DNA from: a virus
Reading direction: 5' to 3' (one strand)
IMG/VR virus record: IMGVR_UViG_3300023174_000046
Coordinates: 153,414-217,413 of that record
DNA length: 64,000 nt
A program made the position numbers and the translations under genes. The notes beneath the pieces are model-generated. The model was not told the DNA's origin. It saw nothing but the letters and a program-made list of their open reading frames with translations, and ran no database searches. Below are positions 1 through 64,000 of the stretch, one piece after another; the first letter of the stretch is position 1, and the number at the start of each line of letters is the position of its first letter.

Positions 1-471
1 CTTCCGAAAAATGTTGATTATTCAGGCAAATTTAACCTCAAAGGTGTTGATGCGTCCATGATACACTATTATAAATGTAGTGGAGAATTTAGAACACCAA
101 AAAAGAAAGCAAGCCACGACTACGCAGAAGGGGGCATGTACATACTCAGTAAGAAAGCTGTTAAATATATTGTAAGTTGTGATCAGGAAACTTTCATTAA
201 TTCACCTAAAACTTATAAAGGTGAAGATGTTGCAGTTGGTGAACTACTTAATAATGAAAAATTTACTAAATTAGATCTTACAGATAGCTTATCTGACAAA
301 CTTAATATGGATATCACAAGAAATGGTGTCTCGTATCACCCGGTGCATAAATCGTTGATGCACAAATTATATAAAGCTAAGACAACGAACGACAGAATAG
401 ATATATTAGTTGCAAATACAGCAAAGAATGACTATAATAAACGGGATATATTTATTAGAAAATATGAGTAA
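1..471 (+). CDS. Glycosyltransferase fragment, GT31 (galactosyltransferase)-like, 5' end outside window
   Basis: The frame is open from the first base, so the N-terminus lies outside the window; about 156 residues are visible. The segment GGMYILSKKAVKYI followed by GEDVAVGELL resembles the acceptor-site loop and the E-D-V motif of beta-1,3-galactosyltransferase-like (GT31) enzymes. The last 8 nt overlap the PIG-L gene, the first of a run of overlapping modification genes, so a role in building or decorating a glycan is likely. Family assignment rests on these short motifs only; the sugar and acceptor cannot be read. Confidence 0.55.
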   Translation, partial: LPKNVDYSGKFNLKGVDASMIHYYKCSGEFRTPKKKASHDYAEGGMYILSKKAVKYIVSCDQETFINSPKTYKGEDVAVGELLNNEKFTKLDLTDSLSDKLNMDITRNGVSYHPVHKSLMHKLYKAKTTNDRIDILVANTAKNDYNKRDIFIRKYE

Positions 472-1114
472 TAATGTTTTAGTGCTAGCACCTCACGGTG
501 ATGACGAAGTTTTAGGCTGTGGTGGCAGCATTGCCAAGCATATTGAATTGGGTGATCAAGTTACAGTTGCTTTTATTAAAGCTGCGTACGATGAGAGATC
601 CACAGTACAGCTTCAAAACACGATAAGTGCGCAAAAAGTATTAGATTATGAGAGAATGATTATTATGAATTTAGATGAGAATACTATTCATAACAAACTT
701 GAGTTTATAAAAGAGCTTGAAGTAATCGTGAATACGGTAAAACCTGATACAATTTATTCAACTTTTTATGGCGATTTGCATCAAGATCATCGCGCATTAT
801 TTGAAGCGCTCAATACAGCAGCGCGTGTATGGGCAGACCATCTTGTTAAAAAAATTCTACTTTGTGAGACAATATCTTCAACTGATCAAGGTATTATTCG
901 TAATATTCATCCGTTTGTACCCAATTATTATGTAACATTAAGTGAACACCATATAGACAAAAAGATGAATGCATTATCATGCTATGAAAGGGAAATTAAA
1001 AAAGAATGTCACCCAAGATCAATAGAGCATGTTTTGAATGTAGCAAAATCTCGAGGTCGTGAGATAAGAAACTCTTATGCAGAAGCATTTATGCTTATGA
1101 GATTTATAGATTAA
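464..1114 (+). CDS. PIG-L family N-acetylglucosamine deacetylase-like protein
   Basis: 216 residues. An N-terminal beta strand runs into APHGDDEVLGCGG (about residues 9-21), the zinc-binding H-x-D-D motif of PIG-L/LmbE deacetylases. A second signature, HQDHR, lies near residue 105. The ATG at 464 is preferred over an upstream ATG at 410 because the family motif normally begins within a few residues of the start and because it gives an 8-nt overlap with the previous gene. The family removes N-acetyl groups from GlcNAc-type sugars. With neighbouring glycosyltransferase and sugar-dehydrogenase genes it probably acts on a phage- or host-surface glycan. Confidence 0.85.
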   Translation: MSNNVLVLAPHGDDEVLGCGGSIAKHIELGDQVTVAFIKAAYDERSTVQLQNTISAQKVLDYERMIIMNLDENTIHNKLEFIKELEVIVNTVKPDTIYSTFYGDLHQDHRALFEALNTAARVWADHLVKKILLCETISSTDQGIIRNIHPFVPNYYVTLSEHHIDKKMNALSCYEREIKKECHPRSIEHVLNVAKSRGREIRNSYAEAFMLMRFID

Positions 1115-1115
1115 C

Positions 1116-1895
1116 ATGAATACTTGCAGACATAATAATAAAAATTATAATCTCAACGTAGCTAGTTATACAGAAGAAGAAAATTTTTTAAAAGAATTTA
1201 TAGCTAAAGGTTACGTTTTCTTAGAGAATGTTGTTAACCTCAATTACAACTATAAAGAGAGATCTGAATATTCTAGAATAAAGCAAATGGATGTTATTGA
1301 TAATTTCTTTCCTGATAACCCCGAATATTTTCAAATTTATAATAGTTTTAAAAAATCAAAAATATTTGATATACTTTCCAATAATTTAACAAGCTTAAGA
1401 CTGTATAATTTTATGTGTTTTCGTCTATACAAAGGGAACGAATGCTCATCATTGCACCGTGATGATGATTTTGCTATAACGTATACCCTCAAAACACCAT
1501 TTGTAATTTGCTGGATGCCTTTGACAGACGTCTCTCTTGCGGCTGGTCCTCTTGCAATTGCAGAAAGAACCAAGACTGTGTATACACAGCATGATATCAA
1601 AGAGGGTGAAAAATATATTCAAAAATATTTAAAAAGTAACAACGTTATGGAGAATATTGATGGTATACGCAATGCCATGCTAGAGGAAGAAGATTATAAA
1701 ATTTCTGTACATAGAGATTTCGATACATTAATCTCACGTGATCTCAAAAAAGGTGATGTTGTTGTAATGAATCACGATATTGTTCATGGATCATTAGATA
1801 ATAATAATTTGATTCGGTCTTCTATTGATTTGAGATTGTTTTATAACTGTGACACAAATAATAATCTGCTCAAAAGAGTATCTCTAGATACATGA
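1116..1895 (+). CDS. PhyH-like Fe(II)/2-oxoglutarate dioxygenase
   Basis: 259 residues, starting 1 nt after the PIG-L stop. The facial-triad motif is visible: H-R-D in SLHRDDD (near residue 114), a distal His in DIVHGSL (near 223), and an Arg about 12 residues later that would bind 2-oxoglutarate. Between them PFVICWMPLTDV and GPLAIAERT match the phytanoyl-CoA-hydroxylase-like double-stranded beta-helix core. Such enzymes hydroxylate small molecules or proteins. The stop overlaps the halogenase start (ATGA), implying coupled translation and a shared pathway. The substrate is unknown. Confidence 0.8.
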   Translation: MNTCRHNNKNYNLNVASYTEEENFLKEFIAKGYVFLENVVNLNYNYKERSEYSRIKQMDVIDNFFPDNPEYFQIYNSFKKSKIFDILSNNLTSLRLYNFMCFRLYKGNECSSLHRDDDFAITYTLKTPFVICWMPLTDVSLAAGPLAIAERTKTVYTQHDIKEGEKYIQKYLKSNNVMENIDGIRNAMLEEEDYKISVHRDFDTLISRDLKKGDVVVMNHDIVHGSLDNNNLIRSSIDLRLFYNCDTNNNLLKRVSLDT

Positions 1896-3310
1896 ATAAA
1901 AGCATAGTTATTTTGGGTGGCGGTACTGCTGGTTGGATGAGCGCGCTTTTCTTTAAGAAAGCATACCCCCAATCAAAAGTTACTGTAGTTGAGTCCGAAG
2001 AGATAGGTATTATAGGCGTGGGCGAAAGCACCACACCGTATTTTATAGAAATGTTAGATTTTCTTGATATAAATGTTTTAGATATTTTAAAAGCAAGTGA
2101 TATCGCTTTTAAAACAGGTGTAAAATTTGATGGATGGGGTAAAAGTATTTTCTACCACCCTTTTAATCTGAACGATGAACACTATAATCATGATACTGCT
2201 CTTATTCAATACTATTTGAAAAATAAAGATACAAATGTGTTTAAAACATTAAACCCGTTAGTAACAATTACTGAACAAGGTAAGATTCAAAAAATTAAAA
2301 AAAACCTTCCACATAACGATTTTGCGGTTCATATTGATGCTTGCAAAACAAGCATTGCTTTAAAAAGTATTGCTCTCTCACGAGGCATTCAGCTTGTACA
2401 GGGTGTAGTTGGTAGTGTAGAGGTAAAAGATAATAACGTTGCTTCTTTAATCTTAAATAGTGGGCATAGAGTTTGTGGTGATTTCTTTGTAGATTGTTCA
2501 GGATTTAATAGGGTTCTTGCAAATAAGTTCAATATTAAATTTTTAAAATTTAACGATTTATTGACAAATACAGCTATACCTTGCCCTATTAAGAAGACTT
2601 TTTTTGAACCATATACAACCGCAAAAACCTTGAATTATGGCTGGACATGGAAGATACCTACACACTCTAGAACAGGTACCGGTTATGTTTTTTCAAGAGA
2701 TTACACTGATATAGATAGTGCAAAAAAAGAATTTTATACATATTTGAAAACTGTTACAGATGAAGAAATTAACCTAAATAAAATTATCTTTTTTGAAACT
2801 GGGACTCTTGAAAAAATTCATTTTAATAATGTATTAGCTGTTGGGTTAGCGTCACATTTTCTTGAACCACTAGAAGGCACATCTCTCGCTATATCTGCGA
2901 TTATATTATTTGAGTTTATCAAACAAAAAGAAGGCTTTAATAGTAAAATACTACAAAAAATTTTACAGATAAAAGACTTTATTGTATTACATTATTTAAC
3001 TAAAAAAACACAGAGTAATTTTTGGTTGGACGCAAGCAAAAAAGCAAAAGAAAATAATTTAATTCAAAAACTCCTGTCTAGCAAAACATTAAATTTTGAT
3101 TTATTTAAAGACAATGATTATTATTTTAGCTTTTTAAATCATCTCAACTTTTTACAGAATCTCGATGCGGTTGATACCAACACAAGTGTATCAACAGAAC
3201 GCTATAAGACTGATTTTAGCTATATTAAGCTTTTAAAGTCTAAGGCATGGCATTACAGTCATGTTAAAAACGCTGTAGATTATAAAACATATTACGAGCA
3301 GTTTCTATGA
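1892..3310 (+). CDS. Flavin-dependent tryptophan-halogenase family protein
   Basis: 472 residues. The N-terminus VILGGGTAGWM is the FAD-binding G-x-G-x-x-G, followed by GVGESTTP, which matches the halogenase flavin-binding region. The segment FKTGVKFDGW probably holds the catalytic lysine region. WTWKIP near residue 252 is the diagnostic W-x-W-x-I-P that separates halogenases from monooxygenases. Length fits the family (about 450-540). It overlaps both neighbours by 4 nt. Related genes occur in marine T4-like phages beside structural genes; their substrates are not established. A flavin reductase would be needed; the FMN-reductase-like protein at 44338 is one candidate supplier (inference). 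Confidence 0.87.
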   Translation: MNKSIVILGGGTAGWMSALFFKKAYPQSKVTVVESEEIGIIGVGESTTPYFIEMLDFLDINVLDILKASDIAFKTGVKFDGWGKSIFYHPFNLNDEHYNHDTALIQYYLKNKDTNVFKTLNPLVTITEQGKIQKIKKNLPHNDFAVHIDACKTSIALKSIALSRGIQLVQGVVGSVEVKDNNVASLILNSGHRVCGDFFVDCSGFNRVLANKFNIKFLKFNDLLTNTAIPCPIKKTFFEPYTTAKTLNYGWTWKIPTHSRTGTGYVFSRDYTDIDSAKKEFYTYLKTVTDEEINLNKIIFFETGTLEKIHFNNVLAVGLASHFLEPLEGTSLAISAIILFEFIKQKEGFNSKILQKILQIKDFIVLHYLTKKTQSNFWLDASKKAKENNLIQKLLSSKTLNFDLFKDNDYYFSFLNHLNFLQNLDAVDTNTSVSTERYKTDFSYIKLLKSKAWHYSHVKNAVDYKTYYEQFL

Positions 3311-3984
3311 AGATATTAGAAGAAATAGACCGCAAATATAGTTTTGATAAACTTAAAAAAGTTATTGACGAGTTTGGTCTCTGCCCTAACTGGCGAGCAA
3401 TTTTGGATAACAATAAGTCTATTAATTTAGAGTATAAAGTATTACTTTTTTACAAAAAAATCTTTCTTAAATATAAAATTGATAAAACTAAAAATATTTT
3501 AGATGTAGGGTCAGGGCTCTGCCACAATTACATGATCAGCAATATAATTGGAGCAAAATGTACCTGTCTTGAAAAAATACCATGCTCCACAGGCACAGAT
3601 GAAAGCAATCTGTACGCATTATTTCATAAAATTTTAAATATAGAGTCAACACTTTATTATAACATTAATTCACCCAACGTTTCTCTCCCAGGAAAATTTG
3701 ATTATATACTATTACTCAACCAGACTTTCGATGAAAAACAAAACGCTAATGGTGATATAACTGTGTGGAGCATTGAGGATTGGGAAACGTTTATTAAAAA
3801 CCTGAACATCAACTTAAACCCTGGTGGCAAGATACTTATCAATTGGACGTTGCAACAGTTAAATGATGTGCATGAAAATGACCCGCTTTATACTAGCAAA
3901 AATGGAAAGATTGTTAAGTATCAGCACAATAAAAACTTTAAATTTTTTAAAAAACACCCAGAATTTAATGTGAGGTTTATATAA
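3307..3984 (+). CDS. Class I SAM-dependent methyltransferase-like protein
   Basis: 225 residues. NILDVGSGLCHNY (about residues 61-73) is motif I of the Rossmann-fold methyltransferases. FDYILLLNQTFDE is the motif II region, and LNPGGKILINWT is the typical post-II strand. It overlaps the halogenase stop by 4 nt. The substrate (sugar, small molecule or protein) cannot be inferred. The long lysine-rich N-terminal segment is not recognised. Confidence 0.72.
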   Translation: MKILEEIDRKYSFDKLKKVIDEFGLCPNWRAILDNNKSINLEYKVLLFYKKIFLKYKIDKTKNILDVGSGLCHNYMISNIIGAKCTCLEKIPCSTGTDESNLYALFHKILNIESTLYYNINSPNVSLPGKFDYILLLNQTFDEKQNANGDITVWSIEDWETFIKNLNINLNPGGKILINWTLQQLNDVHENDPLYTSKNGKIVKYQHNKNFKFFKKHPEFNVRFI

Positions 3985-3987
3985 TAC

Positions 3988-4221
3988 ATGGATATTGAAT
4001 TGTTTGGATGGTTTTCTACATTCTTTCTTTGGGGTGCTGCTCTACCCAAGCAAAGGCATGTATTGCATCTCTGTACAGCCATAGCAGCTTTGTCTCGTGC
4101 GGTCTATATTATAACCTTGTACCTGGGGCCTACAGGTAATCTCGCTAGGCCATTGATAATAAATTGGATAGCGCTATTTGTTATTCACCTATATCAGTAC
4201 TTTGTATATAAAAATAAATAA
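3988..4221 (+). CDS. Small membrane protein (two to three helices)
   Basis: 77 residues, 3 nt after the methyltransferase gene. Three hydrophobic stretches (about residues 3-18, 28-46, 56-72), one with an N-W-I-A segment, indicate an inner-membrane protein. Size and pattern loosely recall SemiSWEET-type half transporters, but no diagnostic motif is clear. Function unknown. Confidence 0.6.
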   Translation: MDIELFGWFSTFFLWGAALPKQRHVLHLCTAIAALSRAVYIITLYLGPTGNLARPLIINWIALFVIHLYQYFVYKNK

Positions 4222-4224
4222 TAA

Positions 4225-4413
4225 ATGGTAAGTTTGAGTGCAATTAACGATTTTTTTGATCTGTCTAAACCATGCCCCTCAGAAATAAAAAGATGTCGAC
4301 AACTTAGAAACGATTACCGACTTGAACTTCGAAATATGAAGCAATGCACAAGCTGTGCAACACGAGTAGTAAAAAACGTTTATATTAATAAAATAAATCA
4401 ATGCTCGAATTAA
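4225..4413 (+). CDS. Small Cys-rich protein, copy 1 of a tandem pair
   Basis: 62 residues. It aligns with the next gene: both have an FFD segment, then PCPS-x-I, a later Cys before R-x-x-x-D-Y, and a C-x-x-C near the C-terminus (CTSC here). The Cys pattern suggests a small metal-binding protein. Function unknown. The start follows the preceding stop directly and the end overlaps copy 2 by 13 nt. Confidence 0.6.
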   Translation: MVSLSAINDFFDLSKPCPSEIKRCRQLRNDYRLELRNMKQCTSCATRVVKNVYINKINQCSN

Positions 4414-4604
4414 CTAAAATAGAAAGGTTTTTTGATATGAATCAGCCTTGCCCGTCAGATATACCTGATTGTGAACAACATAGAAAAGACTATTTAAATA
4501 AATTAGAAGAATTGAAAAAACAAAACGGTTGCAGTCCTTGCAAGATGCGAGGGATCAGAAACCATTATCTTCAAATTATTACAGGAGCGTATGGAGCTAA
4601 GTAA
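4401..4604 (+). CDS. Small Cys-rich protein, copy 2 of a tandem pair
   Basis: 67 residues. Shares FFD, PCPSDI, R-K-D-Y and the C-terminal C-x-x-C (CSPC) with the gene upstream, so the two arose by tandem duplication and have diverged strongly. A zinc- or other metal-binding role is plausible from four cysteines in about 40 residues. The end overlaps the following membrane-protein gene by 14 nt. Confidence 0.6.
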   Translation: MLELTKIERFFDMNQPCPSDIPDCEQHRKDYLNKLEELKKQNGCSPCKMRGIRNHYLQIITGAYGAK

Positions 4605-4920
4605 TTTTATAATAGGGTTTTTATCGACAAGTAGTTTACTGCTACTTTGGTTTTATTCTTCTTTAAAGATTACTTTAGCAGAAATCTTTTTTAATGAGAA
4701 AATTACAAATAATGATCAATTTGAAGACTTAATTATGATTCGTCTAAAAAATGAAAAACTATCACATTTATCAAGTTGTTATATTTGCATGAGTTTTTGG
4801 ACATCATTTCTTGTAGGATGTCTTTTAACGTTTTTGGGTAGCCCCAACTATACCCCTGTCATTACATTCTTGACTTACCCCTGCTTGTGTTATATAATGA
4901 AGAAATATGTCTTTGATTGA
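4591..4920 (+). CDS. Membrane protein with C-x-x-C motif
   Basis: 109 residues. A hydrophobic N-terminal helix (residues 6-28), a polar middle, then SSCYICMSFWTSFLVG and two further hydrophobic stretches. The C-x-x-C just before a helix is a pattern in small phage membrane proteins of unknown function. A good Shine-Dalgarno (AGGAGC) lies about 5 nt before the ATG. The stop overlaps the dehydrogenase gene by 14 nt. Confidence 0.6.
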   Translation: MELSNFIIGFLSTSSLLLLWFYSSLKITLAEIFFNEKITNNDQFEDLIMIRLKNEKLSHLSSCYICMSFWTSFLVGCLLTFLGSPNYTPVITFLTYPCLCYIMKKYVFD

Positions 4921-5683
4921 TAGCAAAGTGTGTATCCTGGGGGATGGGTTCGTTGGCCAATCTCTAAAGAAAGCACTACAAAAATGTCATGATGTGGTTC
5001 TTCTTGGACCTCAAGAAGTGCCTGTACAGAAGGCTTTTGATGTCTGTTTTATTTGTGTGCCTACAAATAACACAAACAGTGTTACTGATTTATCAAATAT
5101 AGAAGACGCTTTTCACAAGATAAAGAGCAATCTATATATTATTAAGTCTACTGTGCCAGTTGGTACTTGTAAAGAATTGACTGATCGCTTTAAAGTAGAT
5201 ATAGTTTATTGTCCAGAATTTTTAAGTGAATCAACATACCACAATCCAACTAATTGTGCAGGCAATTTACTTGAATGGCCTTTTTTCGTTCTCGGTGGAA
5301 ACAACGGGCCTGTTGATAATGCATATAATTTTTTATTAGAAATTTTTGGTCCCTGCAAGTCTTACTCTTTTGCTACTTTTGAAACTGCAGAGCTTTTTAA
5401 GTACACAATAAATTTATTCTGGACGTTTAAATTATCTTTTTTTAATAGCATATTTGATGTCTGTGCTGATTTTAATGTAGATTACAAAAAATTAAGAGAA
5501 TTGGTACTTTTAGATAAACGTATACACCCGCTTCATACCGCTATTTTTAAAAATAAGAGAGGTTTTAGGGGAAAATGCTTGCCCAAAGATCTTGAATCCT
5601 TTGTATCACAAATAAAAAACAAACAAAGCAAAGATTTATTTGCTATGATTCAGCAATATAATAACCTTTTTATTAAAAAATAA
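4907..5683 (+). CDS. Short UDP-glucose/GDP-mannose dehydrogenase-like protein
   Basis: 258 residues. The NAD-binding Rossmann motif GDGFVG is at residues 12-17, KSTVPVGT is the conserved substrate-loop motif, and YCPEFLSES follows. GFRGKCLPKDLESF carries the catalytic cysteine of the G-F-G-G-x-C-x-P-K-D motif. Canonical enzymes have about 390-450 residues; this one stops soon after the catalytic loop and lacks the C-terminal UDP-binding domain. Either it is a functional short form or it acts on a different carrier. It closes the modification cassette that begins at the left edge. Confidence 0.75.
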   Translation: MSLIDSKVCILGDGFVGQSLKKALQKCHDVVLLGPQEVPVQKAFDVCFICVPTNNTNSVTDLSNIEDAFHKIKSNLYIIKSTVPVGTCKELTDRFKVDIVYCPEFLSESTYHNPTNCAGNLLEWPFFVLGGNNGPVDNAYNFLLEIFGPCKSYSFATFETAELFKYTINLFWTFKLSFFNSIFDVCADFNVDYKKLRELVLLDKRIHPLHTAIFKNKRGFRGKCLPKDLESFVSQIKNKQSKDLFAMIQQYNNLFIKK

Positions 5684-5719
5684 TATTGCATTTCTATCTT
5701 TCCAATTTAATATAACATT

Positions 5720-5920
5720 ATGTTTAAGTACAAAGCGGTGATCAAGGATAACTATTTAACTAAAACAAGAAATAAGTATGTACATGCAGCCAACAGCCTT
5801 GATGCACATAAATTTGCGCTTTATACAGTTAACCTTGCAAAAGAAGACATCATCAAAATTCTAGATGAAGATGGTGGCACGGTTTATTCTGTTGCAAAAG
5901 GTTTCATACATAAGCATTAA
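5720..5920 (+). CDS. Small hypothetical protein
   Basis: 66 residues, basic N-terminus (MFKYKAVIKDNY), no recognised motif. It begins after a 36-nt gap in which AT-rich sequence (TAATATAA) precedes the ATG. Likely a real gene because it is followed closely (3 nt) by the next conserved-looking frame. Confidence 0.5.
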   Translation: MFKYKAVIKDNYLTKTRNKYVHAANSLDAHKFALYTVNLAKEDIIKILDEDGGTVYSVAKGFIHKH

Positions 5921-5923
5921 TAT

Positions 5924-6124
5924 ATGAGCGATGTTGAAATAAATCTTGCTGATCTCAAAGCTGTGGTTGATATCATTAATTTGATGGCATCCCGAGGAGC
6001 CATTAGAGGTCAAGAGCTGGCAGTAATTGGTGGTGTCTATAATAAATATTCATACGTCATTGAAAAAATCAAAGAAAAGCAAGACAGTCCTAGGCCTGGA
6101 GTTGAATCAGATTCAGCGAATTGA
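5924..6124 (+). CDS. Small phage protein of unknown function
   Basis: 66 residues. The segment IINLMASRGAIRGQELAVIGGVYNK resembles a small conserved protein of T4-like marine phages that pairs a short helix with an R-G-A-x-x-G-x-E-L motif (from memory, not searched). Acidic overall. The end overlaps the next frame. Confidence 0.55.
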   Translation: MSDVEINLADLKAVVDIINLMASRGAIRGQELAVIGGVYNKYSYVIEKIKEKQDSPRPGVESDSAN

Positions 6125-6296
6125 TGATAAAAGCGTTGAAGTCAATTTCTCTATTACCCATGATGTTGAAGAGCTTTTTAAAAACGTATACAAGCTCCAT
6201 AAACTTACTGATAAGCAGTTTTGCAAAAAGATCGGTTCTATAATTGTTGAATATGTTGAAGAAAAATTGAATGAAAAGTATAGAGATAGAAGTTAA
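6102..6296 (+). CDS. Small hypothetical protein, start uncertain
   Basis: About 64 residues if translation begins at TTG 6102; the only in-frame ATG (6027) would overlap the previous gene by almost 100 nt. The convincing part begins near DDKSVEVNF and includes THDVEELFKNVYKLH and EYVEEKLNEKY, mixed alpha/beta in character. No family recognised. Its end overlaps the next gene by 26 nt. Confidence 0.4.
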   Translation: MNQIQRIDDKSVEVNFSITHDVEELFKNVYKLHKLTDKQFCKKIGSIIVEYVEEKLNEKYRDRS

Positions 6297-6483
6297 AGAT
6301 TCTTACAACGACAAACAAAATCTTATTGTCAAAATTGACGGTAAAGAGGTTGGTATCTTATACATTGACGAAGATCAGAAGTTTGATTTACTTAAGATTC
6401 TACGCAGAGGCAAAGATGAAGACACTGAATTAATTGAGCCTCAAGAGCTGGACGACCTTGATGAAGACGGTGAAGAGTATTAA
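6271..6483 (+). CDS. Small acidic hypothetical protein
   Basis: 70 residues with a beta-rich N-terminal half (IEIEVKDSYN, LIVKIDGKEVGIL) and a strongly acidic tail (DDLDEDGEEY). The tail suggests interaction with a basic partner or DNA mimicry, but nothing in the sequence decides this. Confidence 0.45.
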   Translation: MKSIEIEVKDSYNDKQNLIVKIDGKEVGILYIDEDQKFDLLKILRRGKDEDTELIEPQELDDLDEDGEEY

Positions 6484-6486
6484 ATA
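6479..6486 (+). promoter_or_regulatory. T4-late-like promoter box (ATTAAATA)
   Basis: ATTAAATA ends 4 nt before the GTG of the membrane coiled-coil gene. It fits the NNTAAATA box seen before many virion-type genes here. Confidence 0.4.
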
Positions 6487-6490
6487 ATAA

Positions 6491-7303
6491 GTGTTTAAGT
6501 ATATAGTAGGTTTTTCATCGTTTCTCATAGCATCTATTGCCGCATATTTTTCAATAAAAGGCATATCTTTACTGTTCGCAGGTAGTTTTTGGCCTGTTGT
6601 TTTGATGGCCGGTTCTCTTGAAATTGGCAAGCTTGTTGCAACCAGTAGCTTATATCGGTATTACCATGAATTGAATGGTTTTATTAAAACATACCTATTT
6701 ACTGCTATAGCTGTTTTAATGATTATTACTAGCTTGGGCATATTTGGGTTTTTATCCGATGCATTTTATAGAAGTAAAATCAAGTCAGAAACCATGTCAG
6801 CTAAAGTTACTTTTGCTGAAGAAAAGAAAATTACATTGCAGCAGAAATTTGACTACAATAAAGAAAGAGTCAAAACATTATCAAATATTAGAACATCGCA
6901 AGAGGAGAGACTCTCTTCAACAACCAAACAAAATACAAGTACGCAAAAAAGCGGTCTTTTTGGCACAGACCAATCAATAGATGCAAATGCTCTTAAGAGT
7001 AAAACTAAAATTCTCGAAAACGTAAGTGAAGAAATAAAAACTGCAAACTTACAGATTGATGAGCTTAATAAAGAAAACGGTGGCATAATGAATGAGCTAG
7101 AATCACTCAATTCGCAACTATTAGCGCTTAAACAGAATGAAAGCAAGGAATCAGATATTGGCACTTTCAAGTTTATTGCAAAATCATTTAATCTTGAGTT
7201 GGATGTAGCTGTAAAATACTTCATCATATCACTAGTGTTTGTATTTGACCCATTAGCAGTAATCTTGTTGATAGTTTTTAACTCTCTAATAAAAAAAAAG
7301 TAA
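6491..7303 (+). CDS. Membrane protein with periplasmic/cytosolic coiled coil; frameshift donor
   Basis: 270 residues, GTG start 4 nt after a late-type box. Hydrophobic segments near residues 5-25, 30-45, 57-80 and 238-262 flank a long heptad-rich coiled coil (about 100-225) with many Lys/Glu and Q. The frame ends in A-A-A-AAG followed at once by TAA; the run of nine A contains the slippery heptamer A_AAA_AAG (7294-7300). A -1 shift would continue into the Pro/Thr-rich frame downstream and give a protein of about 408 residues. The gene lies just upstream of the portal region, as similar membrane coiled-coil genes do in marine T4-like phages (recollection). Function unknown. Confidence 0.7.
   Translation: MFKYIVGFSSFLIASIAAYFSIKGISLLFAGSFWPVVLMAGSLEIGKLVATSSLYRYYHELNGFIKTYLFTAIAVLMIITSLGIFGFLSDAFYRSKIKSETMSAKVTFAEEKKITLQQKFDYNKERVKTLSNIRTSQEERLSSTTKQNTSTQKSGLFGTDQSIDANALKSKTKILENVSEEIKTANLQIDELNKENGGIMNELESLNSQLLALKQNESKESDIGTFKFIAKSFNLELDVAVKYFIISLVFVFDPLAVILLIVFNSLIKKK
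7294..7300 (+). other. Candidate -1 ribosomal frameshift site A_AAA_AAG
   Basis: In the zero frame the codons are ATA AAA AAA AAG TAA, so the heptamer is correctly phased for tandem -1 slippage and is followed immediately by a stop. A small GGTG-CCTT-CACC hairpin lies about 30 nt downstream. No clear upstream Shine-Dalgarno stimulator is seen. A homopolymer sequencing error is the alternative. Confidence 0.5.
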
Positions 7304-7716
7304 TATTTGACGAAGAAATAATTGTACTGGTGCCTTCACCAACACCGACTGTCACTCCGACGCCCACAGTAACGCCAACTTTAACTGTAACTGCTACGCC
7401 TGCTCCCACTATGACTTCAACCCCTACGGCCACATATACTCCACCACCCACACAAACGCCAACCGCTACCAGTTTTTCTACACCCCTTCAAGTAGATGAA
7501 ATGAAAACTACATCAAATAGCAGACTAGAAGGCACCATATATTGGAGTAAAATGAAATGGGATCTGCCTACATTGACGCCTACACCACAGGCACAAGAAA
7601 GTGAAAAAATAGAACAAAAAGAAATAAATAGTGAAAATTTTATTCGTATAACCGACAACACCCCATCAGTATTTGATAGTAAAAACAAGCTGTCATATTT
7701 TAAAAAGATTGATTAA
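7300..7716 (+). CDS. Pro/Thr-rich extension, probably expressed by -1 frameshift
   Basis: The frame is open from 7282, just upstream of the slippery site, and lacks a credible start: the first GTG (7330) has neither Shine-Dalgarno nor promoter box. After the shift the sequence reads VIFDEEIIVLVP and then about 50 residues of alternating Pro and Thr (TPTVTPTP type). A more ordinary polar C-terminus follows. The T-P repeats look like a stiff linker and could be O-glycosylated; the same kind of repeat links two parts of the propeller protein at 12920. Function unknown. Confidence 0.55.
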   Translation, partial: VIFDEEIIVLVPSPTPTVTPTPTVTPTLTVTATPAPTMTSTPTATYTPPPTQTPTATSFSTPLQVDEMKTTSNSRLEGTIYWSKMKWDLPTLTPTPQAQESEKIEQKEINSENFIRITDNTPSVFDSKNKLSYFKKID

Positions 7717-7719
7717 ATA
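7712..7719 (+). promoter_or_regulatory. T4-late-like promoter box (ATTAAATA)
   Basis: Ends 5 nt before the ATG at 7725, the standard spacing for this window. Confidence 0.45.
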
Positions 7720-7724
7720 TTATT

Positions 7725-7955
7725 ATGATTGGAAGCGATGCATTTACAAATGGCATTGCCATTTGCGAAGAGTTTTCTCGCCATACATATGGCGACAAAG
7801 AGAATCAATCTATGCTTGTCAATGTTTCACATGATTGGGTTGATAGCTTAATAAACAGAATGTCAAGAATTGGTTTCAAATTAATTACAAAGATAGAGAT
7901 GGACATGACAACCACGGTCGTCTTTAGTTTGGTCAAGCTTAAAAAATCTGCTTGA
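7725..7955 (+). CDS. Small hypothetical protein
   Basis: 76 residues. Predicted alpha/beta; VNVSHDWVDSLINRMSRIGF resembles an amphipathic helix followed by a beta hairpin (FKLITKIEMDMTTTVVFSLV). No family recognised. Late-type box 5 nt upstream of the ATG. Confidence 0.5.
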   Translation: MIGSDAFTNGIAICEEFSRHTYGDKENQSMLVNVSHDWVDSLINRMSRIGFKLITKIEMDMTTTVVFSLVKLKKSA

Positions 7956-7984
7956 ATTATAGAATCTTATATTATCATTAGTAG

Positions 7985-8683
7985 GTGATAGAATTTAATA
8001 AAGCACTTCATGCCTATACAAATGTCCATACAGGCGCAAATTACTTCTCTGTAACAACTGTAATTAATTCTTTTAAAGAGCCTTTTGATGTTGATAAATT
8101 TTCCAAGCTTGTAGCTGCAAAAGAAGGTGTAACACAAGATGAGATCAAGAAGAGATGGAATACTGTAAAAACAACTGCGTGTGACTTTGGCACTGATTCA
8201 CATTCAAAGATTGAAGAGCATATAAAATCTGGTGGTGAAAAATTTAAGGATGATGAAATGGTTATTAAGTTTCTGGAGATATCGGATCTGAATATTGATA
8301 AAGTTAAGAGTGAAACACTTGTACATAATAACGAATACAGAATTGCTGGTACAGCAGATTTTATTGTTGATCAGGGCAAAACGTTTGATGTGTATGATCT
8401 CAAGACCAATAAGAATTTCAGACAATCCTCAAAATATAACAAAACTTTACTGGCGCCTCTGACTCATTTTAGTGATTGTGAATACAATGCATACTCACTT
8501 CAAATTTCTACCTATGCTTATCTCTACAGTACCATGACAGGCAAGAACGTTAATAGCTTACGTTTATTTTGGTATGATAAACAGAAAAACGTGTTTTCTC
8601 GTTACGATACACCTTATCTGTATACTGACGTGAAAAACATGTTAGAAGCATTTAAAGCCAAAGGTTTTACATTAAAGAAATAA
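7985..8683 (+). CDS. PD-(D/E)XK nuclease (RecB/Cas4-like fold)
   Basis: 232 residues from a GTG start. The N-terminus HAYTNVHTGANYFSVTTVI matches phage exonucleases of the PD-(D/E)XK superfamily, which open with a tyrosine-rich strand and a S-V-T motif. The core is visible as GTADFIV (catalytic Asp) followed by YDLKTNK (D-x-K), with YSLQISTYAYL as the Q-x-x-x-Y motif downstream. These enzymes process DNA ends in recombination or genome packaging. It sits just upstream of the portal gene, but a recombination role is equally possible. Confidence 0.75.
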   Translation: MIEFNKALHAYTNVHTGANYFSVTTVINSFKEPFDVDKFSKLVAAKEGVTQDEIKKRWNTVKTTACDFGTDSHSKIEEHIKSGGEKFKDDEMVIKFLEISDLNIDKVKSETLVHNNEYRIAGTADFIVDQGKTFDVYDLKTNKNFRQSSKYNKTLLAPLTHFSDCEYNAYSLQISTYAYLYSTMTGKNVNSLRLFWYDKQKNVFSRYDTPYLYTDVKNMLEAFKAKGFTLKK

Positions 8684-8686
8684 ATA
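8679..8686 (+). promoter_or_regulatory. T4-late-like promoter box (AATAAATA)
   Basis: Ends 5 nt before the ATG at 8692; could drive the portal operon. Confidence 0.45.
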
Positions 8687-8691
8687 TTAAT

Positions 8692-8874
8692 ATGCCAAGC
8701 AGTAAACCAACACCCAAACCTACACACAAGGTTATTGATTCAAGTAACAACAATAAAGAATTGGCTAAAAAAGCCATATATAACGGTGATATGAGTCATA
8801 TCATTCATTACTGCAAGCTCCGTGGTATTAAACTAGAAGATTACCTAGGAACATCTGAAGTAGATGATAAGTAA
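8692..8874 (+). CDS. Small hypothetical protein preceding portal gene
   Basis: 60 residues: a Pro/Lys/Thr-rich N-terminus (PSSKPTPKPTHK) and a helical C-terminal half (IIHYCKLRGIKLEDYLG). Not recognised. The late-type box and the position 13 nt before the portal gene suggest co-transcription with virion genes. Confidence 0.5.
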   Translation: MPSSKPTPKPTHKVIDSSNNNKELAKKAIYNGDMSHIIHYCKLRGIKLEDYLGTSEVDDK

Positions 8875-8887
8875 TTTAACTTAATTT

Positions 8888-10663
8888 ATGGCAACAGAAG
8901 GCTCAGGTGGATTCGGAAGACAACTATATAAGTTTATTAGCAATAAACTGCCTTATACTTCTTATAATATTCTCGATAAATTTGATGAGTTGAACCCAAA
9001 GTTTAAATTGTTCCACGATCAAGGAACATCCAGGCAGGAAGCTTTGCAAAGACAGAGCATTTCTTCTTCTACAAGTTACGGTGATGATCAAGTTGCGAAT
9101 GTGATGCGCGAATCGCAATTCTATCAATACATGTACGCAAACGTACAAACTGATAAACCTAAGCGCATGATGGATTACAGAATCATGGCAGCATTTTCAG
9201 AAGTTGCAGATGCATTGGATGAGATTTGTGATGAGTGTGTTAATAAGAATGATAAAGGTGAAATTGTTAAACTTACTTTTAATGTTTCAGAAGATTTTGA
9301 AGCAACAGTAAAGGAAAGTCTTTCACGTGAATTTGACCGCTACATCAATTACTTTAACCTTGAAGCTAATGGTTGGGAATATTTTAGAAGAATGCTTGTT
9401 GAAGCTGAGTTATATTTTGAGCATGTTATTCATAAAAGATTTCCACAAGAAGGTGTTCTGGGTGTTGTATCTGTTCCAAGTGAATTAATTGATCCTATCT
9501 TTTCTAATGTACAGAACATGCTTGTAAAGGGCTTCTTGCTTAGAAAGCCAATCATGGATCCACAAAATCCTCTTAAGATTAAAGACTACAAGATGATCCC
9601 GATGGACAAGAATCAGATAACATATATCAATTCTGGTATATGGAACGAAAATAAGACGCTCCGTCTTCCATTCATTGAGAATGCTCGTCGTGCTTATCGT
9701 CAGTTATCTTTGATTGAAGATTCAATCGTAATTTATAGATTAGTTAGAGCACCAGAACGTTTGATCTTTAATGTGGATGTGGGTAACATGTCGCCACCAA
9801 AAGCTGAGGCTTATCTGCGCAAGCTCATGAGCAATTATTGGTCCAAGAGAACATTTGATATTGACCAGAGTGCAACTGTGCAGAAGTTTAACCCACAATC
9901 AATGTTGGATAGCTTCTGGTTTGCCAAGCGTGCTGGCAGCGATGGTACCAATGTTACCTCGTTACCTGGTGGTCAGAATCTCGGTGAGTTGACTGACTTG
10001 ATGTACTTTGTTAAGAAACTCTATAAAGCTCTTAAAGTACCAACTACAAGATTGAATCCAGAAGATCAATACCAAGGTGGTGAAAATATTCTTCGTGAAG
10101 AGTTAAAGTTTGCAAAATTTGTTGTACGGTTGCAACAGAGATTTGCTTTAGGTTTGAAGAACGGTTTTATTACACATCTAAAGCTTAAAGAGTTGTGGGA
10201 CAAGCATAAACTCAAAGAACATCACCTCGATCTCACTTTTAACCCACCATCTAACTTTTATGAACTCAGAGAACAACAGAAACTCGAACTCAAAGCTAAG
10301 ACATTTAATGATTTCTCTCAAAACGATAGTGTCTCAAAGACTTACGCACAAAAGCGTTATCTTGGATGGACTGAGAAAGAAATTATGGCTAACCGTGAAT
10401 TCTTACGTAAAGATAAAGAATTCTCATGGGAACTTGCACAAATTGAAGCAGCAGGTCCAGCATGGCAAAAAGCTATTGCAGCAGGTGGCGAGCCAGCGGC
10501 TGCAGAAGGTGGTGCTGAAGCCGGTGGTGGTGCGCCTCCCGCGTTTGGACCAGGTACTGCAGCTGTCAGTGGCGGGGCAGAAGCAGGCGCGGCTCCTGAG
10601 GCTCCAGCAGCTGGTGCAGAAGCAGGTGCGGCCGCAGCAACTCCTGAAGCACCTGCAGCATAA
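8888..10663 (+). CDS. Portal vertex protein, T4 gp20-like
   Basis: 591 residues. The portal forms the dodecameric ring through which DNA enters the capsid and to which the neck attaches. Family features include MMDYRIMAAFSEVADALDEI near residues 97-116, WEYFRRMLVEAELYFEHVI, the YINSG region, DQYQGGENILREELKFAKFV and the long C-terminal helix with FNDFSQ. Length is close to T4 gp20 (524) except for a C-terminal tail of about 65 residues made almost only of Ala, Gly, Pro and Glu (from about residue 526). That tail is not part of the family core. The neighbouring neck, head-completion and sheath-stabiliser genes fit the assignment. Confidence 0.92.
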   Translation: MATEGSGGFGRQLYKFISNKLPYTSYNILDKFDELNPKFKLFHDQGTSRQEALQRQSISSSTSYGDDQVANVMRESQFYQYMYANVQTDKPKRMMDYRIMAAFSEVADALDEICDECVNKNDKGEIVKLTFNVSEDFEATVKESLSREFDRYINYFNLEANGWEYFRRMLVEAELYFEHVIHKRFPQEGVLGVVSVPSELIDPIFSNVQNMLVKGFLLRKPIMDPQNPLKIKDYKMIPMDKNQITYINSGIWNENKTLRLPFIENARRAYRQLSLIEDSIVIYRLVRAPERLIFNVDVGNMSPPKAEAYLRKLMSNYWSKRTFDIDQSATVQKFNPQSMLDSFWFAKRAGSDGTNVTSLPGGQNLGELTDLMYFVKKLYKALKVPTTRLNPEDQYQGGENILREELKFAKFVVRLQQRFALGLKNGFITHLKLKELWDKHKLKEHHLDLTFNPPSNFYELREQQKLELKAKTFNDFSQNDSVSKTYAQKRYLGWTEKEIMANREFLRKDKEFSWELAQIEAAGPAWQKAIAAGGEPAAAEGGAEAGGGAPPAFGPGTAAVSGGAEAGAAPEAPAAGAEAGAAAATPEAPAA

Positions 10664-10666
10664 ATA
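10659..10666 (+). promoter_or_regulatory. T4-late-like promoter box (CATAAATA)
   Basis: Overlaps the end of the portal gene and ends 5 nt before the neck-gene ATG at 10672. Confidence 0.5.
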
Positions 10667-10671
10667 ATTAG

Positions 10672-11748
10672 ATGGAATGCACAGCAGTCACGCCAGTAAC
10701 AGCGTTCGTTAGTACCAATCTTAATAGTAAAATCACTAATTATAATAGATTAGGTGAACGAATTTCACGTGCGCTTGGCGCCCCATTAATCAATCTTGAA
10801 GTACATCAAGATCAACTGTATGAGAACATATCTATTTCTGCAGAAATGTTTACTAAATTTGCTGGTTATACAGAAGAGCTTCTTGTATTTGATTCTGATT
10901 TGTATGTTGATAATGTTGGGTTGAGATTAGATCAATTATATTCTATAACACCATTCTTTAACCGTGTAAATGTTAACGCTAGTGTGGTGTTTATTGCAAA
11001 CACTGCTGTACCGAGCAGTGTATTTTCTGCTTCTTCATCTTTGAGTGCCACTTATGCAAGCGGGTTGTTTACAAATCAAATTCTCAATCAAACATTATAT
11101 GGTGCTATTACTGCGTATAATCTTGCTTTAAGTTCTTACTTTACACCATCTCAACCAAGCACAACACAATACGTTAATAGTTTTGATTATGACATAATGG
11201 ACTACCGCAAGGTAATAGATATTACAGATTTCGAAGAAGGATCAACAACCGGTGTCAATACATTGTTCACTATTGAACAAACTTTAGCTCAACAAACTTA
11301 TTTTAGTTATGCAATGGGCAATTATGGTTTTGATCTTATCAGTTGGGTTGTTCTTAAGAACTGGTTAGATACCCGTGAAAAAGTTTTAGCACAAAGAAGA
11401 TATATTCAATTTGACGATCGTACACAAATGATGACCATGTTCCCACCTCCTCGCACACCTGGAAGTGGTCATCGTTTCTATGGTGTAATTTCTTGCTACG
11501 TGGAAAGACCTCTGCGTGATATTATTAAGGAACCTTGGGTCTATCAATACGCTCTCGCATTGACCAAGATTAACATTGGTCAAGTCCGTGGCAAATATAA
11601 TAACATGAATTTACTTGGTGGTGGTGTGTTGAATTACAACGACATGCTACAGCAAGGTTTAGCCGAAAAGAAAGAATTGGAAGAAAGGCTTTATACAGGT
11701 GCGCCTGGGCTTGGAGATGTTGCTCCACCACAATTCTTCTTGGGCTAA
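10672..11748 (+). CDS. Virion neck/connector-like structural protein
   Basis: 358 residues. The C-terminal third (VERPLRDIIKEPWVYQYALALTKI, then GKYNNMNLLGGGVLNYNDM) matches the pattern of gp13/neck-type structural proteins in T4-like phages. In those a W-x-x-x-Y-x-x-A-L-x-K helix precedes a G-G-x-x-x-N loop. The N-terminal half (SRALGAPLINLEVHQDQLYENI) is also typical of virion proteins in uncultured marine myoviruses. Position between the portal and head-completion genes supports a head-tail connector role. The exact T4 equivalent is uncertain. Confidence 0.6.
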   Translation: MECTAVTPVTAFVSTNLNSKITNYNRLGERISRALGAPLINLEVHQDQLYENISISAEMFTKFAGYTEELLVFDSDLYVDNVGLRLDQLYSITPFFNRVNVNASVVFIANTAVPSSVFSASSSLSATYASGLFTNQILNQTLYGAITAYNLALSSYFTPSQPSTTQYVNSFDYDIMDYRKVIDITDFEEGSTTGVNTLFTIEQTLAQQTYFSYAMGNYGFDLISWVVLKNWLDTREKVLAQRRYIQFDDRTQMMTMFPPPRTPGSGHRFYGVISCYVERPLRDIIKEPWVYQYALALTKINIGQVRGKYNNMNLLGGGVLNYNDMLQQGLAEKKELEERLYTGAPGLGDVAPPQFFLG

Positions 11749-11749
11749 C

Positions 11750-12202
11750 ATGTTCGTTAAAAACGACAGATACAATCAAGGCATTTACAAGCCGATCAAT
11801 CCACAAAAATACAGAGGCAAAGGATATGCCATATATCGCTCTGGATACGAATTAAAATTCTTCAAATGGTGTGATATGAATTCCAGAGTGCTTGAGTGGG
11901 GTAGCGAGAATTTTGTAATACCATATCTCAATCCTCTGGATAGTAAGTATCATCGATATTTTGTTGATAACTATGTAAAGATCAAATTAGATAACAATAT
12001 AATAGAAAAGTATCTAATAGAGATAAAGCCTTTTAAACAAACGCTTAAACCTGTTAAAGGTAATAAGAAAAATACAACGTTTATCTATGAAGCTAAAACA
12101 TATGTTCAGAACCGTGCTAAATGGGATGCTGCAAAAGCCTTCTGTGATCAAAAGGGTTTTAAGTTTTTAATCATTACAGAGAACGAGCTAAACATTAAAT
12201 AA
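11750..12202 (+). CDS. Head completion protein, T4 gp4/gp50-like
   Basis: 150 residues, the same length as T4 gp4, starting at the ATG 1 nt after the previous stop. The pattern GKGYAIYRSGYELKFFKWCD, WGSENFVIPY, HRYFVDNYV and YLIEIKPFKQTLKP is that of the gp4 head-completion family, which shares a TnsA/endonuclease-like fold (E in YELKF; D in FVDN; E-x-K in IEIKP). In T4 the protein stabilises filled heads before tail joining. An upstream ATG at 11699 is less likely because it would overlap the previous gene and add unrelated residues. Confidence 0.85.
   Translation: MFVKNDRYNQGIYKPINPQKYRGKGYAIYRSGYELKFFKWCDMNSRVLEWGSENFVIPYLNPLDSKYHRYFVDNYVKIKLDNNIIEKYLIEIKPFKQTLKPVKGNKKNTTFIYEAKTYVQNRAKWDAAKAFCDQKGFKFLIITENELNIK
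12194..12201 (+). promoter_or_regulatory. T4-late-like promoter box (ATTAAATA)
   Basis: Overlaps the stop of the head-completion gene; ends 5 nt before the GTG at 12207. Confidence 0.45.
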
Positions 12203-12206
12203 TTTA

Positions 12207-12914
12207 GTGAAAGATCGGGCATTTAGCTTTGAAATCAAAGACTTAATGATTCAATTTGTCGCTGCATTCGACAATGTAATTATTAAGAGGTATAATTCTA
12301 TACGTGAAGAGCAAGATCAGATTCAGGTAAGATATGTTTACAGTCCAAAGCAACGTGTTCTATTTGATATTGTAAATAGATCTCAAAATTTAACACTACC
12401 TGTTATTGCTGTATCTATTAATAGTGTGTCACGCGATAACGAAAGAGTCTTCAATAAGATAGCTGGCTTTTATACTAACAAGACACAAACTGAATCAAAC
12501 CGAGGTGCAACATCTGCATACATGCGCACACCGGTGCCTGTTAACATATCTGTTAATATGTCTATTCTTGCAAAATATCAAAGTGATATGGATCAAATTA
12601 TTTCTAATTTTGTACCTTATAATGACCCGTACATCATTATAAGTTGGAAGATACCTGAAGCAGCCGGTCTCTCTATTCCTCAAGAAATAAGAAGCGAAGT
12701 ATTATGGGATGGTAATTTGAACATGACATACCCAACAGACATTAACGCATCTGACAAGTATCGTATTTCTGCAGATACTTCATTCACAATTAAAGGTTGG
12801 TTGTTCAAGGATCTATCTAAAAATGCTGTATCAAATATATTCTTTATTGATAATAATTTTAATTTAGATACTAGCTTTAGTTCACTCACATCATTCGATG
12901 CAGATACCAGATAA
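12207..12914 (+). CDS. Tail sheath stabiliser/terminator, T4 gp15-like
   Basis: 235 residues from a GTG start. IKRYNSIREEQDQIQVRYVYSPKQR near residue 25-50 and SILAKYQSDMDQIISNFVPY near residue 117-136 match T4 gp15. In T4 the equivalents are a 'ri-VPI-Y' strand and an F-T-R-Y-E-D-D-M-x-Q-I-x-E-x-I-L-P-Y segment. gp15 caps the tail tube and sheath and joins the tail to the neck. The C-terminal beta-rich part (SFTIKGWLFKD) also fits. Confidence 0.85.
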   Translation: MKDRAFSFEIKDLMIQFVAAFDNVIIKRYNSIREEQDQIQVRYVYSPKQRVLFDIVNRSQNLTLPVIAVSINSVSRDNERVFNKIAGFYTNKTQTESNRGATSAYMRTPVPVNISVNMSILAKYQSDMDQIISNFVPYNDPYIIISWKIPEAAGLSIPQEIRSEVLWDGNLNMTYPTDINASDKYRISADTSFTIKGWLFKDLSKNAVSNIFFIDNNFNLDTSFSSLTSFDADTR

Positions 12915-12919
12915 AGAAA

Positions 12920-14533
12920 ATGATCCTCGAGGCTATAGATGGCAGTATATTAATTGCGCTTGATGATGCAATCTTACTAGATGTAGGAAGTACACCGCCC
13001 GCTCCAGACACAAATTATACAGAACTCCCACAAGGTGAACCTCTTACACTTTCACTTCAAAGTTACAACTTGTTAAGAACCAACGGTGTGTATTTGTGTG
13101 GAGCTGATTATTCATCAGTAACTGATTATTTGAGTACAGGGTTTTTCGATGGTTACGTAAATGTTGAAGATTTTAAAAACACAAAAAGTTTATCTGGGTA
13201 TTTTCCTTCGTTCTCTGCATATAAAATTTCAACAAATGCATACAGAGTAGCAAATAATAATATTATTGATGTAAAGTTACCGCCAGTAGCAATTTCATAC
13301 GATACAGATGCATCGTTTAATATTATTGTAAAAAATACAGGTGGGTATAGTAAGAGCAGGTTATATTACCCAGCTAGCATCGAACCTTCACCAACGCCCA
13401 CACTAACTGTCACACCAACTGTCACACCAACTGTCACACCTACAGTAACGCCATCTGCAACACTCCCACCCCCTTTACCAAAGAAATTGCTTAGCACAGG
13501 AAACAATTTATATGGTCAATTGGGATTGGGCAACAGTGGTGCTAGTACAAGCAGAAACACTCTCACTCCATTGACTGGCAATTGGTTACAGGTCACATGT
13601 GGGTATTGGCACACCATGGCGCTGTCTGCTGGTGCTACAAAATGGTTTAGCGCAGGAAGCAATTTCAGTGGTCAATTAGGATTAGGATTGGAATTTGGTA
13701 ACACCAGAAGCACATTCACTCCATTGACTGGCAATTGGAGTCAGATGGCATGTGGTCACAGCTACACCATGGCACTGTCTGCTGGTACTACTCGGTTGTT
13801 TGGCACAGGACTCAATTCCTTTGGTGGTTTTGGATTGGGTGATACAGTTCGGAGAAACACCTTCACTGCACTGACTGGCAACTGGTCCCAGATGGCATGT
13901 GGTGTGGGTCACACCATAGCATTAAGTGCAGATACAGACAGGTGGTTTATCACAGGAGACAATTTCAGCGGTCAATTAGGCTTAGGTGACAGTGGCAGCG
14001 CTACTGATAGACTCACTTTTATAGCATTGACTGGCAATTGGTCACAAGTCAGATGTGGTGGGTATCACACCATGGCACTGTCTGCTGGTACTACTCGGTT
14101 GTTTGGCACAGGAAACAATAGCAGCGGTCAATTGGGATTGAGCGACACAACTAATAGAAACACTTTCACTGCATTGACTGGCAATTGGTCACAAGTCATA
14201 TGTGGAAGCGAACTTACCATAGCATTAAGTGCAGATACAGACAGGTGGTTTATCACCGGGCGGAATGACAATGGTCAATTGGGATTGGGTGATACAGTTC
14301 AGAGAAACACCTTCACTGCATTGACTGGCAATTGGTCACAGTTTGCATGTGGTAGGTTTCACACCATGGCACTGTCTGCTGGTACCGATGCATGGTTTGG
14401 CACAGGAAACAATAGCAGCGGTCAATTGGGATTGGGTGATACAGTTCAGAGAAACACCTTCACTGCATTGACTGGCAATTGGTTACAATTCATATGTGGA
14501 AGCGAACACACCATGGCATTGAGCGCTACATAA
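12920..14533 (+). CDS. Virion protein with seven RCC1-like repeats on a Thr-Pro linker
   Basis: 537 residues. The N-terminal 155 residues are unrecognised and probably attach to the virion. A T-P-T-V-T-P linker follows (about residues 155-180), then seven repeats of about 50 residues (from about 190). Each reads G-x-N-x-x-G-Q-L-G-L-G, then F-T-x-L-T-G-N-W-S-Q, then C-G-x-x-H-T-M-A-L-S. Seven blades is the complete number for an RCC1-type beta propeller. Such propellers are protein- or glycan-binding platforms; displayed after a stalk-like linker it would be a receptor-binding or adhesion module. The repeats are very similar at DNA level, indicating recent amplification. Confidence 0.72.
   Translation: MILEAIDGSILIALDDAILLDVGSTPPAPDTNYTELPQGEPLTLSLQSYNLLRTNGVYLCGADYSSVTDYLSTGFFDGYVNVEDFKNTKSLSGYFPSFSAYKISTNAYRVANNNIIDVKLPPVAISYDTDASFNIIVKNTGGYSKSRLYYPASIEPSPTPTLTVTPTVTPTVTPTVTPSATLPPPLPKKLLSTGNNLYGQLGLGNSGASTSRNTLTPLTGNWLQVTCGYWHTMALSAGATKWFSAGSNFSGQLGLGLEFGNTRSTFTPLTGNWSQMACGHSYTMALSAGTTRLFGTGLNSFGGFGLGDTVRRNTFTALTGNWSQMACGVGHTIALSADTDRWFITGDNFSGQLGLGDSGSATDRLTFIALTGNWSQVRCGGYHTMALSAGTTRLFGTGNNSSGQLGLSDTTNRNTFTALTGNWSQVICGSELTIALSADTDRWFITGRNDNGQLGLGDTVQRNTFTALTGNWSQFACGRFHTMALSAGTDAWFGTGNNSSGQLGLGDTVQRNTFTALTGNWLQFICGSEHTMALSAT
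13488..14530 (+). repeat. Seven tandem ~150-bp RCC1-type coding repeats
   Basis: Each unit of about 145-155 bp contains near-identical blocks such as ACTGGCAATTGG and ACCATGGCACTGTCTGCTGG. High nucleotide identity between units allows blade number to change by recombination. Confidence 0.75.
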
Positions 14534-14592
14534 TAATTGTATAGTTTCTTAAATGGTCTTTAATTTTAGACAAGTTATTCGTAAGGAATTTT

Positions 14593-14600
14593 AATAAATA
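14593..14600 (+). promoter_or_regulatory. T4-late-like promoter box (AATAAATA)
   Basis: Ends 6 nt before the start of the giant fibre gene. Confidence 0.5.
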
Positions 14601-14606
14601 TATACA

Positions 14607-17600
14607 ATGCCAACGTATAAGAAATTTACAGATTTTAGTCTTGTAACTGCACCTGCAGACGCAGATTTCATAGTGGGCTACAAGGCAGATGCATCTGCGG
14701 AGCAACGCACCACAGTGAATGATTTGCTCAGTACAAGTCTTGCCTCCAAAGGTGTATTTTTACAGGGTGACCTAAGTGTTGCAATTGGTGGTGATGGTAA
14801 CACGGTCAATTCACAATGCATGGCCATTGGTGACGCAAATGTTGCTCAGGGGCTCAATTCTTTGGCTCAGGGTTATTCCAATGTTACAGCTTTACTGTAC
14901 AGCACTGCTATGGGCTATAACAACAAAGCAACAGGTGATGTGGCATTTGCACAAGGTGATTCCAATCAGGCCACAGGTGAAGCCAGCTTTGCACAAGGCA
15001 CTCTCAACATTGCAGAAGGTACAGACAGTCAAGCACAAGGCTTCCGCAACATTGCTTCAGGTCCTTATTCACATGCACAAGGCTACAACAATTGCACTGG
15101 AGGCTATGTGACCGGTAACATTTCATATGGTGCTGCACATGCACAAGGTGGTTACAATGTGGTGGCCATTCCACTTGCACATGCACAAGGTTTTGCAAAC
15201 AAAATTGGTTATTATGAATATGCAGATTGGTATGCAACCAACCCACCTCGCCTGGGATTTGGTTACAGTGACCGAACTTTATCCGGTTTGAATGTGTATG
15301 GTTTGAACAATCCTGCATTGAGTTCTTCTGTGCGATTGTTTTTCATTGGTGACAATGGTATCAATACATATTCTGCCTGTGTTTCCTGCACACAGGCCAA
15401 TTACTATGATCCATTTAGTCAAACAACTGGATTTACAATTTTCTTAAAAAATGATGCATCTGCTGTATTGCCTGCAGACGACTACTATAGTCCTTCAATC
15501 ATATGTGTGCCTATCACAGCATATGATGGATCCACCAGTTTCAGTAACTTTGGTGTTGCAGCTTATGCACAAGGCCTTCAAAATGTTGTAGCTGGTAATT
15601 ACGCATATGCGCAAGGAATTAGCAATACAGCTCAAGGATATGCCAGCCATGCAGCAGGTTATGCCAGTAGCACAGGACCAAATGCAGTATATGCTTTTGC
15701 ACATGGTTACAATTGCATAGCTTATGGTCGTTATAGCCATGCCATAGGCATAAAAGCATATGCACAGCATGATAACAGTTATGTGTGGAATTCTGATCCA
15801 AATCCTACAGGAAATTATTTTACTTCATCTCTGAGTGCACAATACAGTGTGAATGCACCCGGTGGCATTGTGCTCAGTGGAGGCAACACATCAGTGCAAG
15901 GGTTGGTAGTTAAGAATGGAAATAATATAGTTGCAGAACTTACTGATGGGACCAAAAACTGGATCTATGGTGGTTTAAGCGCCAGCACATTGTTTGGTTA
16001 TGGCAACAGTGCAGGCTTTTTCTATAGAGGCATAGGTCTTGCCACTGGCAATGTAGCTGTTAGTATCAATGGTGTTGCAAATTATGCTAATAGTGGGATC
16101 ACAGATATTAATGGGGCATATAATTTTGTTTATAGTGATCTAGGCAGAGTTTCTGGTATTTCAAATGTGTTGGGTATGGAGAGTGGATCTGTGGAAGGAG
16201 CCCTCAACACAGTTGGTTCACCTTTTACCATATCAAGAATAGTTTCAGCTTCAAATACCATATTTGTTCATTCTACTTTCATAAACAACAATACCAATAG
16301 TTTTTATTTTAGACCTAATCAAGTCATACAGATAGATGGCATAGTGGGCAATACTTATAATAACTCAGCTGCCAGCAGAGTAAACACCCGCTTCACAGTT
16401 GTATCATCTGACACAACAGCCAGATCAATTACTGTTGTTGAATCTGTAACAGCAATGCAAGATTACCGAGACAATCAGCCATTTACCGATCAAAGATATG
16501 TTGTGGCAGTACAAGGCCGTAATACAAGCAATACTTTAAATGTAGCGGGTGCTCATGCTGAGGGTATGGGTAATACGGTTTTTAGTCGAGCAGGGCATGT
16601 TGAGGGAGAAGCTAATGTAGTTACCGGTTCAGATGGACATGCAGAAAATTTTGGTAATTTTGCTGCCACTGGTGCACATGCAGAAGGTAATGAGAACCGG
16701 GCCGGTTTTGGTGTTCTGTATTTTGATTCCTATAATGCCAGTACAAAGACTTTTCAGTTGTTTACAAACTTTCTCAGCGCACATAACACCATTGATCTTC
16801 CTCTCACACCAAACTCTACTCTGTATTTTATTAATGTAGCTGCTGGCGCTTCAAACAAAAGAAAATTTACTAGATTTTTGGTGCTTTCATCAGATCCAGC
16901 GCTCAACACAGTAACAGCTTTATCAGCTGTGTATCCTGATGACATACCTAGTTCAGGAGTTTCTACATTGACCCGTGCAAAACAATTGCTTCAATCACTC
17001 AATAGTTATACACATGCAGAAGGATCATTCAATAATGCAAAAGGTCCATCAAGCCATGCAGAAGGTGCATTTACTATAGCTCAAGGATCTTATTCACATG
17101 CTGCAGGTGTCAATGCAACTGCCAAGCAAGATTATACATATGCATGGAGTAGCAATGATGGTGCTGGTCCTCAAAGCAATCGTAAGAACACAGAAACAAC
17201 TCGCACTGGCCAATACATGGTGTCAGCACATGGCGGCATATTCTTCCCTGGCAAAGTGGGCATTGGCACTGATAGCATAGAAAATGCATTAACTGTAGCT
17301 GGTACCATATCTGCTACTACCATAACAGCAGATAGCATTTCATACAATGGTGCAGGGTTCAATACATTACCCACATACAAAACTTACCAAGTCAATTTAG
17401 CTGCTAAAAATTCTGCATGGCCTGTCATTTCAGCTGCACAGCTAGCTGAAACTGGTTACTATGATAGTGGTGCTGCATATGCCATGCCTGGCGGTCTTGT
17501 CATCAAAGGTCATTCACCTGCTTACAACACCAGCATTCAAAACTTACCTGGTTATGGCACATACGGCATGTGGCTTCAAGGTGTAGATCAAATGGATCCA

Positions 17601-19304
17601 GGTACCACTTTTGTGAGTGATGGGCGTGCTGCAGTAACTCATGCCATGACATTCCGAGCAGGTATCAATAACTTTACCGGGGGATCAGATCATAATCACG
17701 TGCAATGGCAAGGCGCCCCTTCCAATCCTACCCAAGCATGGCAAATGACCAATGGTGGATCAACAAGTGTTTATGGTTATGGTGCCAATACATATTCACA
17801 AAGATTTCTTGTACATACACTGCCACAATATCAAATCAGTACCACCATTGCAGCTGTTAGCGGTTTCCTTGACACTCAATCAGCTACCCTTGGTGCAGAT
17901 TCAGATACACTGTCAGGAGTTAAACTTATTCTTGATACTACTGCTGGAGTAGGCAATTATGGGTTAATTAATGTGGGAGAGGTGGTTGGGTTTGTAGTTA
18001 ATCCGGGATTGGTAGGCTTGGTTGCTGCAGCTTACGAAACACAATGCACATTAATTTCATCCAATAACACTGGTACATTATCGACATTTCAATTTAATTT
18101 CTTTATTGGTAACGGTGACAACTGGAGCTCTGCAAACAGAGGTATTCAACCAGTTAATTTAAAATCTAGAGCTGAAGGAGGCAATCCAGGCGTAAATCAA
18201 GTTACAAGTCAAATTGGTACCCCCAGCACACAGTACATAGGTCTCACCGGCAGTTACAGAGGCATGAACAAGCATTGCTTAGCCCGCTTCACTACAGGTG
18301 ATATTTTAACTGGCTTCAAGCCAGGCTCTCCTCTCACATTGTGGGTACCTAAGAGCATGCCATCATCTTCTCCAATTGGCTCTGGTTTCATCACATCTGA
18401 TAAAATTTCAACCTTTGCACAAGGCACATTCCCCACTGGTGTGCGCACAGGTTATTTTGATGCTTATGTAGTGAATGTGAGTGGTGGAGACATGGAATTT
18501 GCTTTGTGTAACTTGATGGATTCATATGGATTTGAAAACAGGTCTTGGCCCATATCTGCTGCTGGAAATGCGGGGTGGTTGTTGTACGGTGGCACACAAG
18601 ACACAGTGCATAGACCCACATTTGGTACTGCTGGTTTTTATTTTGAAAGAGAACCTTGGTACTTTTCTGGCCCGGATTATAACTACCTAAGCGGTGGCAT
18701 GGTCAAGTGTGTTGGCTTAGGTAACTCAGAGGTGTATGGTGATTACTCTTATGGCTTGGGTTACCGTGGTGCTGTGTTAGGTAAGAAGTCCGGTACATTT
18801 GCAGGTGATTACAATGCAGTATTTGGTGATAATTCAGTAGCCATCGGTGGCAGTAATTTAATCTCTACAAGTGGCAATCAGGTAGTCATTGGCACGTATA
18901 ACAACCCCAACACCAATTCATTGTTTGTAGTTGGCAGCGGCGCATCAGATAAAAATAGAAAGAATGTATTTGAAGTAAAAGGAAATGGAGACACTACACA
19001 GTCTGGATTTAATATTAGAAGTTTCTCTCTTATTGCTGCTGCTGGTAGCAATCAAGCAACTGCTACAGAAATAACAACAGAAATTGTTACTGTTACCGGA
19101 GGTACCGGTGGTGTTAGATTGCCTGTTACAAATGGAGGTCATTACATAACATTAAATAATAGAAACATAGCTTTCTCACTTTACCCTCCCGTAGGTGGTA
19201 TAATCATAGATCAGAGTATTGGTGTTAATCAACCATATGTTAGCCAGTGGTTCGGTAGCTTGATTATGTATTCGATTAGCGCTAATACCTGGGCACTTTA
19301 CTAA
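14607..19304 (+). CDS. Giant tail fibre with YadA-head-like repeats
   Basis: 1565 residues. The N-terminus (YKKFTDFSLVTAPADADFIVGY) is a typical phage fibre/baseplate attachment start. From about residue 50 the chain is built of 14-16-residue repeats of the form G-x-x-S-x-A-Q-G-x-x-N-x-A, seen as AQGYSN, AQGDSN, HAQGYNN and HAEGNEN. This is the left-handed beta-roll of YadA/Hep_Hag trimeric adhesin heads. Repeats occur in blocks (about 55-200, 310-395, 645-850, and GEYG/AIGG units near 1370-1440) separated by non-repetitive domains. The C-terminus (LPVTNGGHYITLNNRNIAFS) is a likely receptor-binding tip. It is expected to be a trimeric long fibre. Confidence 0.85.
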   Translation: MPTYKKFTDFSLVTAPADADFIVGYKADASAEQRTTVNDLLSTSLASKGVFLQGDLSVAIGGDGNTVNSQCMAIGDANVAQGLNSLAQGYSNVTALLYSTAMGYNNKATGDVAFAQGDSNQATGEASFAQGTLNIAEGTDSQAQGFRNIASGPYSHAQGYNNCTGGYVTGNISYGAAHAQGGYNVVAIPLAHAQGFANKIGYYEYADWYATNPPRLGFGYSDRTLSGLNVYGLNNPALSSSVRLFFIGDNGINTYSACVSCTQANYYDPFSQTTGFTIFLKNDASAVLPADDYYSPSIICVPITAYDGSTSFSNFGVAAYAQGLQNVVAGNYAYAQGISNTAQGYASHAAGYASSTGPNAVYAFAHGYNCIAYGRYSHAIGIKAYAQHDNSYVWNSDPNPTGNYFTSSLSAQYSVNAPGGIVLSGGNTSVQGLVVKNGNNIVAELTDGTKNWIYGGLSASTLFGYGNSAGFFYRGIGLATGNVAVSINGVANYANSGITDINGAYNFVYSDLGRVSGISNVLGMESGSVEGALNTVGSPFTISRIVSASNTIFVHSTFINNNTNSFYFRPNQVIQIDGIVGNTYNNSAASRVNTRFTVVSSDTTARSITVVESVTAMQDYRDNQPFTDQRYVVAVQGRNTSNTLNVAGAHAEGMGNTVFSRAGHVEGEANVVTGSDGHAENFGNFAATGAHAEGNENRAGFGVLYFDSYNASTKTFQLFTNFLSAHNTIDLPLTPNSTLYFINVAAGASNKRKFTRFLVLSSDPALNTVTALSAVYPDDIPSSGVSTLTRAKQLLQSLNSYTHAEGSFNNAKGPSSHAEGAFTIAQGSYSHAAGVNATAKQDYTYAWSSNDGAGPQSNRKNTETTRTGQYMVSAHGGIFFPGKVGIGTDSIENALTVAGTISATTITADSISYNGAGFNTLPTYKTYQVNLAAKNSAWPVISAAQLAETGYYDSGAAYAMPGGLVIKGHSPAYNTSIQNLPGYGTYGMWLQGVDQMDPGTTFVSDGRAAVTHAMTFRAGINNFTGGSDHNHVQWQGAPSNPTQAWQMTNGGSTSVYGYGANTYSQRFLVHTLPQYQISTTIAAVSGFLDTQSATLGADSDTLSGVKLILDTTAGVGNYGLINVGEVVGFVVNPGLVGLVAAAYETQCTLISSNNTGTLSTFQFNFFIGNGDNWSSANRGIQPVNLKSRAEGGNPGVNQVTSQIGTPSTQYIGLTGSYRGMNKHCLARFTTGDILTGFKPGSPLTLWVPKSMPSSSPIGSGFITSDKISTFAQGTFPTGVRTGYFDAYVVNVSGGDMEFALCNLMDSYGFENRSWPISAAGNAGWLLYGGTQDTVHRPTFGTAGFYFEREPWYFSGPDYNYLSGGMVKCVGLGNSEVYGDYSYGLGYRGAVLGKKSGTFAGDYNAVFGDNSVAIGGSNLISTSGNQVVIGTYNNPNTNSLFVVGSGASDKNRKNVFEVKGNGDTTQSGFNIRSFSLIAAAGSNQATATEITTEIVTVTGGTGGVRLPVTNGGHYITLNNRNIAFSLYPPVGGIIIDQSIGVNQPYVSQWFGSLIMYSISANTWALY

Positions 19305-19312
19305 ACAAAAGC

Positions 19313-19340
19313 TTGACTACATTGAACGTTCCTTTATAAT
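19313..19340 (+). promoter_or_regulatory. Sigma70-like leaderless promoter
   Basis: TTGACT, 16-nt spacer, TATAAT ending 7 nt before the ATG at 19348. The upstream in-frame ATG at 19339 lies inside the -10 box, so 19348 is the start. Confidence 0.75.
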
Positions 19341-19347
19341 GGGAACA

Positions 19348-19848
19348 ATGAAATCAAAAGTACTTACTTGTATTGTGTCTGGTATTGAGAAGCGGGTGTC
19401 TGGCAGTACCATGAACAAACAATCATTAAAGTTTGGCAATGAAGAACAGTTTGAAAGTCATTTTGTTTGTCGAGAAGCCAAGCAACTACTCAAGAAACGC
19501 ATTCAACCTGATCAAGTACAAGCACAATTGCTTCCCAAAGGCAAAAGACCATTCAGTATTGATCTAGTAGCATTGGCTCGTCTCAAGCTTCTCAAGAAAC
19601 CCAAGTCAGAAAAAAGCAAAGCCAGTACTAATATTGTTTTTGAGCCAACAGGGCCCAGAGAATTTGATAGCTTTCGCGCTTATGTGGAAGAAATGACTGG
19701 TGGCAAGAATCGCTGTCAAGTGGTGCAAGGCGGCACATGCATTCGACCAGACATTTATTATGATAATGAATTCAGTAAGCAGGGCAATTGTTACACCTGC
19801 ACATACAAAGAGTTTTGTTTGTGTGCCAATAAAAAAGTGTTGATGTAA
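19348..19848 (+). CDS. Unknown Cys-containing protein, paralogous to the 48017 gene
   Basis: 166 residues. The N-terminal 60 residues (LTCIVSGIEKRVSG, later ESHFVCREAKQLLKKR) align with the 48017 product (LACIVTGKSRLTN, later VSHYVTREVLKNLRKG): a shared C-I-V-[ST]-G motif, then a [ST]-H-[FY]-V-x-R-E segment. The C-terminal part has a Cys cluster (RCQVVQGGTC, GNCYTCTYKEFCLC) that could bind zinc. Promoter position fixes the start. No known function; the shared domain may contact nucleic acid because both proteins are basic. Confidence 0.65.
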   Translation: MKSKVLTCIVSGIEKRVSGSTMNKQSLKFGNEEQFESHFVCREAKQLLKKRIQPDQVQAQLLPKGKRPFSIDLVALARLKLLKKPKSEKSKASTNIVFEPTGPREFDSFRAYVEEMTGGKNRCQVVQGGTCIRPDIYYDNEFSKQGNCYTCTYKEFCLCANKKVLM

Positions 19849-19868
19849 AGCACTTTTACCGGTATAAT
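19840..19868 (+). promoter_or_regulatory. Sigma70-like leaderless promoter
   Basis: TTGATG, 17-nt spacer, TATAAT ending 6 nt before the ATG at 19875. Confidence 0.65.
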
Positions 19869-19874
19869 ACTTGT

Positions 19875-20162
19875 ATGCTAAAAAAGAAAGACGCATACGC
19901 AACAACAAGTAAACTTTGCCGGGTTCTGTCTGCCAGAGAAAGGGGGGAGCGGTTTCCAGTTATTGAGTTAAATTTTCTAGCAGATAAAACTGTTAGCACT
20001 GGCCACAAGGTGTATGTCAATTTAGATTGTGCTAAACGTCTGTTAAGCAATTTACAGAATAACATTGATGTGATTGAATCTACTTATGATGCAGCTAATT
20101 ATTATGAGAGACGCAATTATGAAACTGCCAACGGAACTCGAAGAGATTCAGAACACAATTGA
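19875..20162 (+). CDS. Hypothetical protein
   Basis: 95 residues, basic. The middle segment VIELNFLADKTVSTGHKVYVNLDCAKRLLSNL suggests a small alpha/beta fold, and the Asn/Arg-rich tail (YYERRNYETANGTRRD) is probably disordered. Own promoter directly upstream. Not recognised. Confidence 0.6.
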   Translation: MLKKKDAYATTSKLCRVLSARERGERFPVIELNFLADKTVSTGHKVYVNLDCAKRLLSNLQNNIDVIESTYDAANYYERRNYETANGTRRDSEHN

Positions 20163-20424
20163 GACGCACAACAAAGACGTCTTCATTGATACACACAGTT
20201 TATCTAATTTAGGCATATACCCTATATTGGGTGAAAATAGTTTCGTAGGGTTTGTTTACATCTACGAAAATAAAATTAAAGAGTTTGGCATACTCAACAA
20301 CAATATAGTTGAATATGCACTAACAGAAGGTTTTAAAATAAACGATATTTACAAATCTTTTGATCGAAAATTGTTTTCATTTTACAGCAAAGAAGAGTTT
20401 TTACAAAAGCTTTTGCACAGTTAA
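20119..20424 (+). CDS. Hypothetical protein
   Basis: 101 residues from ATG 20119, overlapping the previous gene by 44 nt; alternative in-frame ATGs lie further upstream. MKLPTELEEIQNTIETHNKD is helical, followed by a mixed region (FVGFVYIYENKIKEFGIL) and a lysine-rich end. The pattern resembles an anti-restriction or helper protein only in size; no function assigned. Confidence 0.5.
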   Translation: MKLPTELEEIQNTIETHNKDVFIDTHSLSNLGIYPILGENSFVGFVYIYENKIKEFGILNNNIVEYALTEGFKINDIYKSFDRKLFSFYSKEEFLQKLLHS

Positions 20425-20427
20425 TAT

Positions 20428-20733
20428 ATGTTTAAAAAAGAATTAAATATTGATATGGAGTTGCCAGAGAAACTTAAAGATCAAGAGGCTTTGGTCAAGT
20501 GGTATGTCAAAGGAATTAACCGTAAAATTTTTACAGCTAAATTCATTGATCCGGTTTCTGCATCAGAAGCTGCCACAAGAATTTTAGAGACTGAAATGAG
20601 AGCCAACGATAAGATTACACTGGCGAAAAAGATTGATGTATATGGCACTCACAAAAACTCAAAAGTGCATACTTTTGACCCAGATATTATTGCCGCAAAT
20701 GCAGGCTACTATTCTCTTAAAAAAAATAATTGA
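20428..20733 (+). CDS. Hypothetical protein
   Basis: 101 residues. An N-terminal helical region rich in Lys/Glu, then KWYVKGINRKIFTAKFIDPVSASEAA and a C-terminal beta segment. Follows the preceding gene by 3 nt in a small operon. Not recognised. Confidence 0.55.
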   Translation: MFKKELNIDMELPEKLKDQEALVKWYVKGINRKIFTAKFIDPVSASEAATRILETEMRANDKITLAKKIDVYGTHKNSKVHTFDPDIIAANAGYYSLKKNN

Positions 20734-20757
20734 TTATTATTTTGAATATATTATAAT
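20730..20757 (+). promoter_or_regulatory. Sigma70-like leaderless promoter
   Basis: TTGATT, 16-nt spacer, TATAAT ending 6 nt before the ATG at 20764. Confidence 0.7.
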
Positions 20758-20763
20758 AGGGGT

Positions 20764-21003
20764 ATGTTAAGCAATAAACGTAAACATACAAGGAAAGGAG
20801 GTAGCAAAGTGATCGACTATAATAACCGTAATCTTCGCGCGAAGACGTTCTACGCAAAGTTCACCCGGAACCGCAATGGTTCTTTTGAACTTGCTCGCGT
20901 TAACGTTCTTGACGTTAAGAATCAGTACGCACAGCGTATTCGTCGCGCCGACAAGCGTGACTTTACCCGTGCCCTACGCAACAACAACATCGTTGTAGCC
21001 TAA
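20764..21003 (+). CDS. Small basic protein, highly expressed type, two possible starts
   Basis: 79 residues from the leaderless ATG 20764, or 64 residues from the in-frame GTG at 20809. That GTG has the strongest Shine-Dalgarno in the window (AAAGGAGGT, 6 nt upstream). The core (RNLRAKTFYAKFTRNRNGSF, RVNVLDVKNQYAQRIRRADK) is Arg/Lys/Asn-rich and may bind RNA or DNA. Codon use is far richer in C and G than its neighbours, and the gene has its own promoter and a 12-bp terminator stem. These are signs of a strongly expressed single-gene transcript. Function unknown. Confidence 0.7.
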   Translation: MLSNKRKHTRKGGSKVIDYNNRNLRAKTFYAKFTRNRNGSFELARVNVLDVKNQYAQRIRRADKRDFTRALRNNNIVVA

Positions 21004-21053
21004 GTGCTGGTTCAAGTTGCCCGTGCTACCTTGGAACGTACACGATTTTCGCC

Positions 21054-21090
21054 GATCCCCGTATATGGCAACTATACGGGGATCTTTTTT
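21054..21090 (+). terminator. Strong intrinsic terminator
   Basis: A perfect 12-bp stem (GATCCCCGTATA/TATACGGGGATC, 7-nt loop) is followed by six T. It ends the basic-protein transcript just before a late-type box. Confidence 0.9.
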
Positions 21091-21091
21091 G

Positions 21092-21099
21092 TATAAATA
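21092..21099 (+). promoter_or_regulatory. T4-late promoter box (TATAAATA, exact)
   Basis: Exact T4 late consensus directly after the terminator; ends 5 nt before the ATG at 21105. Confidence 0.6.
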
Positions 21100-21104
21100 A
21101 CAAC

Positions 21105-21386
21105 ATGGACAAGTTCGAAGATCTTCCAGACTCTGAAGAAACATATCCAGAAGATGAAGAATACATATACTCTGCAAACACCATAAAAGAGATATTAGAA
21201 AAGTTTCGAAACAAATATAATGAACGGTTGGATCCTAATTTTAATCCTGATCTATGGCTGGAAGATTTTACTATATACGATTATGTTATAGAAGTGCAAA
21301 AGCGTAACATGAACAAGTTTGATAAACTTACTGATCAAGGTTACAAGCTAGACTACATGACTGGTGAGTTTAAACTATCTGCTTGA
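21105..21386 (+). CDS. Acidic hypothetical protein under a late-type box
   Basis: 93 residues. A very acidic N-terminus (DKFEDLPDSEETYPEDEEY), then a helical region (NTIKEILEKFRNKYNERLD) and YDYVIEVQKRNMNKF. Not recognised; the late-type box suggests expression with virion genes. Confidence 0.55.
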   Translation: MDKFEDLPDSEETYPEDEEYIYSANTIKEILEKFRNKYNERLDPNFNPDLWLEDFTIYDYVIEVQKRNMNKFDKLTDQGYKLDYMTGEFKLSA

Positions 21387-21410
21387 AAGTTTTGAGATTT
21401 CCTTCATAAT
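21383..21410 (+). promoter_or_regulatory. Sigma70-like leaderless promoter
   Basis: TTGAAA, 16-nt spacer, CATAAT ending 6 nt before the ATG at 21417. Confidence 0.6.
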
Positions 21411-21416
21411 TCTTGC

Positions 21417-21659
21417 ATGATTAGAAAAGACCCACCATTCCCCATTAAAGAACGTAAAGTTGTGCAAATTTATTCAGATCCTGAAAAAAATAAAAATCGA
21501 TTTGGCCGAATGGTATATCTGCATAAAACTGGTGCTGTGGTCGACGTTATGACCAAGGAACAGTTCAATAATTTTAAGTCTTATGAACCCGGTAGAATGG
21601 GCATAAGTTCAATCAAAACAAGAAGTAAATCTAGCTCCGGCCAAGCGGGAACTATTTAG
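21417..21659 (+). CDS. Small basic hypothetical protein
   Basis: 80 residues. A beta-rich core (VVQIYSDPEKNKNRFGRMVYLHKTGAVVDVM) and a Ser/Lys-rich tail. Own leaderless-type promoter. Convergent with the next minus-strand gene (8-nt overlap at the stops). Confidence 0.55.
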   Translation: MIRKDPPFPIKERKVVQIYSDPEKNKNRFGRMVYLHKTGAVVDVMTKEQFNNFKSYEPGRMGISSIKTRSKSSSGQAGTI

Positions 21660-21843
21660 ACTTCTTACGACCTTTTTTCTTTTTCTTTGGAACTACTTCT
21701 TCTTCAAAGGATTCAACATCATAATATTCATTCTTTGCAAATGAATCTTTTACAATATAGCCAATTTGTTCGAAGTAGACAACAAATGCTGAGCCAAGCT
21801 CAGTCACAAGGTCTTTGGTTGCATACAATATAGATGATAGCAT
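21652..21843 (-). CDS. Small protein with Lys-rich tail
   Basis: 63 residues. An amphipathic N-terminal half (ATKDLVTELGSAFVVYFEQIGYIV), acidic middle, and a polybasic C-terminus (PKKKKKGRKKSK) that could bind DNA. Late-type box CATAAATA 5 nt upstream of the ATG. Not recognised. Confidence 0.5.
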   Translation of the reverse strand: MLSSILYATKDLVTELGSAFVVYFEQIGYIVKDSFAKNEYYDVESFEEEVVPKKKKKGRKKSK

Positions 21844-21848
21844 AATTA

Positions 21849-21856
21849 TATTTATG
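21849..21856 (-). promoter_or_regulatory. T4-late-like promoter box (CATAAATA)
   Basis: On the minus strand, ends 5 nt before the ATG at 21843. Confidence 0.45.
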
Positions 21857-21887
21857 AAGAAAAGCTGTTATATCTCAAGAAAACACA

Positions 21888-21893
21888 TATAAT
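21888..21893 (+). promoter_or_regulatory. -10 box (TATAAT) for the 21900 gene
   Basis: Ends 6 nt before the ATG at 21900. The -35 region is poor. Confidence 0.4.
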
Positions 21894-21899
21894 ATTCAT

Positions 21900-22067
21900 A
21901 TGAGCAAGAGTACAAACAATGCCGGGAAAGGCGACAAAGCGCGTAATTGCTTTAGTAGGCAGTTCAAAGACAATTTTGATATTATTGCCGGTTGGGCATC
22001 CAAAGAGAACAAAGAGATACGAAACTACACATCAAAAAAAGGTAAAAAGATCTACAAATATCCATGA
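21900..22067 (+). CDS. 55-residue basic hypothetical protein
   Basis: Reads MSKSTNNAGKGDKARNCFSR onward and ends KKGKKIYKYP; strongly basic. A TATAAT lies 6 nt upstream of the ATG, and the stop overlaps the next start (ATGA). Both support a real short gene. The aromatic/basic composition fits a nucleic-acid binder, but nothing diagnostic is present. Confidence 0.55.
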   Translation: MSKSTNNAGKGDKARNCFSRQFKDNFDIIAGWASKENKEIRNYTSKKGKKIYKYP

Positions 22068-22429
22068 GTTGGGACCGCAAGCGAATGAACAAAGGTAAAC
22101 CGTATACCTTTCATGTGTTTGTTTTCTTCTCTCCTAAGCAATTTGCTAGTAAGAAGAAATACGAAGATAAAGATTTTCTATTTAAAATTAAAGTTTGTAC
22201 TAATTCAAACCGAGCTTATTCAGGTCCTTTCATTGATGAAGTTGTGGGTGAGTATGAACTAACCAATAAAGAGCTCAAGAAAATGCTTGAGATAGTGAAT
22301 GAAACACCAGACTTGATCATGTGTGGTGAAGAGTATACCATTTATGATGATTACAACGGGCTGTGGAAGCACTACGGCCGAGAAGAAGAGACGCCTTTAG
22401 CTCATATTGTTGCGGAAGAGCTTATTTAA
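22064..22429 (+). CDS. Hypothetical protein
   Basis: 121 residues. The basic start (MSWDRKRMNKGKPYTFHVFVFF) is followed by beta segments and an acidic C-terminus ending just before the tRNA. GEYELTNKELKKMLEIVNETPDL is helical. Translation is probably coupled to the 21900 gene (ATGA). Not recognised. Confidence 0.55.
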   Translation: MSWDRKRMNKGKPYTFHVFVFFSPKQFASKKKYEDKDFLFKIKVCTNSNRAYSGPFIDEVVGEYELTNKELKKMLEIVNETPDLIMCGEEYTIYDDYNGLWKHYGREEETPLAHIVAEELI

Positions 22430-22430
22430 C

Positions 22431-22522
22431 GCGCGGGTGGTGAAACGGCGAAACACATCTGGCTTAAGATCAGATACGGATTAATGATCACACTGTGGGT
22501 TCAAATCCCACCCCGCGTACCA
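22431..22522 (+). tRNA. tRNA-Leu (anticodon UAA), CCA encoded
   Basis: Acceptor GCGCGGG pairs with CCCGCGT. The anticodon arm TCTGG-CTTAAGA-TCAGA gives UAA (UUA codon). A long class II variable arm and the T arm GTGGG-TTCAAAT-CCCAC follow, and CCA is at 22520-22522. UUA is a common codon in this AT-rich phage. Confidence 0.9.
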
Positions 22523-22959
22523 TTTAAAAGCTGCAAAGCTCTAGAATAATTAGCGCCCCTAGGACTTAATTTAACCGCTATTAACGCCTGTCTAATATTA
22601 GAAGTATTTTTAAGTGCTTTCAAAAGCCTATCATTTGATACTTTTTTCTTTCCACTGTTTTTATTTTTTCCTTTGTATGTTTTGGTTTGACTGTGACAGT
22701 TGGGGCATAAAAATCTTAGATTATCTAAAGTATTATTAAACGTATCACCATCAATGTGATCTAAATCTAGATTTATTGGTTTACCTCTCCATTCGGTCAT
22801 ATTGCAATGATTGCATTTATACTTTCTGCCTGATGTTAATAAAATTTTCTTTAAAGCATGATTAGATAAAAAAGGCTGATTTGCTTGCTTAGCCCTTTGT
22901 AGAGCTTTAGCCCTTTTGGCTTCTATAGATTTTTGCCTTTGCTCATTATTCCAACTCAT
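22501..22959 (-). CDS. HNH endonuclease, probable homing/freestanding
   Basis: 152 residues. The treble-clef zinc motif C-x-x-C (CNHC) precedes LDLDHIDGD (catalytic D-H), N in NNTLDNLR, and CPNCHSQT (second C-x-x-C plus H). The C-terminal segment NIRQALIAVKLSPRGANYSRAL resembles a DNA-binding helix-turn-helix. The last 22 nt, including the stop codon, lie antisense within the T arm and acceptor of tRNA-Leu. Late-type box CATAAATA 5 nt upstream of the ATG. Confidence 0.9.
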   Translation of the reverse strand: MSWNNEQRQKSIEAKRAKALQRAKQANQPFLSNHALKKILLTSGRKYKCNHCNMTEWRGKPINLDLDHIDGDTFNNTLDNLRFLCPNCHSQTKTYKGKNKNSGKKKVSNDRLLKALKNTSNIRQALIAVKLSPRGANYSRALQLLNGTRGGI

Positions 22960-22964
22960 ACCAA

Positions 22965-22972
22965 TATTTATG
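22965..22972 (-). promoter_or_regulatory. T4-late-like promoter box (CATAAATA)
   Basis: On the minus strand, ends 5 nt before the HNH start. Confidence 0.45.
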
Positions 22973-22997
22973 AGACATATATTATAAATTTTGTGTG

Positions 22998-23025
22998 TTG
23001 CACTATTTTAATTTTCATGCATAAT
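22998..23025 (+). promoter_or_regulatory. Sigma70-like promoter with short leader
   Basis: TTGCAC, 16-nt spacer, CATAAT. Here a leader with AAGGAG 4 nt before the ATG at 23049 is present, unlike most genes of this class. Confidence 0.55.
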
Positions 23026-23048
23026 AAGCATGAACAATAAGGAGATAT

Positions 23049-23345
23049 ATGGATAACATAGATGCATTGTGTGATCAAATAGAATTGTACAACAAGAACT
23101 ATGAATGGATTATCAGAGAATCAGAACGTATTCTTGTGGAGATGAACAAACTTGATAAAATGGAAACATTTCAAGCAGACAAGTATGAAGCGCTTTCACG
23201 AAAACATCTGGAGCTACAACAACGTTATAGTAGAGATAAAGATAATTACAATCAAATGATTAAAGCGGTGCGATCCTATTTCAATGAAAATCATGGCATT
23301 GATATAATAGGGTTGCTGGAAGGTGATATTGATGAGGTTAAATAA
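23049..23345 (+). CDS. Coiled-coil hypothetical protein
   Basis: 98 residues, almost entirely charged helix (IIRESERILVEMNKLDKMETF, LSRKHLELQQRYSRDKDNY). Predicted dimeric coiled coil. Shine-Dalgarno AAGGAG is present. First gene of a compact operon running to about 25047. Confidence 0.6.
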   Translation: MDNIDALCDQIELYNKNYEWIIRESERILVEMNKLDKMETFQADKYEALSRKHLELQQRYSRDKDNYNQMIKAVRSYFNENHGIDIIGLLEGDIDEVK

Positions 23346-23613
23346 TAGCATGATTGATCATATTACCAAGCATAGCTTGCTCTGGAGTTTAGATATCAGT
23401 ATCAGAGAACTCAAAGCATCATACGATAAATACACAACATTTGGAAGATGCACAATATTTCCATTGGAGTTTCTTTTTGCGGGGTGTTGTGTATTGGTGG
23501 GTACTGTAGCTATTCTTGCATCCATAGTTTTAGATAAGCTTCTTTTGATTCATATCTCCAGAGCTTTAAGATTTGTTACGAAAGGGTTGCATGGATTATT
23601 CTTTAAATACTAA
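23332..23613 (+). CDS. Membrane protein
   Basis: 93 residues from ATG 23332, which has a GGAAGG-type Shine-Dalgarno; an upstream in-frame ATG is at 23323. A helical N-terminus, then two adjacent hydrophobic segments (IFPLEFLFAGCCVLVG and VAILASIVLDKLLLI) and a basic aromatic end. Topology suggests a hairpin in the inner membrane; function unknown. Confidence 0.55.
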   Translation: MRLNNSMIDHITKHSLLWSLDISIRELKASYDKYTTFGRCTIFPLEFLFAGCCVLVGTVAILASIVLDKLLLIHISRALRFVTKGLHGLFFKY

Positions 23614-23773
23614 ACAACAAGAAATAATGTCCAAGCTCCGAACTATAGCTGGCAGTGACAGAGAACTAGATCTTTGGTTGTCAACTCCAAACAAAGAGTT
23701 TCGCGGCAAAGCTCCAATTGATATGCTTCGTCAAGAAGAATACCAATACTTTGCCAAGGTGGTAGCAAAATGA
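23591..23773 (+). CDS. MbcA/ParS/Xre-type (DUF2384-like) short protein
   Basis: 60 residues from ATG 23591. LDLWLSTPNKEFRGKAPIDML followed by a helix is the W-L-x-T-P-N-x-x-x-x-G-x-x-P-x-x-x-L signature of the toxin-binding domain of Xre/ParS antitoxins. No RES-domain toxin lies beside it and no HTH precedes it, so a lone domain, perhaps interfering with a host toxin-antitoxin system, is the cautious reading. Confidence 0.6.
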   Translation: MDYSLNTKQQEIMSKLRTIAGSDRELDLWLSTPNKEFRGKAPIDMLRQEEYQYFAKVVAK

Positions 23774-24021
23774 AACATCAACACTTTATTCCTTGTAGCT
23801 GTGAAACAGAAGGTCTTTATATTACAAAATATGAAGATGAACCAGAGACATATGTAGCCATCTTCAAGCATGGGTACAATCCTAAATGCAAATCATTGTG
23901 GAACAAAGTTCGTTACATCTGGCAAATTATTAAAACAGGTCAGCCTTTTGGAGATGATATTGTGCTAAGCAAATCAGATGCTTTGAGACTTTCCAGTTTG
24001 CTCAATTCTTTGTACAAATGA
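23770..24021 (+). CDS. Small phage protein of unknown function
   Basis: 83 residues. Cys/His near the N-terminus (FIPCSCETEG), then YEDEPETYVAIF, SLWNKVRYIWQIIKTGQPFGDDIVLS and a helical end. This layout (E-D-E, L-R-x-I-W-x-I-I-x-x-G-x-P-x-x-D) recurs in small phage proteins without assigned function. ATGA overlaps on both sides. Confidence 0.6.
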   Translation: MKHQHFIPCSCETEGLYITKYEDEPETYVAIFKHGYNPKCKSLWNKVRYIWQIIKTGQPFGDDIVLSKSDALRLSSLLNSLYK

Positions 24022-24308
24022 ACACATGGCATATTCGGTTGAGCGATCAGATGGCATACATGAAAGCTTCTGGTGACTGTGTAGTAAATGCTGCAACTGA
24101 AGTGTATGAGAAAATGTGCAATAGCAACGAAAACTTTAAAGTGTCTCTGGTGGGTGAAGCATATGAAGATGGTTATACACCTGAAGATCCAGATCATACT
24201 TTTTTCTTTTTAAATGCTTTGGTAGTGGCCAATGCAGGTGATCATGCCATGGCCAAAGCCTTGAAACAATTGGAAAAGAAGATAATTAAACAAAATGGTC
24301 ATTCTTAA
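24018..24308 (+). CDS. Hypothetical protein
   Basis: 96 residues, acidic middle (EDGYTPEDPDHTFF) and helical ends. Starts by ATGA overlap with the previous gene; its last 14 nt overlap the next. Not recognised. Confidence 0.55.
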   Translation: MNTWHIRLSDQMAYMKASGDCVVNAATEVYEKMCNSNENFKVSLVGEAYEDGYTPEDPDHTFFFLNALVVANAGDHAMAKALKQLEKKIIKQNGHS

Positions 24309-24498
24309 CAAAGACAAGTTGTTAATTCGATTAACACATCCTAAACTTTTGCTTCACCGCAAAAGCGATTTAGGGGACGTTGAATGTGGACCGTATCTTA
24401 CAGATACAGAAACTGGAATTTACTTCAGTCATTATGATTATGGGTGTGTTTTTAAACTGCAGCTTCTTGGTTTTGGCATAGATATTTGGTGGTTATGA
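24295..24498 (+). CDS. Small beta-rich hypothetical protein
   Basis: 67 residues with alternating hydrophobic strands (LLIRLTHPKLLLHRK, YFSHYDYGCVFKLQLLGFGIDIWWL). Probably a small all-beta domain. Not recognised. Its end overlaps the metalloprotease start. Confidence 0.5.
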   Translation: MVILNKDKLLIRLTHPKLLLHRKSDLGDVECGPYLTDTETGIYFSHYDYGCVFKLQLLGFGIDIWWL

Positions 24499-24785
24499 AA
24501 ATTCCAACTACATTTAAATTAGCAGGTCAAACATGGAATGTGGTGTTTGATAAAGATCTCTTGGCCAATGAAGATGAGTATGGTAGTTGTCATGAAGTCA
24601 CAAATACCATTAGATTGCAGGCAGAAGGTGTTGTGCCTAGATCCAGAGTAGAAGCCACATTCTTGCATGAACTTCTGCATGCAATATTTCATGAATTAGG
24701 ACAAAGCTCTTTAACCAGTGATGAAAAGTTAGTTGACAGTGTTTCTGCGCTGCTACACCAAGCGCTAGCTGAATGTGAAGAGTAA
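24495..24785 (+). CDS. Small zinc metalloprotease-like protein (HELLH)
   Basis: 96 residues from ATG 24495. ATFLHELLHAIFHELG places H-E-x-x-H at residues 58-62, and a downstream acidic helix (SDEKLVDSVSALLHQALAE) may supply the third ligand. The layout matches small phage ImmA/IrrE-like metallopeptidases. Substrate unknown; cleavage of a host regulator is one possibility. Confidence 0.65.
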   Translation: MKIPTTFKLAGQTWNVVFDKDLLANEDEYGSCHEVTNTIRLQAEGVVPRSRVEATFLHELLHAIFHELGQSSLTSDEKLVDSVSALLHQALAECEE

Positions 24786-25047
24786 ATATTTTTTCTTAAT
24801 TGTAATTCTTTTAACTGCAAACATAAGAGCAGAAGAAGAAGAGCAAGACCTGGTTAAAGACACTGCACTTGGTGCTGTAGCAGGGGCTGCAATTGGGTAT
24901 GTGTGTGGTGGGTGGTTATGCTCCATTCCTAGTGCAGCAGGTCAAGCATTCCTTGTATATGACTCAGAGTCCAATACAACACCACGTGATGTGTACAAAC
25001 ACCCTACTATTGATTTGGATGAATTTAACAAGAGATATAGCAAATAA
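24775..25047 (+). CDS. Exported protein with glycine-zipper segment
   Basis: 90 residues from GTG 24775. A signal peptide (KSKYFFLIVILLTANIRA, cleavage before EEEEQ) precedes a Gly/Ala-rich membrane-active segment (ALGAVAGAAIGYVCGGWL). The mature tail is polar. Exported glycine-zipper proteins can insert into outer or inner membranes; a role in lysis or superinfection control is speculation. Confidence 0.55.
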   Translation: MKSKYFFLIVILLTANIRAEEEEQDLVKDTALGAVAGAAIGYVCGGWLCSIPSAAGQAFLVYDSESNTTPRDVYKHPTIDLDEFNKRYSK

Positions 25048-25059
25048 TAGATACAAGTT

Positions 25060-25803
25060 TTATACGTATTCTAACAACCTCAACCTAAGCCAATTTTGCA
25101 GACCGCCCCAAGGAGCATAGGGGTCAGGAGTATTATTAAAGGTTAACACAGGCATCCCTGTGGGTACTTGAGTCTGGGATACCCATGCTACATCTGTCGG
25201 ATAATAAGATAGATCGCCTTCCTCAGAGCGAAACAAAAAACCATTGCCAACATATTCATTATAGATATACCAAAAGTCATCATCCCATCTTATAATGTAT
25301 GACCAACGATCATAATCTTCCGAACTATATCCATTAGTTTTTACATAAAAAGGTCTCTGGAAATTAGTACCAAATTCTTCCCCGTTAGGATCTTGCCACC
25401 AATTTCCAAACCCCCTGTAACCTAGAATATAACTTCCATTTATATCAATACCCTCTACACCAGAATTTCCAAGTCCAGAAACAACAATATTAGATTTGTT
25501 AAAAGATACAAGAGCAAACACAGGAGTGCCATCAAGTTCACCATCTTGAAGTGCCCAGCTTGTTACATTCCATGGCCAGTCTATATTTTGCTGATTTGAA
25601 ACCAGATTAAAATCATTATTAAGAGCTTTAAAAATCCAATTGTTGTTCTCATAATAAATGGTAAAAGCATCATCTAGAGAATTCCAAAAAGGCTTCCCTT
25701 CATTAAAACCTGCATAGCCATAAAATGTATTGGCACTTGGATTGCTTAGACCAGAGATACTGAAGTTATAATCCGGGTAATTCTGAAAAACACCTTCAGC
25801 CAT
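25060..25803 (-). CDS. Adhesin-like protein with two related domains
   Basis: 247 residues. Two halves share a layout: GLSNPSANTFYGYAGFN / GLGNSGVEGIDINGSYI, then a Trp/Gly-rich turn, then FTIYYENNNWIFK / YIIRWDDDFWYIY. This indicates an internal duplication of a beta-rich Trp/Asp domain of about 90-100 residues. No signal peptide. A late-type box before the ATG and the absence of enzymatic motifs suggest a virion surface protein, perhaps glycan-binding. Confidence 0.5.
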   Translation of the reverse strand: MAEGVFQNYPDYNFSISGLSNPSANTFYGYAGFNEGKPFWNSLDDAFTIYYENNNWIFKALNNDFNLVSNQQNIDWPWNVTSWALQDGELDGTPVFALVSFNKSNIVVSGLGNSGVEGIDINGSYILGYRGFGNWWQDPNGEEFGTNFQRPFYVKTNGYSSEDYDRWSYIIRWDDDFWYIYNEYVGNGFLFRSEEGDLSYYPTDVAWVSQTQVPTGMPVLTFNNTPDPYAPWGGLQNWLRLRLLEYV

Positions 25804-25809
25804 ATAATA

Positions 25810-25817
25810 TATTTATT
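25810..25817 (-). promoter_or_regulatory. T4-late-like promoter box (AATAAATA)
   Basis: On the minus strand, ends 6 nt before the ATG at 25803. Confidence 0.4.
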
Positions 25818-25975
25818 AATAAACTGCATTGTATTCTAGGATTAGAAGGCCTAATAACATCCATTAGCAGCTTGCTTTAATAATAATATCTGTTATAAGT
25901 ATAGGTATAAGAACAAATTAAAAAATATGAAAAATATTTCTAATGTTTTCCAGTCTCACCTGTCTAATATGGTAT

Positions 25976-26155
25976 ATGAAAGGTAACACTTTAACTTTCC
26001 ATGATAAGAAAAGTCTCGCTGCAATAGGCGATACAATAGGACAAGCCGCATTTAGTGCGGCTTTTTTTATGGCCTATGGTGTTTTCTGGTTAATACTTTT
26101 ACCTTTTGAATTGTTTTTGAAACTAGATGATTTTTTTAAAAAAATAAATTTATGA
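25976..26155 (+). CDS. Small membrane protein opening the surface cassette
   Basis: 59 residues from ATG 25976. A polar start (MKGNTLTFHDKKSLAAIG), then a strong hydrophobic segment (AFFMAYGVFWLILLPFELFL) and a Lys-rich end. The upstream sequence CTGTCTAATA-x-x-x-TATATG is shared with the FecR-domain gene at 30228, hinting at common regulation. An in-frame ATG at 25943 is less likely because it lies upstream of this shared element. The stop overlaps the next start by 4 nt. Confidence 0.55.
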   Translation: MKGNTLTFHDKKSLAAIGDTIGQAAFSAAFFMAYGVFWLILLPFELFLKLDDFFKKINL

Positions 26156-28584
26156 AAACAACAAACATAATAAAGAAGGCATTGAGCTTAATTGCCGCTG
26201 CTTTCATGACAACCGCAGCCAACAATGCCCAAGCAGTAGTGTTTCTATGGAACAACACTGGATCCAACTGGACATCCCCCACCAGCTGGACCAATGGCAT
26301 TCAACCTTCTGCAACCAGCTCCAGCACCACCACAGATGAAATACAGTTTGGTAATTATGGAGCCAACAATAACACTGTCATCTTGACATCCACCAGAGCT
26401 GCAAAAAATATCACATTCTTAGCCAATGCAAATCCATATTTGATCAACAGTTTCAATGGTGCTCAAACACTGTCATCTAGTGCAGGCATTACCAACAATT
26501 CTACTGCTACCCAAACATTCAACATATTGGTAGAGAATGCTAACAACAGTAACACCTGGTTTCAAACTGCAGGAGGAGCATTAGTATTCAATAATGTAGC
26601 TTCACTCACCACTGCATCTTCTAGCACATCCAGACTATTAACTCTGGCAGGAGATGGTGCATTCACATTCAACAATGAATTGAGGCAAGGTGGTTCAGCT
26701 ACAGCTGGCAGAGTCCTGTACACAGGCAATGGCACAGTCACATTCAATGGCACCAACACTCTGGGTGGAGGGTTTGAAATCAAAGGAGGAGGCACTGTGA
26801 ATGTGAATGGAGGCACTGGAGTCGGTCAAGGGTTGGTAACAATGGGAGCGGCAACTGGCACAACCAATACACCCAAATTGGTAATCAACACCACCAATGG
26901 CTTGTCTGTGGCCAACAGCTTCAAGGGTTCCAGCAGCTTAGCTACCATGGCCACATTGGATTTGCTAGCAGGCAATGATGCAAATGCAGTCACGACTTTT
27001 GTTGTGAATCAATATCAAGGCAACAACATGAGCTTCACCAACCATGGTGCAGGCAAAACACTGCTACAATTCACCAATGCTGCCAACATACTCACACTAT
27101 CCACAGACACCAGTGGTGGCAGGAGATTGATTAATAACAGCGCCAATTTAACTATACAGTTTGATGGCACCATGGACATTGGATCCACAACTGCAGATGT
27201 TAGTACTTTAGGTGGAGCAGGTGATCTTCTCTTCAAAGGATCTCTGTTCAACAACACAGCGTCAGTGCTCAGAGGATTGAACAAAACAGGCACTGGAACA
27301 GTCACTTTGCAAGCAGTCAATGCTTACAATGGAGACACTACCATTCAAGACGGTACACTGTTGGTGGACACTGCAGGTTCCATTGCTTCCAGTGCTGCTG
27401 TAGTATCAGGGGGTACTTTAAGAGTCAAAGGTACAGCTGGCAGTGCAGCACTTAATAGTGGAACCTTGCTAGTAGAAGGCACAGCTGGTGTAATAACACA
27501 AGGTGGGGGTACTTTTGATCTGAGAGGCACAGCTGGTGCCTTTACTATCTCCTCAGGAACTGCCACAGTGTATAGTGGTGGGTTTCTTGGCAACTCAACT
27601 CTCACTGGAGGCAGCTTGCTTAACAGTGGTACAGTAGGTGAAACAACCATTGCCACTGGCAGTACATTTGATGTGAAGACGGGCGGTACATCTTCCAAAG
27701 CTACTGTGAATGGTGGTACTTTGTTGGTATCAGGATCAGTGGCACAGACTGTTGTTAATTCTGGCACAGCCACAGTAAATTCTGGTGGTAATTCTGGCAT
27801 TACAACTGTGAATGGCAGTGCATTGAATGTGTATGGAAGAACTGGTGTATCCACAGTTAATACAGGTGGCACACTCAATGTAAAGACAGGTGGCAGTCTG
27901 TTGGGCACTAGCACTGTAGGTGGTGGCACATTGCTAGTGGATGGAACTGCTGGTACAGTAACAGTCAACTCTGGAACTGCTACAGTTAATACTGGAGGCA
28001 CAATTAACAGCACCACTGTGAATGGCGGTCTATTATCTGTGAATGGATCTGCAGGAGATGCATTGGTTAATACAGGAGGTACTTTGGGTGGTTCTGGTAG
28101 CGTGCAAGGCCTGACACTCAATGGTGGTATTGTGGCCCCAGGCAACAGCCCGGGTCTGCTCACTGCCTATGAGTTGAATGGAAGCAATGGAACATTCCAA
28201 TTCCAGTTGGGTGCACCTACTACCAGAGGGGTAACATATGATGCTATCAATGTGACAAGCTTGTTAACATTGGGTGCCAATACAGCATGGACATTTGAAA
28301 CCTTAGACAATTATGCATATGCTGATGGCAACACATATGACTTGTTTGATTGGGGTACAGCTGACATGAGCACATTTGATAGTGCAGTGCTGTTGGCTGC
28401 TCTGCCTGATCTTAACACTGCTAGTACAGATCTGAAATGGAATGTGAGCAACTTTACCATGGACGGTACAATTGGTGTTATTCCTGAACCTTCTACAGGT
28501 TCACTCATGGTGTTTGGTATTGCTAGCTTGATAACACTCAAAGCTATAAGGAGAAGAAAATGCCAACACCAAATACATTCCTAA
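26152..28584 (+). CDS. PEP-CTERM protein with autotransporter-associated beta repeats
   Basis: 810 residues. A signal peptide (about 1-29, ending NNAQA). Residues near 376-400 match the autotransporter-associated repeat (GLNKTGTGTVTL, then YNGDTTIQDGTLLV). About 405-645 are short repeats of the type G-G-T-L-x-V-x-G-x-A-G, and LNGGIVAPGNSPG (about 656) ends the beta-helix. The C-terminus VIPEPSTGSLMVFGIASLI plus RRRK is a classical PEP-CTERM sorting signal, processed by an exosortase that the host must supply. There is no beta-barrel. This architecture belongs to Verrucomicrobia and relatives and is unusual in a phage. Confidence 0.85.
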   Translation: MKTTNIIKKALSLIAAAFMTTAANNAQAVVFLWNNTGSNWTSPTSWTNGIQPSATSSSTTTDEIQFGNYGANNNTVILTSTRAAKNITFLANANPYLINSFNGAQTLSSSAGITNNSTATQTFNILVENANNSNTWFQTAGGALVFNNVASLTTASSSTSRLLTLAGDGAFTFNNELRQGGSATAGRVLYTGNGTVTFNGTNTLGGGFEIKGGGTVNVNGGTGVGQGLVTMGAATGTTNTPKLVINTTNGLSVANSFKGSSSLATMATLDLLAGNDANAVTTFVVNQYQGNNMSFTNHGAGKTLLQFTNAANILTLSTDTSGGRRLINNSANLTIQFDGTMDIGSTTADVSTLGGAGDLLFKGSLFNNTASVLRGLNKTGTGTVTLQAVNAYNGDTTIQDGTLLVDTAGSIASSAAVVSGGTLRVKGTAGSAALNSGTLLVEGTAGVITQGGGTFDLRGTAGAFTISSGTATVYSGGFLGNSTLTGGSLLNSGTVGETTIATGSTFDVKTGGTSSKATVNGGTLLVSGSVAQTVVNSGTATVNSGGNSGITTVNGSALNVYGRTGVSTVNTGGTLNVKTGGSLLGTSTVGGGTLLVDGTAGTVTVNSGTATVNTGGTINSTTVNGGLLSVNGSAGDALVNTGGTLGGSGSVQGLTLNGGIVAPGNSPGLLTAYELNGSNGTFQFQLGAPTTRGVTYDAINVTSLLTLGANTAWTFETLDNYAYADGNTYDLFDWGTADMSTFDSAVLLAALPDLNTASTDLKWNVSNFTMDGTIGVIPEPSTGSLMVFGIASLITLKAIRRRKCQHQIHS

Positions 28585-29228
28585 GACATTTAAGACTATT
28601 AAGACGTACATATTTTGGCTTTACATTAGTTGAAATGGCAGTGGTCATAGTTATAATGGCATTTGTAATGAGTCTTTCATTCCCTTCATATGCAGCTGTT
28701 AAACGCAAGTCATCTCAAGCTGCTTGTGCATCCAACATGAAACAAGTGGGTACAAGCATTGTGTTGTTTGCCACAGAAAATGATGGATGGCTTCCACCAG
28801 GTCCTTCTGGTCAAACAATTAATTCGTTTATTAGCGATTCTAGGTTTGGTAGTGATACATCAAATGTTGTAGATACATCCAATCTTGAATATTATCTTAC
28901 TAATTATATATCAACCAAATCTTTGGGTAAAAAAAAGAGAAAAGGCAATCCTGTGTTTTCATGCCCAGCTCATGATGAAAAGCGACCTTTGATTTGGAAG
29001 AGAGGATCTTGTTTTGGTGGAGCAGGAGGGCAATATGGTACGCAAAATTCAGAAAAATTAATTGCAGTAGATACAAATGATTATTTTTTAGTTGACTTTA
29101 CAAAAGCTTTCACCAATCATTCTGGTGCATCTTTAGATCGAACAATGAAAAATCCGCATGGCGCAACCAGAAATCTGCTAAGAACAGATGGCAGTGTGAC
29201 TACAGAACTGGATAACAAGGCTAGGTAA
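28560..29228 (+). CDS. Type II/IV pseudopilin with H-X9-DG motif
   Basis: 222 residues. The prepilin-peptidase site is visible: TYFG, cleavage, FTLVEMAVVIVIMAFVMSL (Glu5 present), followed by an alpha-1 helix. The C-terminal region contains H-G-A-T-R-N-L-L-R-T-D-G, exactly the H-X9-DG motif of PVC-group pseudopilins. It overlaps the PEP-CTERM gene by 25 nt. Expected role: assembly into a host type II secretion or type IV pilus-like system. The start may lie slightly later. Confidence 0.85.
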   Translation: MPTPNTFLRHLRLLRRTYFGFTLVEMAVVIVIMAFVMSLSFPSYAAVKRKSSQAACASNMKQVGTSIVLFATENDGWLPPGPSGQTINSFISDSRFGSDTSNVVDTSNLEYYLTNYISTKSLGKKKRKGNPVFSCPAHDEKRPLIWKRGSCFGGAGGQYGTQNSEKLIAVDTNDYFLVDFTKAFTNHSGASLDRTMKNPHGATRNLLRTDGSVTTELDNKAR

Positions 29229-29692
29229 TGGAGTATGTGTCTGTATCACAAGCTATTAAGGCTGCTGCAGATCTTAATACGCCTTCCACAGAGTATCTTA
29301 ATAATTTCTTGCCTGCTTATAGAAAGTACCATAAGAGGCAAAATTTCAGAAGAGCAGTTTGCAAAATTGGTTCGGGTATTGCAGTCTTTATAGTTGCATG
29401 TCTCTGCTATTCATCTATAAATAATGATAGCAAGCTGGACATTGATACAGCTTCAGGAGGTGAAATGGCACAACACAATACACATGGCAAGCACGTGGTG
29501 TTTGAAGGTGATGTAAAAGAAGTTACTAATTTTATCAAAGAGCATGTCAAAGAAAAAACACAAACGTTAAATTTAAGAGATCATTTTCAAGCTGATGTAT
29601 GGGGTGTGTATGTTGAGGGAGAACAGACATTTAGATATTATTACCAATGCTTAGGGCATGGCAGATATTCTGTCTTTATTATCAATGAATAA
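29228..29692 (+). CDS. Single-span membrane protein of the surface cassette
   Basis: 154 residues. A cytosolic helical N-terminus with basic patch (RKYHKRQNFRRAVCK), one membrane segment (about 47-64, IGSGIAVFIVACLCYSS), then an extracytoplasmic part with DIDTASGGE. Nearly the same eight residues occur in the FecR-domain protein. Overlaps the pseudopilin stop. Function unknown; topology fits a secretion-apparatus accessory protein. Confidence 0.6.
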   Translation: MEYVSVSQAIKAAADLNTPSTEYLNNFLPAYRKYHKRQNFRRAVCKIGSGIAVFIVACLCYSSINNDSKLDIDTASGGEMAQHNTHGKHVVFEGDVKEVTNFIKEHVKEKTQTLNLRDHFQADVWGVYVEGEQTFRYYYQCLGHGRYSVFIINE

Positions 29693-30023
29693 TGCGCAAC
29701 GCATAGAAAATTTTGTTCCTTATATAGTTGGGTTGTGCCTGGCAGGTAGTATTTTTTACACTGTGTACAGCCCACATGCATCCATGGTGAAGCAACACAT
29801 GGACACATATGGCATGGATTTTGAATATGTAACTCCTGAAGGTTCTTGTTTTACGCAAAATATTGAACCCATTGGTCATGAGAGCCATAAATATGTTTTA
29901 AGCCTGAGCAAACCTGCTAAACCTACAAATGCAGAAGAGCCTTTGTATGTGATGGTTGGATACACCATGAAACAAGTGAGAGTTAGATACAGATCTAATG
30001 CATTAACATCTAATAATCTATAA
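29685..30023 (+). CDS. Membrane-anchored protein of the surface cassette
   Basis: 112 residues from ATG 29685, which overlaps the previous stop. One membrane segment (VPYIVGLCLAGSIFYTVYS) then a polar domain with beta character (YVLSLSKPAKPT, YVMVGYTMKQVRVRY). Not recognised. An in-frame ATG at 29658 is an alternative. Confidence 0.5.
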   Translation: MNNAQRIENFVPYIVGLCLAGSIFYTVYSPHASMVKQHMDTYGMDFEYVTPEGSCFTQNIEPIGHESHKYVLSLSKPAKPTNAEEPLYVMVGYTMKQVRVRYRSNALTSNNL

Positions 30024-30024
30024 T

Positions 30025-30207
30025 ATGCCATTTAATTTTTTAGACAAAGACAAGTGCAAAAGAAGCTACTATTATCAGGTGACTGATATTTGGCATAGAT
30101 TGAGTAGTGATCACCCCATAAAGCAGATTTTGACATCTGTAATATTCATTGGCACCATAGGCTTAATAATTCATTTTATTTTTAAACTCTTTTCTAATGA
30201 TTATTAG
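30025..30207 (+). CDS. Small membrane protein of the surface cassette
   Basis: 60 residues: a basic N-terminus (MPFNFLDKDKCKRSYYY) and one C-terminal hydrophobic segment (ILTSVIFIGTIGLIIHFIF). Probably a tail-anchored inner-membrane protein. One nucleotide after the previous stop. Confidence 0.5.
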   Translation: MPFNFLDKDKCKRSYYYQVTDIWHRLSSDHPIKQILTSVIFIGTIGLIIHFIFKLFSNDY

Positions 30208-30227
30208 TTTCAACTGTCTAATACTAT

Positions 30228-31169
30228 ATGAAAACATTAATTTGCTTAGCCTTAATAGCAGTAGCAAGCCATAGTGCATGTGCTACCTCTGTATCTTTCT
30301 TAAAGAATAGTGTATATAAAATTGACAATACCAACAAAGTCACAGCTACTTTAAATGATAAAGTAGAATCCAACACACAAGTGGGCACAGGTGCACAGAG
30401 CATGTGTGAATTGTCATTAGATGATAAGTCCATAACACGCATTGGAGCCAATGCTGTCTTCACATTTGTAGAACAAGAGCGTTTGGTTAAATGCGACAAA
30501 GGAACATTTCTGGTTTCCAAAGATCCTGCAACAGAAACTATGACAGTTACCACAGGCAGTGTTACTGCTGCAGTTAATGGCAGCACTGTGATGTTTGATG
30601 TGACAGGTGATGCAACACATGTTGCTGTTGCTGAAACAACTACTGGAGTTGTGGTGACAGATAAGAATGGCAAATCTATAACATTGCAATCTGGTGAAGG
30701 CATCTCTGCAACACCTAATGGCATGGCATCTGCAGCTCCTAAATCTGTGGACGTTAAAGATCTAGCATCATCATCGCCTCTGTTTACTGAAGCGGGGTTG
30801 GCTCCTCTGGCCAATGATGCATTGATCAAGGGTGTTGCAAGCGCTCAAGAATCTGCAAAAGCTGCAGGCATGTCTTTTACAAGTGAAATTAATGATGTGG
30901 TAGCTGGTAGAATTGATAGTGCTACTGCTTTGGCCAGAGCCAGTGGCATGGATGCGCCAGGTGCTGATGTGCCTGACATTGATACTGCTGCAGGGGGTGA
31001 AGCTGTAGGTAGTAATGCACCTGCAGGCAGTGGAGCAGGAGCCATCTCTGGTTCACAGCAGTTTAATCCTTTATTGAATCCCAATCTTGTGCCCCCTGTA
31101 ACTTCTTCTCCCTTGCCTTCATTAGCTACGCCAATAGGAAGTGATATTACCCCTTATCCTGGTAGATAA
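30228..31169 (+). CDS. Secreted FecR-domain protein
   Basis: 313 residues. A signal peptide (KTLICLALIAVASHSACA) precedes a FecR domain at about 25-125: VGTGAQSMCELSLDDKSITRIGANAVFTF, then GTFLVSK and TVTTGSVTAAVNGSTVMFDV. The C-terminal half is low-complexity Ala/Gly/Pro/Ser, with DIDTAAGGE shared with the 29228 product. Stand-alone secreted FecR-domain proteins are common in Verrucomicrobia (general knowledge). It closes the cassette of exported proteins. Confidence 0.75.
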   Translation: MKTLICLALIAVASHSACATSVSFLKNSVYKIDNTNKVTATLNDKVESNTQVGTGAQSMCELSLDDKSITRIGANAVFTFVEQERLVKCDKGTFLVSKDPATETMTVTTGSVTAAVNGSTVMFDVTGDATHVAVAETTTGVVVTDKNGKSITLQSGEGISATPNGMASAAPKSVDVKDLASSSPLFTEAGLAPLANDALIKGVASAQESAKAAGMSFTSEINDVVAGRIDSATALARASGMDAPGADVPDIDTAAGGEAVGSNAPAGSGAGAISGSQQFNPLLNPNLVPPVTSSPLPSLATPIGSDITPYPGR

Positions 31170-31185
31170 GAGCAGACTAATTTAG

Positions 31186-31213
31186 TTGACTACTTCGTAT
31201 TTTCCTGCATAAT
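31186..31213 (+). promoter_or_regulatory. Sigma70-like leaderless promoter
   Basis: TTGACT, 16-nt spacer, CATAAT ending 7 nt before the uvsE ATG (31221). Confidence 0.75.
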
Positions 31214-31220
31214 ATAAGAA

Positions 31221-32117
31221 ATGAAGTTATCTTTGTGCTGTCAGAGTAATGTGCTTAATGACAAAGGCATTAAATTTCGCACCATGACTGTGACACAATT
31301 CAAGAAGAAGCCTCTCAATGAATCTTTAAATGTGTTGTGTCATAGAATTGTAGAGAACTTTCAAACACTCAAAGCTACAGTAGAATTATGCAAAAGCATG
31401 AACCTGGCTGGCATGCGCATTGGCAGCGACTTGATACCTGTTATCAATCACCCAGATCTTAATTTAGACTTTTACAAATTACCCATGCAAGATGAAATGA
31501 TGCATGCTATTGGTGAAGCTAAACAAGCCATGAAATGTTCTGGCTTACGCTTTTCTGCTCATCCTTCTGAGTTTATTAGCTTAACATCCGATAACCCTAA
31601 AGTTGTTGCCAATAGCATTCGCGATCTGATTGCTCATGCATTAGTGTTTGAATTGCTTGCATTGCCTGAATCATATGAAGCACCATTGAACATTCATATT
31701 CGCAAAGATGGTGATCCTGAAACGATCTATGCCAATGTGGTGCGTAGTTTGAAGCAATGTCCTGTCAATGTGACCAAGCGATTGGTTTTTGAGAATAATG
31801 ACAACAAGAAAGGTGTGTGGAGCATCAGCAATTTGGTAAAATATTTTCATGCTCGTGATGGCATACCCATCACTTTTGATAATTTGCATCACAAAATGTT
31901 GCCTGGAGATCTATCAGAGTCTGAAGCATTTCACTTGGCACATGGCACATGGCCTGTGATGCCCATATTTCATTATTCAGAAGGCATAGGTGACACACGC
32001 AAGCATGCAGATTACGCACAATATGCTCCTCCAGATTATGGCAAACCTGTGGTATGGGAAGTGGAGCTCAAAGCTAAGGATAGAGCTATTAACAAGATCA
32101 TGGGCATGATTTCATGA
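31221..32117 (+). CDS. uvsE: UV damage endonuclease UvsE/UVDE
   Basis: 298 residues, normal family length. A TIM-barrel metal endonuclease that nicks 5' of UV photoproducts. Metal-site motifs are visible: RIGSDLIPV, FSAHPSEFI, KRLVFENNDN, ITFDNLHHKM, FHYSEG, and WEVELKAKDRA at the end. A nearly perfect leaderless promoter precedes it. It overlaps the 5' nuclease gene by 4 nt; incision by UvsE followed by flap removal would make a compact repair pair. Confidence 0.93.
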   Translation: MKLSLCCQSNVLNDKGIKFRTMTVTQFKKKPLNESLNVLCHRIVENFQTLKATVELCKSMNLAGMRIGSDLIPVINHPDLNLDFYKLPMQDEMMHAIGEAKQAMKCSGLRFSAHPSEFISLTSDNPKVVANSIRDLIAHALVFELLALPESYEAPLNIHIRKDGDPETIYANVVRSLKQCPVNVTKRLVFENNDNKKGVWSISNLVKYFHARDGIPITFDNLHHKMLPGDLSESEAFHLAHGTWPVMPIFHYSEGIGDTRKHADYAQYAPPDYGKPVVWEVELKAKDRAINKIMGMIS

Positions 32118-32866
32118 ACATTCTCATCATTGATGCTACCAATTTGTTGTACCGCATTTATCATGTGTTGCGTGTCACTGGAGGGCAGGACATGGTGCCT
32201 GCATACATGCGCAGCATCAACAAGTATGTGCGTGATTTTGCACCTGATGCAACATATGCAGTGTCAGATAAGCGCTTGATCAAAGGGCAGAAGAATTACA
32301 GACGTCAACAAGCTGATTACAAGCAAAACAGAGACTGTAGCATGTGGGAAACTGTGCATGCTGCTGAAGATGAATTGGAGCAGGTCATGCAAACACAAGG
32401 CATTCACATGATGTATCCAGGCATACTGGAAGCAGATGATGTAATTGCATTCTTGTGCAAACATTTGACTGGGCGCAAGACCATAGTATCCACAGACAAT
32501 GACATGGTGCAATTGATTGATGAACATACACAATTGTATTCACCCATCAAGAAGGTGATCATTGATGTGCACAATTGCGAACAGCATTTGCCAGTGCATG
32601 TGAACAAGTATCTGCTATACAAGAGCATACTAGGTGATGCATCAGATTGCATCAAAGGGTTATCAGGTTATGGCAAAGTGAAAGCCAAGAGATTAACAGA
32701 AAATTATGATGCGGAGTTTGCAAAATTATCTGTTGAACTGCAACAGCAACAGCTCAATAACATGAGGCTCATGAACTTGAATCAAGGTCTTATAGAACAT
32801 CCAGAAGAACGCAATTGTTACATGCAGCAATTGCAACAATTAACAACCCAGAGTGCTTGCAATTGA
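32114..32866 (+). CDS. 5'-3' exonuclease/flap endonuclease (FEN family)
   Basis: 250 residues. The catalytic acidic residues are in IDATNLLYRIYH, LEADDVIAFL, VSTDNDMVQLI and the helix-hairpin-helix region GDASDCIKGLSGYGKVKAKR. This matches the 5' nuclease domain of DNA polymerase I, T5 D15 and T4 RNase H. It removes RNA primers or flaps in replication and repair. Translation is coupled to uvsE. Confidence 0.9.
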   Translation: MNILIIDATNLLYRIYHVLRVTGGQDMVPAYMRSINKYVRDFAPDATYAVSDKRLIKGQKNYRRQQADYKQNRDCSMWETVHAAEDELEQVMQTQGIHMMYPGILEADDVIAFLCKHLTGRKTIVSTDNDMVQLIDEHTQLYSPIKKVIIDVHNCEQHLPVHVNKYLLYKSILGDASDCIKGLSGYGKVKAKRLTENYDAEFAKLSVELQQQQLNNMRLMNLNQGLIEHPEERNCYMQQLQQLTTQSACN

Positions 32867-32870
32867 GTTT

Positions 32871-33713
32871 CTATAGAAACTCACCATTATGATTGTATTT
32901 AAAAGTATTCTCCATATTACCTCTAAACAAATCTACAAACGCGCCACAATTTCCTGTATGGTTTACAACATACTTGCATTCAGCTACTAATCTTAATACT
33001 GCATCAAATATTTGTGCTTTAGCAATAGGGTCGTCATTGGTTTCTTCATGTATTATAAGCCAAGTAACTTTACTGGTATCTGTAACAACTGCTTCATCAA
33101 AGTAAAAACATTTCTCACCAAACTCTTGTTTAAAAAAGTCTCGAACTTGCAGCTGATCTGTTTGAATTAAAACCCTACACTCCGGGTGAATATTGGTAAG
33201 TTTTTTGGTTTGCTCCAAGACATATTCTTTAGAAGGGAGACGACATTCAGTGTGTTTATCTGTGCCCCTATAAAATACAGATATGGTTCTTTCAAAATTA
33301 ATATTATACTTAGAAATTAATTGCTGTTTAATTGTATTAATTTGATCGGAAGGTGAGAAAAAACAATTTAAAATTTTTGTATAATCTTCAAAATTATATA
33401 ATTTTATTGTATCCAAGTTATATGTATTTGCACCATTAAATGAGTCGGGTAAGAATAAATTTTTATTAACAGGTAGCTCGTTAATATTATAATTTGTTTT
33501 ATAAAATAGAGGGTAAATGTCAAGATTCTTGTCTCTTTTAAAATACCAAAAACCTTGCGCATAATTTATTTTATCTGGTATTATACCACTGTTAAGACAC
33601 ATAATAAGAGATAAAAATGTTTGGTAGGAATTAGAATAAAATCCGCTGTTCCATCTATTATAAATAATTTTTTGGCCGTTTTCTTCTTCTAGAGTGCAAT
33701 TGCAAAGCTGCAT
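32871..33713 (-). CDS. Fucosyltransferase-like glycosyltransferase (GT23/NodZ-like)
   Basis: 280 residues. SVFYRGTDKHTECRLPSKEYV matches the H/F-x-R-R/G-T-D-K motif of alpha-1,6-fucosyltransferases, followed by RVLIQTDQLQVRDFF (Rossmann strand and D) and VVNHTGNCGAFVDLFRGN. These are donor-binding features of the fold. It is isolated on the minus strand under a late-type box, so it may decorate virions or the host late in infection. Sugar specificity is inferred only from fold similarity. Confidence 0.65.
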   Translation of the reverse strand: MQLCNCTLEEENGQKIIYNRWNSGFYSNSYQTFLSLIMCLNSGIIPDKINYAQGFWYFKRDKNLDIYPLFYKTNYNINELPVNKNLFLPDSFNGANTYNLDTIKLYNFEDYTKILNCFFSPSDQINTIKQQLISKYNINFERTISVFYRGTDKHTECRLPSKEYVLEQTKKLTNIHPECRVLIQTDQLQVRDFFKQEFGEKCFYFDEAVVTDTSKVTWLIIHEETNDDPIAKAQIFDAVLRLVAECKYVVNHTGNCGAFVDLFRGNMENTFKYNHNGEFL

Positions 33714-33718
33714 TTAAT

Positions 33719-33726
33719 TATTTATT
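33719..33726 (-). promoter_or_regulatory. T4-late-like promoter box (AATAAATA)
   Basis: On the minus strand, ends 5 nt before the ATG at 33713. Confidence 0.5.
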
Positions 33727-33786
33727 CGGAAGTATATTTATTTGGAAGTATATTGCAATCATATCAAAATCCTATAATATATTCAT

Positions 33787-34467
33787 ATGGGCATGTTTGA
33801 CACAGTTATTACAGAAGGATTAAAGCTCAAGGCTCCCAAGGAGATTGCTAACTTTCTCAGGATTAATAATGCAGAGTTTCCTGCTGAATTTCAAACTAAA
33901 GATCTAGATAATGTTTTGGGTACTTATAAGATAAATGCAAAAGGTGATATCTTTAGAGAAGAAAGAAAGCCTACAGGTAAAAAAATATCTTATGAATTGC
34001 CTTTTTTAAGCTGGAAAGATAATAGATCATGGTTAGAGAGAGTATACTGGAAGATCAAGTATAAAGAAAATAAAAAAGAGAAAATTAAGTTAATTGACGA
34101 AACAAAGCCAGTATTTGTAAGAGTAAAATTAACAAATACTTTCACAATGTTAGCTGTAGAACAGATTAGTGGTAGGAATTTAGTTTTAGATTACGAGGTT
34201 AAAGCAATAGATGGCAAGGTTAAATCAACAAAACTCTTGGAATGGTCTTTAGAGTCTGAAAAAGATGCACAAAAGCGTCATCTGGATGATAAAGAGTTTA
34301 CATTACAAACAGATAGAGCCATGGCTAAGCATAGAGAATTAAGATCCAAATGGTATTATCCTGTATTAAAAGAAACTTATAATCCTTTTATATTCTTTTC
34401 TCGCATAACGGTTCAAGCTGCTTGCAACACTATAGTGCGCTGGAGCTACAGCTGGACGGGTATATAA
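33787..34467 (+). CDS. Conserved-type phage protein of unknown function
   Basis: 226 residues. MGMFDTVI at the start and FPAEFQTKDLDNVLGTYKINAKGDIF resemble a recurrent phage protein with an F-Q-T-K-x-L-D-N motif (recollection; no function known). The centre is Lys-rich. A TATAAT lies 8 nt before the ATG. Confidence 0.6.
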   Translation: MGMFDTVITEGLKLKAPKEIANFLRINNAEFPAEFQTKDLDNVLGTYKINAKGDIFREERKPTGKKISYELPFLSWKDNRSWLERVYWKIKYKENKKEKIKLIDETKPVFVRVKLTNTFTMLAVEQISGRNLVLDYEVKAIDGKVKSTKLLEWSLESEKDAQKRHLDDKEFTLQTDRAMAKHRELRSKWYYPVLKETYNPFIFFSRITVQAACNTIVRWSYSWTGI

Positions 34468-34474
34468 TAAGAAT

Positions 34475-34630
34475 ATGACATATACGCTCAAAGTGGAGCA
34501 AAACGAAATTACAGGTGAATATTTTATTATATTGCCAGAAAAACTTTTAAAAAGAATGAAGTGGAAGACTGGTGATAATATTAAATGGACCTGCAATAAG
34601 AATGGATCTGTCACTCTTAAAAAAGTATGA
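34475..34630 (+). CDS. 51-residue AbrB/MazE-like protein
   Basis: Reads YFIILPEKLLKRMKWKTGDNIKW and ends GSVTLKKV: the swapped-hairpin AbrB/SpoVT pattern (L-P-x-x-L-x-x-x-x-W-x-x-G-D-x-I-x-W, then G-S-x-x-L). A TATAAT (34463-34468) lies 6 nt before the ATG, inside the end of the previous gene. The stop overlaps the next start (ATGA). It probably binds DNA as a dimer; no toxin partner is recognised. Confidence 0.65.
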   Translation: MTYTLKVEQNEITGEYFIILPEKLLKRMKWKTGDNIKWTCNKNGSVTLKKV

Positions 34631-35187
34631 AAAGTAAGCAAGAAGTAGAATTACAGGTGAAAAGAATAATGGGCAAGTGGTATGATGAGCCTGTGTTCTC
34701 AAAAAACAAATACATAGAAGCTGCATATCTCTTTTTTTGGAAATGGTATTATAAACTTACTTCCGGTCTTTACTATAATTGCAAGTATGCTGCACAGCGT
34801 TTGTTTAAAGGGTATGATGATTTGGATACATGGAATGCTGCTTGGTATATTGCCAGAAAAGCTATACCTGTTCTTAAAGCAATGAGAGATAGATTTCACG
34901 GTACCAGTATTAAATGGCACAGAGAAGATAGATTTGGTAATATAGAACAATTAACTGTAGATGAAGTGTATGCTGGATCAACAGAACCAGGTTATGAAGG
35001 CCCCAATGCATTCACTGAAGATGAATGGAGAGCCATTCTTGATGATATCATATTTGCATTTCAATGGCAGATAGATCTGGATATATATCATGATACCAGA
35101 GACCAACAAGCGTTTACAGTCGGTGAAAAAAGGCAGAAGAGAGGTTTGCAGTTGTTTAGTATCTATTATAGAAATCTTTGGGATTGA
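34627..35187 (+). CDS. Phage protein of unknown function
   Basis: 186 residues. LFKGYDDLDTWNAAWYIARKAIPVLKAMRD and, near the end, DDIIFAFQWQ match a phage protein type with the pattern G-Y-D-D-x-D-x-W then A-R-K-x-x-P-V-L (recollection, no function). Mostly helical, Trp/Tyr-rich. Coupled to the AbrB-like gene by ATGA. Confidence 0.6.
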   Translation: MKSKQEVELQVKRIMGKWYDEPVFSKNKYIEAAYLFFWKWYYKLTSGLYYNCKYAAQRLFKGYDDLDTWNAAWYIARKAIPVLKAMRDRFHGTSIKWHREDRFGNIEQLTVDEVYAGSTEPGYEGPNAFTEDEWRAILDDIIFAFQWQIDLDIYHDTRDQQAFTVGEKRQKRGLQLFSIYYRNLWD

Positions 35188-35211
35188 TTTTATTCTAAAT
35201 ACAGTTATAAT
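35184..35211 (+). promoter_or_regulatory. Sigma70-like leaderless promoter
   Basis: TTGATT, 16-nt spacer, TATAAT ending 6 nt before the ATG at 35218. Confidence 0.65.
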
Positions 35212-35217
35212 GTATGT

Positions 35218-35469
35218 ATGATTATTCAATTTGGTAAAGGTGATGAAAGCCCGTACGGTAAATGGGCCGATGATCCAAGAGTTTTTATTGTTAAGCCTCA
35301 CTTTAAAATTGTTTTTGATAACGGGTTAGGATTCTATTTACTGAATTCGTTTAGATTCAATTTGTTTCCAAAATTTTACGGTACATTCCATAAGACGTTT
35401 TGGGAGTTTGGTTTTCGTTTTGCAGGGTTTAATTTTGAAGTGATGTGGAACAAAGCTTTCACAAAATGA
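35218..35469 (+). CDS. Aromatic-rich hypothetical protein
   Basis: 83 residues with many Phe/Gly (FKIVFDNGLGFYLLNSFRFN, KTFWEFGFRFAGFNF). Probably a small beta-barrel-like domain. Own promoter; the stop overlaps the next start by 4 nt. Not recognised. Confidence 0.55.
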   Translation: MIIQFGKGDESPYGKWADDPRVFIVKPHFKIVFDNGLGFYLLNSFRFNLFPKFYGTFHKTFWEFGFRFAGFNFEVMWNKAFTK

Positions 35470-35741
35470 ATGTTATTGAATATCAGTTGCAACCAGTTAA
35501 ACCAAAATACTATTCAAGGCGTAAGCGTCAGCGTATGCTTGATGAGACAACATGGCGAGAGAACGTTCTTAAGAATCAATGGATTTTTAGAGATTATCAC
35601 AGCTATTATATCGTTATAACAGAATATAAGAAGAAAGAGTTCACAGTTACTTGTTCAGGTGCGCGGGTCGAAAATATTTTTAACACATTAGATGAAGCCA
35701 AACAAGGAGCTTTTGAGTTTTGTAATAAATTATTACAATGA
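35466..35741 (+). CDS. Small basic hypothetical protein
   Basis: 91 residues from ATG 35466 (ATGA overlap). A basic N-terminus (PKYYSRRKRQRMLDE), then beta strands (YYIVITEYKKKEFTVTC) and a helix (LDEAKQGAFEFCNKLL). Not recognised. Confidence 0.55.
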   Translation: MNVIEYQLQPVKPKYYSRRKRQRMLDETTWRENVLKNQWIFRDYHSYYIVITEYKKKEFTVTCSGARVENIFNTLDEAKQGAFEFCNKLLQ

Positions 35742-35818
35742 GTATTGCATCTGTTCTAGTTTGTATAGGTGTATTATGTTATATTCTTTACTTGGTAGAA
35801 CGCTTCCGTCTCAAGTAA
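35738..35818 (+). CDS. 26-residue single-span membrane microprotein
   Basis: MSIASVLVCIGVLCYILYLV followed by ERFRLK: one hydrophobic helix and a basic end. The ATGA overlap with the gene upstream supports translation. It converges with and overlaps the minus-strand gene by 31 nt. Confidence 0.4.
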   Translation: MSIASVLVCIGVLCYILYLVERFRLK

Positions 35819-36072
35819 TCGTGTCCTCGACGAATTAAATCTTCTTTTTGTTTGCGCTGTCTGCGTTCTAGAGCAGTTACAAGAGCAGCAAGAGAAATGG
35901 GAAATAGAAATCTTATAAGAAATTGCATGTGATCTTCGAATGTGAGAAGATCAAAATATTTTGTATAAAGTTCATGTACTCCTTGCAATGTTACAAATAT
36001 TGCAGGCCCAAATAACATCCAAAATGCTAGATTGTTTCTATTACTAAAATGGCTCTTAATTCTTCCTAGCAT
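35788..36072 (-). CDS. Two-helix membrane protein, holin-like topology
   Basis: 94 residues. Hydrophobic segments about 15-33 and 50-66, with a highly basic C-terminal tail (RRQRKQKEDLIRRGHDYLRRKR). Size, two helices and charged tail are compatible with a class II holin, but no lysin gene is adjacent, so this is only a suggestion. Confidence 0.5.
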   Translation of the reverse strand: MLGRIKSHFSNRNNLAFWMLFGPAIFVTLQGVHELYTKYFDLLTFEDHMQFLIRFLFPISLAALVTALERRQRKQKEDLIRRGHDYLRRKRSTK

Positions 36073-36107
36073 ATAATTACTTAGGAGCCTGGAGCGGTTT
36101 GAATCAA

Positions 36108-37073
36108 CTATAGTATATTTTTATACCATTCTATGGTTTGCTTGAGACCATCTTCAAAGTTAATCTTTGGTTCCCATTTCAGCTCGTTTCGTATCTTGGA
36201 GCTATCAATTGCATATATAAAGTCGTGGCCCTTGCGATCTTCAACAAATTCTATTAAACTGTCTTTGCGTTCAACAATCTCTAAAACCTTTTTTACTAAG
36301 TCTATATTTTTCATAATATCATAGGTTCCTATGTTATAAACTTCACCGCTCTTGCCTTGCTGCAATACAGTTAAAATAGCTCTGCAATGATCTTCTGCAT
36401 GAATCCATTCACGCATGTTGTCACCTTTGCCATAAACAGGTATGGCATGATTGTTAATAGCATTCAATATTGTTTTGGGTAATAGCTTTTCTTTGTGTTG
36501 ATATGGCCCATAGTTATTACTACAACGCGTGACACATACTTCCAGTTTAAACGTCTTGTGATAACTCAATGCAACAAGATCAGCAGAAGCTTTTGATGCT
36601 GAATAAACAGAGCTAGGATTAAGATTTGTTAATTCTGAGAAAAGCGGTTCATCCAAGTTATGCAGTTGACCATATACTTCATCAGTACTAACTTGAATGA
36701 ATTTCTCTACATCATATTTTCTTGAACACTCCAAAAGGTTAAAAGTGCCCACAACATTAGATGATATGAAAGGAGCAGGACCTGTTATGCTGTTATCCAC
36801 ATGTGACTCTGCAGCAATGTTTACTACTAGTTGTGGTTTGATTGCAGCAAAAATAGCATCCATCTTTTGAAAGTTAGATATGTCTTTCTTTATAAACTTT
36901 ATTCTTCTTCGATATTGTTTGTGCTCTTCTAAAAACTTTTTTATGTGTTGTTTCTGAGAAGCATAAGTCTCTGAATCCAGGTTAATAATCTTATAGTCTG
37001 TATTCTCTAATAAATGAATAAGAAAATGCGTGCCTATGAAGCCGTAGCCTCCTGTGACTAATATTTTGGCCAT
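36108..37073 (-). CDS. rfbB: dTDP-glucose 4,6-dehydratase
   Basis: 321 residues, family length. ILVTGGYGFIGTHF is the NAD-binding glycine motif, STDEVYG carries the active-site Ser/Thr-Asp-Glu, and YSASKA has the catalytic Y-x-x-x-K. SNNYGPYQ and REWIHAEDHCRAI are also diagnostic. It converts dTDP-glucose to the 4-keto-6-deoxy sugar, precursor of rhamnose or fucosamine-type sugars. With the fucosyltransferase-like gene nearby it probably supplies a deoxysugar for glycan decoration. Confidence 0.92.
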   Translation of the reverse strand: MAKILVTGGYGFIGTHFLIHLLENTDYKIINLDSETYASQKQHIKKFLEEHKQYRRRIKFIKKDISNFQKMDAIFAAIKPQLVVNIAAESHVDNSITGPAPFISSNVVGTFNLLECSRKYDVEKFIQVSTDEVYGQLHNLDEPLFSELTNLNPSSVYSASKASADLVALSYHKTFKLEVCVTRCSNNYGPYQHKEKLLPKTILNAINNHAIPVYGKGDNMREWIHAEDHCRAILTVLQQGKSGEVYNIGTYDIMKNIDLVKKVLEIVERKDSLIEFVEDRKGHDFIYAIDSSKIRNELKWEPKINFEDGLKQTIEWYKNIL

Positions 37074-37136
37074 AATTTAATAATAGATTATTTTATTTGA
37101 AATCAAGTTAACCAACACGTCTATTGTATTATTTAC

Positions 37137-37164
37137 TTGAGTATTTTTGAAAAACATGTATTAT
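37137..37164 (+). promoter_or_regulatory. Promoter of the tRNA cluster
   Basis: TTGAGT, 16-nt spacer, TATTAT, ending 9 nt before the first tRNA. Confidence 0.5.
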
Positions 37165-37173
37165 GTTATGTAT

Positions 37174-37268
37174 GCCTCCGTCGTCTAGCGGTCAAGACAC
37201 ACGGCTTATACCCGTGCTCGGCACCAGATTAGTGCATAACGTTGGTTCGAATCCAACCGGAGGTACCA
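37174..37268 (+). tRNA. tRNA with UAU anticodon (Ile, AUA codon) and long variable arm, CCA encoded
   Basis: Acceptor GCCTCCG/CGGAGGT, D arm GTCT-AGCGGTCA-AGAC, anticodon arm CACGG-CTTATAC-CCGTG (anticodon TAT at 37207-37209), T arm GTTGG-TTCGAAT-CCAAC, then A and CCA. The region between the anticodon and T arms is 24 nt with its own GCAC/GTGC hairpin. That is a class II (Leu/Ser/Tyr) shape and does not match a normal isoleucine tRNA, so charging identity is uncertain. Confidence 0.8.
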
Positions 37269-37273
37269 TTTTT

Positions 37274-37349
37274 GGGCGTATAGCTCAGCGGTTAGAGCAG
37301 GGCACTCATAATGCCTTGGTCCTAGGTTCAAATCCTAGTACGCCCACCA
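37274..37349 (+). tRNA. tRNA with CAU anticodon (Met or Ile-2), CCA encoded
   Basis: Acceptor GGGCGTA/TACGCCC and anticodon loop CTCATAA (CAU); T arm CTAGG-TTCAAAT-CCTAG; CCA at 37347-37349. Whether it is elongator Met or lysidine-modified Ile cannot be read from the sequence alone. Confidence 0.9.
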
Positions 37350-37350
37350 T

Positions 37351-37426
37351 TGCATCTGTAGCTCAGTTGGACAGAGCAACGGATTTCTAATCCGTGGGTC
37401 ACAGGTTCGATCCCTGTCAGATGCAA
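37351..37426 (+). tRNA. tRNA-Arg (anticodon UCU), CCA not encoded
   Basis: Acceptor TGCATCT/AGATGCA, anticodon arm ACGGA-TTTCTAA-TCCGT giving UCU (AGA codon), T arm ACAGG-TTCGATC-CCTGT. AGA is a frequent codon in the phage genes. Unlike the two tRNAs upstream, the 3' CCA must be added after transcription. Confidence 0.9.
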
Positions 37427-37427
37427 G

Positions 37428-37649
37428 TTATTTAAATTTTTCTAGTACTAACTGCTTGAGATTGTATGCTGTGGAGTCGGCAATAACATCATATTCATTG
37501 GAATGCTTTTCAATAAATTCCAACAATTTTATAGCATCTTCTTTTGAAAAGCAAACACCTTCCAAATTAGCACCAATCTGATCATTTATTGATTTAGTTA
37601 AACGCTTGCTTTTGCGGTAAGATTCAAAGATCAGATCGTTATCTTGCAT
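37428..37649 (-). CDS. Small protein with capsid-targeting-like LIFE tag
   Basis: 73 residues. The N-terminus QDNDLIFESYRK carries the L-I-F-E tag seen at the start of four other proteins here, consistent with a prohead-protease site after Glu9. The rest is helical (DAIKLLEFIEKHSNEYDVIAD). It ends 2 nt from tRNA-Arg. Possibly an internal head protein. Confidence 0.6.
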   Translation of the reverse strand: MQDNDLIFESYRKSKRLTKSINDQIGANLEGVCFSKEDAIKLLEFIEKHSNEYDVIADSTAYNLKQLVLEKFK

Positions 37650-37710
37650 TATATTAATATTTAATAAGATTAACTCTTGAATTCTTGATATAAGAGCTTA
37701 ACTTTATTAT

Positions 37711-37854
37711 ATGAACGAAAAATTGAGCTACAGACAGATACTAGTAGCTGTTTTAACATATCTGAAAGAAACCGACCCAGGCACTAATTTTCTTGATTTA
37801 GACAAAGAAGAGCAAGATCAAGTAATAGAAGATGCTTTGGAGTACATGGAATGA
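37711..37854 (+). CDS. 47-residue acidic hypothetical protein
   Basis: MNEKLSYRQILVAVLTYLKE, then an acidic helical end (DKEEQDQVIEDALEYME). Overlaps the next start (ATGA). First of a chain of very small overlapping genes. Confidence 0.5.
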   Translation: MNEKLSYRQILVAVLTYLKETDPGTNFLDLDKEEQDQVIEDALEYME

Positions 37855-38063
37855 AGCAAGAAGATATTCTAGACAAAAAAGTTCTATTTCAAAACGTTCC
37901 TGTGAATCGCTTTGCTGTGCATGAAGGCAAGGTAAAAGAGTTTTCACCCACTGGCAAATGCGTTAAAATTGATCATGAATGGTTCTTGCTCAACAACATT
38001 AGATTTTTGGAGGTATTCACTGAAGATGAAAGACCATCTCTTCGCTTTGTTTGCAAAACTTGA
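37851..38063 (+). CDS. Small hypothetical protein
   Basis: 70 residues, beta-rich (KVLFQNVPVNRFAVHEGKVKEFSPTG, CVKIDHEWFLLNNIRFLEV). The strand pattern recalls a small Tudor/KOW-like barrel. Not recognised. Confidence 0.5.
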   Translation: MKQEDILDKKVLFQNVPVNRFAVHEGKVKEFSPTGKCVKIDHEWFLLNNIRFLEVFTEDERPSLRFVCKT

Positions 38064-38130
38064 TAACCACACCTGGGAGATGTTCCTATTTTGGTCTGGA
38101 TTTATGATTACAGGCATTATAATCAAATAA
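38026..38130 (+). CDS. 34-residue membrane microprotein
   Basis: MKDHLFALFAKLDNHTWEMF then LFWSGFMITGIIIK: an amphipathic start and one hydrophobic segment. Overlaps the previous gene by 38 nt and the next by 1 nt (TAATG). Translation is inferred from packing only. Confidence 0.4.
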   Translation: MKDHLFALFAKLDNHTWEMFLFWSGFMITGIIIK

Positions 38131-38219
38131 TGACACATAAAAAATATGAATGGTTCATTGTGTTTCTGGGGGTTATCGCAAACATTGTGCTCATTCTAAA
38201 CGCCATACACCATTGGTAA
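38130..38219 (+). CDS. 29-residue membrane microprotein
   Basis: MTHKKYEWFIVFLGVIANIV then LILNAIHHW: a single membrane segment with a basic N-terminus. TAATG junctions on both sides fit translational coupling. Confidence 0.4.
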   Translation: MTHKKYEWFIVFLGVIANIVLILNAIHHW

Positions 38220-38479
38220 TGAACCAAGACAAACTCATAGAAAAGCTCTTGAGAAAGATTCAAGAGACAGACAACACAAGAGCATCTGTTTGGCTTATAA
38301 ACCATTACATGGAAGAGGCCATTAGCATATGCACTAGCGATTTAGCAGATTCTGCTATATACGCAGATGGCGTGGCGGCCATTGAAGAAGTATTAGAGCA
38401 GAAGGATTATAAAGATGCCCTGGTAATTGCAGAAGATACAGCACAAGAGATGTTGTATGACATGGGTTTTGATAGTTAA
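38219..38479 (+). CDS. Small helical hypothetical protein
   Basis: 86 residues from ATG 38219 (TAATG overlap). All-helical, acidic (LIEKLLRKIQETDNTRA, DGVAAIEEVLEQKDYKDALVI). An ATG at 38150 in the same frame would run through the microprotein gene and is rejected. Confidence 0.55.
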   Translation: MNQDKLIEKLLRKIQETDNTRASVWLINHYMEEAISICTSDLADSAIYADGVAAIEEVLEQKDYKDALVIAEDTAQEMLYDMGFDS

Positions 38480-38513
38480 CTTGCACTTGACATAATCTAA
38501 ATTTTCAATTATT

Positions 38514-38521
38514 ATTAAATA
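38514..38521 (+). promoter_or_regulatory. T4-late-like promoter box (ATTAAATA)
   Basis: Ends 6 nt before the ATG at 38528. Confidence 0.4.
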
Positions 38522-38527
38522 ATTGAT

Positions 38528-39415
38528 ATGGCGTTTGATAAAGACTTTAAACTGCTTCAAGAAGAATACAGCAACATGTATTCAAATGCTGAAAACGCAG
38601 AAGGTTTAGCTTCTACTGTTGGCATTCTTCCATGGAAAGAAGTGCCTGAAGAAGAAAAGAACAAAGCATATGAGCTAATAAAGGCTCATAATGATGCTGT
38701 GGTTAACCCCAAAGATGGTCCAGAAAATTATTACTTCATTGATGTAACTGGCAAGCATCAAGTTTATTATACATTTTGGAGATTCAGAATATTGCCAGCT
38801 GCAATACGCAATTGGATCAAGAATCCCATTTACTTTGGCAATTTATCCACAGACATTGTTGCATCTGTTCAAAAGGCTTTGTCAAAGAATATTGTAAAGA
38901 ATGTGCGGGTAGAATTGTATGGTGATGAAACTAGAGAACACTTGATAGGCAGAAGCAAGTCTACCCCTAAATTTACTTTTGGCAAATACAGAGGCAAATC
39001 GTTCCCTGATGTGTATCTAGAAGATCCAGGTTACTTTGCTTTCTTAGCCAAGAACGCTGATCCCAAGTATGCATCTACAGATAATGCTCAAGCCATTCAA
39101 GCTTTTGCGCAAATGTATTTTGATGATGTCACTAAAAAGAACCAGGAAACTTCTACTGCACAATTTGTGGGCAAACCAGGTGATCGCTTTGAAGGTGAAT
39201 TAGAACTTTATAATTTAAAAGAGGTTCCTGGTACCAGAGAGCAAGATGGTTATAATGTGTACAAATTGAAAGATGCTCAAGGCAATAAATATATTACATA
39301 TGCGTTTCCTGCTTCAGAAGTAGGTACTAAGATGAAAGTTAGAGCCAAGATTCAAGCACATAAAGAAATTTTAGGTGTCAAATTTAACAAGATTGGATAT
39401 GTAAAACCTGTATGA
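38528..39415 (+). CDS. Protein with exonuclease X C-terminal-like (DUF3820) segment
   Basis: 295 residues. PKFTFGKYRGKSFPDVYLEDPGYFAFLAKN (about 150-178) is the G-K-Y-x-G-K-x-x-x-x-V-x-x-x-D-P-x-Y-x-x-[FW]-L signature found at the C-terminus of exodeoxyribonuclease X and in stand-alone phage proteins. The C-terminal domain (about 215-295) is beta-rich and OB-like. Probably binds DNA. Coupled to the next, tagged gene by ATGA. Confidence 0.6.
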   Translation: MAFDKDFKLLQEEYSNMYSNAENAEGLASTVGILPWKEVPEEEKNKAYELIKAHNDAVVNPKDGPENYYFIDVTGKHQVYYTFWRFRILPAAIRNWIKNPIYFGNLSTDIVASVQKALSKNIVKNVRVELYGDETREHLIGRSKSTPKFTFGKYRGKSFPDVYLEDPGYFAFLAKNADPKYASTDNAQAIQAFAQMYFDDVTKKNQETSTAQFVGKPGDRFEGELELYNLKEVPGTREQDGYNVYKLKDAQGNKYITYAFPASEVGTKMKVRAKIQAHKEILGVKFNKIGYVKPV

Positions 39416-39999
39416 AAAAGTTCAAAGAATTTTTTACAGAAGATTTTGATGATAATTCTGATGATTTAGATAGCAAATTAATAACAATGCATAAGCAGAT
39501 GCAAAAAAGAAGACAAATGTCCGGCAAGTCTTTACAGTCTGTAGATGCTGCTCCCTTAATGGCACCAGGATACTTTAAAGATTTTAATTTAAGTACAATT
39601 GCTAAGGGGCTGAGAAGATATTATAGAAGTATTATAGTTGATTATTATTCTAAAATTTTTAAAACTTTTAAAGATAAAATTGAACCTATATCCCAACAAG
39701 GAAAATGGGAGATGGACCCAGTTAAACAAGCTGAAAGCTTTAGAAGCTTAAGGTCTGCAGGCGGTCCAAAGTTTACCTTGTGTGGTTTTAATTTTGATAA
39801 AAGATATGGCTTTACTGATGAAGATAGACAAATGAATAATATCCTGGTCAATAGAATGTATGAAAAGATACATGACACCTTGCCCAAACTACTGGGCAAC
39901 AAAGCAAAAGCTATTGATATAAAGATTGACAACGACCCTTGGTATACAGGGCTTACATGTATAACAATAAATATATATTTGAACTATGAAAACGTTTAA
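39412..39999 (+). CDS. Protein with capsid-targeting-like N-terminus (MKKFKEFFTE)
   Basis: 195 residues. The first ten residues closely resemble the T4 capsid-targeting sequence (M-K-T-Y-Q-E-F-I-A-E type) with Glu at position 10, followed by an acidic spacer (DFDDNSDDLDSK). The body is an unrecognised alpha/beta domain (FTLCGFNFDKRYGF, KIDNDPWYTGLTCITINIY). Proposed to be packaged in the head and possibly injected. The 3' end overlaps the next tagged gene. Confidence 0.65.
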   Translation: MKKFKEFFTEDFDDNSDDLDSKLITMHKQMQKRRQMSGKSLQSVDAAPLMAPGYFKDFNLSTIAKGLRRYYRSIIVDYYSKIFKTFKDKIEPISQQGKWEMDPVKQAESFRSLRSAGGPKFTLCGFNFDKRYGFTDEDRQMNNILVNRMYEKIHDTLPKLLGNKAKAIDIKIDNDPWYTGLTCITINIYLNYENV

Positions 40000-40252
40000 A
40001 GAATTTTATTTAGAAGAAAAAGCTGGTGCAAGATGCACCAAGGTAACAGGTCAGCAATCATCTACACGGAAAGATAAGAAGTATATGCGCTGTGCACGTG
40101 TAAATGGTAAATTAAAAAGAGTGCATTACGGTGATCCTAATTTACGTATTAAGAAATCTAACCCCAAGAAAAGAAAGTCTTTCAGAGCTCGTCACAAGTG
40201 TTCTTCTGCCAAACCAGGAACAGCTAAGTATTTCAGCTGCAAAAATTGGTGA
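39986..40252 (+). CDS. Basic Cys-containing phage protein with capsid-targeting-like N-terminus
   Basis: 88 residues. Starts MKTFKEFYLEEKAG, the same tag type. The body (RVHYGDPNLRIKKSNPKKRK, then SFRARHKCSSAKPGTAKYFS and CKNW) matches a small conserved phage protein with the pattern G-D-P-x-x-x-x-K, S-F-x-A-R-H-x-C and S-C-K-x-W (recollection). High basicity suggests DNA association inside the capsid. An AATAAATA box lies 12 nt upstream, further than usual. Confidence 0.7.
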   Translation: MKTFKEFYLEEKAGARCTKVTGQQSSTRKDKKYMRCARVNGKLKRVHYGDPNLRIKKSNPKKRKSFRARHKCSSAKPGTAKYFSCKNW

Positions 40253-40614
40253 AAACGTTTAAAGAGTTTTTTATCGAATCAAAGCAAAAGCATTCTAAAC
40301 AAGAGGCGGGTTACGTGGCGCATACTGTTAAAGGTCAAAGATGTGATCAATGTACTATGTGGAGAGCTCCTAATAAATGCTCTGCAGTAGCAGGAGATAT
40401 CAAACCTGAAGCATGGTGCAAGTGGTGGAAGCAAAGCCACAGAAAAGATTTAAAAGAGAAGAGCATACATGATCCTGTAAGGCCTGGTATATTAAAGCGT
40501 CAGACCAAAGGCAAAATGACCTGCTCCAAAGCAAGAAGATTAAGGGCTAAGCAAAAGAATAAAGGTAACAATACAGCTAAAGCAGCTCAACGCTACTTAA
40601 ATTATCACTGTTAA
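40249..40614 (+). CDS. HiPIP-like Cys protein with capsid-targeting-like N-terminus
   Basis: 121 residues from GTG 40249 (overlaps the previous stop), giving MKTFKEFFIESKQ. The domain EAGYVAHTVKGQRCDQCTMW, NKCSAVAGDIKPEAWCKWW has the C-x-x-C ... C ... W-C spacing and the V-x-G-x-I-x-P-x-x-W-C signature of high-potential iron-sulfur-like proteins. The C-terminal part is very basic (KRQTKGKMTCSKARRLRAKQK). Metal content is inferred from motif spacing only. Confidence 0.65.
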   Translation: MKTFKEFFIESKQKHSKQEAGYVAHTVKGQRCDQCTMWRAPNKCSAVAGDIKPEAWCKWWKQSHRKDLKEKSIHDPVRPGILKRQTKGKMTCSKARRLRAKQKNKGNNTAKAAQRYLNYHC

Positions 40615-41543
40615 GCCCACTGTGCTGTAAACGGCGTTGTGTAGTTTGTAAATGTGTTTGTAGCTGTCTTGTAAAGCTCAAAGCTATTAACTTGTATATA
40701 AGCCTGGTAACCATCATCCACATTGATGAATGTGCCATTAACCACAAACACATCTGCTGTGAGTGCTGGTGAGAACAGTGTCATACCAGCAGTTAGATTA
40801 GCTCTTGCTTGTGTGCTTGTAGCAGCACGAATAGATTCTGTTGCAAGCTTCATTCTTGTACCAATACCAGAAGTTGTTTGAAGCGAAGTTACATAATTAG
40901 CTGTTAAAGCTTTTCTTGTTGTTGTATCATCCCATAGAATTTTATTCAAGACATATTGCTGATAGTTGTTACCTGTACCGTAACCGGCGCCACCGGTACC
41001 AAAAGGAAATACATCACCACTTAATGGTGCAGTACTAGAAAGAGCATTGCTTGCTGTACCATAAACAGCAGGATTTACTAATCTATTCACAGCAACACCA
41101 ACAGCACCGCAAGTGTTTGAAAGTTCATTGCCTTGACCTCTTCTGAGCATGTAACCCAAATAGCCGCTCAAAGAGCATACACCAATATGAGGAGCAGAAA
41201 ATAACATTAATGCACCATTGGTAGCATATTGTATGTGTGAAGCCCATGCAAAGAGTGCAATTCTCCCAGTATGCGGGTAACCACCAATGCCACCTGCAAA
41301 AAATGGTCCTTGAAAATCATTCAAAGTAGCAGGCATTTGACCAATATTGTTATTGTAATAAGCTGGTGCATTTGCATCATCTGAACAAATTGAATCGGCT
41401 AATAAAACATTGTTGGCGCTATACCCACATAATGTTTGAATAAACGTTTTGCAATATCTGCCAAAATCTTCCACAAGAATGGCTCCAGGGTAGGCAGAAG
41501 CTGCTGTTACTATTGAGGTGTATGTTGATTGTGATATTGGCAT
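40611..41543 (-). CDS. LCIB/theta-carbonic anhydrase-like protein, copy B
   Basis: 310 residues. SICSDDANAP (Cys53, Asp55), GGIGGYPHTGRIALFAWASH, FSAPHIGV (His119) and LRRGQGNELSNTCGAVG (Cys145) reproduce the conserved core of LCIB/LCIC (limiting-CO2-inducible B) proteins. In those the zinc ligands are Cys, His and Cys in this order, with an Asp two residues after the first Cys. All these positions are kept. The C-terminal GTFINVDDGYQAYIQV is shared with the next gene. Predicted role: interconversion of CO2 and bicarbonate, or a virion protein derived from that fold. The end overlaps the last 4 nt of the plus-strand HiPIP-like gene. Confidence 0.78.
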   Translation of the reverse strand: MPISQSTYTSIVTAASAYPGAILVEDFGRYCKTFIQTLCGYSANNVLLADSICSDDANAPAYYNNNIGQMPATLNDFQGPFFAGGIGGYPHTGRIALFAWASHIQYATNGALMLFSAPHIGVCSLSGYLGYMLRRGQGNELSNTCGAVGVAVNRLVNPAVYGTASNALSSTAPLSGDVFPFGTGGAGYGTGNNYQQYVLNKILWDDTTTRKALTANYVTSLQTTSGIGTRMKLATESIRAATSTQARANLTAGMTLFSPALTADVFVVNGTFINVDDGYQAYIQVNSFELYKTATNTFTNYTTPFTAQWA

Positions 41544-41551
41544 AAAAAATA

Positions 41552-42652
41552 TTAGTTGAGTTGTAATCCTGATTTAAATTGTGTAGTAAAGTCTTCGAAG
41601 GTATCTGTGGTCTTGTTGTATCTTAAGAAGTTTGTTACATCTGCATAAGCTTTAAATCCATCATCCACGTTAATAAATGTACCAGTGCTCAAGAACACAT
41701 CAACATTTCTGCCAGGGAACGCTGTTCTATAAGCAAGCTTGAATGTGCTGTTATTGTCAGGTTTAGCAATAATATTGAAAGCAGAGTTGCGAATTGCTTC
41801 TGTGGCCAATATCATTTGCTGCCCGAAGTCTGATGTTGCACAAATGGCTGTGCGTGCTGTTACATCATCATAAATTGCCTTGACAAGAGTATAGAATTGA
41901 AAATCCGATGCATTTGTTAACAATACATCAAGTGGATCAGGGCTAGGCCATTGAGGAGCAGGGCCGCTTACACCATTGTTTCTGATCCAATCAACAGCAG
42001 CTGCTGCAGCACCACAAGTTGCAGAAAGATTACCATAATTTTGACCGCGGCGTCTCATGTAACCTACTTGACCATCGCGAGTGATGCCAATGTGAGGGGC
42101 TATGTACAAGAATAGAGCACCTCCACTTGTGACGTGTGATGCATAAGCAAGGAGCCCTGTGGTACCAGTGTGTGGGTAACCATCTAAGCCGCCACCCATG
42201 AATGGTCCAAGGAAAGTTTGCAATGATTGAGGCATTTGACCGAGATTATTAATATTATTAAACACTGGTCCGTTCACATCATCAGAGCAAATAGATGATG
42301 AAAAGAGAACATTGCTTGGAGTGTAAGCAGCACTTACCGATTGAATATAAGTTTGTACGCGAAGACCAAAGTTTTCAGCTGTTGCAGCAGTTGGGTATGT
42401 CTTTCTTACCACATCACCATAATCAAGTTGTTGCGAAACTGGACCAGAATCAGATGTTAAACTGGAACCATGCATTAAGTTGTTATTCTCTAGTTCTGCA
42501 CGAGCTGCTTGTACTCTTTCTTCTATGATTTGTTGTTCAAATAAGAATTTCTTTTGAAAATCGGCTGATTGTGGCCTGCTAGGCACAACTACGGGGTTGC
42601 GAGGGCGACCATCATATTGCTTTAACCCATCTACATATTGCCTAGGAATCAT
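41552..42652 (-). CDS. LCIB/theta-carbonic anhydrase-like protein, copy A, with anchor-like N-terminus
   Basis: 366 residues from ATG 42652 (a TTG at 42673 is in frame but lies upstream of the late box). The core is SSSICSDDVNGP (Cys122, Asp124), GGGLDGYPHTGTTGLLAYASH, YIAPHIGIT (His187) and RRRGQNYGNLSATCGA (Cys213), so the Cys/His/Cys zinc site and the Asp of theta-class carbonic anhydrases are intact. An extra N-terminal helical segment (FLFEQQIIEERVQAARAELE) resembles the anchor helix of the adhesins at 57705 and 60596. An exact late box lies 5 nt upstream. It is 8 nt from copy B, so the pair is a tandem duplication. Confidence 0.8.
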   Translation of the reverse strand: MIPRQYVDGLKQYDGRPRNPVVVPSRPQSADFQKKFLFEQQIIEERVQAARAELENNNLMHGSSLTSDSGPVSQQLDYGDVVRKTYPTAATAENFGLRVQTYIQSVSAAYTPSNVLFSSSICSDDVNGPVFNNINNLGQMPQSLQTFLGPFMGGGLDGYPHTGTTGLLAYASHVTSGGALFLYIAPHIGITRDGQVGYMRRRGQNYGNLSATCGAAAAAVDWIRNNGVSGPAPQWPSPDPLDVLLTNASDFQFYTLVKAIYDDVTARTAICATSDFGQQMILATEAIRNSAFNIIAKPDNNSTFKLAYRTAFPGRNVDVFLSTGTFINVDDGFKAYADVTNFLRYNKTTDTFEDFTTQFKSGLQLN

Positions 42653-42657
42653 GTAAT

Positions 42658-42665
42658 TATTTATA
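42658..42665 (-). promoter_or_regulatory. T4-late promoter box (TATAAATA, exact)
   Basis: On the minus strand, ends 5 nt before the ATG at 42652; drives the LCIB-like pair. Confidence 0.6.
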
Positions 42666-42671
42666 TTTAAC

Positions 42672-42679
42672 AATAAATA
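42672..42679 (+). promoter_or_regulatory. T4-late-like promoter box (AATAAATA)
   Basis: Ends 6 nt before the ATG at 42686; divergent from the minus-strand box. Confidence 0.5.
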
Positions 42680-42685
42680 ATATCA

Positions 42686-43435
42686 ATGAATAATAAAGAA
42701 AATCGTCTTATATTTGAAGCTTTTGCAACAAAGCTAATTAAAGAGGATATGCCTTATCCTACATTTGCCAAGCTTGCCAAGCATGCTTCGCCTAAATCGT
42801 CCAAGGAAAAAGATGAAAATGAATACAAAGATCAAATGCCTGATAGCAAAGAAGAATATTCAGCTCATGATTATGCCAAAGAAATGGAAGCCAAGCCCGG
42901 TGAACAAGAAGAACAACCACAAACACATGCGGACATGTCTCATGATCAAAAAGAAGCTGCAATGCTTCTCAAGAAGTTTGGTTACACTTTCTTTGACATG
43001 GACATGCACGGTCGTGATTACGTTGCTTATTTTGTGAACGAAAAGCTCCCTCACAATCATGCAAAGCATGGCATCAAAGTGAAGCATGATGGCATCATAG
43101 TTGGTCCTGCAGATTCCCCTTTCATTGGCAAGAAAGTAAAAGAATTAATTCCTTCAGAAGATGCAGAAGAGCAAGCAGAAGCAGTAGCAGTTTCTGGCCA
43201 ATACAAATACATCTATTTTCTAGATGCTGAAGAATGTTATTCCATTAACCCTTATCAAATTGTGCCGTTCAAGAAAGCAGTAAGAGAGACAAGCAATTGG
43301 ACCAAAGCGCGTGTAATGGTTGGTGAAGATATTGTTCAAATTCTTGGCAAGAGTGTTAAAGATCAAAGAGCTTGGTACATTGTAGGTGCAGAAGCTCCCA
43401 ACGATCATGTATTTGAAGTTTTGTTAGGTAGCTAA
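42686..43435 (+). CDS. Protein with capsid-targeting-like LIFE tag
   Basis: 249 residues. N-terminus NNKENRLIFEAFATKLIK: I-F-E followed by A fits a T4-type prohead-protease site after Glu11. A charged low-complexity linker follows (about 35-95). Then come a domain FGYTFFDMDMHGRDYVAYFVNE and a C-terminal domain (YKYIYFLDAEECYSINPYQI). The catalytic nature is not evident. Probable internal virion protein. Confidence 0.65.
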   Translation: MNNKENRLIFEAFATKLIKEDMPYPTFAKLAKHASPKSSKEKDENEYKDQMPDSKEEYSAHDYAKEMEAKPGEQEEQPQTHADMSHDQKEAAMLLKKFGYTFFDMDMHGRDYVAYFVNEKLPHNHAKHGIKVKHDGIIVGPADSPFIGKKVKELIPSEDAEEQAEAVAVSGQYKYIYFLDAEECYSINPYQIVPFKKAVRETSNWTKARVMVGEDIVQILGKSVKDQRAWYIVGAEAPNDHVFEVLLGS

Positions 43436-43436
43436 T

Positions 43437-43985
43437 ATGGATAGAGAATCAAAGCTTATTTTCGAAGCATATGCATTGAAAGGTTTAGCTGCAGGTAAAA
43501 CACTTGCTGATATAGCCAAGAAGCATGGTGTTAGTATAGAAGTGATGCAAACAGCTCTGCAGAGAGGCATGAAAGTTGAACACGAGCACACAGGTAATGA
43601 AGCTGCTGCAAAAAAGATTGCAATGGATCATTTGTTTGAAGATCCAGAATATTATGCAAAACTTGCCAAGATAGAGGGTGAAGAGAGTGAGCAAAATGAA
43701 GAGCGCAGATTGGATCCTAAATGCTGGAAAGGCTATCATAAATCTGGTACCAAGCTCAAAGATGGTGTGCGTGTCAACAATTGTGTTAAATCACAAAATA
43801 ATGAAGAAAAGCTTGTAGGTGGTCAGAAGAAACTGGATGCCAATCATGATGGTAAGATCTCTGGCGCAGATTTTAAAATTCTCAAGAAGCATAAAGGTGA
43901 AGAACAAGAAGAAATGCAATGCCCATATGCAGCAAAAGGCTGTAAATGTAGTGAATGTGAAGAATGTGCTGCCAATCAGGCTTAA
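43437..43985 (+). CDS. LIFE-tagged protein with EF-hand and C-terminal Cys cluster
   Basis: 182 residues. The tag DRESKLIFEAYALKG (Glu10) is followed by an HTH-like segment (KTLADIAKKHGVSIEVMQTAL, 20-odd residues). Near residue 135, LDANHDGKISGADFKILKKH has the D-x-N-x-D-G-x-I-x-x-x-D calcium-binding loop. The end carries CPYAAKGCKCSECEEC, a possible metal cluster. A cargo protein with a DNA-binding start and calcium loop is suggested; function unknown. Confidence 0.65.
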   Translation: MDRESKLIFEAYALKGLAAGKTLADIAKKHGVSIEVMQTALQRGMKVEHEHTGNEAAAKKIAMDHLFEDPEYYAKLAKIEGEESEQNEERRLDPKCWKGYHKSGTKLKDGVRVNNCVKSQNNEEKLVGGQKKLDANHDGKISGADFKILKKHKGEEQEEMQCPYAAKGCKCSECEECAANQA

Positions 43986-44027
43986 TTAGCTTGATTATTT
44001 TTTAAAATCATTTAATATCATTCGTTA

Positions 44028-44234
44028 ATGAAATATATATTATGTTTGTTGACACTAGCCATGGCTGGGTGCTCCACAGCACATGTATATAATCCAAAAC
44101 AACTATCAGAAGATTCTGTTAACTGGGAATATGATAGAGCAAGATCTTTTAATACCAACAACAATCAACTGGATTCACCAGACGGTTCTGTGCAAAAAGG
44201 TAACGGTATAAAGTTCTTCAAAGCAACATATTGA
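44028..44234 (+). CDS. Small lipoprotein
   Basis: 68 residues. A signal peptide with lipobox LAMAGC (Cys15): KYILCLLTLAMAGCST. The mature part is short and polar (DSVNWEYDRARSFNTNN). Phage lipoproteins of this size often block superinfection or act in lysis; here there is no further evidence. Confidence 0.7.
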   Translation: MKYILCLLTLAMAGCSTAHVYNPKQLSEDSVNWEYDRARSFNTNNNQLDSPDGSVQKGNGIKFFKATY

Positions 44235-44302
44235 TGCCTCTGTTTGACTGATTCACTTGTAATTAAAAAATAATTTTAGTCGACTATATATCAAGAAAAA
44301 CA

Positions 44303-44331
44303 TTGATATTTTCAGTAATATCATGTATACT
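44303..44331 (+). promoter_or_regulatory. Sigma70-like leaderless promoter
   Basis: TTGATA, 17-nt spacer, TATACT ending 6 nt before the ATG at 44338. Confidence 0.55.
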
Positions 44332-44337
44332 ATAATA

Positions 44338-44958
44338 ATGAGTGAAGATTTAGTCATGCCAGCACCAACTGTTACCATCATAAATGGTTCATTAGGAGGA
44401 AGAACTGGCAACACTAACAATCTCCTGCAAAAAGTTAAGAAGATTATTCTTAAGAAAAACAGTGATACAAATATTAAAGTTGTTCATTTATCACCATCTT
44501 TTGATTGGCTAAAGGTTAAGAGGTGCATTAAAGCTAGTAATATTCTCATTTTCTGTACTGGAACATATTGGGACTCTTGGGGTTCACCCATGCAGCAATT
44601 GTTCGAGAAAATGACACAAATTGAAGGTAAAAAGCATTTGTTAGGCAAACCTGCAGGCGCTATTGTTACAATGCATTCAGTTGGCGGTAAAGAAGTATGC
44701 TCCAGAATTCTTGGCAATCTTGTAGGGCTGGGTTGCATAATACCTCCCTTCACAGGCTTTGCATATGCATACTCAGATCATATTGCGCATCGCTCCAGAG
44801 TATCAGGCAAGAAGCTGTTGGATGATGTGTGGCATATTGACGATCTGGAAGCTTTTGTGCACAACCTATTTGAAGCGCATAAAGGTACAAAGGATTACAT
44901 GGTCTGGGATTACCTGGATACGCAAGCAATGGACCCCAGTTATGTTTGGCTTAAGTAA
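44338..44958 (+). CDS. NADPH-dependent FMN reductase/flavodoxin-fold protein
   Basis: 206 residues from ATG 44338. TIINGSLGGRTGNTNNLL is the FMN-phosphate loop, and FCTGTYWDSWGSPMQQLFEKM matches the second flavin loop (G-T-x-x-x-x-x-x-x-x-x-x-x-F-x-x-x) of NAD(P)H:FMN oxidoreductases. GKPAGAIVTMHSVGGK follows. It could supply reduced flavin to the halogenase at 1892 (inference). The start follows the promoter; an upstream ATG at 44323 lies before the -10 box. Confidence 0.78.
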   Translation: MSEDLVMPAPTVTIINGSLGGRTGNTNNLLQKVKKIILKKNSDTNIKVVHLSPSFDWLKVKRCIKASNILIFCTGTYWDSWGSPMQQLFEKMTQIEGKKHLLGKPAGAIVTMHSVGGKEVCSRILGNLVGLGCIIPPFTGFAYAYSDHIAHRSRVSGKKLLDDVWHIDDLEAFVHNLFEAHKGTKDYMVWDYLDTQAMDPSYVWLK

Positions 44959-44963
44959 TTTAT

Positions 44964-45113
44964 GTGGGCAGAAAAATTTTCGAGTATATTGTAGTTGTAA
45001 TAATTTATTTTTTAATTGCACTTGTTAAGTGTTACCATTATTATTGGTGGATAAGATACGAAAGCAAAGGAATATTAACAAGAAAGATTAAAAAATATGT
45101 GGGATCCAATTAG
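44964..45113 (+). CDS. 49-residue single-span membrane protein
   Basis: GTG start 5 nt after the previous stop. GRKIFEYIVVVIIYFLIALV is a basic start plus membrane helix; the rest is basic and aromatic (YHYYWWIRYESKGILTRKIK). Overlaps the next small frame by 17 nt. Supported by composition only. Confidence 0.4.
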   Translation: MGRKIFEYIVVVIIYFLIALVKCYHYYWWIRYESKGILTRKIKKYVGSN

Positions 45114-45252
45114 TTTGTTTTATATGATGTGGGCACTTAACACAGGTCTTCCTGATGCAAGACTTAATGTTACAGAGGTGATTCAAGCGCGTGAAAATAA
45201 AATTGTAATTGAACACATCGTAGAATCAGTTTCTTTGAGAGAAGGAATCTAA
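45097..45252 (+). CDS. 51-residue hypothetical protein
   Basis: MWDPISLFYMMWALNTGLPD, then a charged beta/helix part ending VSLREGI. Not recognised; accepted because it fills the interval between two promoter-linked genes. Confidence 0.4.
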   Translation: MWDPISLFYMMWALNTGLPDARLNVTEVIQARENKIVIEHIVESVSLREGI

Positions 45253-45258
45253 TATAGC

Positions 45259-45286
45259 TTGAATAGAAAATAAAAGAGTATATAAT
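45259..45286 (+). promoter_or_regulatory. Sigma70-like leaderless promoter
   Basis: TTGAAT, 16-nt spacer, TATAAT ending 6 nt before the ATG at 45293. Confidence 0.65.
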
Positions 45287-45292
45287 AAAAAC

Positions 45293-45463
45293 ATGACAAT
45301 AACAAACAATAATGTAGCTCTTGATATGGTTTTGACGTCTATTGTTAATAACAGATCTATTTTAAATAGCATAACTTCTGATATTAATGAGAGATTCAAA
45401 GTAAAGTTGAACGAACAAGATTTGGAAAATTATTTGAGTGTAATTGAAATGAGGAAAAAATAA
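45293..45463 (+). CDS. 56-residue helical hypothetical protein
   Basis: MTITNNNVALDMVLTSIVNN to a Lys-rich end (VIEMRKK). All-helical. The promoter at the standard spacing supports the gene; the stop abuts the next ATG. Confidence 0.5.
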   Translation: MTITNNNVALDMVLTSIVNNRSILNSITSDINERFKVKLNEQDLENYLSVIEMRKK

Positions 45464-45640
45464 ATGAACTTTTTATATGAAATGTACACAACAAAGAATG
45501 GCAGTAATGTTTTTCTTGGTTATAAAAAAGTAGCAGCAGATTGCAAAGAAGATGCTTTACTGTGTGCCCAAGAAGCTGTTGATCCAGATGTGAGGTTGTA
45601 CCCTGTTTATATCAATGAGGCTGATCCGTACGCTCGGTAA
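45464..45640 (+). CDS. 58-residue hypothetical protein
   Basis: MNFLYEMYTTKNGSNVFLGY, later CKEDALLCAQEAVDPDVRLY; a small alpha/beta pattern. It directly follows the previous stop with no gap. Not recognised. Confidence 0.45.
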   Translation: MNFLYEMYTTKNGSNVFLGYKKVAADCKEDALLCAQEAVDPDVRLYPVYINEADPYAR

Positions 45641-45785
45641 ATGGTTTAATGCTGTAGTTAAAATTGTAGTTAATGATTGTTCAGTTGGGTTGGCACTAAT
45701 AATTATTGGCTTCATTTTAGGCTGGTGTTCCCAAAGCATTTGGATTATACTCTGTAAGATAATACATTATGTTCGAGTTTCTTAA
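45615..45785 (+). CDS. 56-residue membrane protein
   Basis: A basic N-terminus (MRLIRTLGKWFNAVVK) and hydrophobic VGLALIIIGFILGWCSQSI. It overlaps both neighbours (26 and 17 nt). Moderate support from composition. Confidence 0.4.
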   Translation: MRLIRTLGKWFNAVVKIVVNDCSVGLALIIIGFILGWCSQSIWIILCKIIHYVRVS

Positions 45786-46080
45786 AAACTTCTTTGCAGG
45801 ATCAAAATATAAGATATATGTTACAGGGCCAAATACTTTAGCAGAACTATTAACACAGTTTGATCAGCCACCCAAAGAGAAAACTAAAGAAGATATCATT
45901 CGTGACTATACCATAAAAGAAACCATGGCTTCATTGGAATTATCATATCTAAAAGAAGATCCTTCAATTTTCTTTACAGGCAATCAAAAATGGTTTGATG
46001 GTGAAGGTAATAAGTATTTTGACTTTGTGCCTTGTGCATTAAGACCGGAAGTTTTGTATTGCTCATATGGCAAAAATTAA
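45769..46080 (+). CDS. Hypothetical protein
   Basis: 103 residues, N-terminus hydrophobic/aromatic (MFEFLKNFFAGSKYKIYV), the rest mixed with several Lys/Glu. Its last 14 nt overlap the next frame. Not recognised. Confidence 0.55.
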   Translation: MFEFLKNFFAGSKYKIYVTGPNTLAELLTQFDQPPKEKTKEDIIRDYTIKETMASLELSYLKEDPSIFFTGNQKWFDGEGNKYFDFVPCALRPEVLYCSYGKN

Positions 46081-46360
46081 GAAAATAAGTTGCAGACCCA
46101 CCATGTGGCTGGTAAGAGTTTCAGTAAAAGATCCAAGCTGTTCATTCTCCATAAATCCTGAGATTAGTTACATGAGACTGGTTAAAGCATTCAATGCTAA
46201 TGCTGCTGTTAAAGCTGCAGCAACATATTGTAACAAGAAAATGAAAGACTATCCAGGGACACGTTTTACATATTCAACATCAGAGATTGAAGCTTACTAT
46301 TATCCCATACATCAATTCAAGGAGGAAGCACGTGAAGTTTGCTACAAGACAAAGATATAG
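46067..46360 (+). CDS. Hypothetical protein, paralogue of next gene
   Basis: 97 residues. Shares S-E-I-E-A-Y-Y-Y-x-x-x-x-Q near the C-terminus with the 46332 product (KEIEAYYYADYQH). A basic N-terminus and a helix (LVKAFNANAAVKAAATYCNK). Not recognised. Confidence 0.55.
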   Translation: MAKIKKISCRPTMWLVRVSVKDPSCSFSINPEISYMRLVKAFNANAAVKAAATYCNKKMKDYPGTRFTYSTSEIEAYYYPIHQFKEEAREVCYKTKI

Positions 46361-46574
46361 TTATAATGTGAAAGGTATTGAGACGGATGTGGACTATGTG
46401 ACAATGTCAGACATAGAATCAAAACATGGTTCAAGATTTGCTGAGCAATTTAAAAAGTTTGCGTTGAACCTCAAGAAATTGCATATAAAGGAAAAAGAAA
46501 TAGAAGCATATTACTATGCTGATTACCAGCACATCGCGAGACGCACCGAACTATTTCTTAATCCAGTTAGCTAA
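46332..46574 (+). CDS. Hypothetical protein, paralogue of previous gene
   Basis: 80 residues from GTG 46332, chosen because AAGGAGG lies 6 nt upstream; the ATG at 46287 lacks one. The body is a charged helix pair ending in EIEAYYYADYQHIARR. Tandem paralogue of 46067. Confidence 0.55.
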   Translation: MKFATRQRYSYNVKGIETDVDYVTMSDIESKHGSRFAEQFKKFALNLKKLHIKEKEIEAYYYADYQHIARRTELFLNPVS

Positions 46575-46856
46575 TTATCGGAAGTTTCCGAGCTCTCTAT
46601 CGAGAGTGTATTCAGCAGGCTTTTGAACTAATGTATCCCAAGAGTTCTCTGCCTCTCCTGCCATAGCTGTGAAGGGAGAGGTTACTGCATAGGCTGTGAA
46701 GCCTAGCGTTGTGCCTACAAATGTAAATGGTCGCACCAAAGCAACATCAACTGCTTGCAAGCAAACAGGTGCATCTTCATTTGTAGAATCAACGTCTGCA
46801 AATGCTGCGGTAGCAAGAGCTACACTAACAGCAATACCGACTAGTGTTTTGTTCAT
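46575..46856 (-). CDS. Exported small protein
   Basis: 93 residues from ATG 46856. A signal peptide NKTLVGIAVSVALATAAFA is followed by VDVALVRPFTFVGTTLGFTAYAVTSPF and YTLDRELG. This matches a family of small exported proteins with the pattern R-P-x-x-x-x-T-x-x-G-x-x-x-x-x-x-x-x-P-F and a terminal R-x-L-G (recollection, no function). Late-type box 5 nt upstream. Confidence 0.65.
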   Translation of the reverse strand: MNKTLVGIAVSVALATAAFADVDSTNEDAPVCLQAVDVALVRPFTFVGTTLGFTAYAVTSPFTAMAGEAENSWDTLVQKPAEYTLDRELGNFR

Positions 46857-46861
46857 GGGAT

Positions 46862-46869
46862 TATTTATT
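46862..46869 (-). promoter_or_regulatory. T4-late-like promoter box (AATAAATA)
   Basis: On the minus strand, ends 5 nt before the ATG at 46856; the in-frame ATG at 46895 lies upstream of it. Confidence 0.45.
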
Positions 46870-46884
46870 GTGTGACAACTTAAA

Positions 46885-47166
46885 TCAACTTTCAAGTTTC
46901 ATTGAGAGTGTTGTATCTTGTTTATAGACAAAGGTTTGGTCGATTGCAATAACCTCTTTCATCATCTCAGAATAATAGCCAAGTTCGCCTGTATCCAAGC
47001 AAATAGTATCATAAGTGCATTGTGAATTTTTGGGCACTTTAACCTTCATGTATACAGCGGATTTAACATTGTTAGGATCAGAGATTGTAAAAACATCTGA
47101 TGATTTTAAATCTCTGAAGGGTACACGGTTATCTCTCTTTTCTGGCTTGATGAATTCAAATTTCAT
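46885..47166 (-). CDS. Hypothetical protein
   Basis: 93 residues, beta-rich (DVFTISDPNNVKSAVYMKVKV, CLDTGELGYYSEM). Not recognised. The end overlaps the longer (rejected) start of the exported protein. Confidence 0.5.
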   Translation of the reverse strand: MKFEFIKPEKRDNRVPFRDLKSSDVFTISDPNNVKSAVYMKVKVPKNSQCTYDTICLDTGELGYYSEMMKEVIAIDQTFVYKQDTTLSMKLES

Positions 47167-47207
47167 ATTACTATTTTAATATAATCTTTAAGAATGCTAC
47201 TTTTTTA

Positions 47208-47236
47208 TTGAACTATTATAAACGGTGAGTTATAAT
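47208..47236 (+). promoter_or_regulatory. Sigma70-like leaderless promoter
   Basis: TTGAAC, 17-nt spacer, TATAAT ending 6 nt before the ATG at 47243. Confidence 0.65.
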
Positions 47237-47242
47237 CGTTGC

Positions 47243-47926
47243 ATGGCCGAGAGAATAACAAACAAATGGACCAAGGATCTCAAAGGAGCCTTTGGAGATA
47301 CACAACAAATTAAAAAAGCTATCAAAGGCGAGCAAATGTGGGAGCGTTATGCTCGAGGCAAATATGCCAGTGTAATTAACCATAGCGCTGATAGGAGCAA
47401 ACAAACTGCAGGTGTTGATTTTACTATCACTGGCAGGTCTTTGCCTAACCCTGTTACTGTAGATGTAAAGGCCAATATGAAATGGGGGTTCTTCTATGTG
47501 GAGAATAATCCTACAGGCTGGTTGAGAAACTCCAACAAAATAACAGATTGGATTGCACACATAGATATACACAGGGGTTATGTGTGTGAGTATAGCAGAG
47601 TAGATATGATTGCTTATCTTGATGAGAAAGGTTATAAGCAGGATCTTGTTAGATTATCTAACTACAAAACAGGTATTCAGAGTTTTATTAGAAAATATTG
47701 GCTCAAAAAAAGTTACACAAGCAAATCAAAATCTCGACCCAAATTTTCTGAACAATATGCGCATACAAATGCTGCAAAGTATTATACATATAGTACGCGT
47801 CAATATTATAGAAGAGACGAAAAACCTTGGGATACAGACAAATATCCTATGGAAGAGTATAATGATGTTACAGATACATTTTATTATCCTTATGGGGAAG
47901 TCAGAGGATTTAGCGATTCGGACTAA
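47243..47926 (+). CDS. Putative PD-(D/E)XK endonuclease
   Basis: 227 residues from ATG 47243; the in-frame ATG at 47225 lies upstream of the -10 box. TAGVDFTITG then NPVTVDVKANMKWGFFYVE gives D...D-x-K in successive strands, the arrangement of restriction-like nucleases. The C-terminal third is Tyr/Lys-rich and probably binds DNA. No methyltransferase partner; a role in host DNA breakdown or recombination is possible. Confidence 0.5.
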   Translation: MAERITNKWTKDLKGAFGDTQQIKKAIKGEQMWERYARGKYASVINHSADRSKQTAGVDFTITGRSLPNPVTVDVKANMKWGFFYVENNPTGWLRNSNKITDWIAHIDIHRGYVCEYSRVDMIAYLDEKGYKQDLVRLSNYKTGIQSFIRKYWLKKSYTSKSKSRPKFSEQYAHTNAAKYYTYSTRQYYRRDEKPWDTDKYPMEEYNDVTDTFYYPYGEVRGFSDSD

Positions 47927-47981
47927 TCGTATCTTCATAACTTGTTCTGAATCATTAAAGAAAAAAATCTAAAAAATATAG

Positions 47982-48009
47982 TTGAACAGATCCGGAAAGC
48001 ACATATAAT
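47982..48009 (+). promoter_or_regulatory. Sigma70-like leaderless promoter
   Basis: TTGAAC, 16-nt spacer, TATAAT ending 7 nt before the ATG at 48017. Confidence 0.7.
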
Positions 48010-48016
48010 TGGACTT

Positions 48017-48319
48017 ATGAAAAATAGCAACACTAACACGAACCAACAGAAGCAGAAAACCCCAACCCTTGCCTGTATTGTTACAGGTAAGAGCCGCTTG
48101 ACCAACCAGGAATACCTGGAAAACAAGGCCACGGCTGCAGGCGCAACGGTCGAAGAGATCGTTAGCCATTACGTTACCCGTGAGGTTCTTAAGAACCTTC
48201 GCAAGGGTGACTTGCAGGGCTTGTCGCAGGAGGTTGCCACCCGCATTCTCCGCCTCAATGGCAAGCAGAAGGGTGCTTCGAAGGCTCGTAAATCTTCTGA
48301 GACGGCGGTTGCCGTTTAA
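48017..48319 (+). CDS. Small basic protein with CIVTG motif, highly expressed type
   Basis: 100 residues. A polar start (NSNTNTNQQKQKT), then LACIVTGKSRLTNQ and IVSHYVTREVLKNLRKGDLQ, related to the 19348 product, and a basic tail. Codon choice is strongly shifted to C and G (for example GTT/ACC/CGC/AAG), unlike neighbours. The gene has its own promoter and a 9-bp GC-rich terminator, so it should be an abundant monocistronic product. Function unknown. Confidence 0.65.
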   Translation: MKNSNTNTNQQKQKTPTLACIVTGKSRLTNQEYLENKATAAGATVEEIVSHYVTREVLKNLRKGDLQGLSQEVATRILRLNGKQKGASKARKSSETAVAV

Positions 48320-48350
48320 ATCAGAGTAACGCCCGAGGTGTTACACAGGG

Positions 48351-48385
48351 GGAGGGAGGTTCTTTGAGCCTCCCTCCTTTCTTTT
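48351..48385 (+). terminator. Intrinsic terminator
   Basis: GGAGGGAGG pairs with CCTCCCTCC across a 9-nt loop, followed by TTTCTTTT. Confidence 0.9.
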
Positions 48386-48388
48386 GTA

Positions 48389-48415
48389 TTGATATATTGA
48401 AGTTTATTATATAAT
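48389..48415 (+). promoter_or_regulatory. Promoter of the 48422 candidate small RNA
   Basis: TTGATA, 15-nt spacer, TATAAT. Predicted start at 48422, at the base of the first hairpin. Confidence 0.5.
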
Positions 48416-48421
48416 AAAAAT

Positions 48422-48497
48422 ATTGTAAGAACAAACTTACAAAGCGGAACCGTGACGCGAAAGGAAGCATTGAGTGAAATCAATGCTTCCTTTTTTT
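48422..48497 (+). ncRNA. Candidate 76-nt small RNA
   Basis: No coding frame of note. TTGTAAG/CTTACAA forms a hairpin at the very 5' end, then a single-stranded stretch AGCGGAACCGTGACGCGAAA. An 11-bp stem (GGAAGCATTGA/TCAATGCTTCC, loop GTGAAA) followed by seven T closes it. The promoter immediately upstream makes it a self-contained transcription unit. Target or function unknown. Confidence 0.6.
48463..48497 (+). terminator. Intrinsic terminator of the 48422 RNA
   Basis: Perfect 11-bp stem, 6-nt loop, T7. Confidence 0.9.
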
Positions 48498-48508
48498 ATT
48501 TTTTCATC

Positions 48509-48536
48509 TTGAATCATACCGCGGAGAATATATACT
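48509..48536 (+). promoter_or_regulatory. Sigma70-like leaderless promoter
   Basis: TTGAAT, 16-nt spacer, TATACT ending 6 nt before the ATG at 48543. Confidence 0.55.
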
Positions 48537-48542
48537 AATGGT

Positions 48543-48656
48543 ATGATGAATAAAAAAGAGAAAAAAATTAAAATATCCGATGAAGAAATTGAATTGCTTG
48601 AAACTGGCTCAACAAATATCGATTGGTTAAATTTTTATAAAGAAATATTTAAATAA
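48543..48656 (+). CDS. 37-residue hypothetical protein
   Basis: MMNKKEKKIKISDEEIELLE, then TNIDWLNFYKEIFK: basic start and acidic/amphipathic helix. Double ATG start as in several other leaderless genes here. Supported mainly by promoter spacing. Confidence 0.45.
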   Translation: MMNKKEKKIKISDEEIELLETGSTNIDWLNFYKEIFK

Positions 48657-48659
48657 AGC

Positions 48660-48688
48660 TTGCTTAATGAATTGGTTTATTATATATT
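48660..48688 (+). promoter_or_regulatory. Promoter of the 48695 leader RNA
   Basis: TTGCTT, 17-nt spacer, TATATT; the start would fall on the ATG of the mini-frame at 48695. Confidence 0.4.
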
Positions 48689-48694
48689 AGGAGC

Positions 48695-48797
48695 ATGAGA
48701 TTTCGGAGGCCGACAGTTAGGTTAAGCCGGTTCACCTCAAAGTAACCGGTTCATCATCGTAGTTCTCGGGTCTACGTTAAAAAACCGAGATTTTTTT
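48695..48797 (+). ncRNA. Candidate leader/attenuator RNA with a 16-codon Arg-rich mini-frame
   Basis: The predicted RNA starts at the ATG of a 16-codon frame (48695-48745, MRFRRPTVRLSRFTSK, five Arg). The frame's stop codon overlaps a hairpin, CCGGTT/AACCGG (48727-48732 with 48744-48749). A terminator hairpin with T7 follows and ends exactly at the ATG of the next gene (48798). The arrangement suits ribosome-controlled attenuation, or it is a free-standing 103-nt RNA. No known riboswitch class is recognised. Confidence 0.5.
48764..48797 (+). terminator. Terminator hairpin ending at the 48798 start codon
   Basis: TCTCGG pairs with CCGAGA (15-nt loop), followed by seven T running directly into ATG. 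Confidence 0.7.
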
Positions 48798-49010
48798 ATG
48801 AAAACAGTATTAATTTACGATATTGAATATGCAGAACATGATAAGCGCAAAAAGCTTCCTACTGAACTCATTGCCGATCTTGACAGTTACAAATGTCAAG
48901 TTGGTTATGGTAATTTGAATTACCGTACCCATCAAGCAGTTCATGAAGCCACAGGTGTATACGCAAAGCACTGTAAAATTGAGTTGTTAGATGGATGTAA
49001 ACAAGCTTAA
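48798..49010 (+). CDS. Small hypothetical protein behind a terminator
   Basis: 70 residues: MKTVLIYDIEYAEHDKRKKL, then CQVGYGNLNYRTHQAVHEATG. Not recognised. Its expression must come from readthrough of the upstream terminator, since the T-run abuts the ATG. The end overlaps the next gene by 20 nt. Confidence 0.5.
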   Translation: MKTVLIYDIEYAEHDKRKKLPTELIADLDSYKCQVGYGNLNYRTHQAVHEATGVYAKHCKIELLDGCKQA

Positions 49011-49179
49011 ACATCTTCAAGAATTACTTGAACAACTCAAAGAAGAGTTGGAATCAATCCACCGAAACGATAAGTTAAGAGGCGGAACAACAGGTCATCG
49101 ATCTGGTTCTCGCTTAACAACTACTAGACAAATGTTATTGATTGTTAATCATTTAGCTCAAGAAGCTTTTTGGTCTTGA
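48991..49179 (+). CDS. Small coiled-coil hypothetical protein
   Basis: 62 residues. A Leu/Glu-rich helix (LKHLQELLEQLKEELESIH), a Gly/Thr/Arg loop, then a second helix. Not recognised. Confidence 0.5.
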   Translation: MDVNKLKHLQELLEQLKEELESIHRNDKLRGGTTGHRSGSRLTTTRQMLLIVNHLAQEAFWS

Positions 49180-49203
49180 TTTAGTCATAAATTCATTTAC
49201 AAT
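49176..49203 (+). promoter_or_regulatory. Sigma70-like leaderless promoter
   Basis: TTGATT, 16-nt spacer, TACAAT ending 6 nt before the ATGATG at 49210. Confidence 0.55.
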
Positions 49204-49209
49204 TGTAGT

Positions 49210-49524
49210 ATGATGAATGAAAAACCAACGTGGTTCTACACGAACGCCCCCACAAAAAAAGCGGCGCTCAAATTAATGAAGTCAGAACATAAAGTCAAAC
49301 TGGCTCGTCGACTGTGTAATGTTGATGAGTTTGTAAAGAGAATGAAAGGCTCCAAGGGTACTTGGCTGCATTCTCAACTCGATAAACAATGTCTTAATGT
49401 TTTGATTGGAGAGTTCTTAACTCAAGACCCGAGAGAATACTGGAACAAGTATGGACGGGTTGATGAAGACAAGCTTAATTTCGTTATGAAAAAAGCTACA
49501 AAAAAGAACTTGACAGCATTATAA
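49210..49524 (+). CDS. Basic hypothetical protein
   Basis: 104 residues, Lys-rich helical (KKAALKLMKSEHKVKLARRL, FVKRMKGSKGTWLHSQLDKQ). Likely nucleic-acid associated from charge alone. Own promoter. Precedes the RadA-like gene. Confidence 0.55.
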   Translation: MMNEKPTWFYTNAPTKKAALKLMKSEHKVKLARRLCNVDEFVKRMKGSKGTWLHSQLDKQCLNVLIGEFLTQDPREYWNKYGRVDEDKLNFVMKKATKKNLTAL

Positions 49525-49537
49525 ATTCACATATAAT
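49510..49537 (+). promoter_or_regulatory. Sigma70-like promoter
   Basis: TTGACA, 16-nt spacer, TATAAT. AGGAG follows, 6 nt before ATG 49552, so this gene may also use a Shine-Dalgarno. Confidence 0.65.
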
Positions 49538-49551
49538 ATAAGGAGATGAAA

Positions 49552-50454
49552 ATGGATCTTAAAATTAACTCAACGTCGTTCGTCGACATCAATCAAGTAA
49601 ACATTCCGGATGCGTTCTACAGGAGAATGACCTCTGGTATTGAACAGCTCGATAACCTGTTTGGCAGTGGCCTGCTTCCTGGCAGTACTATTACTATTGC
49701 GGCTCGAGCAGGTCTAGGCAAAACTACTCTAATGCTACAATTGCTTCAAGGTCTTGTTAATACAGGTCATGAAGTAGGTTATTGTTCTAATGAAGAATCA
49801 ATTGAGCAATTGGCCATGACTTGTAAGCGTCTCAACGTTAATAACATTCGTGCTTGTAATGAATCTAATGTTGATGTTATTAGCTCTTACATGGATAAGT
49901 TTGATGTGCTTGTTGTGGATTCCTTTCAAGGACTCAGCAAGGGCAATCTATCCGGTCGAGCTCTAGAGAAGTATTGTATTGAGAAGCTCATCAAGAAAGC
50001 TAAAAGCTCTGAATGTGTTCTCATTCTAATCTGTCACAATACTAAGGCAGGTCAGATCAAGGGCAGTTCATTGATCATTCATGCAGTTGATGTGAATATC
50101 GCTATTGAACCTGTTAAAGATGCAGAGATCAATGCACGTCGCATTGTGTTCAATAAAAATCGCTTTGGTCCTTCGAACGATCTGGAATGTTATATTGAGC
50201 AGAATGGTTATGACTTTCAGTCGGAGGTTGCTCTATTGGGCGAAGAAGGTGTCAAGCCGTCCAAGAAGAAAGCCAAGAACCAGCAACGTGAGCAGATCTT
50301 AACCATGGAAGATATCTCCATCAAGGGTGTTTGTAAGTTGTTAGGTATTGATGCAACGAGAGCTGGCTTTCTCCTTCGAGAGCTTCAACTTGAAGGTGTC
50401 ATTGTGAAGGAAGGTCGCGGTGCAGATGCGCGATGGGTTAAAGAGGTGGCTTGA
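49552..50454 (+). CDS. RecA-fold ATPase, RadA/DnaB-like
   Basis: 300 residues from ATG 49552 (an in-frame ATG at 49546 lies inside the Shine-Dalgarno spacing). Walker A is ARAGLGKTT (about 50-58), SNEES follows the Walker A strand as in RadA (S-G-E-E-S), and Walker B is DVLVVDSFQGL. LILICHNTKAGQIKGSSLI resembles the KNRFG/sensor region, and NKNRFGPSND gives the RadA KNRFG motif itself. The C-terminal 60 residues look like a winged helix. The N-terminal zinc finger and C-terminal Lon-like domain of RadA are absent. Role: helicase or recombination mediator. Confidence 0.85.
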   Translation: MDLKINSTSFVDINQVNIPDAFYRRMTSGIEQLDNLFGSGLLPGSTITIAARAGLGKTTLMLQLLQGLVNTGHEVGYCSNEESIEQLAMTCKRLNVNNIRACNESNVDVISSYMDKFDVLVVDSFQGLSKGNLSGRALEKYCIEKLIKKAKSSECVLILICHNTKAGQIKGSSLIIHAVDVNIAIEPVKDAEINARRIVFNKNRFGPSNDLECYIEQNGYDFQSEVALLGEEGVKPSKKKAKNQQREQILTMEDISIKGVCKLLGIDATRAGFLLRELQLEGVIVKEGRGADARWVKEVA

Positions 50455-50945
50455 AGGTAGGATTCAATTGCAGCTCGTTTGACCTCTTGCATGCAGGGCA
50501 TGTCACAATGCTTCGTATGGAAAAAGAACTCTGTGATTATCTCAAAGTAGCTTTGCAGGTTGACCCAACAATTGATAGGCCGGGTATTAAAAACAAACCT
50601 GTGCAGAGTGTTTACGAGAGATACATACAGCTTCAAGCATGCAAGTATGTTGATGAAATTCTCGTTTATAGTACAGAATTTGATTTGTTACAATTGTTGA
50701 TGACACAAACAGTGCATGTACGTTTCTTGAGTGAAGAATACGAGAACAGAGACTTTACAGGTAAACAATACTGCATTGATAATGGAATAGAATTGCATTA
50801 CCATAAGCGTCGTCATGTGTATTCTTCCAGTGAATTGCGCGAAAGAACGGCAAATTTAGAAAGCGCCAAGAAAGAATCTACTGTAGAGGTTCCACCTCAA
50901 TATTCTCCCAAGCTAATAAAAATGCCTAGCAACGTAATCAGCTAA
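50451..50945 (+). CDS. Cytidylyltransferase-like nucleotidyltransferase
   Basis: 164 residues from TTG 50451, which overlaps the previous stop (TTGA). CSSFDLLHAGHVTML contains the H-x-G-H signature of the cytidylyltransferase superfamily, and YSSSELRERT near the end is the second nucleotide-binding motif. Closest in pattern to glycerol-3-phosphate cytidylyltransferase or RfaE-type ADP-heptose synthases; substrate unknown. Coupled to the RadA-like gene. Confidence 0.75.
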   Translation: MKVGFNCSSFDLLHAGHVTMLRMEKELCDYLKVALQVDPTIDRPGIKNKPVQSVYERYIQLQACKYVDEILVYSTEFDLLQLLMTQTVHVRFLSEEYENRDFTGKQYCIDNGIELHYHKRRHVYSSSELRERTANLESAKKESTVEVPPQYSPKLIKMPSNVIS

Positions 50946-51328
50946 TGAGCCGCTCTGATCACATCATAGAAAACCGAGCATCTGCTAGCTACATTGCTGA
51001 ATATGGTGCACCCAAGCTTGAGCTAGAGAATGTGCATCAATTCAAGAATGATACTCAAAACAATCTCAACAATAAAATTAAAGCTCGGTTGGGTGATTTG
51101 CAGAAAGAATATAAAGAGCTGGAAGATTTATATCATTACAATGTATTTGTTGATCAATTTGAGCATAACTTTATTCCAGTAACAGGTCATGTATATTTTC
51201 TGTATGACTATAACAACCATAAGTTCCTGAGTCTCATAGAGCCAGAGAATTTCTTATTGTGCAAAGAAGGATTTGTAGGTAGATGTCGCTACAATGGTTT
51301 AGGCTTCTTTGAAAAAATAGTTGACTAG
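50945..51328 (+). CDS. DUF2452-like protein
   Basis: 127 residues. A helical half (NNLNNKIKARLGDLQKEYKE) then FVDQFEHNFIPVTGHVYFLY and FLSLIEPENF, the pattern of the DUF2452 family (F-x-P-x-x-G-x-x-Y-x-L-Y, L-S-x-x-x-P-x-x-F). Function unknown. One-base overlap with the nucleotidyltransferase gene. Confidence 0.6.
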   Translation: MSRSDHIIENRASASYIAEYGAPKLELENVHQFKNDTQNNLNNKIKARLGDLQKEYKELEDLYHYNVFVDQFEHNFIPVTGHVYFLYDYNNHKFLSLIEPENFLLCKEGFVGRCRYNGLGFFEKIVD

Positions 51329-51348
51329 ATTCTAGATTCAGATATAAT
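51321..51348 (+). promoter_or_regulatory. Sigma70-like leaderless promoter
   Basis: TTGACT, 16-nt spacer, TATAAT ending 6 nt before the ATGATG at 51355. Confidence 0.75.
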
Positions 51349-51354
51349 ATTGGT

Positions 51355-51621
51355 ATGATGAAAAAACAAACGAACAAAGAATACAGCCTGTTGGTGTTTA
51401 TGAAAGCTCAGCACAAATATACCGATTCCGAGGTTCATCTTGAAACATTGTGCAAAGAGAAGTATAATGGGCGAGGTGTTGGAGGGGGTACTAACTTGAG
51501 CAATGGCAAGCGAGATCAGCAATTTGTTTTCGAGAGTAAAACAGATGCAAAAGCTTTTCTTAGACATCCTTTTACTAAAGCAGTTATTCTTAAAGATTAT
51601 GATCTTGTGGAGATTGATTAA
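51355..51621 (+). CDS. Hypothetical protein
   Basis: 88 residues: LLVFMKAQHKYTDSEVHLET, a Gly-rich loop (GRGVGGGTNLSNG), then a mixed C-terminal half (DAKAFLRHPFTKAVILKDYDL). Own promoter. Not recognised. Confidence 0.55.
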   Translation: MMKKQTNKEYSLLVFMKAQHKYTDSEVHLETLCKEKYNGRGVGGGTNLSNGKRDQQFVFESKTDAKAFLRHPFTKAVILKDYDLVEID

Positions 51622-51622
51622 T

Positions 51623-52000
51623 ATGAACCTCAAAACAGTACAACTTCCAGAGCAAATGCCATTTGTTGGCCAGCATGTAACGGAATTTCATTACACTGAT
51701 CGTGATGCCTGGGAAGTGATTGAAGTGATTAGTCCTCGCAAGATCAAGATTCGTGAACTAGATTCAGAATGCACCCGCAAGCCCAAAGAATTCTACCCAG
51801 GTGGCTTCTGTGGGCATTTTGCAGACAATCATTCTCAAGAGTACAAGCTAACTAGCAACTCTGCTAACAGAGTGAAGACTCTTAGTTGGCGCTCCAAAGC
51901 TAAACGCTGGGCTGAAGTGGGTCAGAGAACCCAATATAGTTTGTTTGGATTGCACAAAAAAGGCGAACAAGCCACAAAGTTCTACGATTACAATTTTTAA
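51623..52000 (+). CDS. Hypothetical protein
   Basis: 125 residues from ATG 51623, 1 nt after the previous stop; a longer frame from 51503 reads through the previous gene and is rejected. Beta-rich N-terminus (VGQHVTEFHYTDRDAWEVIE, IKIRELD) and Cys/His in GGFCGHFADNHSQE. Resembles a small-barrel phage protein; not recognised. Confidence 0.55.
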   Translation: MNLKTVQLPEQMPFVGQHVTEFHYTDRDAWEVIEVISPRKIKIRELDSECTRKPKEFYPGGFCGHFADNHSQEYKLTSNSANRVKTLSWRSKAKRWAEVGQRTQYSLFGLHKKGEQATKFYDYNF

Positions 52001-52001
52001 G

Positions 52002-52029
52002 TTGACTCATTTCAAATTTCAGCCATAAT
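52002..52029 (+). promoter_or_regulatory. Sigma70-like leaderless promoter
   Basis: TTGACT, 16-nt spacer, CATAAT ending 6 nt before the ATGATG at 52036. An in-frame ATG at 52030 touches the -10 box and is rejected. Confidence 0.7.
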
Positions 52030-52035
52030 ATGTGT

Positions 52036-52317
52036 ATGATGAAAACAATGACAGCAACACAATATCAGAAACAGTTTGAAATGGATTGGAAGGAGTGGCA
52101 GGGAGTGATGAAGAACCTTTCTCCTCTAACTCAGATGCAGGTTCGCTCTGGTGCATCCTATAAGTTGAGCAGAGAGATGGAAGGCACAGGGTGTGGCATT
52201 GGCTCTTCAGATATTAATCATGAGATGTTTGGCATCTGGAAGGGCAATGCAAAAGATACAGATGCATATGTTCAGGAGTGTGTGGAGCTTTATGAGGAGC
52301 GCATCAATGCATCTTAA
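52036..52317 (+). CDS. Hypothetical protein
   Basis: 93 residues. KTMTATQYQKQFEMDWKEWQ, later VRSGASYKLSREMEG and an acidic end. Helical; not recognised. Start chosen from promoter spacing. Confidence 0.55.
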   Translation: MMKTMTATQYQKQFEMDWKEWQGVMKNLSPLTQMQVRSGASYKLSREMEGTGCGIGSSDINHEMFGIWKGNAKDTDAYVQECVELYEERINAS

Positions 52318-52663
52318 GTTCAAAGATTTTACAGGCTCTGATTCTACTGACAAAGTGAATCTCCTCAAACAATCAATCTCCTTTGAGCGGTGTGCATATA
52401 TTGTTTCCAATGCATTTCTCAATGGATTGATCAAGTCAGGATTAACCCCCACACAGGCCATGAATGTTTATACTTCCAAAGCCTTTCGTCACAAGCTTGA
52501 TTGGGACCTGGAAGATGCTTTGGAGCGGGTAGCATTTAAGGCTGGTAAGAATGTTGGAGAAGGCTTCTATGCGCAACAAGAGCCTGAACATTGGATAAAT
52601 GGTAAGTTGCGTAAAGAAATTAAGAAAGAATTAGATAAAAGAATGGAGCCAGAGTTTGCATGA
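52307..52663 (+). CDS. Helical hypothetical protein
   Basis: 118 residues from ATG 52307 with GAGGAGC upstream. KQSISFERCAYIVSNAFLNG, then LTPTQAMNVYTSKAFRHKLD and a Lys/Glu-rich end. Not recognised. The previous gene overlaps its start by 11 nt. Confidence 0.5.
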   Translation: MHLKFKDFTGSDSTDKVNLLKQSISFERCAYIVSNAFLNGLIKSGLTPTQAMNVYTSKAFRHKLDWDLEDALERVAFKAGKNVGEGFYAQQEPEHWINGKLRKEIKKELDKRMEPEFA

Positions 52664-52917
52664 GAACAGCACTGCATGATCAATTGCTGGATGCTATGGT
52701 CAAACATCCTTCAGATTATACCCCATGGGGCAAGGTGGAAAGATGGGCAGATGATAATAAACATTATCCGGATTGTTCTGCGGGATGCAAATATTTTAAC
52801 GCATTAGAAGGTAAGCTTGGATATGATTGGGGTGTCTGTATCAATGAAAAAAGTCACAGGTTTGGCATGTTAACCTTTGAACATCAAGCAGGAGTAGATT
52901 GTTTTGATAAAGCTTGA
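52660..52917 (+). CDS. Phage protein of DUF3027-like pattern
   Basis: 85 residues (ATGA overlap). The pattern W-G-x-C-I-N-E-x-S-H-R-x-G-x-L-T-F-E-H-Q-A-G (WGVCINEKSHRFGMLTFEHQ) recalls DUF3027-type proteins; Cys residues at CSAGCKYF may bind zinc. Function unknown. Confidence 0.6.
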   Translation: MRTALHDQLLDAMVKHPSDYTPWGKVERWADDNKHYPDCSAGCKYFNALEGKLGYDWGVCINEKSHRFGMLTFEHQAGVDCFDKA

Positions 52918-52941
52918 ACTGAATCTGTGTTCCTGCATAAT
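52914..52941 (+). promoter_or_regulatory. Sigma70-like promoter, short leader
   Basis: TTGAAC, 16-nt spacer, CATAAT, 9 nt before the ATG at 52951. Confidence 0.5.
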
Positions 52942-52950
52942 AATAAAACT

Positions 52951-53100
52951 ATGAACAAGCACGACTTTGCATATAACCTGAGACGCATCATTGAATTGGC
53001 TGAGCGTAGCACACAGACCATTGGTCATGAAGGTGATGACTGTCATATCATTAAAGTAATTGCAGAAGATATGTTGAACCATATCAATAAAGAGCTATAA
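52951..53100 (+). CDS. 49-residue helical hypothetical protein
   Basis: MNKHDFAYNLRRIIELAERS to DMLNHINKEL: two helices, His/Asp in the linker (GHEGDDCH). Promoter supports expression. Not recognised. Confidence 0.5.
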   Translation: MNKHDFAYNLRRIIELAERSTQTIGHEGDDCHIIKVIAEDMLNHINKEL

Positions 53101-53107
53101 TAACAAT

Positions 53108-53356
53108 ATGAAAAGAACTAAGAAAAAACTAGAAACAAAAATGGGAACAATAGCCCTGGGTCCATTTAAAAAGGTAACCTACTATCAGGCTGATATGACA
53201 GGGCCAGAAAATTATCTAGAGATGATTGCTCAAGTTGGAAGAAACGTTATCACTCAAGCTGAATATGTGAATATTGGCATGAATCACATACTTACACATA
53301 TGATTGGCAATAAGTTCGAGCTGGATGTGCCCAGAAGCTTCAAAGCGAAAAAATGA
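53108..53356 (+). CDS. Hypothetical protein
   Basis: 82 residues, very basic start (MKRTKKKLETKMG), then VTYYQADMTGPENYLEMIAQV and a helical end. Not recognised. Confidence 0.5.
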   Translation: MKRTKKKLETKMGTIALGPFKKVTYYQADMTGPENYLEMIAQVGRNVITQAEYVNIGMNHILTHMIGNKFELDVPRSFKAKK

Positions 53357-53550
53357 ATAAGTTTAAATTCGAATGGCAATTCATGGATGGTAAATCTTCT
53401 GATAGGGTTGGCAGTGTGGAAATATGCAGACCAACATTGACAATGCAATTTGAAGCTACTACTATTGATGAGGTTTTGAGGCAAGTAGGCTATTTTCTCA
53501 AGGGATGTTCTTATGAATTTGAAGGACAGGTGGGCATTGTAGATGAATAA
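53353..53550 (+). CDS. Small beta-rich hypothetical protein
   Basis: 65 residues: FKFEWQFMDGKSSDRVGSVE, a helix (TTIDEVLRQVGYFLKG), then FEGQVGIVDE. ATGA overlap. Not recognised. Confidence 0.5.
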   Translation: MNKFKFEWQFMDGKSSDRVGSVEICRPTLTMQFEATTIDEVLRQVGYFLKGCSYEFEGQVGIVDE

Positions 53551-53659
53551 AGCACAAGCTCAACAAGCTCTCATGCGCATAGTACTGGAGCCTGGTATTG
53601 CTGATCAATATACAGAAGAAGAAATAGAAAGGTTAGAAGAGTTAGCAGCAAGAAAATAA
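53543..53659 (+). CDS. 38-residue helical microprotein
   Basis: NKAQAQQALMRIVLEPGIAD then an acidic helix ending AARK. It overlaps the previous gene by 8 nt. Weak support. Confidence 0.4.
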   Translation: MNKAQAQQALMRIVLEPGIADQYTEEEIERLEELAARK

Positions 53660-53662
53660 TTT

Positions 53663-53842
53663 ATGAGTAAACCTAAAGGCATTCTCATAGATCCTCCTTC
53701 AGGTTGGCAGTTTGGATTTCCTGATTATTATATTGCAGAAGAGCATGGCACCATGGAAGACTTCCTACGTCTCAAAAAATATCCAGAGAAAGATATTGAA
53801 TTTGCAATGCAATACATGCGGATTATAGGTGAAGAAGAATGA
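53663..53842 (+). CDS. 59-residue hypothetical protein
   Basis: SKPKGILIDPPSGWQFGFPD, then an acidic helix. P-P-S-G-W-x-F-G-F-P is a short phage motif seen in hypothetical proteins (recollection). ATGA overlap with the next gene. Confidence 0.5.
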   Translation: MSKPKGILIDPPSGWQFGFPDYYIAEEHGTMEDFLRLKKYPEKDIEFAMQYMRIIGEEE

Positions 53843-53985
53843 GTGTAAGTCTTATTGTATTGGTGGGGTTGATATACCTATATGTGGCTGTGGATCAATT
53901 CCTTAAAGGCAATCCAGGCATGAGCATTTGTTATTTGAGTTACGCTGTAGCTCAAGTTGGATGGTACTGGATTGCAGTAAAATAG
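53839..53985 (+). CDS. 48-residue two-helix membrane protein
   Basis: MSVSLIVLVGLIYLYVAVDQ, then SICYLSYAVAQVGWYWIAV: two hydrophobic segments. Overlaps the previous gene (ATGA). A small phage membrane protein, function unknown. Confidence 0.5.
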   Translation: MSVSLIVLVGLIYLYVAVDQFLKGNPGMSICYLSYAVAQVGWYWIAVK

Positions 53986-53987
53986 TG

Positions 53988-54015
53988 TTGACCTATTTTT
54001 AATTTCAGCCATAAT
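53988..54015 (+). promoter_or_regulatory. Sigma70-like leaderless promoter
   Basis: TTGACC, 16-nt spacer, CATAAT ending 6 nt before the ATGATG at 54022. Confidence 0.65.
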
Positions 54016-54021
54016 AGTAGT

Positions 54022-54555
54022 ATGATGAATGAAACGATAGAACAAATTGATTGGAATGCATTGTATTCTGTAGGTAAAGATAGCAAAGAGTTTACCTTTG
54101 ATATGTTTGATCCTTTGCTTCTAGCAGAAAATCCTGTTAGTCAGAATTGGACAGCTACTGTTACTTTCCGAGGACGTTATGGTGATAGAGCTAATGCAAA
54201 GAAGAATATCATCTTTCGTGGTGGTGTTCCTGCTCCTCATGAACTGGAAGCTAGTCATTCCTGGTACATGGTACAACCTGAACATAGCGTTAAAGGTCAA
54301 GATAAAGAGAATGATAAACTGTGGCGCAAGTATAATAAGTTAGAGCTCAAGCTTGATGAAGTGTTCCTCGCAGGATTTTTCAACGTGGCTTCTTTTGAGA
54401 TTCAGAGCTTCCTCATTGAAGCAGGATGGTACTCTCGCAAGTTTAGCATGCGTGCAGGATGCAGCATGTGCCCATGCTCTCCAGGATATAATCTTAAAAG
54501 TGCAAATGGATTCATTAAGAATACCGCTATTAATGTGGTCTTTAAAAAGAAATGA
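54022..54555 (+). CDS. Hypothetical protein with CSMCPCSPG motif
   Basis: 177 residues. Alternating strands and helices, with GCSMCPCSPGYNLK near the C-terminus, a closely spaced Cys triad that could bind a metal. Not recognised; own promoter and double ATG start. Confidence 0.55.
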   Translation: MMNETIEQIDWNALYSVGKDSKEFTFDMFDPLLLAENPVSQNWTATVTFRGRYGDRANAKKNIIFRGGVPAPHELEASHSWYMVQPEHSVKGQDKENDKLWRKYNKLELKLDEVFLAGFFNVASFEIQSFLIEAGWYSRKFSMRAGCSMCPCSPGYNLKSANGFIKNTAINVVFKKK

Positions 54556-54734
54556 TCCTCAAAGTGATGGAACAATATGATGGGCGTTTGCCTGTCTTCA
54601 GTGTAGTGAAAGAAGTTACTGCATGTGATAATTGCGGGTTCCAGAAAGATGAGATAATCAAATCTTTTGATACATATGAAGAAGCAGATGCTTATTGCAG
54701 TAGCTTAATTGCAGAAGGCAAAGCCAAAGGATAA
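54552..54734 (+). CDS. Small hypothetical protein with C-x-x-C
   Basis: 60 residues. VTACDNCGFQKDEIIKSFDT gives one C-x-x-C pair. ATGA overlap with the previous gene. Not recognised. Confidence 0.5.
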   Translation: MILKVMEQYDGRLPVFSVVKEVTACDNCGFQKDEIIKSFDTYEEADAYCSSLIAEGKAKG

Positions 54735-54735
54735 C

Positions 54736-55200
54736 ATGTCAGCATACATTTATAAGTTAATCAAACCAACAAAGAGCATCTGGATGAAGATTCAGGTTGA
54801 TGGTGATACTACAGTTGTTAGCAACGTTTACCATATGAAATTCTGGTACAAGCCTTATGCCGGCATGGAAGATGATAAGAAGCTTCAGAAGAAGCTCAGC
54901 AGAGAAGAAGCTAAAACAAAAGAGCTCTTCAAAGATGTTGATGTGGAATATGCAATTACTACTTATGAGGGTGATATTAGCAAGCCCTTCATCCATGGCG
55001 ATTTCTTTGGGTGCTGGCAAGTAGTGGCATGGAAGAAGCTCAAGAATATTGAAGGTGATATTACTAATTATCCTGCAGGTACCAATCGCATTCTGTTCAA
55101 TGATGAAAGCTTCAGCAATGTGTGGTGCAAGGCTGTGCTGGCTGACAAAGAAGATATTTATGATCATTTAACTAGCCCTGGAATGAAGGTACTAGCATGA
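54736..55200 (+). CDS. Hypothetical protein
   Basis: 154 residues from ATG 54736. Mixed alpha/beta with many Lys/Glu (KLQKKLSREEAKTKELFKDV) and aromatic residues (FIHGDFFGCWQVVAWKKL). Not recognised. The stop overlaps the next start by 4 nt. Confidence 0.5.
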   Translation: MSAYIYKLIKPTKSIWMKIQVDGDTTVVSNVYHMKFWYKPYAGMEDDKKLQKKLSREEAKTKELFKDVDVEYAITTYEGDISKPFIHGDFFGCWQVVAWKKLKNIEGDITNYPAGTNRILFNDESFSNVWCKAVLADKEDIYDHLTSPGMKVLA

Positions 55201-55505
55201 AAAATATGAACACAATGAAACACCTAGCACAACGAATCGTTAACTTCTATGTTAATAGAGCGCTCTTTGCAAAAGAAGATGCATTGAAAGAGTTCGTTCA
55301 AGTATGCAATCAATCAGAGGGAGTGAAAGGCTACAAGCTACTGGATGAACATGCCAAGTTTATTGCACGCTTCTATGATTGGTATGTGGGTGTAGCAGAT
55401 AGGCCTCTCTCTGACATGATGAAGCTCATGGATGATTTCTTTGAGCAAGAATGCGGTGAAGCAGGATACACTTGGGAAGATCATATTGAATACGCCAAGC
55501 GCTAA
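55197..55505 (+). CDS. Helical hypothetical protein
   Basis: 102 residues: AQRIVNFYVNRALFAKEDAL, KLLDEHAKFIARFYDWYVGV, acidic end. All-helical. Not recognised. Confidence 0.5.
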   Translation: MKNMNTMKHLAQRIVNFYVNRALFAKEDALKEFVQVCNQSEGVKGYKLLDEHAKFIARFYDWYVGVADRPLSDMMKLMDDFFEQECGEAGYTWEDHIEYAKR

Positions 55506-55674
55506 AGACGCCAAGCATGAAGCGTTCATTACAAACTATCACGTGAAGTGTCAAGATGTTCTCAACAGAATGGGACCTGAAGCTCGCAAGATGATTCAAT
55601 GCAACAAAGACTTGAATGACATGTATGATATCTTTCTTGATTTTATTCTGGATACTCGTATAATGGTAGAATGA
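55486..55674 (+). CDS. Small hypothetical protein, start uncertain
   Basis: About 62 residues from TTG 55486, which overlaps the previous stop. An in-frame ATG at 55432 would overlap far more. HEAFITNYHVKCQDVLNRMG and an acidic helical end. The stop overlaps the next ATG. Confidence 0.4.
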   Translation: MNTPSAKDAKHEAFITNYHVKCQDVLNRMGPEARKMIQCNKDLNDMYDIFLDFILDTRIMVE

Positions 55675-55835
55675 AAAAGCACATCCCCGATCCATATTGG
55701 CATAAAGTTATTAGCTTTGCAAAGAGTGGTCTGCGCATATTGGCCGGCACTGCACTCATTTTCTTCTGGATGCCCATTGCTGGCATCTTGTTCATTGCAG
55801 CAGAGTTGCTGGGTATCTTGGAGGAGATGGTATGA
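55671..55835 (+). CDS. 54-residue membrane protein
   Basis: A basic N-terminus (MKKHIPDPYWHKVISFAKSG) then ILAGTALIFFWMPIAGILFI, one or two membrane helices. ATGA overlaps on both sides. Confidence 0.5.
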   Translation: MKKHIPDPYWHKVISFAKSGLRILAGTALIFFWMPIAGILFIAAELLGILEEMV

Positions 55836-56146
55836 GCATGCTAGCAATGCAAATGAGTGAACACATCAAATCAAACATTCTATCTTCTACAGCTTCACTC
55901 TGGCATGCCATGGGCATTGAAGTAACACAAGATAAAATCTGGAATGATCTGGCCCGCAGTGGCAATGGTGGCATTGAAGCCACATTCTATGTTACTGGAT
56001 TGGATAATGTGGTGCGAAAAGAATTTAATGCGCATGTGGAAACGCTCAAATCAAGCAATCCATGCATTCAAGAATTCAAAGTCAAGTTCAAGAGACCAGA
56101 GAAAGAAGTTCGTTTCTTTATTAAGATTGCAAATGAAACACATTAA
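55832..56146 (+). CDS. Hypothetical protein
   Basis: 104 residues; N-terminal helix, TFYVTGLDNVVRKEFNAHVE in the middle, basic end (FKRPEKEVRFFIKI). Alpha/beta. Not recognised. Confidence 0.5.
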   Translation: MSMLAMQMSEHIKSNILSSTASLWHAMGIEVTQDKIWNDLARSGNGGIEATFYVTGLDNVVRKEFNAHVETLKSSNPCIQEFKVKFKRPEKEVRFFIKIANETH

Positions 56147-56444
56147 GAACTTTGTATTTGACTTTGTTGGTTTCTTTATCATAGTGCTTGGCTCCTTTTT
56201 TATGCTTGTAGCAGAGATTGTGACTGTAGCAAAGCAAACATTAGAGAACATATTCTATGATGTCATTTGGCCTGCAATGGTAGAAGCATTCACTGATGTG
56301 TGTCTCATATGCATGATTGTATCACAAGGTGTTTGTGAGGCATTATCCAATTGCTTCCTTGGTGTGTCCAAATTCTCGCTTTGGATTGCACAATATTTTC
56401 ACAACAAATCTGAGTCTCTTATCACTGTTACTTGGCGCGATTAA
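56133..56444 (+). CDS. Membrane protein
   Basis: 103 residues from ATG 56133. Three hydrophobic stretches (FVFDFVGFFIIVLGSFFMLV, VCLICMIVSQGVCEAL, FSLWIAQYF). A longer frame from 55944 reads through the previous gene and is rejected. Function unknown. Confidence 0.5.
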   Translation: MKHIKNFVFDFVGFFIIVLGSFFMLVAEIVTVAKQTLENIFYDVIWPAMVEAFTDVCLICMIVSQGVCEALSNCFLGVSKFSLWIAQYFHNKSESLITVTWRD

Positions 56445-56451
56445 CTAAATA
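56444..56451 (+). promoter_or_regulatory. T4-late-like promoter box (ACTAAATA)
   Basis: Overlaps the previous stop region; ends 5 nt before the ATG at 56457. Confidence 0.4.
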
Positions 56452-56456
56452 ATTGC

Positions 56457-56621
56457 ATGACATATGCGCGCTTAAGAGACATCATTGGTATGATGAATGG
56501 TGCACAATTGAATGCACCTGTTAAAGTGGTTGTGGCTGGCAAAGAGATTTTCATTGACAGAGTGGATGCAGAAGATAACAATGCAAATGCTCCTTATCTC
56601 AATTCAAACAAAGACGTTTAA
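56457..56621 (+). CDS. 54-residue hypothetical protein under a late-type box
   Basis: MTYARLRDIIGMMNGAQLNA, beta hairpin (KVVVAGKEIFIDRVDAED), Asn-rich end. Not recognised. It converges with the minus-strand LamG-like gene. Confidence 0.5.
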   Translation: MTYARLRDIIGMMNGAQLNAPVKVVVAGKEIFIDRVDAEDNNANAPYLNSNKDV

Positions 56622-56634
56622 TTTTTGAACAAGG

Positions 56635-57705
56635 TCACAAGGACCATTTTTCAGTCAAATAAGAATTAACTGCAATCAATTCTGCATCAGTCAGAATTCT
56701 TTCATAAGCAAAAAATTCTCCAATGACACCATTGAAGTAGGCAATTTCAGAAACAAATCTGCGTCCAATGGCAACTTTGGCAGCATTGGTAGTAGATGAA
56801 TTGCCTTTGGTTTGAAAATCAGGATCTGATCCTGCAGCAGCACCATTGAACAATATGTCCACTTCGCCTGCTGCATAGTTAATTTTGGCTGTTATGATGC
56901 CAGGAGCAGTGTTATTCTTGAATGTGGCAGTGCTGATATCAGCAGGTGCTCCTTTGTCGTTCAAATCAGAATCAAGTCTCCTGCCTCCAGCTGCAAAATA
57001 CCATCCTTCATCATCAGCAGGGGCACCTGGTATCACAGATGGATTGCTCATGAATTTGATTCTGGAACCATTGCCTCCTCCTGGGCTAGGTCTGGTGGTG
57101 GTGAAAATAGCTTCAGGAAGTACAATGCCTGTGTTAGGATTGCCAAACTGTGCCACACAAACCAATGTGATGCCCGCCACATTGTTGGCAAAAGTGAGGG
57201 AGTTCGCATTACCGTTCAAATGATTGCCACTGTTGGAATCAAATTTTAGGTAATTCATGCCTTGGTAGGATGACAGAGCTGGACGAATGAGGCTGTTGGA
57301 TTGTTCAAAGTGTCTGTTGTTTGTGCTCAAGTCCAGCCATGTGGCCACTGGTGTGTTGAGAGCACAAGGGTTGCCAGATGCATCCAACACACTGACTCTG
57401 CGACTTGAATCAAGCCATATGCCTGGATTTGCAGCAGGGGGCACAAGTGGGTTGCTTCCAGCGCTGCCTGGATCTGCTCCAATGCCCATGGCCGCATCTC
57501 TGGATGCACCATGGTGTTCCAATTGTTTGCGAGCTTCTTGTATGATGCGCATTTGTTGCTGTTGATCAAAAGCCATGCTATCATTAATCATTCGCTTCTG
57601 TTGTTGATTGGGAAGCGCCGGACGCCAAGTGTTGGTATCTGGAGGATAAACTACATTTCTCCCCGGATCAGTGAGCGCATTTAAATAGTCATCAAACCAG
57701 TCCAT
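56635..57705 (-). CDS. Virion adhesin: anchor module plus LamG/concanavalin-like domain
   Basis: 356 residues. Residues 1-80 are the anchor module (WFDDYLNALTDPGR, TWRPALPNQQQKRMIND, a helix, then MGIGADPGS) shared with the 60596 gene. Residues from about 95 form a jelly-roll lectin-like domain: PGIWLDSSRRVSVLDASGN, VATWLDLSTNNRHFEQS, LKFDSNSGNHLN, then FNGVIGEFFAYERILTDAE and VNSYLTEKW. This is the LamG/concanavalin-type pattern of sugar-binding domains. Late-type box 5 nt before the ATG. Likely a receptor-binding or capsid-decorating protein. Confidence 0.75.
   Translation of the reverse strand: MDWFDDYLNALTDPGRNVVYPPDTNTWRPALPNQQQKRMINDSMAFDQQQQMRIIQEARKQLEHHGASRDAAMGIGADPGSAGSNPLVPPAANPGIWLDSSRRVSVLDASGNPCALNTPVATWLDLSTNNRHFEQSNSLIRPALSSYQGMNYLKFDSNSGNHLNGNANSLTFANNVAGITLVCVAQFGNPNTGIVLPEAIFTTTRPSPGGGNGSRIKFMSNPSVIPGAPADDEGWYFAAGGRRLDSDLNDKGAPADISTATFKNNTAPGIITAKINYAAGEVDILFNGAAAGSDPDFQTKGNSSTTNAAKVAIGRRFVSEIAYFNGVIGEFFAYERILTDAELIAVNSYLTEKWSL
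57542..57705 (-). repeat. Anchor-module repeat, copy 1 (DNA level ~160 bp)
   Basis: Closely similar in nucleotide sequence to 60436-60596, with shared tracts such as AAAGCCATGCTATCATT and ATCAAACCAGTCCAT. Direct orientation; allows recombination between adhesin genes. Confidence 0.75.
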
Positions 57706-57710
57706 AACAG

Positions 57711-57718
57711 TATTTATC
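57711..57718 (-). promoter_or_regulatory. T4-late-like promoter box (GATAAATA)
   Basis: On the minus strand, ends 5 nt before the ATG at 57705. Confidence 0.5.
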
Positions 57719-60086
57719 CTGGTAAATTCTTAACAACAGTTATATTAGTACCACCTGCTATGCTTTGACCTGCACCAGCAGTCCAGGTGGCATCGCTGGC
57801 TCGAGCATATATTGTACGGCCATTGAGAGTACTTAATGAACCTGCTTCATACACAGTCAATGGAGCAAAGGAACTGATGGTGAGCAAGCTTGTGCAGTTG
57901 TATAAAAACAATCCTCCAATAGATGCAATGCCATTGGGTATGAGTATATTGGTTAAAGACGGGTTTTGTGCAAATGCATAACTGCAAAGGATTGCAGTGC
58001 TAGTGTTTGCTATGTTCACAGCAGTTAATGAGTTTAAATTGAATGCAAATCGACCAACTATGGACACGCTGCCGGGTATGCTCACAGACTTTAACGCATT
58101 GCTTGCAAATGCACCATCACCAATGTATGTTACATTGCTGGGTATATTCACTGCAGACAAATTGTTGCCTTGAAATGCATTGGTACCTATGCTTGTCATA
58201 TTGTTAGGTATAGTTACAGCAGACAATTGATTGTATAAGAATGCACCTATACCTATGCTTGTCATATTGTTAGGTATGTCTACAGCAGACAATTTGTTTT
58301 GTGCAAATGCATAGTCAGGTACAAAATTTATACCAGTCCCCAGTGTAAGGATGGATATATTGTTGCTTTGAAATGCACCTCCACCCATGCTGGTGACAGT
58401 GTCAGGTATGCTCACAGCAGACAATTTGTTGCCGTAGAATGCAAATAAATTAATATTTGTCACGCTGTTGGGTATGGTCACAGCAGACAAATTGTTTAGG
58501 CTAAATGCATAATTTCCTATGGTTGCAACGCTACTGCCCAATGTCAAGAAGGATATGGTGTTGCTTTGAAATGCATAATTGCCAATGGCTGTCACACTGT
58601 TGGGTATGTTCACAGCAGATAATTTCTGGTTATTGAATGTACTTGAGCCAATATATTGCACACTGTTGCCCAGTGTCAAGGAGGATATGTTGTTGCTTTG
58701 AAATGCAGTAGAATCAATATATGTAACTGAGTCTGGTATGTTAACTACAGTTAATTTGTTGTTACCAAATGCATACTCTCCTATGTATGTGACACCATTG
58801 GGTATGGTTGCAGCAGACAAATTGTTGTTGGCAAATGATTGATATGCAATGTTGGTCACACCATTGGGTATGACAATGTCATTCAATCGATTGTCCTTGA
58901 ATGCCTGGTATGATGTGAAGGACAGACCAGTTGGCAGTGTTACAGCAGACAATGCATTGGCAGCAAAAGACAAAGATGCACCAGCTGCACCTTGCTTGGG
59001 CAAACTAACTGCACTCAACTTGTTGTTGGTGCAATACAAGTTTGATATATTCCTACTGCTAGCCACATCCAGGTATGTTAATGCATTGTAATTGCAATTC
59101 ATTTCTTTTAATGCAGAAAGGCTTGACACATCCAGAGATGACAGACTGTTGTAATTCACATAAAGATATTGTATGTTGTTGCATCCTGAAAAATATATGG
59201 AAGAAAGAAGCAATCCTCCTGTTCCAGAGCTGTAATAGCCTTCATAATTATTAACAAAAACACTGATTAGCTTAGGAAGATTGGTGAAAGTAAAAGATGT
59301 GAATTGATTATTTTGCATATAAATAACTTCTAAATCCGTGCATCCAAAAAGATTCACAGATGATAGCCGATTGGATGCAATATTAACAGAGTTTATTTTG
59401 TTGTTGTTGGAAAGATTCAGTGTGGTAAGTTTACCGCCGGGCGCCTGTAAAGATGTTAAGTTCGGAACATTAGTCAGATTGATGGCGGTTAAATTATTGT
59501 TGATACAGTAGAGAGAATGAAGACTGCTGAGACCAGATGCTTGAACAGAAGATAGAACATATTGAAAACCGGCATCATGTTGATAGCTACAATCCAGTAA
59601 CTCTAGTGCAGGCATCTGAGCAGACAGATTGTTCAAAGATGTAAACCAATTAGAATTGCAGTTCAACTGCTTCAGCTTGTGCAAGCCAATGACAGGCAAA
59701 CTTGTAAGTTTATTGCTATTGCAATCTAGTATTTCAACATTTTGCAAATCAAACCCCGTGGTAGGGTCAATTGAATCCCACCCACCCAGCATAGTGGCTA
59801 TTTGCAAATGCTTTACCACTGGTGACAGTATCAGGTCTTCCTGTTCTATGTTATTGTATGACACGTTTAGTTTTGTTGCCAAGGGAAACTGTGTGGCATC
59901 AAAATAATCAAACAAATTGCTGCTCACATCCAGAGTCACAATATTATTTTTACCTGTGATTGCTTGCATCCAGCTGTTCAGCTGACATTCAGCCATGGTC
60001 AAATCCAACTGAGAACAACGGGATGCATCCACACCCTGCATGGGTATTCCTGCAACGTATAACCGGTTAATTTTACCTGTTTTCAT
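57714..60086 (-). CDS. Leucine-rich-repeat adhesin with BspA-like (LRR_5) half
   Basis: 790 residues. The N-terminal part (about 45-370) has LRRs of the type L-x-x-L-x-x-L-D-V-S-x-N-x-L. The C-terminal part (about 375-700) has 22-24-residue BspA-like repeats reading N-x-L-S-A-V-x-I-P-N-S-V-T-x-I-G-x-x-A-F. The last 60 residues (SFAPLTVYEAG, ASDATWTAG) are unrelated. No signal peptide, so it is probably displayed on the virion rather than secreted. It starts 3 nt after the stop of the short anchor-module gene, so the two probably form one adhesin unit. Confidence 0.8.
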   Translation of the reverse strand: MKTGKINRLYVAGIPMQGVDASRCSQLDLTMAECQLNSWMQAITGKNNIVTLDVSSNLFDYFDATQFPLATKLNVSYNNIEQEDLILSPVVKHLQIATMLGGWDSIDPTTGFDLQNVEILDCNSNKLTSLPVIGLHKLKQLNCNSNWFTSLNNLSAQMPALELLDCSYQHDAGFQYVLSSVQASGLSSLHSLYCINNNLTAINLTNVPNLTSLQAPGGKLTTLNLSNNNKINSVNIASNRLSSVNLFGCTDLEVIYMQNNQFTSFTFTNLPKLISVFVNNYEGYYSSGTGGLLLSSIYFSGCNNIQYLYVNYNSLSSLDVSSLSALKEMNCNYNALTYLDVASSRNISNLYCTNNKLSAVSLPKQGAAGASLSFAANALSAVTLPTGLSFTSYQAFKDNRLNDIVIPNGVTNIAYQSFANNNLSAATIPNGVTYIGEYAFGNNKLTVVNIPDSVTYIDSTAFQSNNISSLTLGNSVQYIGSSTFNNQKLSAVNIPNSVTAIGNYAFQSNTISFLTLGSSVATIGNYAFSLNNLSAVTIPNSVTNINLFAFYGNKLSAVSIPDTVTSMGGGAFQSNNISILTLGTGINFVPDYAFAQNKLSAVDIPNNMTSIGIGAFLYNQLSAVTIPNNMTSIGTNAFQGNNLSAVNIPSNVTYIGDGAFASNALKSVSIPGSVSIVGRFAFNLNSLTAVNIANTSTAILCSYAFAQNPSLTNILIPNGIASIGGLFLYNCTSLLTISSFAPLTVYEAGSLSTLNGRTIYARASDATWTAGAGQSIAGGTNITVVKNLPG

Positions 60087-60089
60087 GTG

Positions 60090-60596
60090 TCAAATGCCTC
60101 CATTCACATCACAGGATGTCACTTGCACCAAGCGCGGTGCAGCATATGGATCATCTGGTGCAATGTAGTGTTCAAAATATAACTCATCACCAGGGACACC
60201 TGAGCCAATGACTTCAGATGTGCCATCCCAATATTGCACAAATGCATACCCCGTGGATGTGTATACATATGCATATACATATTGACCTGGATCAACATTG
60301 TAATACAAAGACACAGTCTCTGCCACAATAGGTGCGGCAGGACTGCCTGGATCTGCTCCAATGCCTTCTGCCACATCTGCATGCGACATGTGACCATGTG
60401 TGTGTTCCTCCAGCTCATGTCTGGCCTCTTGAATCATCTTCATTTGTTGCTGTTGATCAAAAGCCATGCTATCATTGATCATTCTTTTCTGTTGTTGATT
60501 GGGACGAGCAGGGCGCCAAGTATATGTGTCTGGGGGGTAGTTAACTGTTCTGCCGGGATCGGTGAGCGCATTTAAATAATCATCAAACCAGTCCAT
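60090..60596 (-). CDS. Virion protein: anchor module plus small C-terminal domain
   Basis: 168 residues. Residues 1-85 are the shared anchor module (WFDDYLNALTDPGR, NQQQKRMINDSMAFDQQQQ, GIGADPGS). The C-terminal 75 residues form a small beta-rich domain (TVSLYYNVDPGQYVYAYVYT, FVQYWDGTSEVIG). Late-type box CATAAATA upstream of the ATG. Probably attaches the LRR protein encoded just downstream to the particle (inference). Confidence 0.7.
   Translation of the reverse strand: MDWFDDYLNALTDPGRTVNYPPDTYTWRPARPNQQQKRMINDSMAFDQQQQMKMIQEARHELEEHTHGHMSHADVAEGIGADPGSPAAPIVAETVSLYYNVDPGQYVYAYVYTSTGYAFVQYWDGTSEVIGSGVPGDELYFEHYIAPDDPYAAPRLVQVTSCDVNGGI
60436..60596 (-). repeat. Anchor-module repeat, copy 2 (DNA level ~160 bp)
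   Basis: Partner of 57542-57705; same orientation, highly similar nucleotide sequence. Confidence 0.75.
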
Positions 60597-60603
60597 ATCT
60601 AAT

Positions 60604-60611
60604 TATTTATG
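60604..60611 (-). promoter_or_regulatory. T4-late-like promoter box (CATAAATA)
   Basis: On the minus strand, ends 7 nt before the ATG at 60596; drives the LRR adhesin unit. Confidence 0.45.
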
Positions 60612-60668
60612 AATAAATAAAATAAAAATAGGCTGGAGCTTGAGTGAATAATCACATATAATAACAAC

Positions 60669-60827
60669 ATGCCCAAGAAGAAAGTAACATTAAGAACGGT
60701 GAGAGAGCTGGGTAAAAGGATTGCAAAGAACAAGCCTTTTGTAGGTGAATGCATTGACCGAACTTCTGGTAAAATCATTAATTTGGACGGTCGGCTTGTG
60801 AGAAAATTAGGAAAGAAATCTAAATAA
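60669..60827 (+). CDS. 52-residue very basic hypothetical protein
   Basis: MPKKKVTLRTVRELGKRIAK, later ECIDRTSGKIINLDGRLVRK. Likely DNA- or RNA-binding from composition. TATAAT (60657-60662) lies 6 nt before the ATG; the -35 is poor. Confidence 0.5.
   Translation: MPKKKVTLRTVRELGKRIAKNKPFVGECIDRTSGKIINLDGRLVRKLGKKSK
60819..60826 (+). promoter_or_regulatory. T4-late-like promoter box (TCTAAATA)
   Basis: Ends 8 nt before the ATG at 60835; spacing longer than usual. Confidence 0.35.
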
Positions 60828-60834
60828 TATTGAT

Positions 60835-61347
60835 ATGGTTAATGATAGTCACTTGATATTTGAAAATTATGTGGATGGCATCTCCAAAAGAAAAGGTGAG
60901 CTGGCCGGAAACATCATGGACATTGTGAGATACGGTATTCCTTCCAAAGAAGAGTTTATTAAGATCAGACAAGAACTGCATGACAAAACAAAAGAAATTT
61001 TAGACAGAGGTACTCCTGCAACAGAAGAAGAGAAACACCGAGGCAGGCAGTTGATAGGCATGATAAGATCCTACAGAGCTCAACATCCCAATGATCCTCC
61101 TGTGGCTAAAAACCTGCATCATGCAGAAGAGAGTGCAGAAAATACACAGCCTGCAGATGTATCCAATGAAATCAGAATCAAATTGGGACAAGCCTATAAT
61201 ATAGTCAAAGGTTTAATTGAGCTGCTGGACAAGACACCCTCAGAACAAACACCATACAATGAGATGGCCATAACCCATCTGGCCAATCTGGAGGAAGATT
61301 TAAAAGAATTATCCATGATGCTTCAAGACAGAATGCTGGGTAAATAA
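60835..61347 (+). CDS. LIFE-tagged helical protein
   Basis: 170 residues. The tag VNDSHLIFENYVDGI (Glu10) is followed by an all-helical, charged body (FIKIRQELHDKTKEILDRGT, LGQAYNIVKGLIELLDKTP). Coiled-coil-like. Probably an internal head protein. Confidence 0.65.
   Translation: MVNDSHLIFENYVDGISKRKGELAGNIMDIVRYGIPSKEEFIKIRQELHDKTKEILDRGTPATEEEKHRGRQLIGMIRSYRAQHPNDPPVAKNLHHAEESAENTQPADVSNEIRIKLGQAYNIVKGLIELLDKTPSEQTPYNEMAITHLANLEEDLKELSMMLQDRMLGK
61339..61346 (+). promoter_or_regulatory. T4-late-like promoter box (GGTAAATA)
   Basis: Ends 6 nt before the ATG at 61353; weaker match. Confidence 0.35.
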
Positions 61348-61352
61348 TTGAT

Positions 61353-62225
61353 ATGAGAAAAGATGATCATTTGATATTTGAATCTTTTATTAATAAGAAA
61401 GGTGATGCTGGCGTTGGTCGGCCGGCTTCAGAAGAAGAAATTAACGTTAGTAAAGCTGATCTGAACAAGGATAAACAATTGAGTGATTATGAATTGGCCC
61501 GGGCTAAAGCCATGGACAAAGCCATGCACAAAGATGAACAAGCAGAGAGCAAGTCTACAGGCCGAGGTGCAGTGAATGACATAGTGGTTTCAGAGTTGCA
61601 TAAGATACATACAGCATTGAATCAGATGTCTAGCATGATTGATTTAAATCCTAGTGCAGAGGTGGATCAATTGTTATCTAAGATAAGGGATGTGGCTGAT
61701 ATGCTAATTGCAGAAAGGCCTGCAGAGAATGAAGAGAGTGCGGATGAAAGAAAAGAGCGGGTACAAAGAGGATGGGATATAAACAAGAAGAGATGGGCTA
61801 AATGGAAGATGGAGAATCCAGAGGCTGCTGCTAAACATGCTGCAAAGAAAGCTACTGGTAAAGAAGAGAGTGCAGAGAATGAACCACATGGTTATCCTCA
61901 GGGAATGACAGCTATTCAGAACTTGTTGTTAAATGAATTGAAGAAGTATGGCTTTGAATTAACAAGAATTAGTCATACAGATAAAGAGAGAGACAAGTAC
62001 CCAACGGTATTCATGCATAATAAGAGTGGACCGATGCATAGGGTAGTAGAGATTAGCGGTATGGGTGAGATCAATGGTGAGCCTTATAAGAAGTATCTGG
62101 CTGATTTAAAAGAGAAAATCAAACGTTTATCTGGTATAAGACCTGAAAATCCAGAAGATCCTTATTATGATACATGGCAGAGCATTGCTCAAGATCATGC
62201 TGGTGAAGAAGAAGAAGATTGCTAG
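61353..62225 (+). CDS. LIFE-tagged protein with EF-hand-like loop
   Basis: 290 residues. The tag RKDDHLIFESFINKKGD (Glu10) is followed by SKADLNKDKQLSDYELARAK, an EF-hand-like D-x-N-x-D-x-x-L-x-x-x-E loop (about 32-43). Then comes a charged helical/low-complexity region (about 55-185) and a C-terminal domain (LLNELKKYGFELTRISHTDK, VVEISGMGEINGEPYKKYL) of HTH-like or RNA-binding appearance. A second cargo protein with a calcium loop, like 43437. Function unknown. Confidence 0.65.
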   Translation: MRKDDHLIFESFINKKGDAGVGRPASEEEINVSKADLNKDKQLSDYELARAKAMDKAMHKDEQAESKSTGRGAVNDIVVSELHKIHTALNQMSSMIDLNPSAEVDQLLSKIRDVADMLIAERPAENEESADERKERVQRGWDINKKRWAKWKMENPEAAAKHAAKKATGKEESAENEPHGYPQGMTAIQNLLLNELKKYGFELTRISHTDKERDKYPTVFMHNKSGPMHRVVEISGMGEINGEPYKKYLADLKEKIKRLSGIRPENPEDPYYDTWQSIAQDHAGEEEEDC

Positions 62226-62276
62226 ACAGTATAAAAAGCAGTTGTTTTGCCAAAAAGCACACGTAAAATTACAAAA

Positions 62277-62313
62277 AGCATAGTGTATTCTGCAAAACTA
62301 TGATGCTTTATCT
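62277..62313 (+). other. Imperfect hairpin in the 62226-62412 gap
   Basis: AAGCATAGT pairs with ACTATG-AT-GCTT with a bulge; only a weak T-run follows. Nothing else of note in the 190-nt gap apart from the promoter at its right end. Confidence 0.25.
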
Positions 62314-62377
62314 GAAGAGATATAGTAGATCATAACAAGAAACATGCCGGAAATACAGAAATACCGATAAAAAGAAG

Positions 62378-62405
62378 TTGACTATTACGGAGACTCAGCC
62401 ATAAT
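62378..62405 (+). promoter_or_regulatory. Sigma70-like leaderless promoter
   Basis: TTGACT, 16-nt spacer, CATAAT ending 7 nt before the ATG at 62413. Confidence 0.7.
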
Positions 62406-62412
62406 AATAGGC

Positions 62413-62745
62413 ATGATCACTTATACAGGCTACAAACAATACCCACAACCTACTGATAACGATAACGCACACCCTTTACTACCCAATGCACCTATAGGCC
62501 TACCCCTAGAAACCATCATGTCGCTATCAGAAGATACCAGACAGCTGTATGATCTGATATACGATTACTGTACCTATGCTAGTGACCCCCAATACCAGAC
62601 ACTCCACAAGTTCCGTAACCGGATAGCTCGCATAGAGAATACCGTTGAACGGGATATACTCATTGCTTACTTTAATAACGATCCTGCTATTAAATGGAAT
62701 GGCATGACAGAGGCACCTTACGAATACTATGCTAAGCCTTACTAA
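62413..62745 (+). CDS. Hypothetical protein, C-rich codons
   Basis: 110 residues. A Pro/Asn-rich start (YKQYPQPTDNDNAHPLLPNA), then helical (LSEDTRQLYDLIYDYCTYAS) and Tyr-rich end. Codons favour C in the third position, unlike the genes 750 bp downstream. Not recognised. Confidence 0.55.
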   Translation: MITYTGYKQYPQPTDNDNAHPLLPNAPIGLPLETIMSLSEDTRQLYDLIYDYCTYASDPQYQTLHKFRNRIARIENTVERDILIAYFNNDPAIKWNGMTEAPYEYYAKPY

Positions 62746-62782
62746 ACGTGAGACGACTATTATCCCCGTTTGGTTATTATCC

Positions 62783-62811
62783 TTGACTCGTATTATACGT
62801 ACACATATAAT
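62783..62811 (+). promoter_or_regulatory. Sigma70-like leaderless promoter
   Basis: TTGACT, 17-nt spacer, TATAAT ending 6 nt before the ATG at 62818. Confidence 0.75.
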
Positions 62812-62817
62812 ATACAC

Positions 62818-63102
62818 ATGAGCCCGGCAGCAGACATTGAGTGGATTCAGCAAGAAGTACTCAATCAAGTGGATGTTGTTGTGGAGCAGTTTACTGTATA
62901 CGATCCACACAAACTACTAGACCTTAGCAAGGTGATTGTTAGTTCCATTATAGATAAGATTGATGTGGCCCATGTACTTGGCATGTACTATCATATAGCA
63001 GCAACTAAGGATACTGTGTCTGCACCTGAAGACCGTCTACAGTGTGTGTATGATCATTTTAATGAATGGGTGGAATTAGAACTGGCCAAACGGTATGCTT
63101 AA
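62818..63102 (+). CDS. Helical hypothetical protein
   Basis: 94 residues from ATG 62818; the in-frame ATG at 62770 lies upstream of the promoter. Acidic helices (ADIEWIQQEVLNQVDVVVEQ, LLDLSKVIVSSIIDKID). Not recognised. Confidence 0.6.
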   Translation: MSPAADIEWIQQEVLNQVDVVVEQFTVYDPHKLLDLSKVIVSSIIDKIDVAHVLGMYYHIAATKDTVSAPEDRLQCVYDHFNEWVELELAKRYA

Positions 63103-63208
63103 TGTGGCTATTGATGTGTTGTGTGCTGGCATCATACCCTTCTTCTTTGTTTGCTTTGGCATCATTTGGTTTGTATTTAAGATTATAGATATTTTTAAGA
63201 AGAAGTAA
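63095..63208 (+). CDS. 37-residue single-span membrane microprotein
   Basis: MLNVAIDVLCAGIIPFFFVC, then FGIIWFVFK and a basic end (IIDIFKKK). Starts by overlap (8 nt) with the previous gene. Clear membrane segment. Confidence 0.5.
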   Translation: MLNVAIDVLCAGIIPFFFVCFGIIWFVFKIIDIFKKK

Positions 63209-63469
63209 AGCTTCTGTAACTCCTTCATTTTGGAGGTTTGCTAAATGGTTGATCTCCCCTACCATACTGTAACTACTTGATACTACAATTGTATTTGTAG
63301 TTTGTTGATTCACAACAATCCAACCACCCTTCATACTCAACACCTTTACGCGTAAAGTAGCGGTCCAGAGCCCCCCTCTCCTCTCTTAATTTTCAAGATG
63401 GTTCCGCTTTCCCTAACTTATCCATATAGTATAAAGGAATTGCAGATTTGGTCAATATGTATTTTGTTG
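63209..63469 (+). other. Non-coding interval between composition domains
   Basis: No convincing plus-strand gene. Contains CTACAA/TTGTAG inverted repeats (near 63272-63300), the perfect palindrome TTTACGCGTAAA (63345-63356), and a pyrimidine-rich stretch (near 63370-63395). It separates C-normal genes on the left from C-depleted genes on the right. Confidence 0.4.
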
Positions 63470-63497
63470 TTGTGTTGAAGCAAACTTCCCATATAAT
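63470..63497 (+). promoter_or_regulatory. Sigma70-like leaderless promoter
   Basis: TTGTGT, 16-nt spacer, TATAAT ending 6 nt before the ATG at 63504; the -35 is weak. Confidence 0.5.
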
Positions 63498-63503
63498 ATA
63501 AGA

Positions 63504-63674
63504 ATGAAAATTAATAAAAATGAATTGAAGGTGGGTTACATATTTGAAGGTGGTGAGGGTAGTGATGAAATTGTAGTGCATATTGATAAAGATGATGGGA
63601 TGGTTTATTGTAGGCATTTAGAGGAAGATGGTAACAGATATAAAATTGAAAGGGATGGTAGTATTAAAGTTTGA
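63504..63674 (+). CDS. 56-residue hypothetical protein, C-depleted
   Basis: MKINKNELKVGYIFEGGEGS, later VHIDKDDGMVYCRHLEEDG. Shares the MKIN-x-x-E-L start with the next gene. Cytosine is almost absent from the coding strand. Not recognised. Confidence 0.55.
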   Translation: MKINKNELKVGYIFEGGEGSDEIVVHIDKDDGMVYCRHLEEDGNRYKIERDGSIKV

Positions 63675-63676
63675 GG

Positions 63677-63705
63677 TTGACAAAATATTAAATTACAGAT
63701 ATAAT
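63677..63705 (+). promoter_or_regulatory. Sigma70-like leaderless promoter
   Basis: TTGACA, 17-nt spacer, TATAAT ending 6 nt before the ATG at 63712. Confidence 0.75.
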
Positions 63706-63711
63706 ATAAAA

Positions 63712-64000
63712 ATGAAAATTAATAATAGAGAATTGAATAAGAAAGTTAGGGAATTGTTTGTTAAGAAATTGAATATGGAAGGTTATGATGGTAGTGTTAA
63801 AGTTAAATGTAATTGTGAGAGGTATAATAATGAATTGTGTAATGGTTATAAGATTGTGTGGAAGAGTTATGGATGGTTTGGATATGAAAAGGTTTGGAGA
63901 TATATTGTAGAAGAAATTAATAAAATTGATAGTGGTTGGGTATTGTTAGAAAGTGCAAGTTGGAGGGGAGATGGTAATGTGTGGGGAATGAGTAAAGAAT
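63712..64000 (+). CDS. C-free hypothetical gene, 3' end outside window
   Basis: At least 96 codons, open at the right edge. MKINNRELNKKVRELFVKKL, then KVKCNCERYNNELCNGYKIV and Trp-rich strands (WKSYGWFGYEKVWRYIVEEI). The coding strand has no C from 63697 to 63955. Codons are consequently all NNT/NNA/NNG, and Pro, Thr, His and Gln are absent from the visible part. Ala appears only once. Function unknown. Confidence 0.6.
   Translation, partial: MKINNRELNKKVRELFVKKLNMEGYDGSVKVKCNCERYNNELCNGYKIVWKSYGWFGYEKVWRYIVEEINKIDSGWVLLESASWRGDGNVWGMSKE

Follow-up and report, generated by a model that had tools for sequence, protein, structure and literature searches.

Adjacent LCIB-type carbonic anhydrase homologues in a T4-like phage genome belong to a virus-only branch and may be anchored on virions

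Two adjacent LCIB-type genes in a T4-like phage genome

The stretch of DNA analyzed here (hereafter, the window) forms the final 64 kb of a virus record of 217,413 bases (G000) that encodes a T4-like portal protein (PF07230), whose identity to the top-ranked phages with sequenced genomes is ca. 35% at most. Its minus strand carries two tandem ORFs that lie 8 nt apart and encode proteins of 366 and 310 aa (Table 1); the upstream gene most likely starts at the ATG at position 42652 and not at the TTG at 42673 chosen in the ORF call (373 aa). Both genes had previously been proposed, in a sequence-only reading, to be adjacent homologues of LCIB-type carbonic anhydrases, and they indeed match the Pfam LCIB_C_CA profile (PF18599) far above its cut-off of 25 bits, with E 7.2e-31 (107.6 bits) for the upstream and E 4.1e-20 (72.5 bits) for the downstream protein. 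The nearest solved structures by sequence are 6kfs (E 4.5e-19 for the upstream protein) and PtLCIB4. AlphaFold models based on the alignment of viral sequences (pLDDT 74 and 78) point to the same family: Foldseek matched the upstream model to 6kfs (E 2.1e-11) and PtLCIB4 (5b5y; E 3.4e-11) and the downstream model to PtLCIB4 (E 6.3e-13, TM 0.80 on target), and all matches of both models at E < 0.001 were LCIB-family structures (TM on target 0.67 to 0.82). Confidence is moderate around the first Cys of the putative metal site, where the pLDDT of the upstream model is only ca. 46 to 56. Profile and fold confirm the two window genes as members of the LCIB/LCIC (theta) carbonic anhydrase family. 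A fold search of BFVD returned no matching viral structure, and none of the PHROGs convincingly covers the catalytic domain.

Table 1. Coordinates of the features discussed in the text (window positions unless a locus is named)
Feature	Position	Strand	Basis
Upstream LCIB-type (theta/beta-like) carbonic anhydrase homologue	41552..42652	-	PF18599, 6kfs, and PtLCIB4 matches
N-terminal extension, residues 1-76, putative virion anchor, not in downstream copy	42425..42652	-	Predicted helix and weak similarity
C122, putative first Cys ligand, then S123 (at the PtLCIB4 S47 position), D124, D125	42287..42289 (C122 codon)	-	77/77 viral, 23/23 bacterial
H173, aligned to PtLCIB4 H88 (H88A mutant)	42134..42136	-	76/76 viral
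H187 (A-P-H-I-G), putative His ligand	42092..42094	-	76/76 viral, 23/23 bacterial
C213 (T-C-G-A), putative second Cys ligand	42014..42016	-	75/75 viral, 23/23 bacterial
Late promoter box TATAAATA, with its start 13 nt upstream of ATG 42652	42658..42665	-	Genome-wide positional enrichment
Downstream LCIB-type homologue, without anchor	40611..41543	-	PF18599, Foldseek 5b5y
C53, putative first Cys ligand, downstream copy	41385..41387	-	Sequence, codons
H119, putative His ligand, downstream copy	41187..41189	-	Sequence, codons
C145, putative second Cys ligand, downstream copy	41109..41111	-	Sequence, codons
FMN reductase-like genes	44323-44958; L002:7960-8646; L003:7116-7802; L016:14714-15325	+; -; -; +	
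Laminin-G-like protein, N-terminal module as in 60090-60596, late box at -13	56635..57705	-	Matches virion structural PHROG
Small protein headed by an adhesin-type module (MDWFDDYLNAL...), with a late box at -15	60090..60596	-	Anchor comparison

Conservation of the putative metal site

Codon by codon, the site residues are C122-S123-D124-D125, H173, H187, R201, and C213 in the upstream protein and C53-S-D55-D56, H103, H119, R134, and C145 in the downstream protein. Both copies encode the three putative zinc ligands that had been recognized before, in the order C-S-D, A-P-H-I-G, and T-C-G-A, together with the Asp after the first Cys (D124 and D55) and the GGxxGYPHTG loop. We aligned 78 distinct viral sequences with 23 homologues from bacteria, counting at each residue the sequences that reach it, and found C122, D124, D125, H173, H187, R201, and C213 to be invariant among the viral sequences; the same positions are invariant in the bacterial homologues with the exception of D125, which is either Asp or Glu. 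Two PtLCIB4 mutants in the PDB can be placed on this alignment, with S47R falling on the Ser after the first Cys and H88A on H173, and we infer that these mutants were made because both positions matter. At the position of S47, viruses have Ser in 71 cases, Ala in 6, and Arg in none, and this absence of Arg would be expected of active LCIB members.

We also considered classical beta-carbonic anhydrases, which have a related fold that is reflected in weak Foldseek matches to fungal representatives (E about 0.4), and rejected this assignment. These enzymes are characterized by C-x-D-x-R and H-x-x-C spacing, whereas the phage proteins lack both and have C122-S-D-D-V in the upstream copy, where H187 and C213 are 26 residues apart.

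A late promoter box upstream of the pair

The upstream gene is preceded by the exact late promoter box TATAAATA that had been claimed for it, and across the genome the motif is enriched 13 to 14 nt before ATG codons. It is marked by its position relative to the ATG; plain counting, by which the exact TATAAATA octamer is not over-represented in the 64-kb window (5 seen, 7.0 expected), would have wrongly dismissed it. In the whole genome, 27 of 85 NATAAATA sites (32%) have an ATG at 12 to 15 nt that opens an ORF of at least 100 aa, compared to 91 of 3,716 sites (2.4%) for permuted cores, a control that is inflated by the permuted core TAAATAA, which is the NATAAATA motif shifted by one base (P of the enrichment about 2e-21). 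Judged by names read from their sequences, the genes with a box resemble those for tail sheath, tail tube, prohead protease, long fibers or adhesins, and two MDWFDDYLNAL proteins. NATAAATA also lies at -12 to -15 before the LCIB gene in loci L002, L003, L014-L018, L021, L023-L026, L029, and L031-L034, and it has been reported as the late promoter of the T4-like cyanophage S-PM2 (PMC2984593).

Thirty of the 45 box-ATG pairs in G000 are spaced by 13 to 14 nt, e.g., those at window positions 42652 (-), 14607 (+), and 57705 (-); further examples of the spacing are at L011:1771, L011:4096, and L008:7658. With T4 geometry, such spacing would place the transcription start at or near the start codon, and it is possible by this analogy that late mRNAs have very short or absent leaders genome-wide. 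The downstream LCIB gene has no box of its own upstream and is probably co-transcribed by read-through from the upstream gene. The late box indicates late expression, which is not packaging.

A virus-only branch of the LCIB family

LCIB-type carbonic anhydrases have been studied as parts of algal CO2-concentrating mechanisms. A 2020 review lists theta-type enzymes for diatoms and green algae only (PMC7215798). Our limited literature search found no published report of a phage LCIB, and tblastn with four viral LCIB proteins as queries yielded neither a convincing match nor an isolate with the gene among 50,697 phage records; within these records and this literature, the earlier remark that no described phage pair was known stands. 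In IMG/VR, profile scans returned 84 candidate stretches encoding a relative, and at least 80 contigs hold LCIB relatives. The best 80 of the 84 stretches together with our first scans and the window yielded 91 ORFs in 83 loci with 78 distinct sequences, and 33 of 33 viral records were over the PF18599 cut-off.

A tree of 74 viral, 22 bacterial, and 3 algal sequences, which was calculated by a quick method and came with long-branch warnings, unites the 74 viral sequences behind a single branch (SH-aLRT 100) that sets them apart from the LCIBs of Bacteroidota and algae and has a long stem of 1.15 changes per column. The window pair belongs to a viral family that is far larger and in most cases single-copy, and this virus-only branch was apparently undescribed previously. 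LCIB genes directly follow a gp23-type major capsid gene in L023 and L030 and a portal gene in L016, lie close behind another gp23-type capsid gene in L087, and are found in the context of a crAss-like, Cellulophaga phi4:1-like capsid in L039. Since these contexts differ, the sequences indicate that a single family of viral enzymes occurs across tailed phages that are not related to each other, both T4-like and crAss-like.

The closest cellular sequences that we found are homologues from Bacteroidota and related bacteria (L052-L074), which have 27% to 42% identity and the same metal-site residues. They differ from the phage proteins in being mostly ca. 230 to 270 aa long without a long extension, in falling nearly all outside the viral clade, and in the GYP[HF] loop, where all 23 carry Phe while 54 of 76 viral sequences carry His. 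One "bacterial" LCIB from a Chitinophagaceae MAG (L068, on a contig of 5,376 bases) sits on a long branch at the base of the viral clade; its contig may be viral or its placement an artefact.

The different loop residue and the long viral stem would also be compatible with the same fold and metal site acting on another substrate, e.g., in carbonyl sulfide- or CS2-hydrolase-like reactions such as those known from some beta-carbonic anhydrase relatives. We regard this as very improbable, given that no sequence feature points to a specific alternative and that the nearest solved relatives are CO2-related proteins.

N-terminal extensions and shared modules

Within the extension of the upstream protein, a helix is predicted at residues 30 to 57 (42482-42565; pLDDT about 70 in the AlphaFold model). 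The sequence-only reading had seen an extra helix resembling the anchor module of the phage's adhesins; the helix was recovered, but the resemblance to the N-termini of the Laminin-G-like and MDWFDDYLNAL proteins listed in Table 1 turned out weak (hmmsearch E 3.2), with an hhalign probability of 48% against the adhesin N-termini that none of 100 column shuffles equaled. We take these values as suggestive of an anchor and do not go so far as to call the helix a copy of the adhesin module. The two proteins used for comparison have the N-terminus MDWFDDYLNALTDPGR in common, one of them ends in its Laminin-G-like domain, and both lie beside a BspA-type leucine-rich-repeat protein (57714-60086, minus strand).

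Among the relatives, most viral copies have N-terminal extensions of several unrelated kinds, while bacterial copies mostly start at the catalytic domain. When we searched every ORF of the retrieved loci with these extensions, some kinds turned up again on further proteins, including fiber- or baseplate-type ones and frequently within one contig. In L037, the same first ca. 40 residues are found on four proteins, and in L027 and L032 the LCIB protein carries a module of this type that also heads proteins with a C-terminal PHROG 677 domain (baseplate wedge or tail fiber connector), one of which additionally has RCC1 repeats. A KPYARF...GSL module heads many neighboring proteins, i.e., short ones and some with threonine-rich stalks, and LTLRxTKGSAL-type and MSTLxxN-type modules likewise head adjacent proteins. 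Such sharing of N-terminal modules is a common build of particle proteins. Against the phage records, three of the anchor modules gave nothing beyond a marginal 23-residue match. RCC1-like beta-propeller proteins are encoded in the window (12920-14533, plus strand) and in L032 (6126-8669), and the latter bears the same type of N-terminal module as the L032 LCIB protein.

Tandem LCIB pairs occur in the window and in L001-L003, L031, L035, L036, and L075; in each case the extended copy precedes the short one. The phage pair can be compared with LCIB and LCIC of Chlamydomonas, which make up a heteromeric two-protein complex (PMC5876011). By this analogy, pairs of the window type may form hetero-oligomers in which one partner docks and both have active sites.

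Gene neighborhoods

The immediate neighbors of the window pair have no PHROG structural assignment. Many of them (39412-39999, 39986-40252, 40246-40614, 42686-43435, and 43437-43985) start with MKTFKEFxxE- or MNxDSKLIFEAY-like sequences, which are also found near LCIB genes in L016, L001, and L037. These starts resemble the capsid-targeting sequence of T4, which is cleaved by the prohead protease, and the respective neighbors may be packaged internal head proteins. In several phages, including that of the window, a gene resembling NADPH-dependent FMN reductases lies within ca. 5 kb of the LCIB gene (Table 1). In Flavobacterium phage immuto, genes for a short "tail fiber protein" and for a repetitive protein of 546 aa occupy the slot between the capsid and PhoH genes (L116:9690-11613); in L087, the capsid gene is followed by a short fiber-like ORF and the LCIB gene.

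psbA was detected in 0 of 33 viral records, many of them partial, with a control genome giving a signal, and a photosynthetic CO2-concentrating role in the manner of cyanophage auxiliary genes is not favored. More generally, the pair might encode an intracellular auxiliary metabolic enzyme that supplies bicarbonate or CO2 for carboxylation or buffers pH late in infection, with extensions serving oligomerization or location. Such a role would fit the conserved catalytic residues, the Bacteroidota homologues without extension, and the company of an FMN reductase gene and genes without structural assignment in the window. We nevertheless consider it unlikely, as the extensions vary by lineage and several are common to fiber- or baseplate-type proteins, several LCIB genes lie within capsid or portal clusters, the promoter is late and not early, the viral proteins form a single virus-only clade instead of repeated host captures, and psbA is missing from the records searched.

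A putative virion-anchored carbonic anhydrase

Late expression, shared anchor modules, and gene positions favor a virion protein, and the invariant catalytic residues favor an enzyme. Our preferred reading, to which we assign a probability of roughly 60%, is that the window pair encodes a late-expressed LCIB-type carbonic anhydrase that would be anchored to the virion. The initial suggestion of a virion-associated protein is supported by the late box, which is real, and more by the relatives, with their shared modules and capsid or portal positions, than by the window; of the two options offered then, enzyme or structural derivative, the invariance of catalytic positions across the viral set leans toward the enzyme.

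In the proposed mechanism, the NATAAATA late promoter would drive a two-gene transcript whose upstream product docks on the particle via its N-terminal helical extension and is probably joined by the anchorless downstream product in a hetero-oligomer like that of Chlamydomonas. Each catalytic domain would hold zinc by Cys-His-Cys and interconvert CO2 and bicarbonate, acting where the particle contacts the host envelope or on entry. Other phages would carry the same catalytic domain on unrelated lineage-specific modules, some of them common to other particle-type proteins. As to the benefit for the phage, we can only guess at a local effect on pH, CO2, or bicarbonate at the host surface or on entry, while the particle adsorbs or injects. 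Against this reading stand the marginal anchor similarity in the window, the immediate neighbors without PHROG structural assignment, the moderate model confidence around the first Cys, the missing obvious benefit of a few virion-borne enzymes for CO2 chemistry, and the fast diffusion of CO2. Furthermore, inactivity has been reported for some LCIB proteins of algae whose zinc site is intact (PMC5876011), which counts against activity.

These inactive algal proteins would be in line with a structural or receptor-binding derivative, i.e., an LCIB fold used as decoration protein or adhesin in which zinc is structural or ligand-binding and carbonic anhydrase activity is not significant. The modular anchors and gene positions are those of decoration and adhesin proteins, and the post-capsid slot of the related phage immuto is occupied by a repetitive, apparently non-enzymatic protein. 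This alternative nonetheless seems quite unlikely to us, since the positions that are invariant across divergent viral proteins include the non-ligands D124, H173, and R201, whose retention would be unnecessary in a purely structural protein, and since Arg never replaces the residue aligned to S47.

Seen against known systems, the putative virion enzyme shares with the LCIB/LCIC family (PtLCIB4, 5b5y; algal LCIB, 5k5w; LCIC, 5b5x; and 6kfs) the PF18599 domain, the fold, the putative Cys/His/Cys ligands, the Asp after the first Cys, the His aligned to PtLCIB4 H88, and the Arg of the RRG motif. It differs in being phage-encoded, in forming a separate clade, in N-terminal extensions of the virion-protein type, and in genes with a late phage promoter and no link to photosynthesis genes. 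To decoration and adhesin proteins of T4-like virions it is alike in position and architecture only, i.e., in the late promoter, the layout of an anchor plus an exposed domain, and, in relatives, a gene location close to capsid or portal. It differs in its exposed part, which would be a conserved domain of the metalloenzyme type and not an Ig-like, lectin, or RCC1 domain.

The virus-only branch, with its at least 80 contigs, is a gene family that escapes phage collections and PHROGs, since none of the sequenced isolates in the collection has the gene. More tentatively, and with somewhat less than even confidence, we suggest that phages of several lineages, T4-like and crAss-like, may display a catalytically active carbonic anhydrase on the particle exterior, as a long-kept virus-specific family that was re-mounted on different docking modules and whose CO2/bicarbonate chemistry would be used in adsorption or genome delivery. 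If true, this would represent a new kind of enzyme in phage virions and raise the question of whether CO2/bicarbonate or pH matters when such phages attach or inject.
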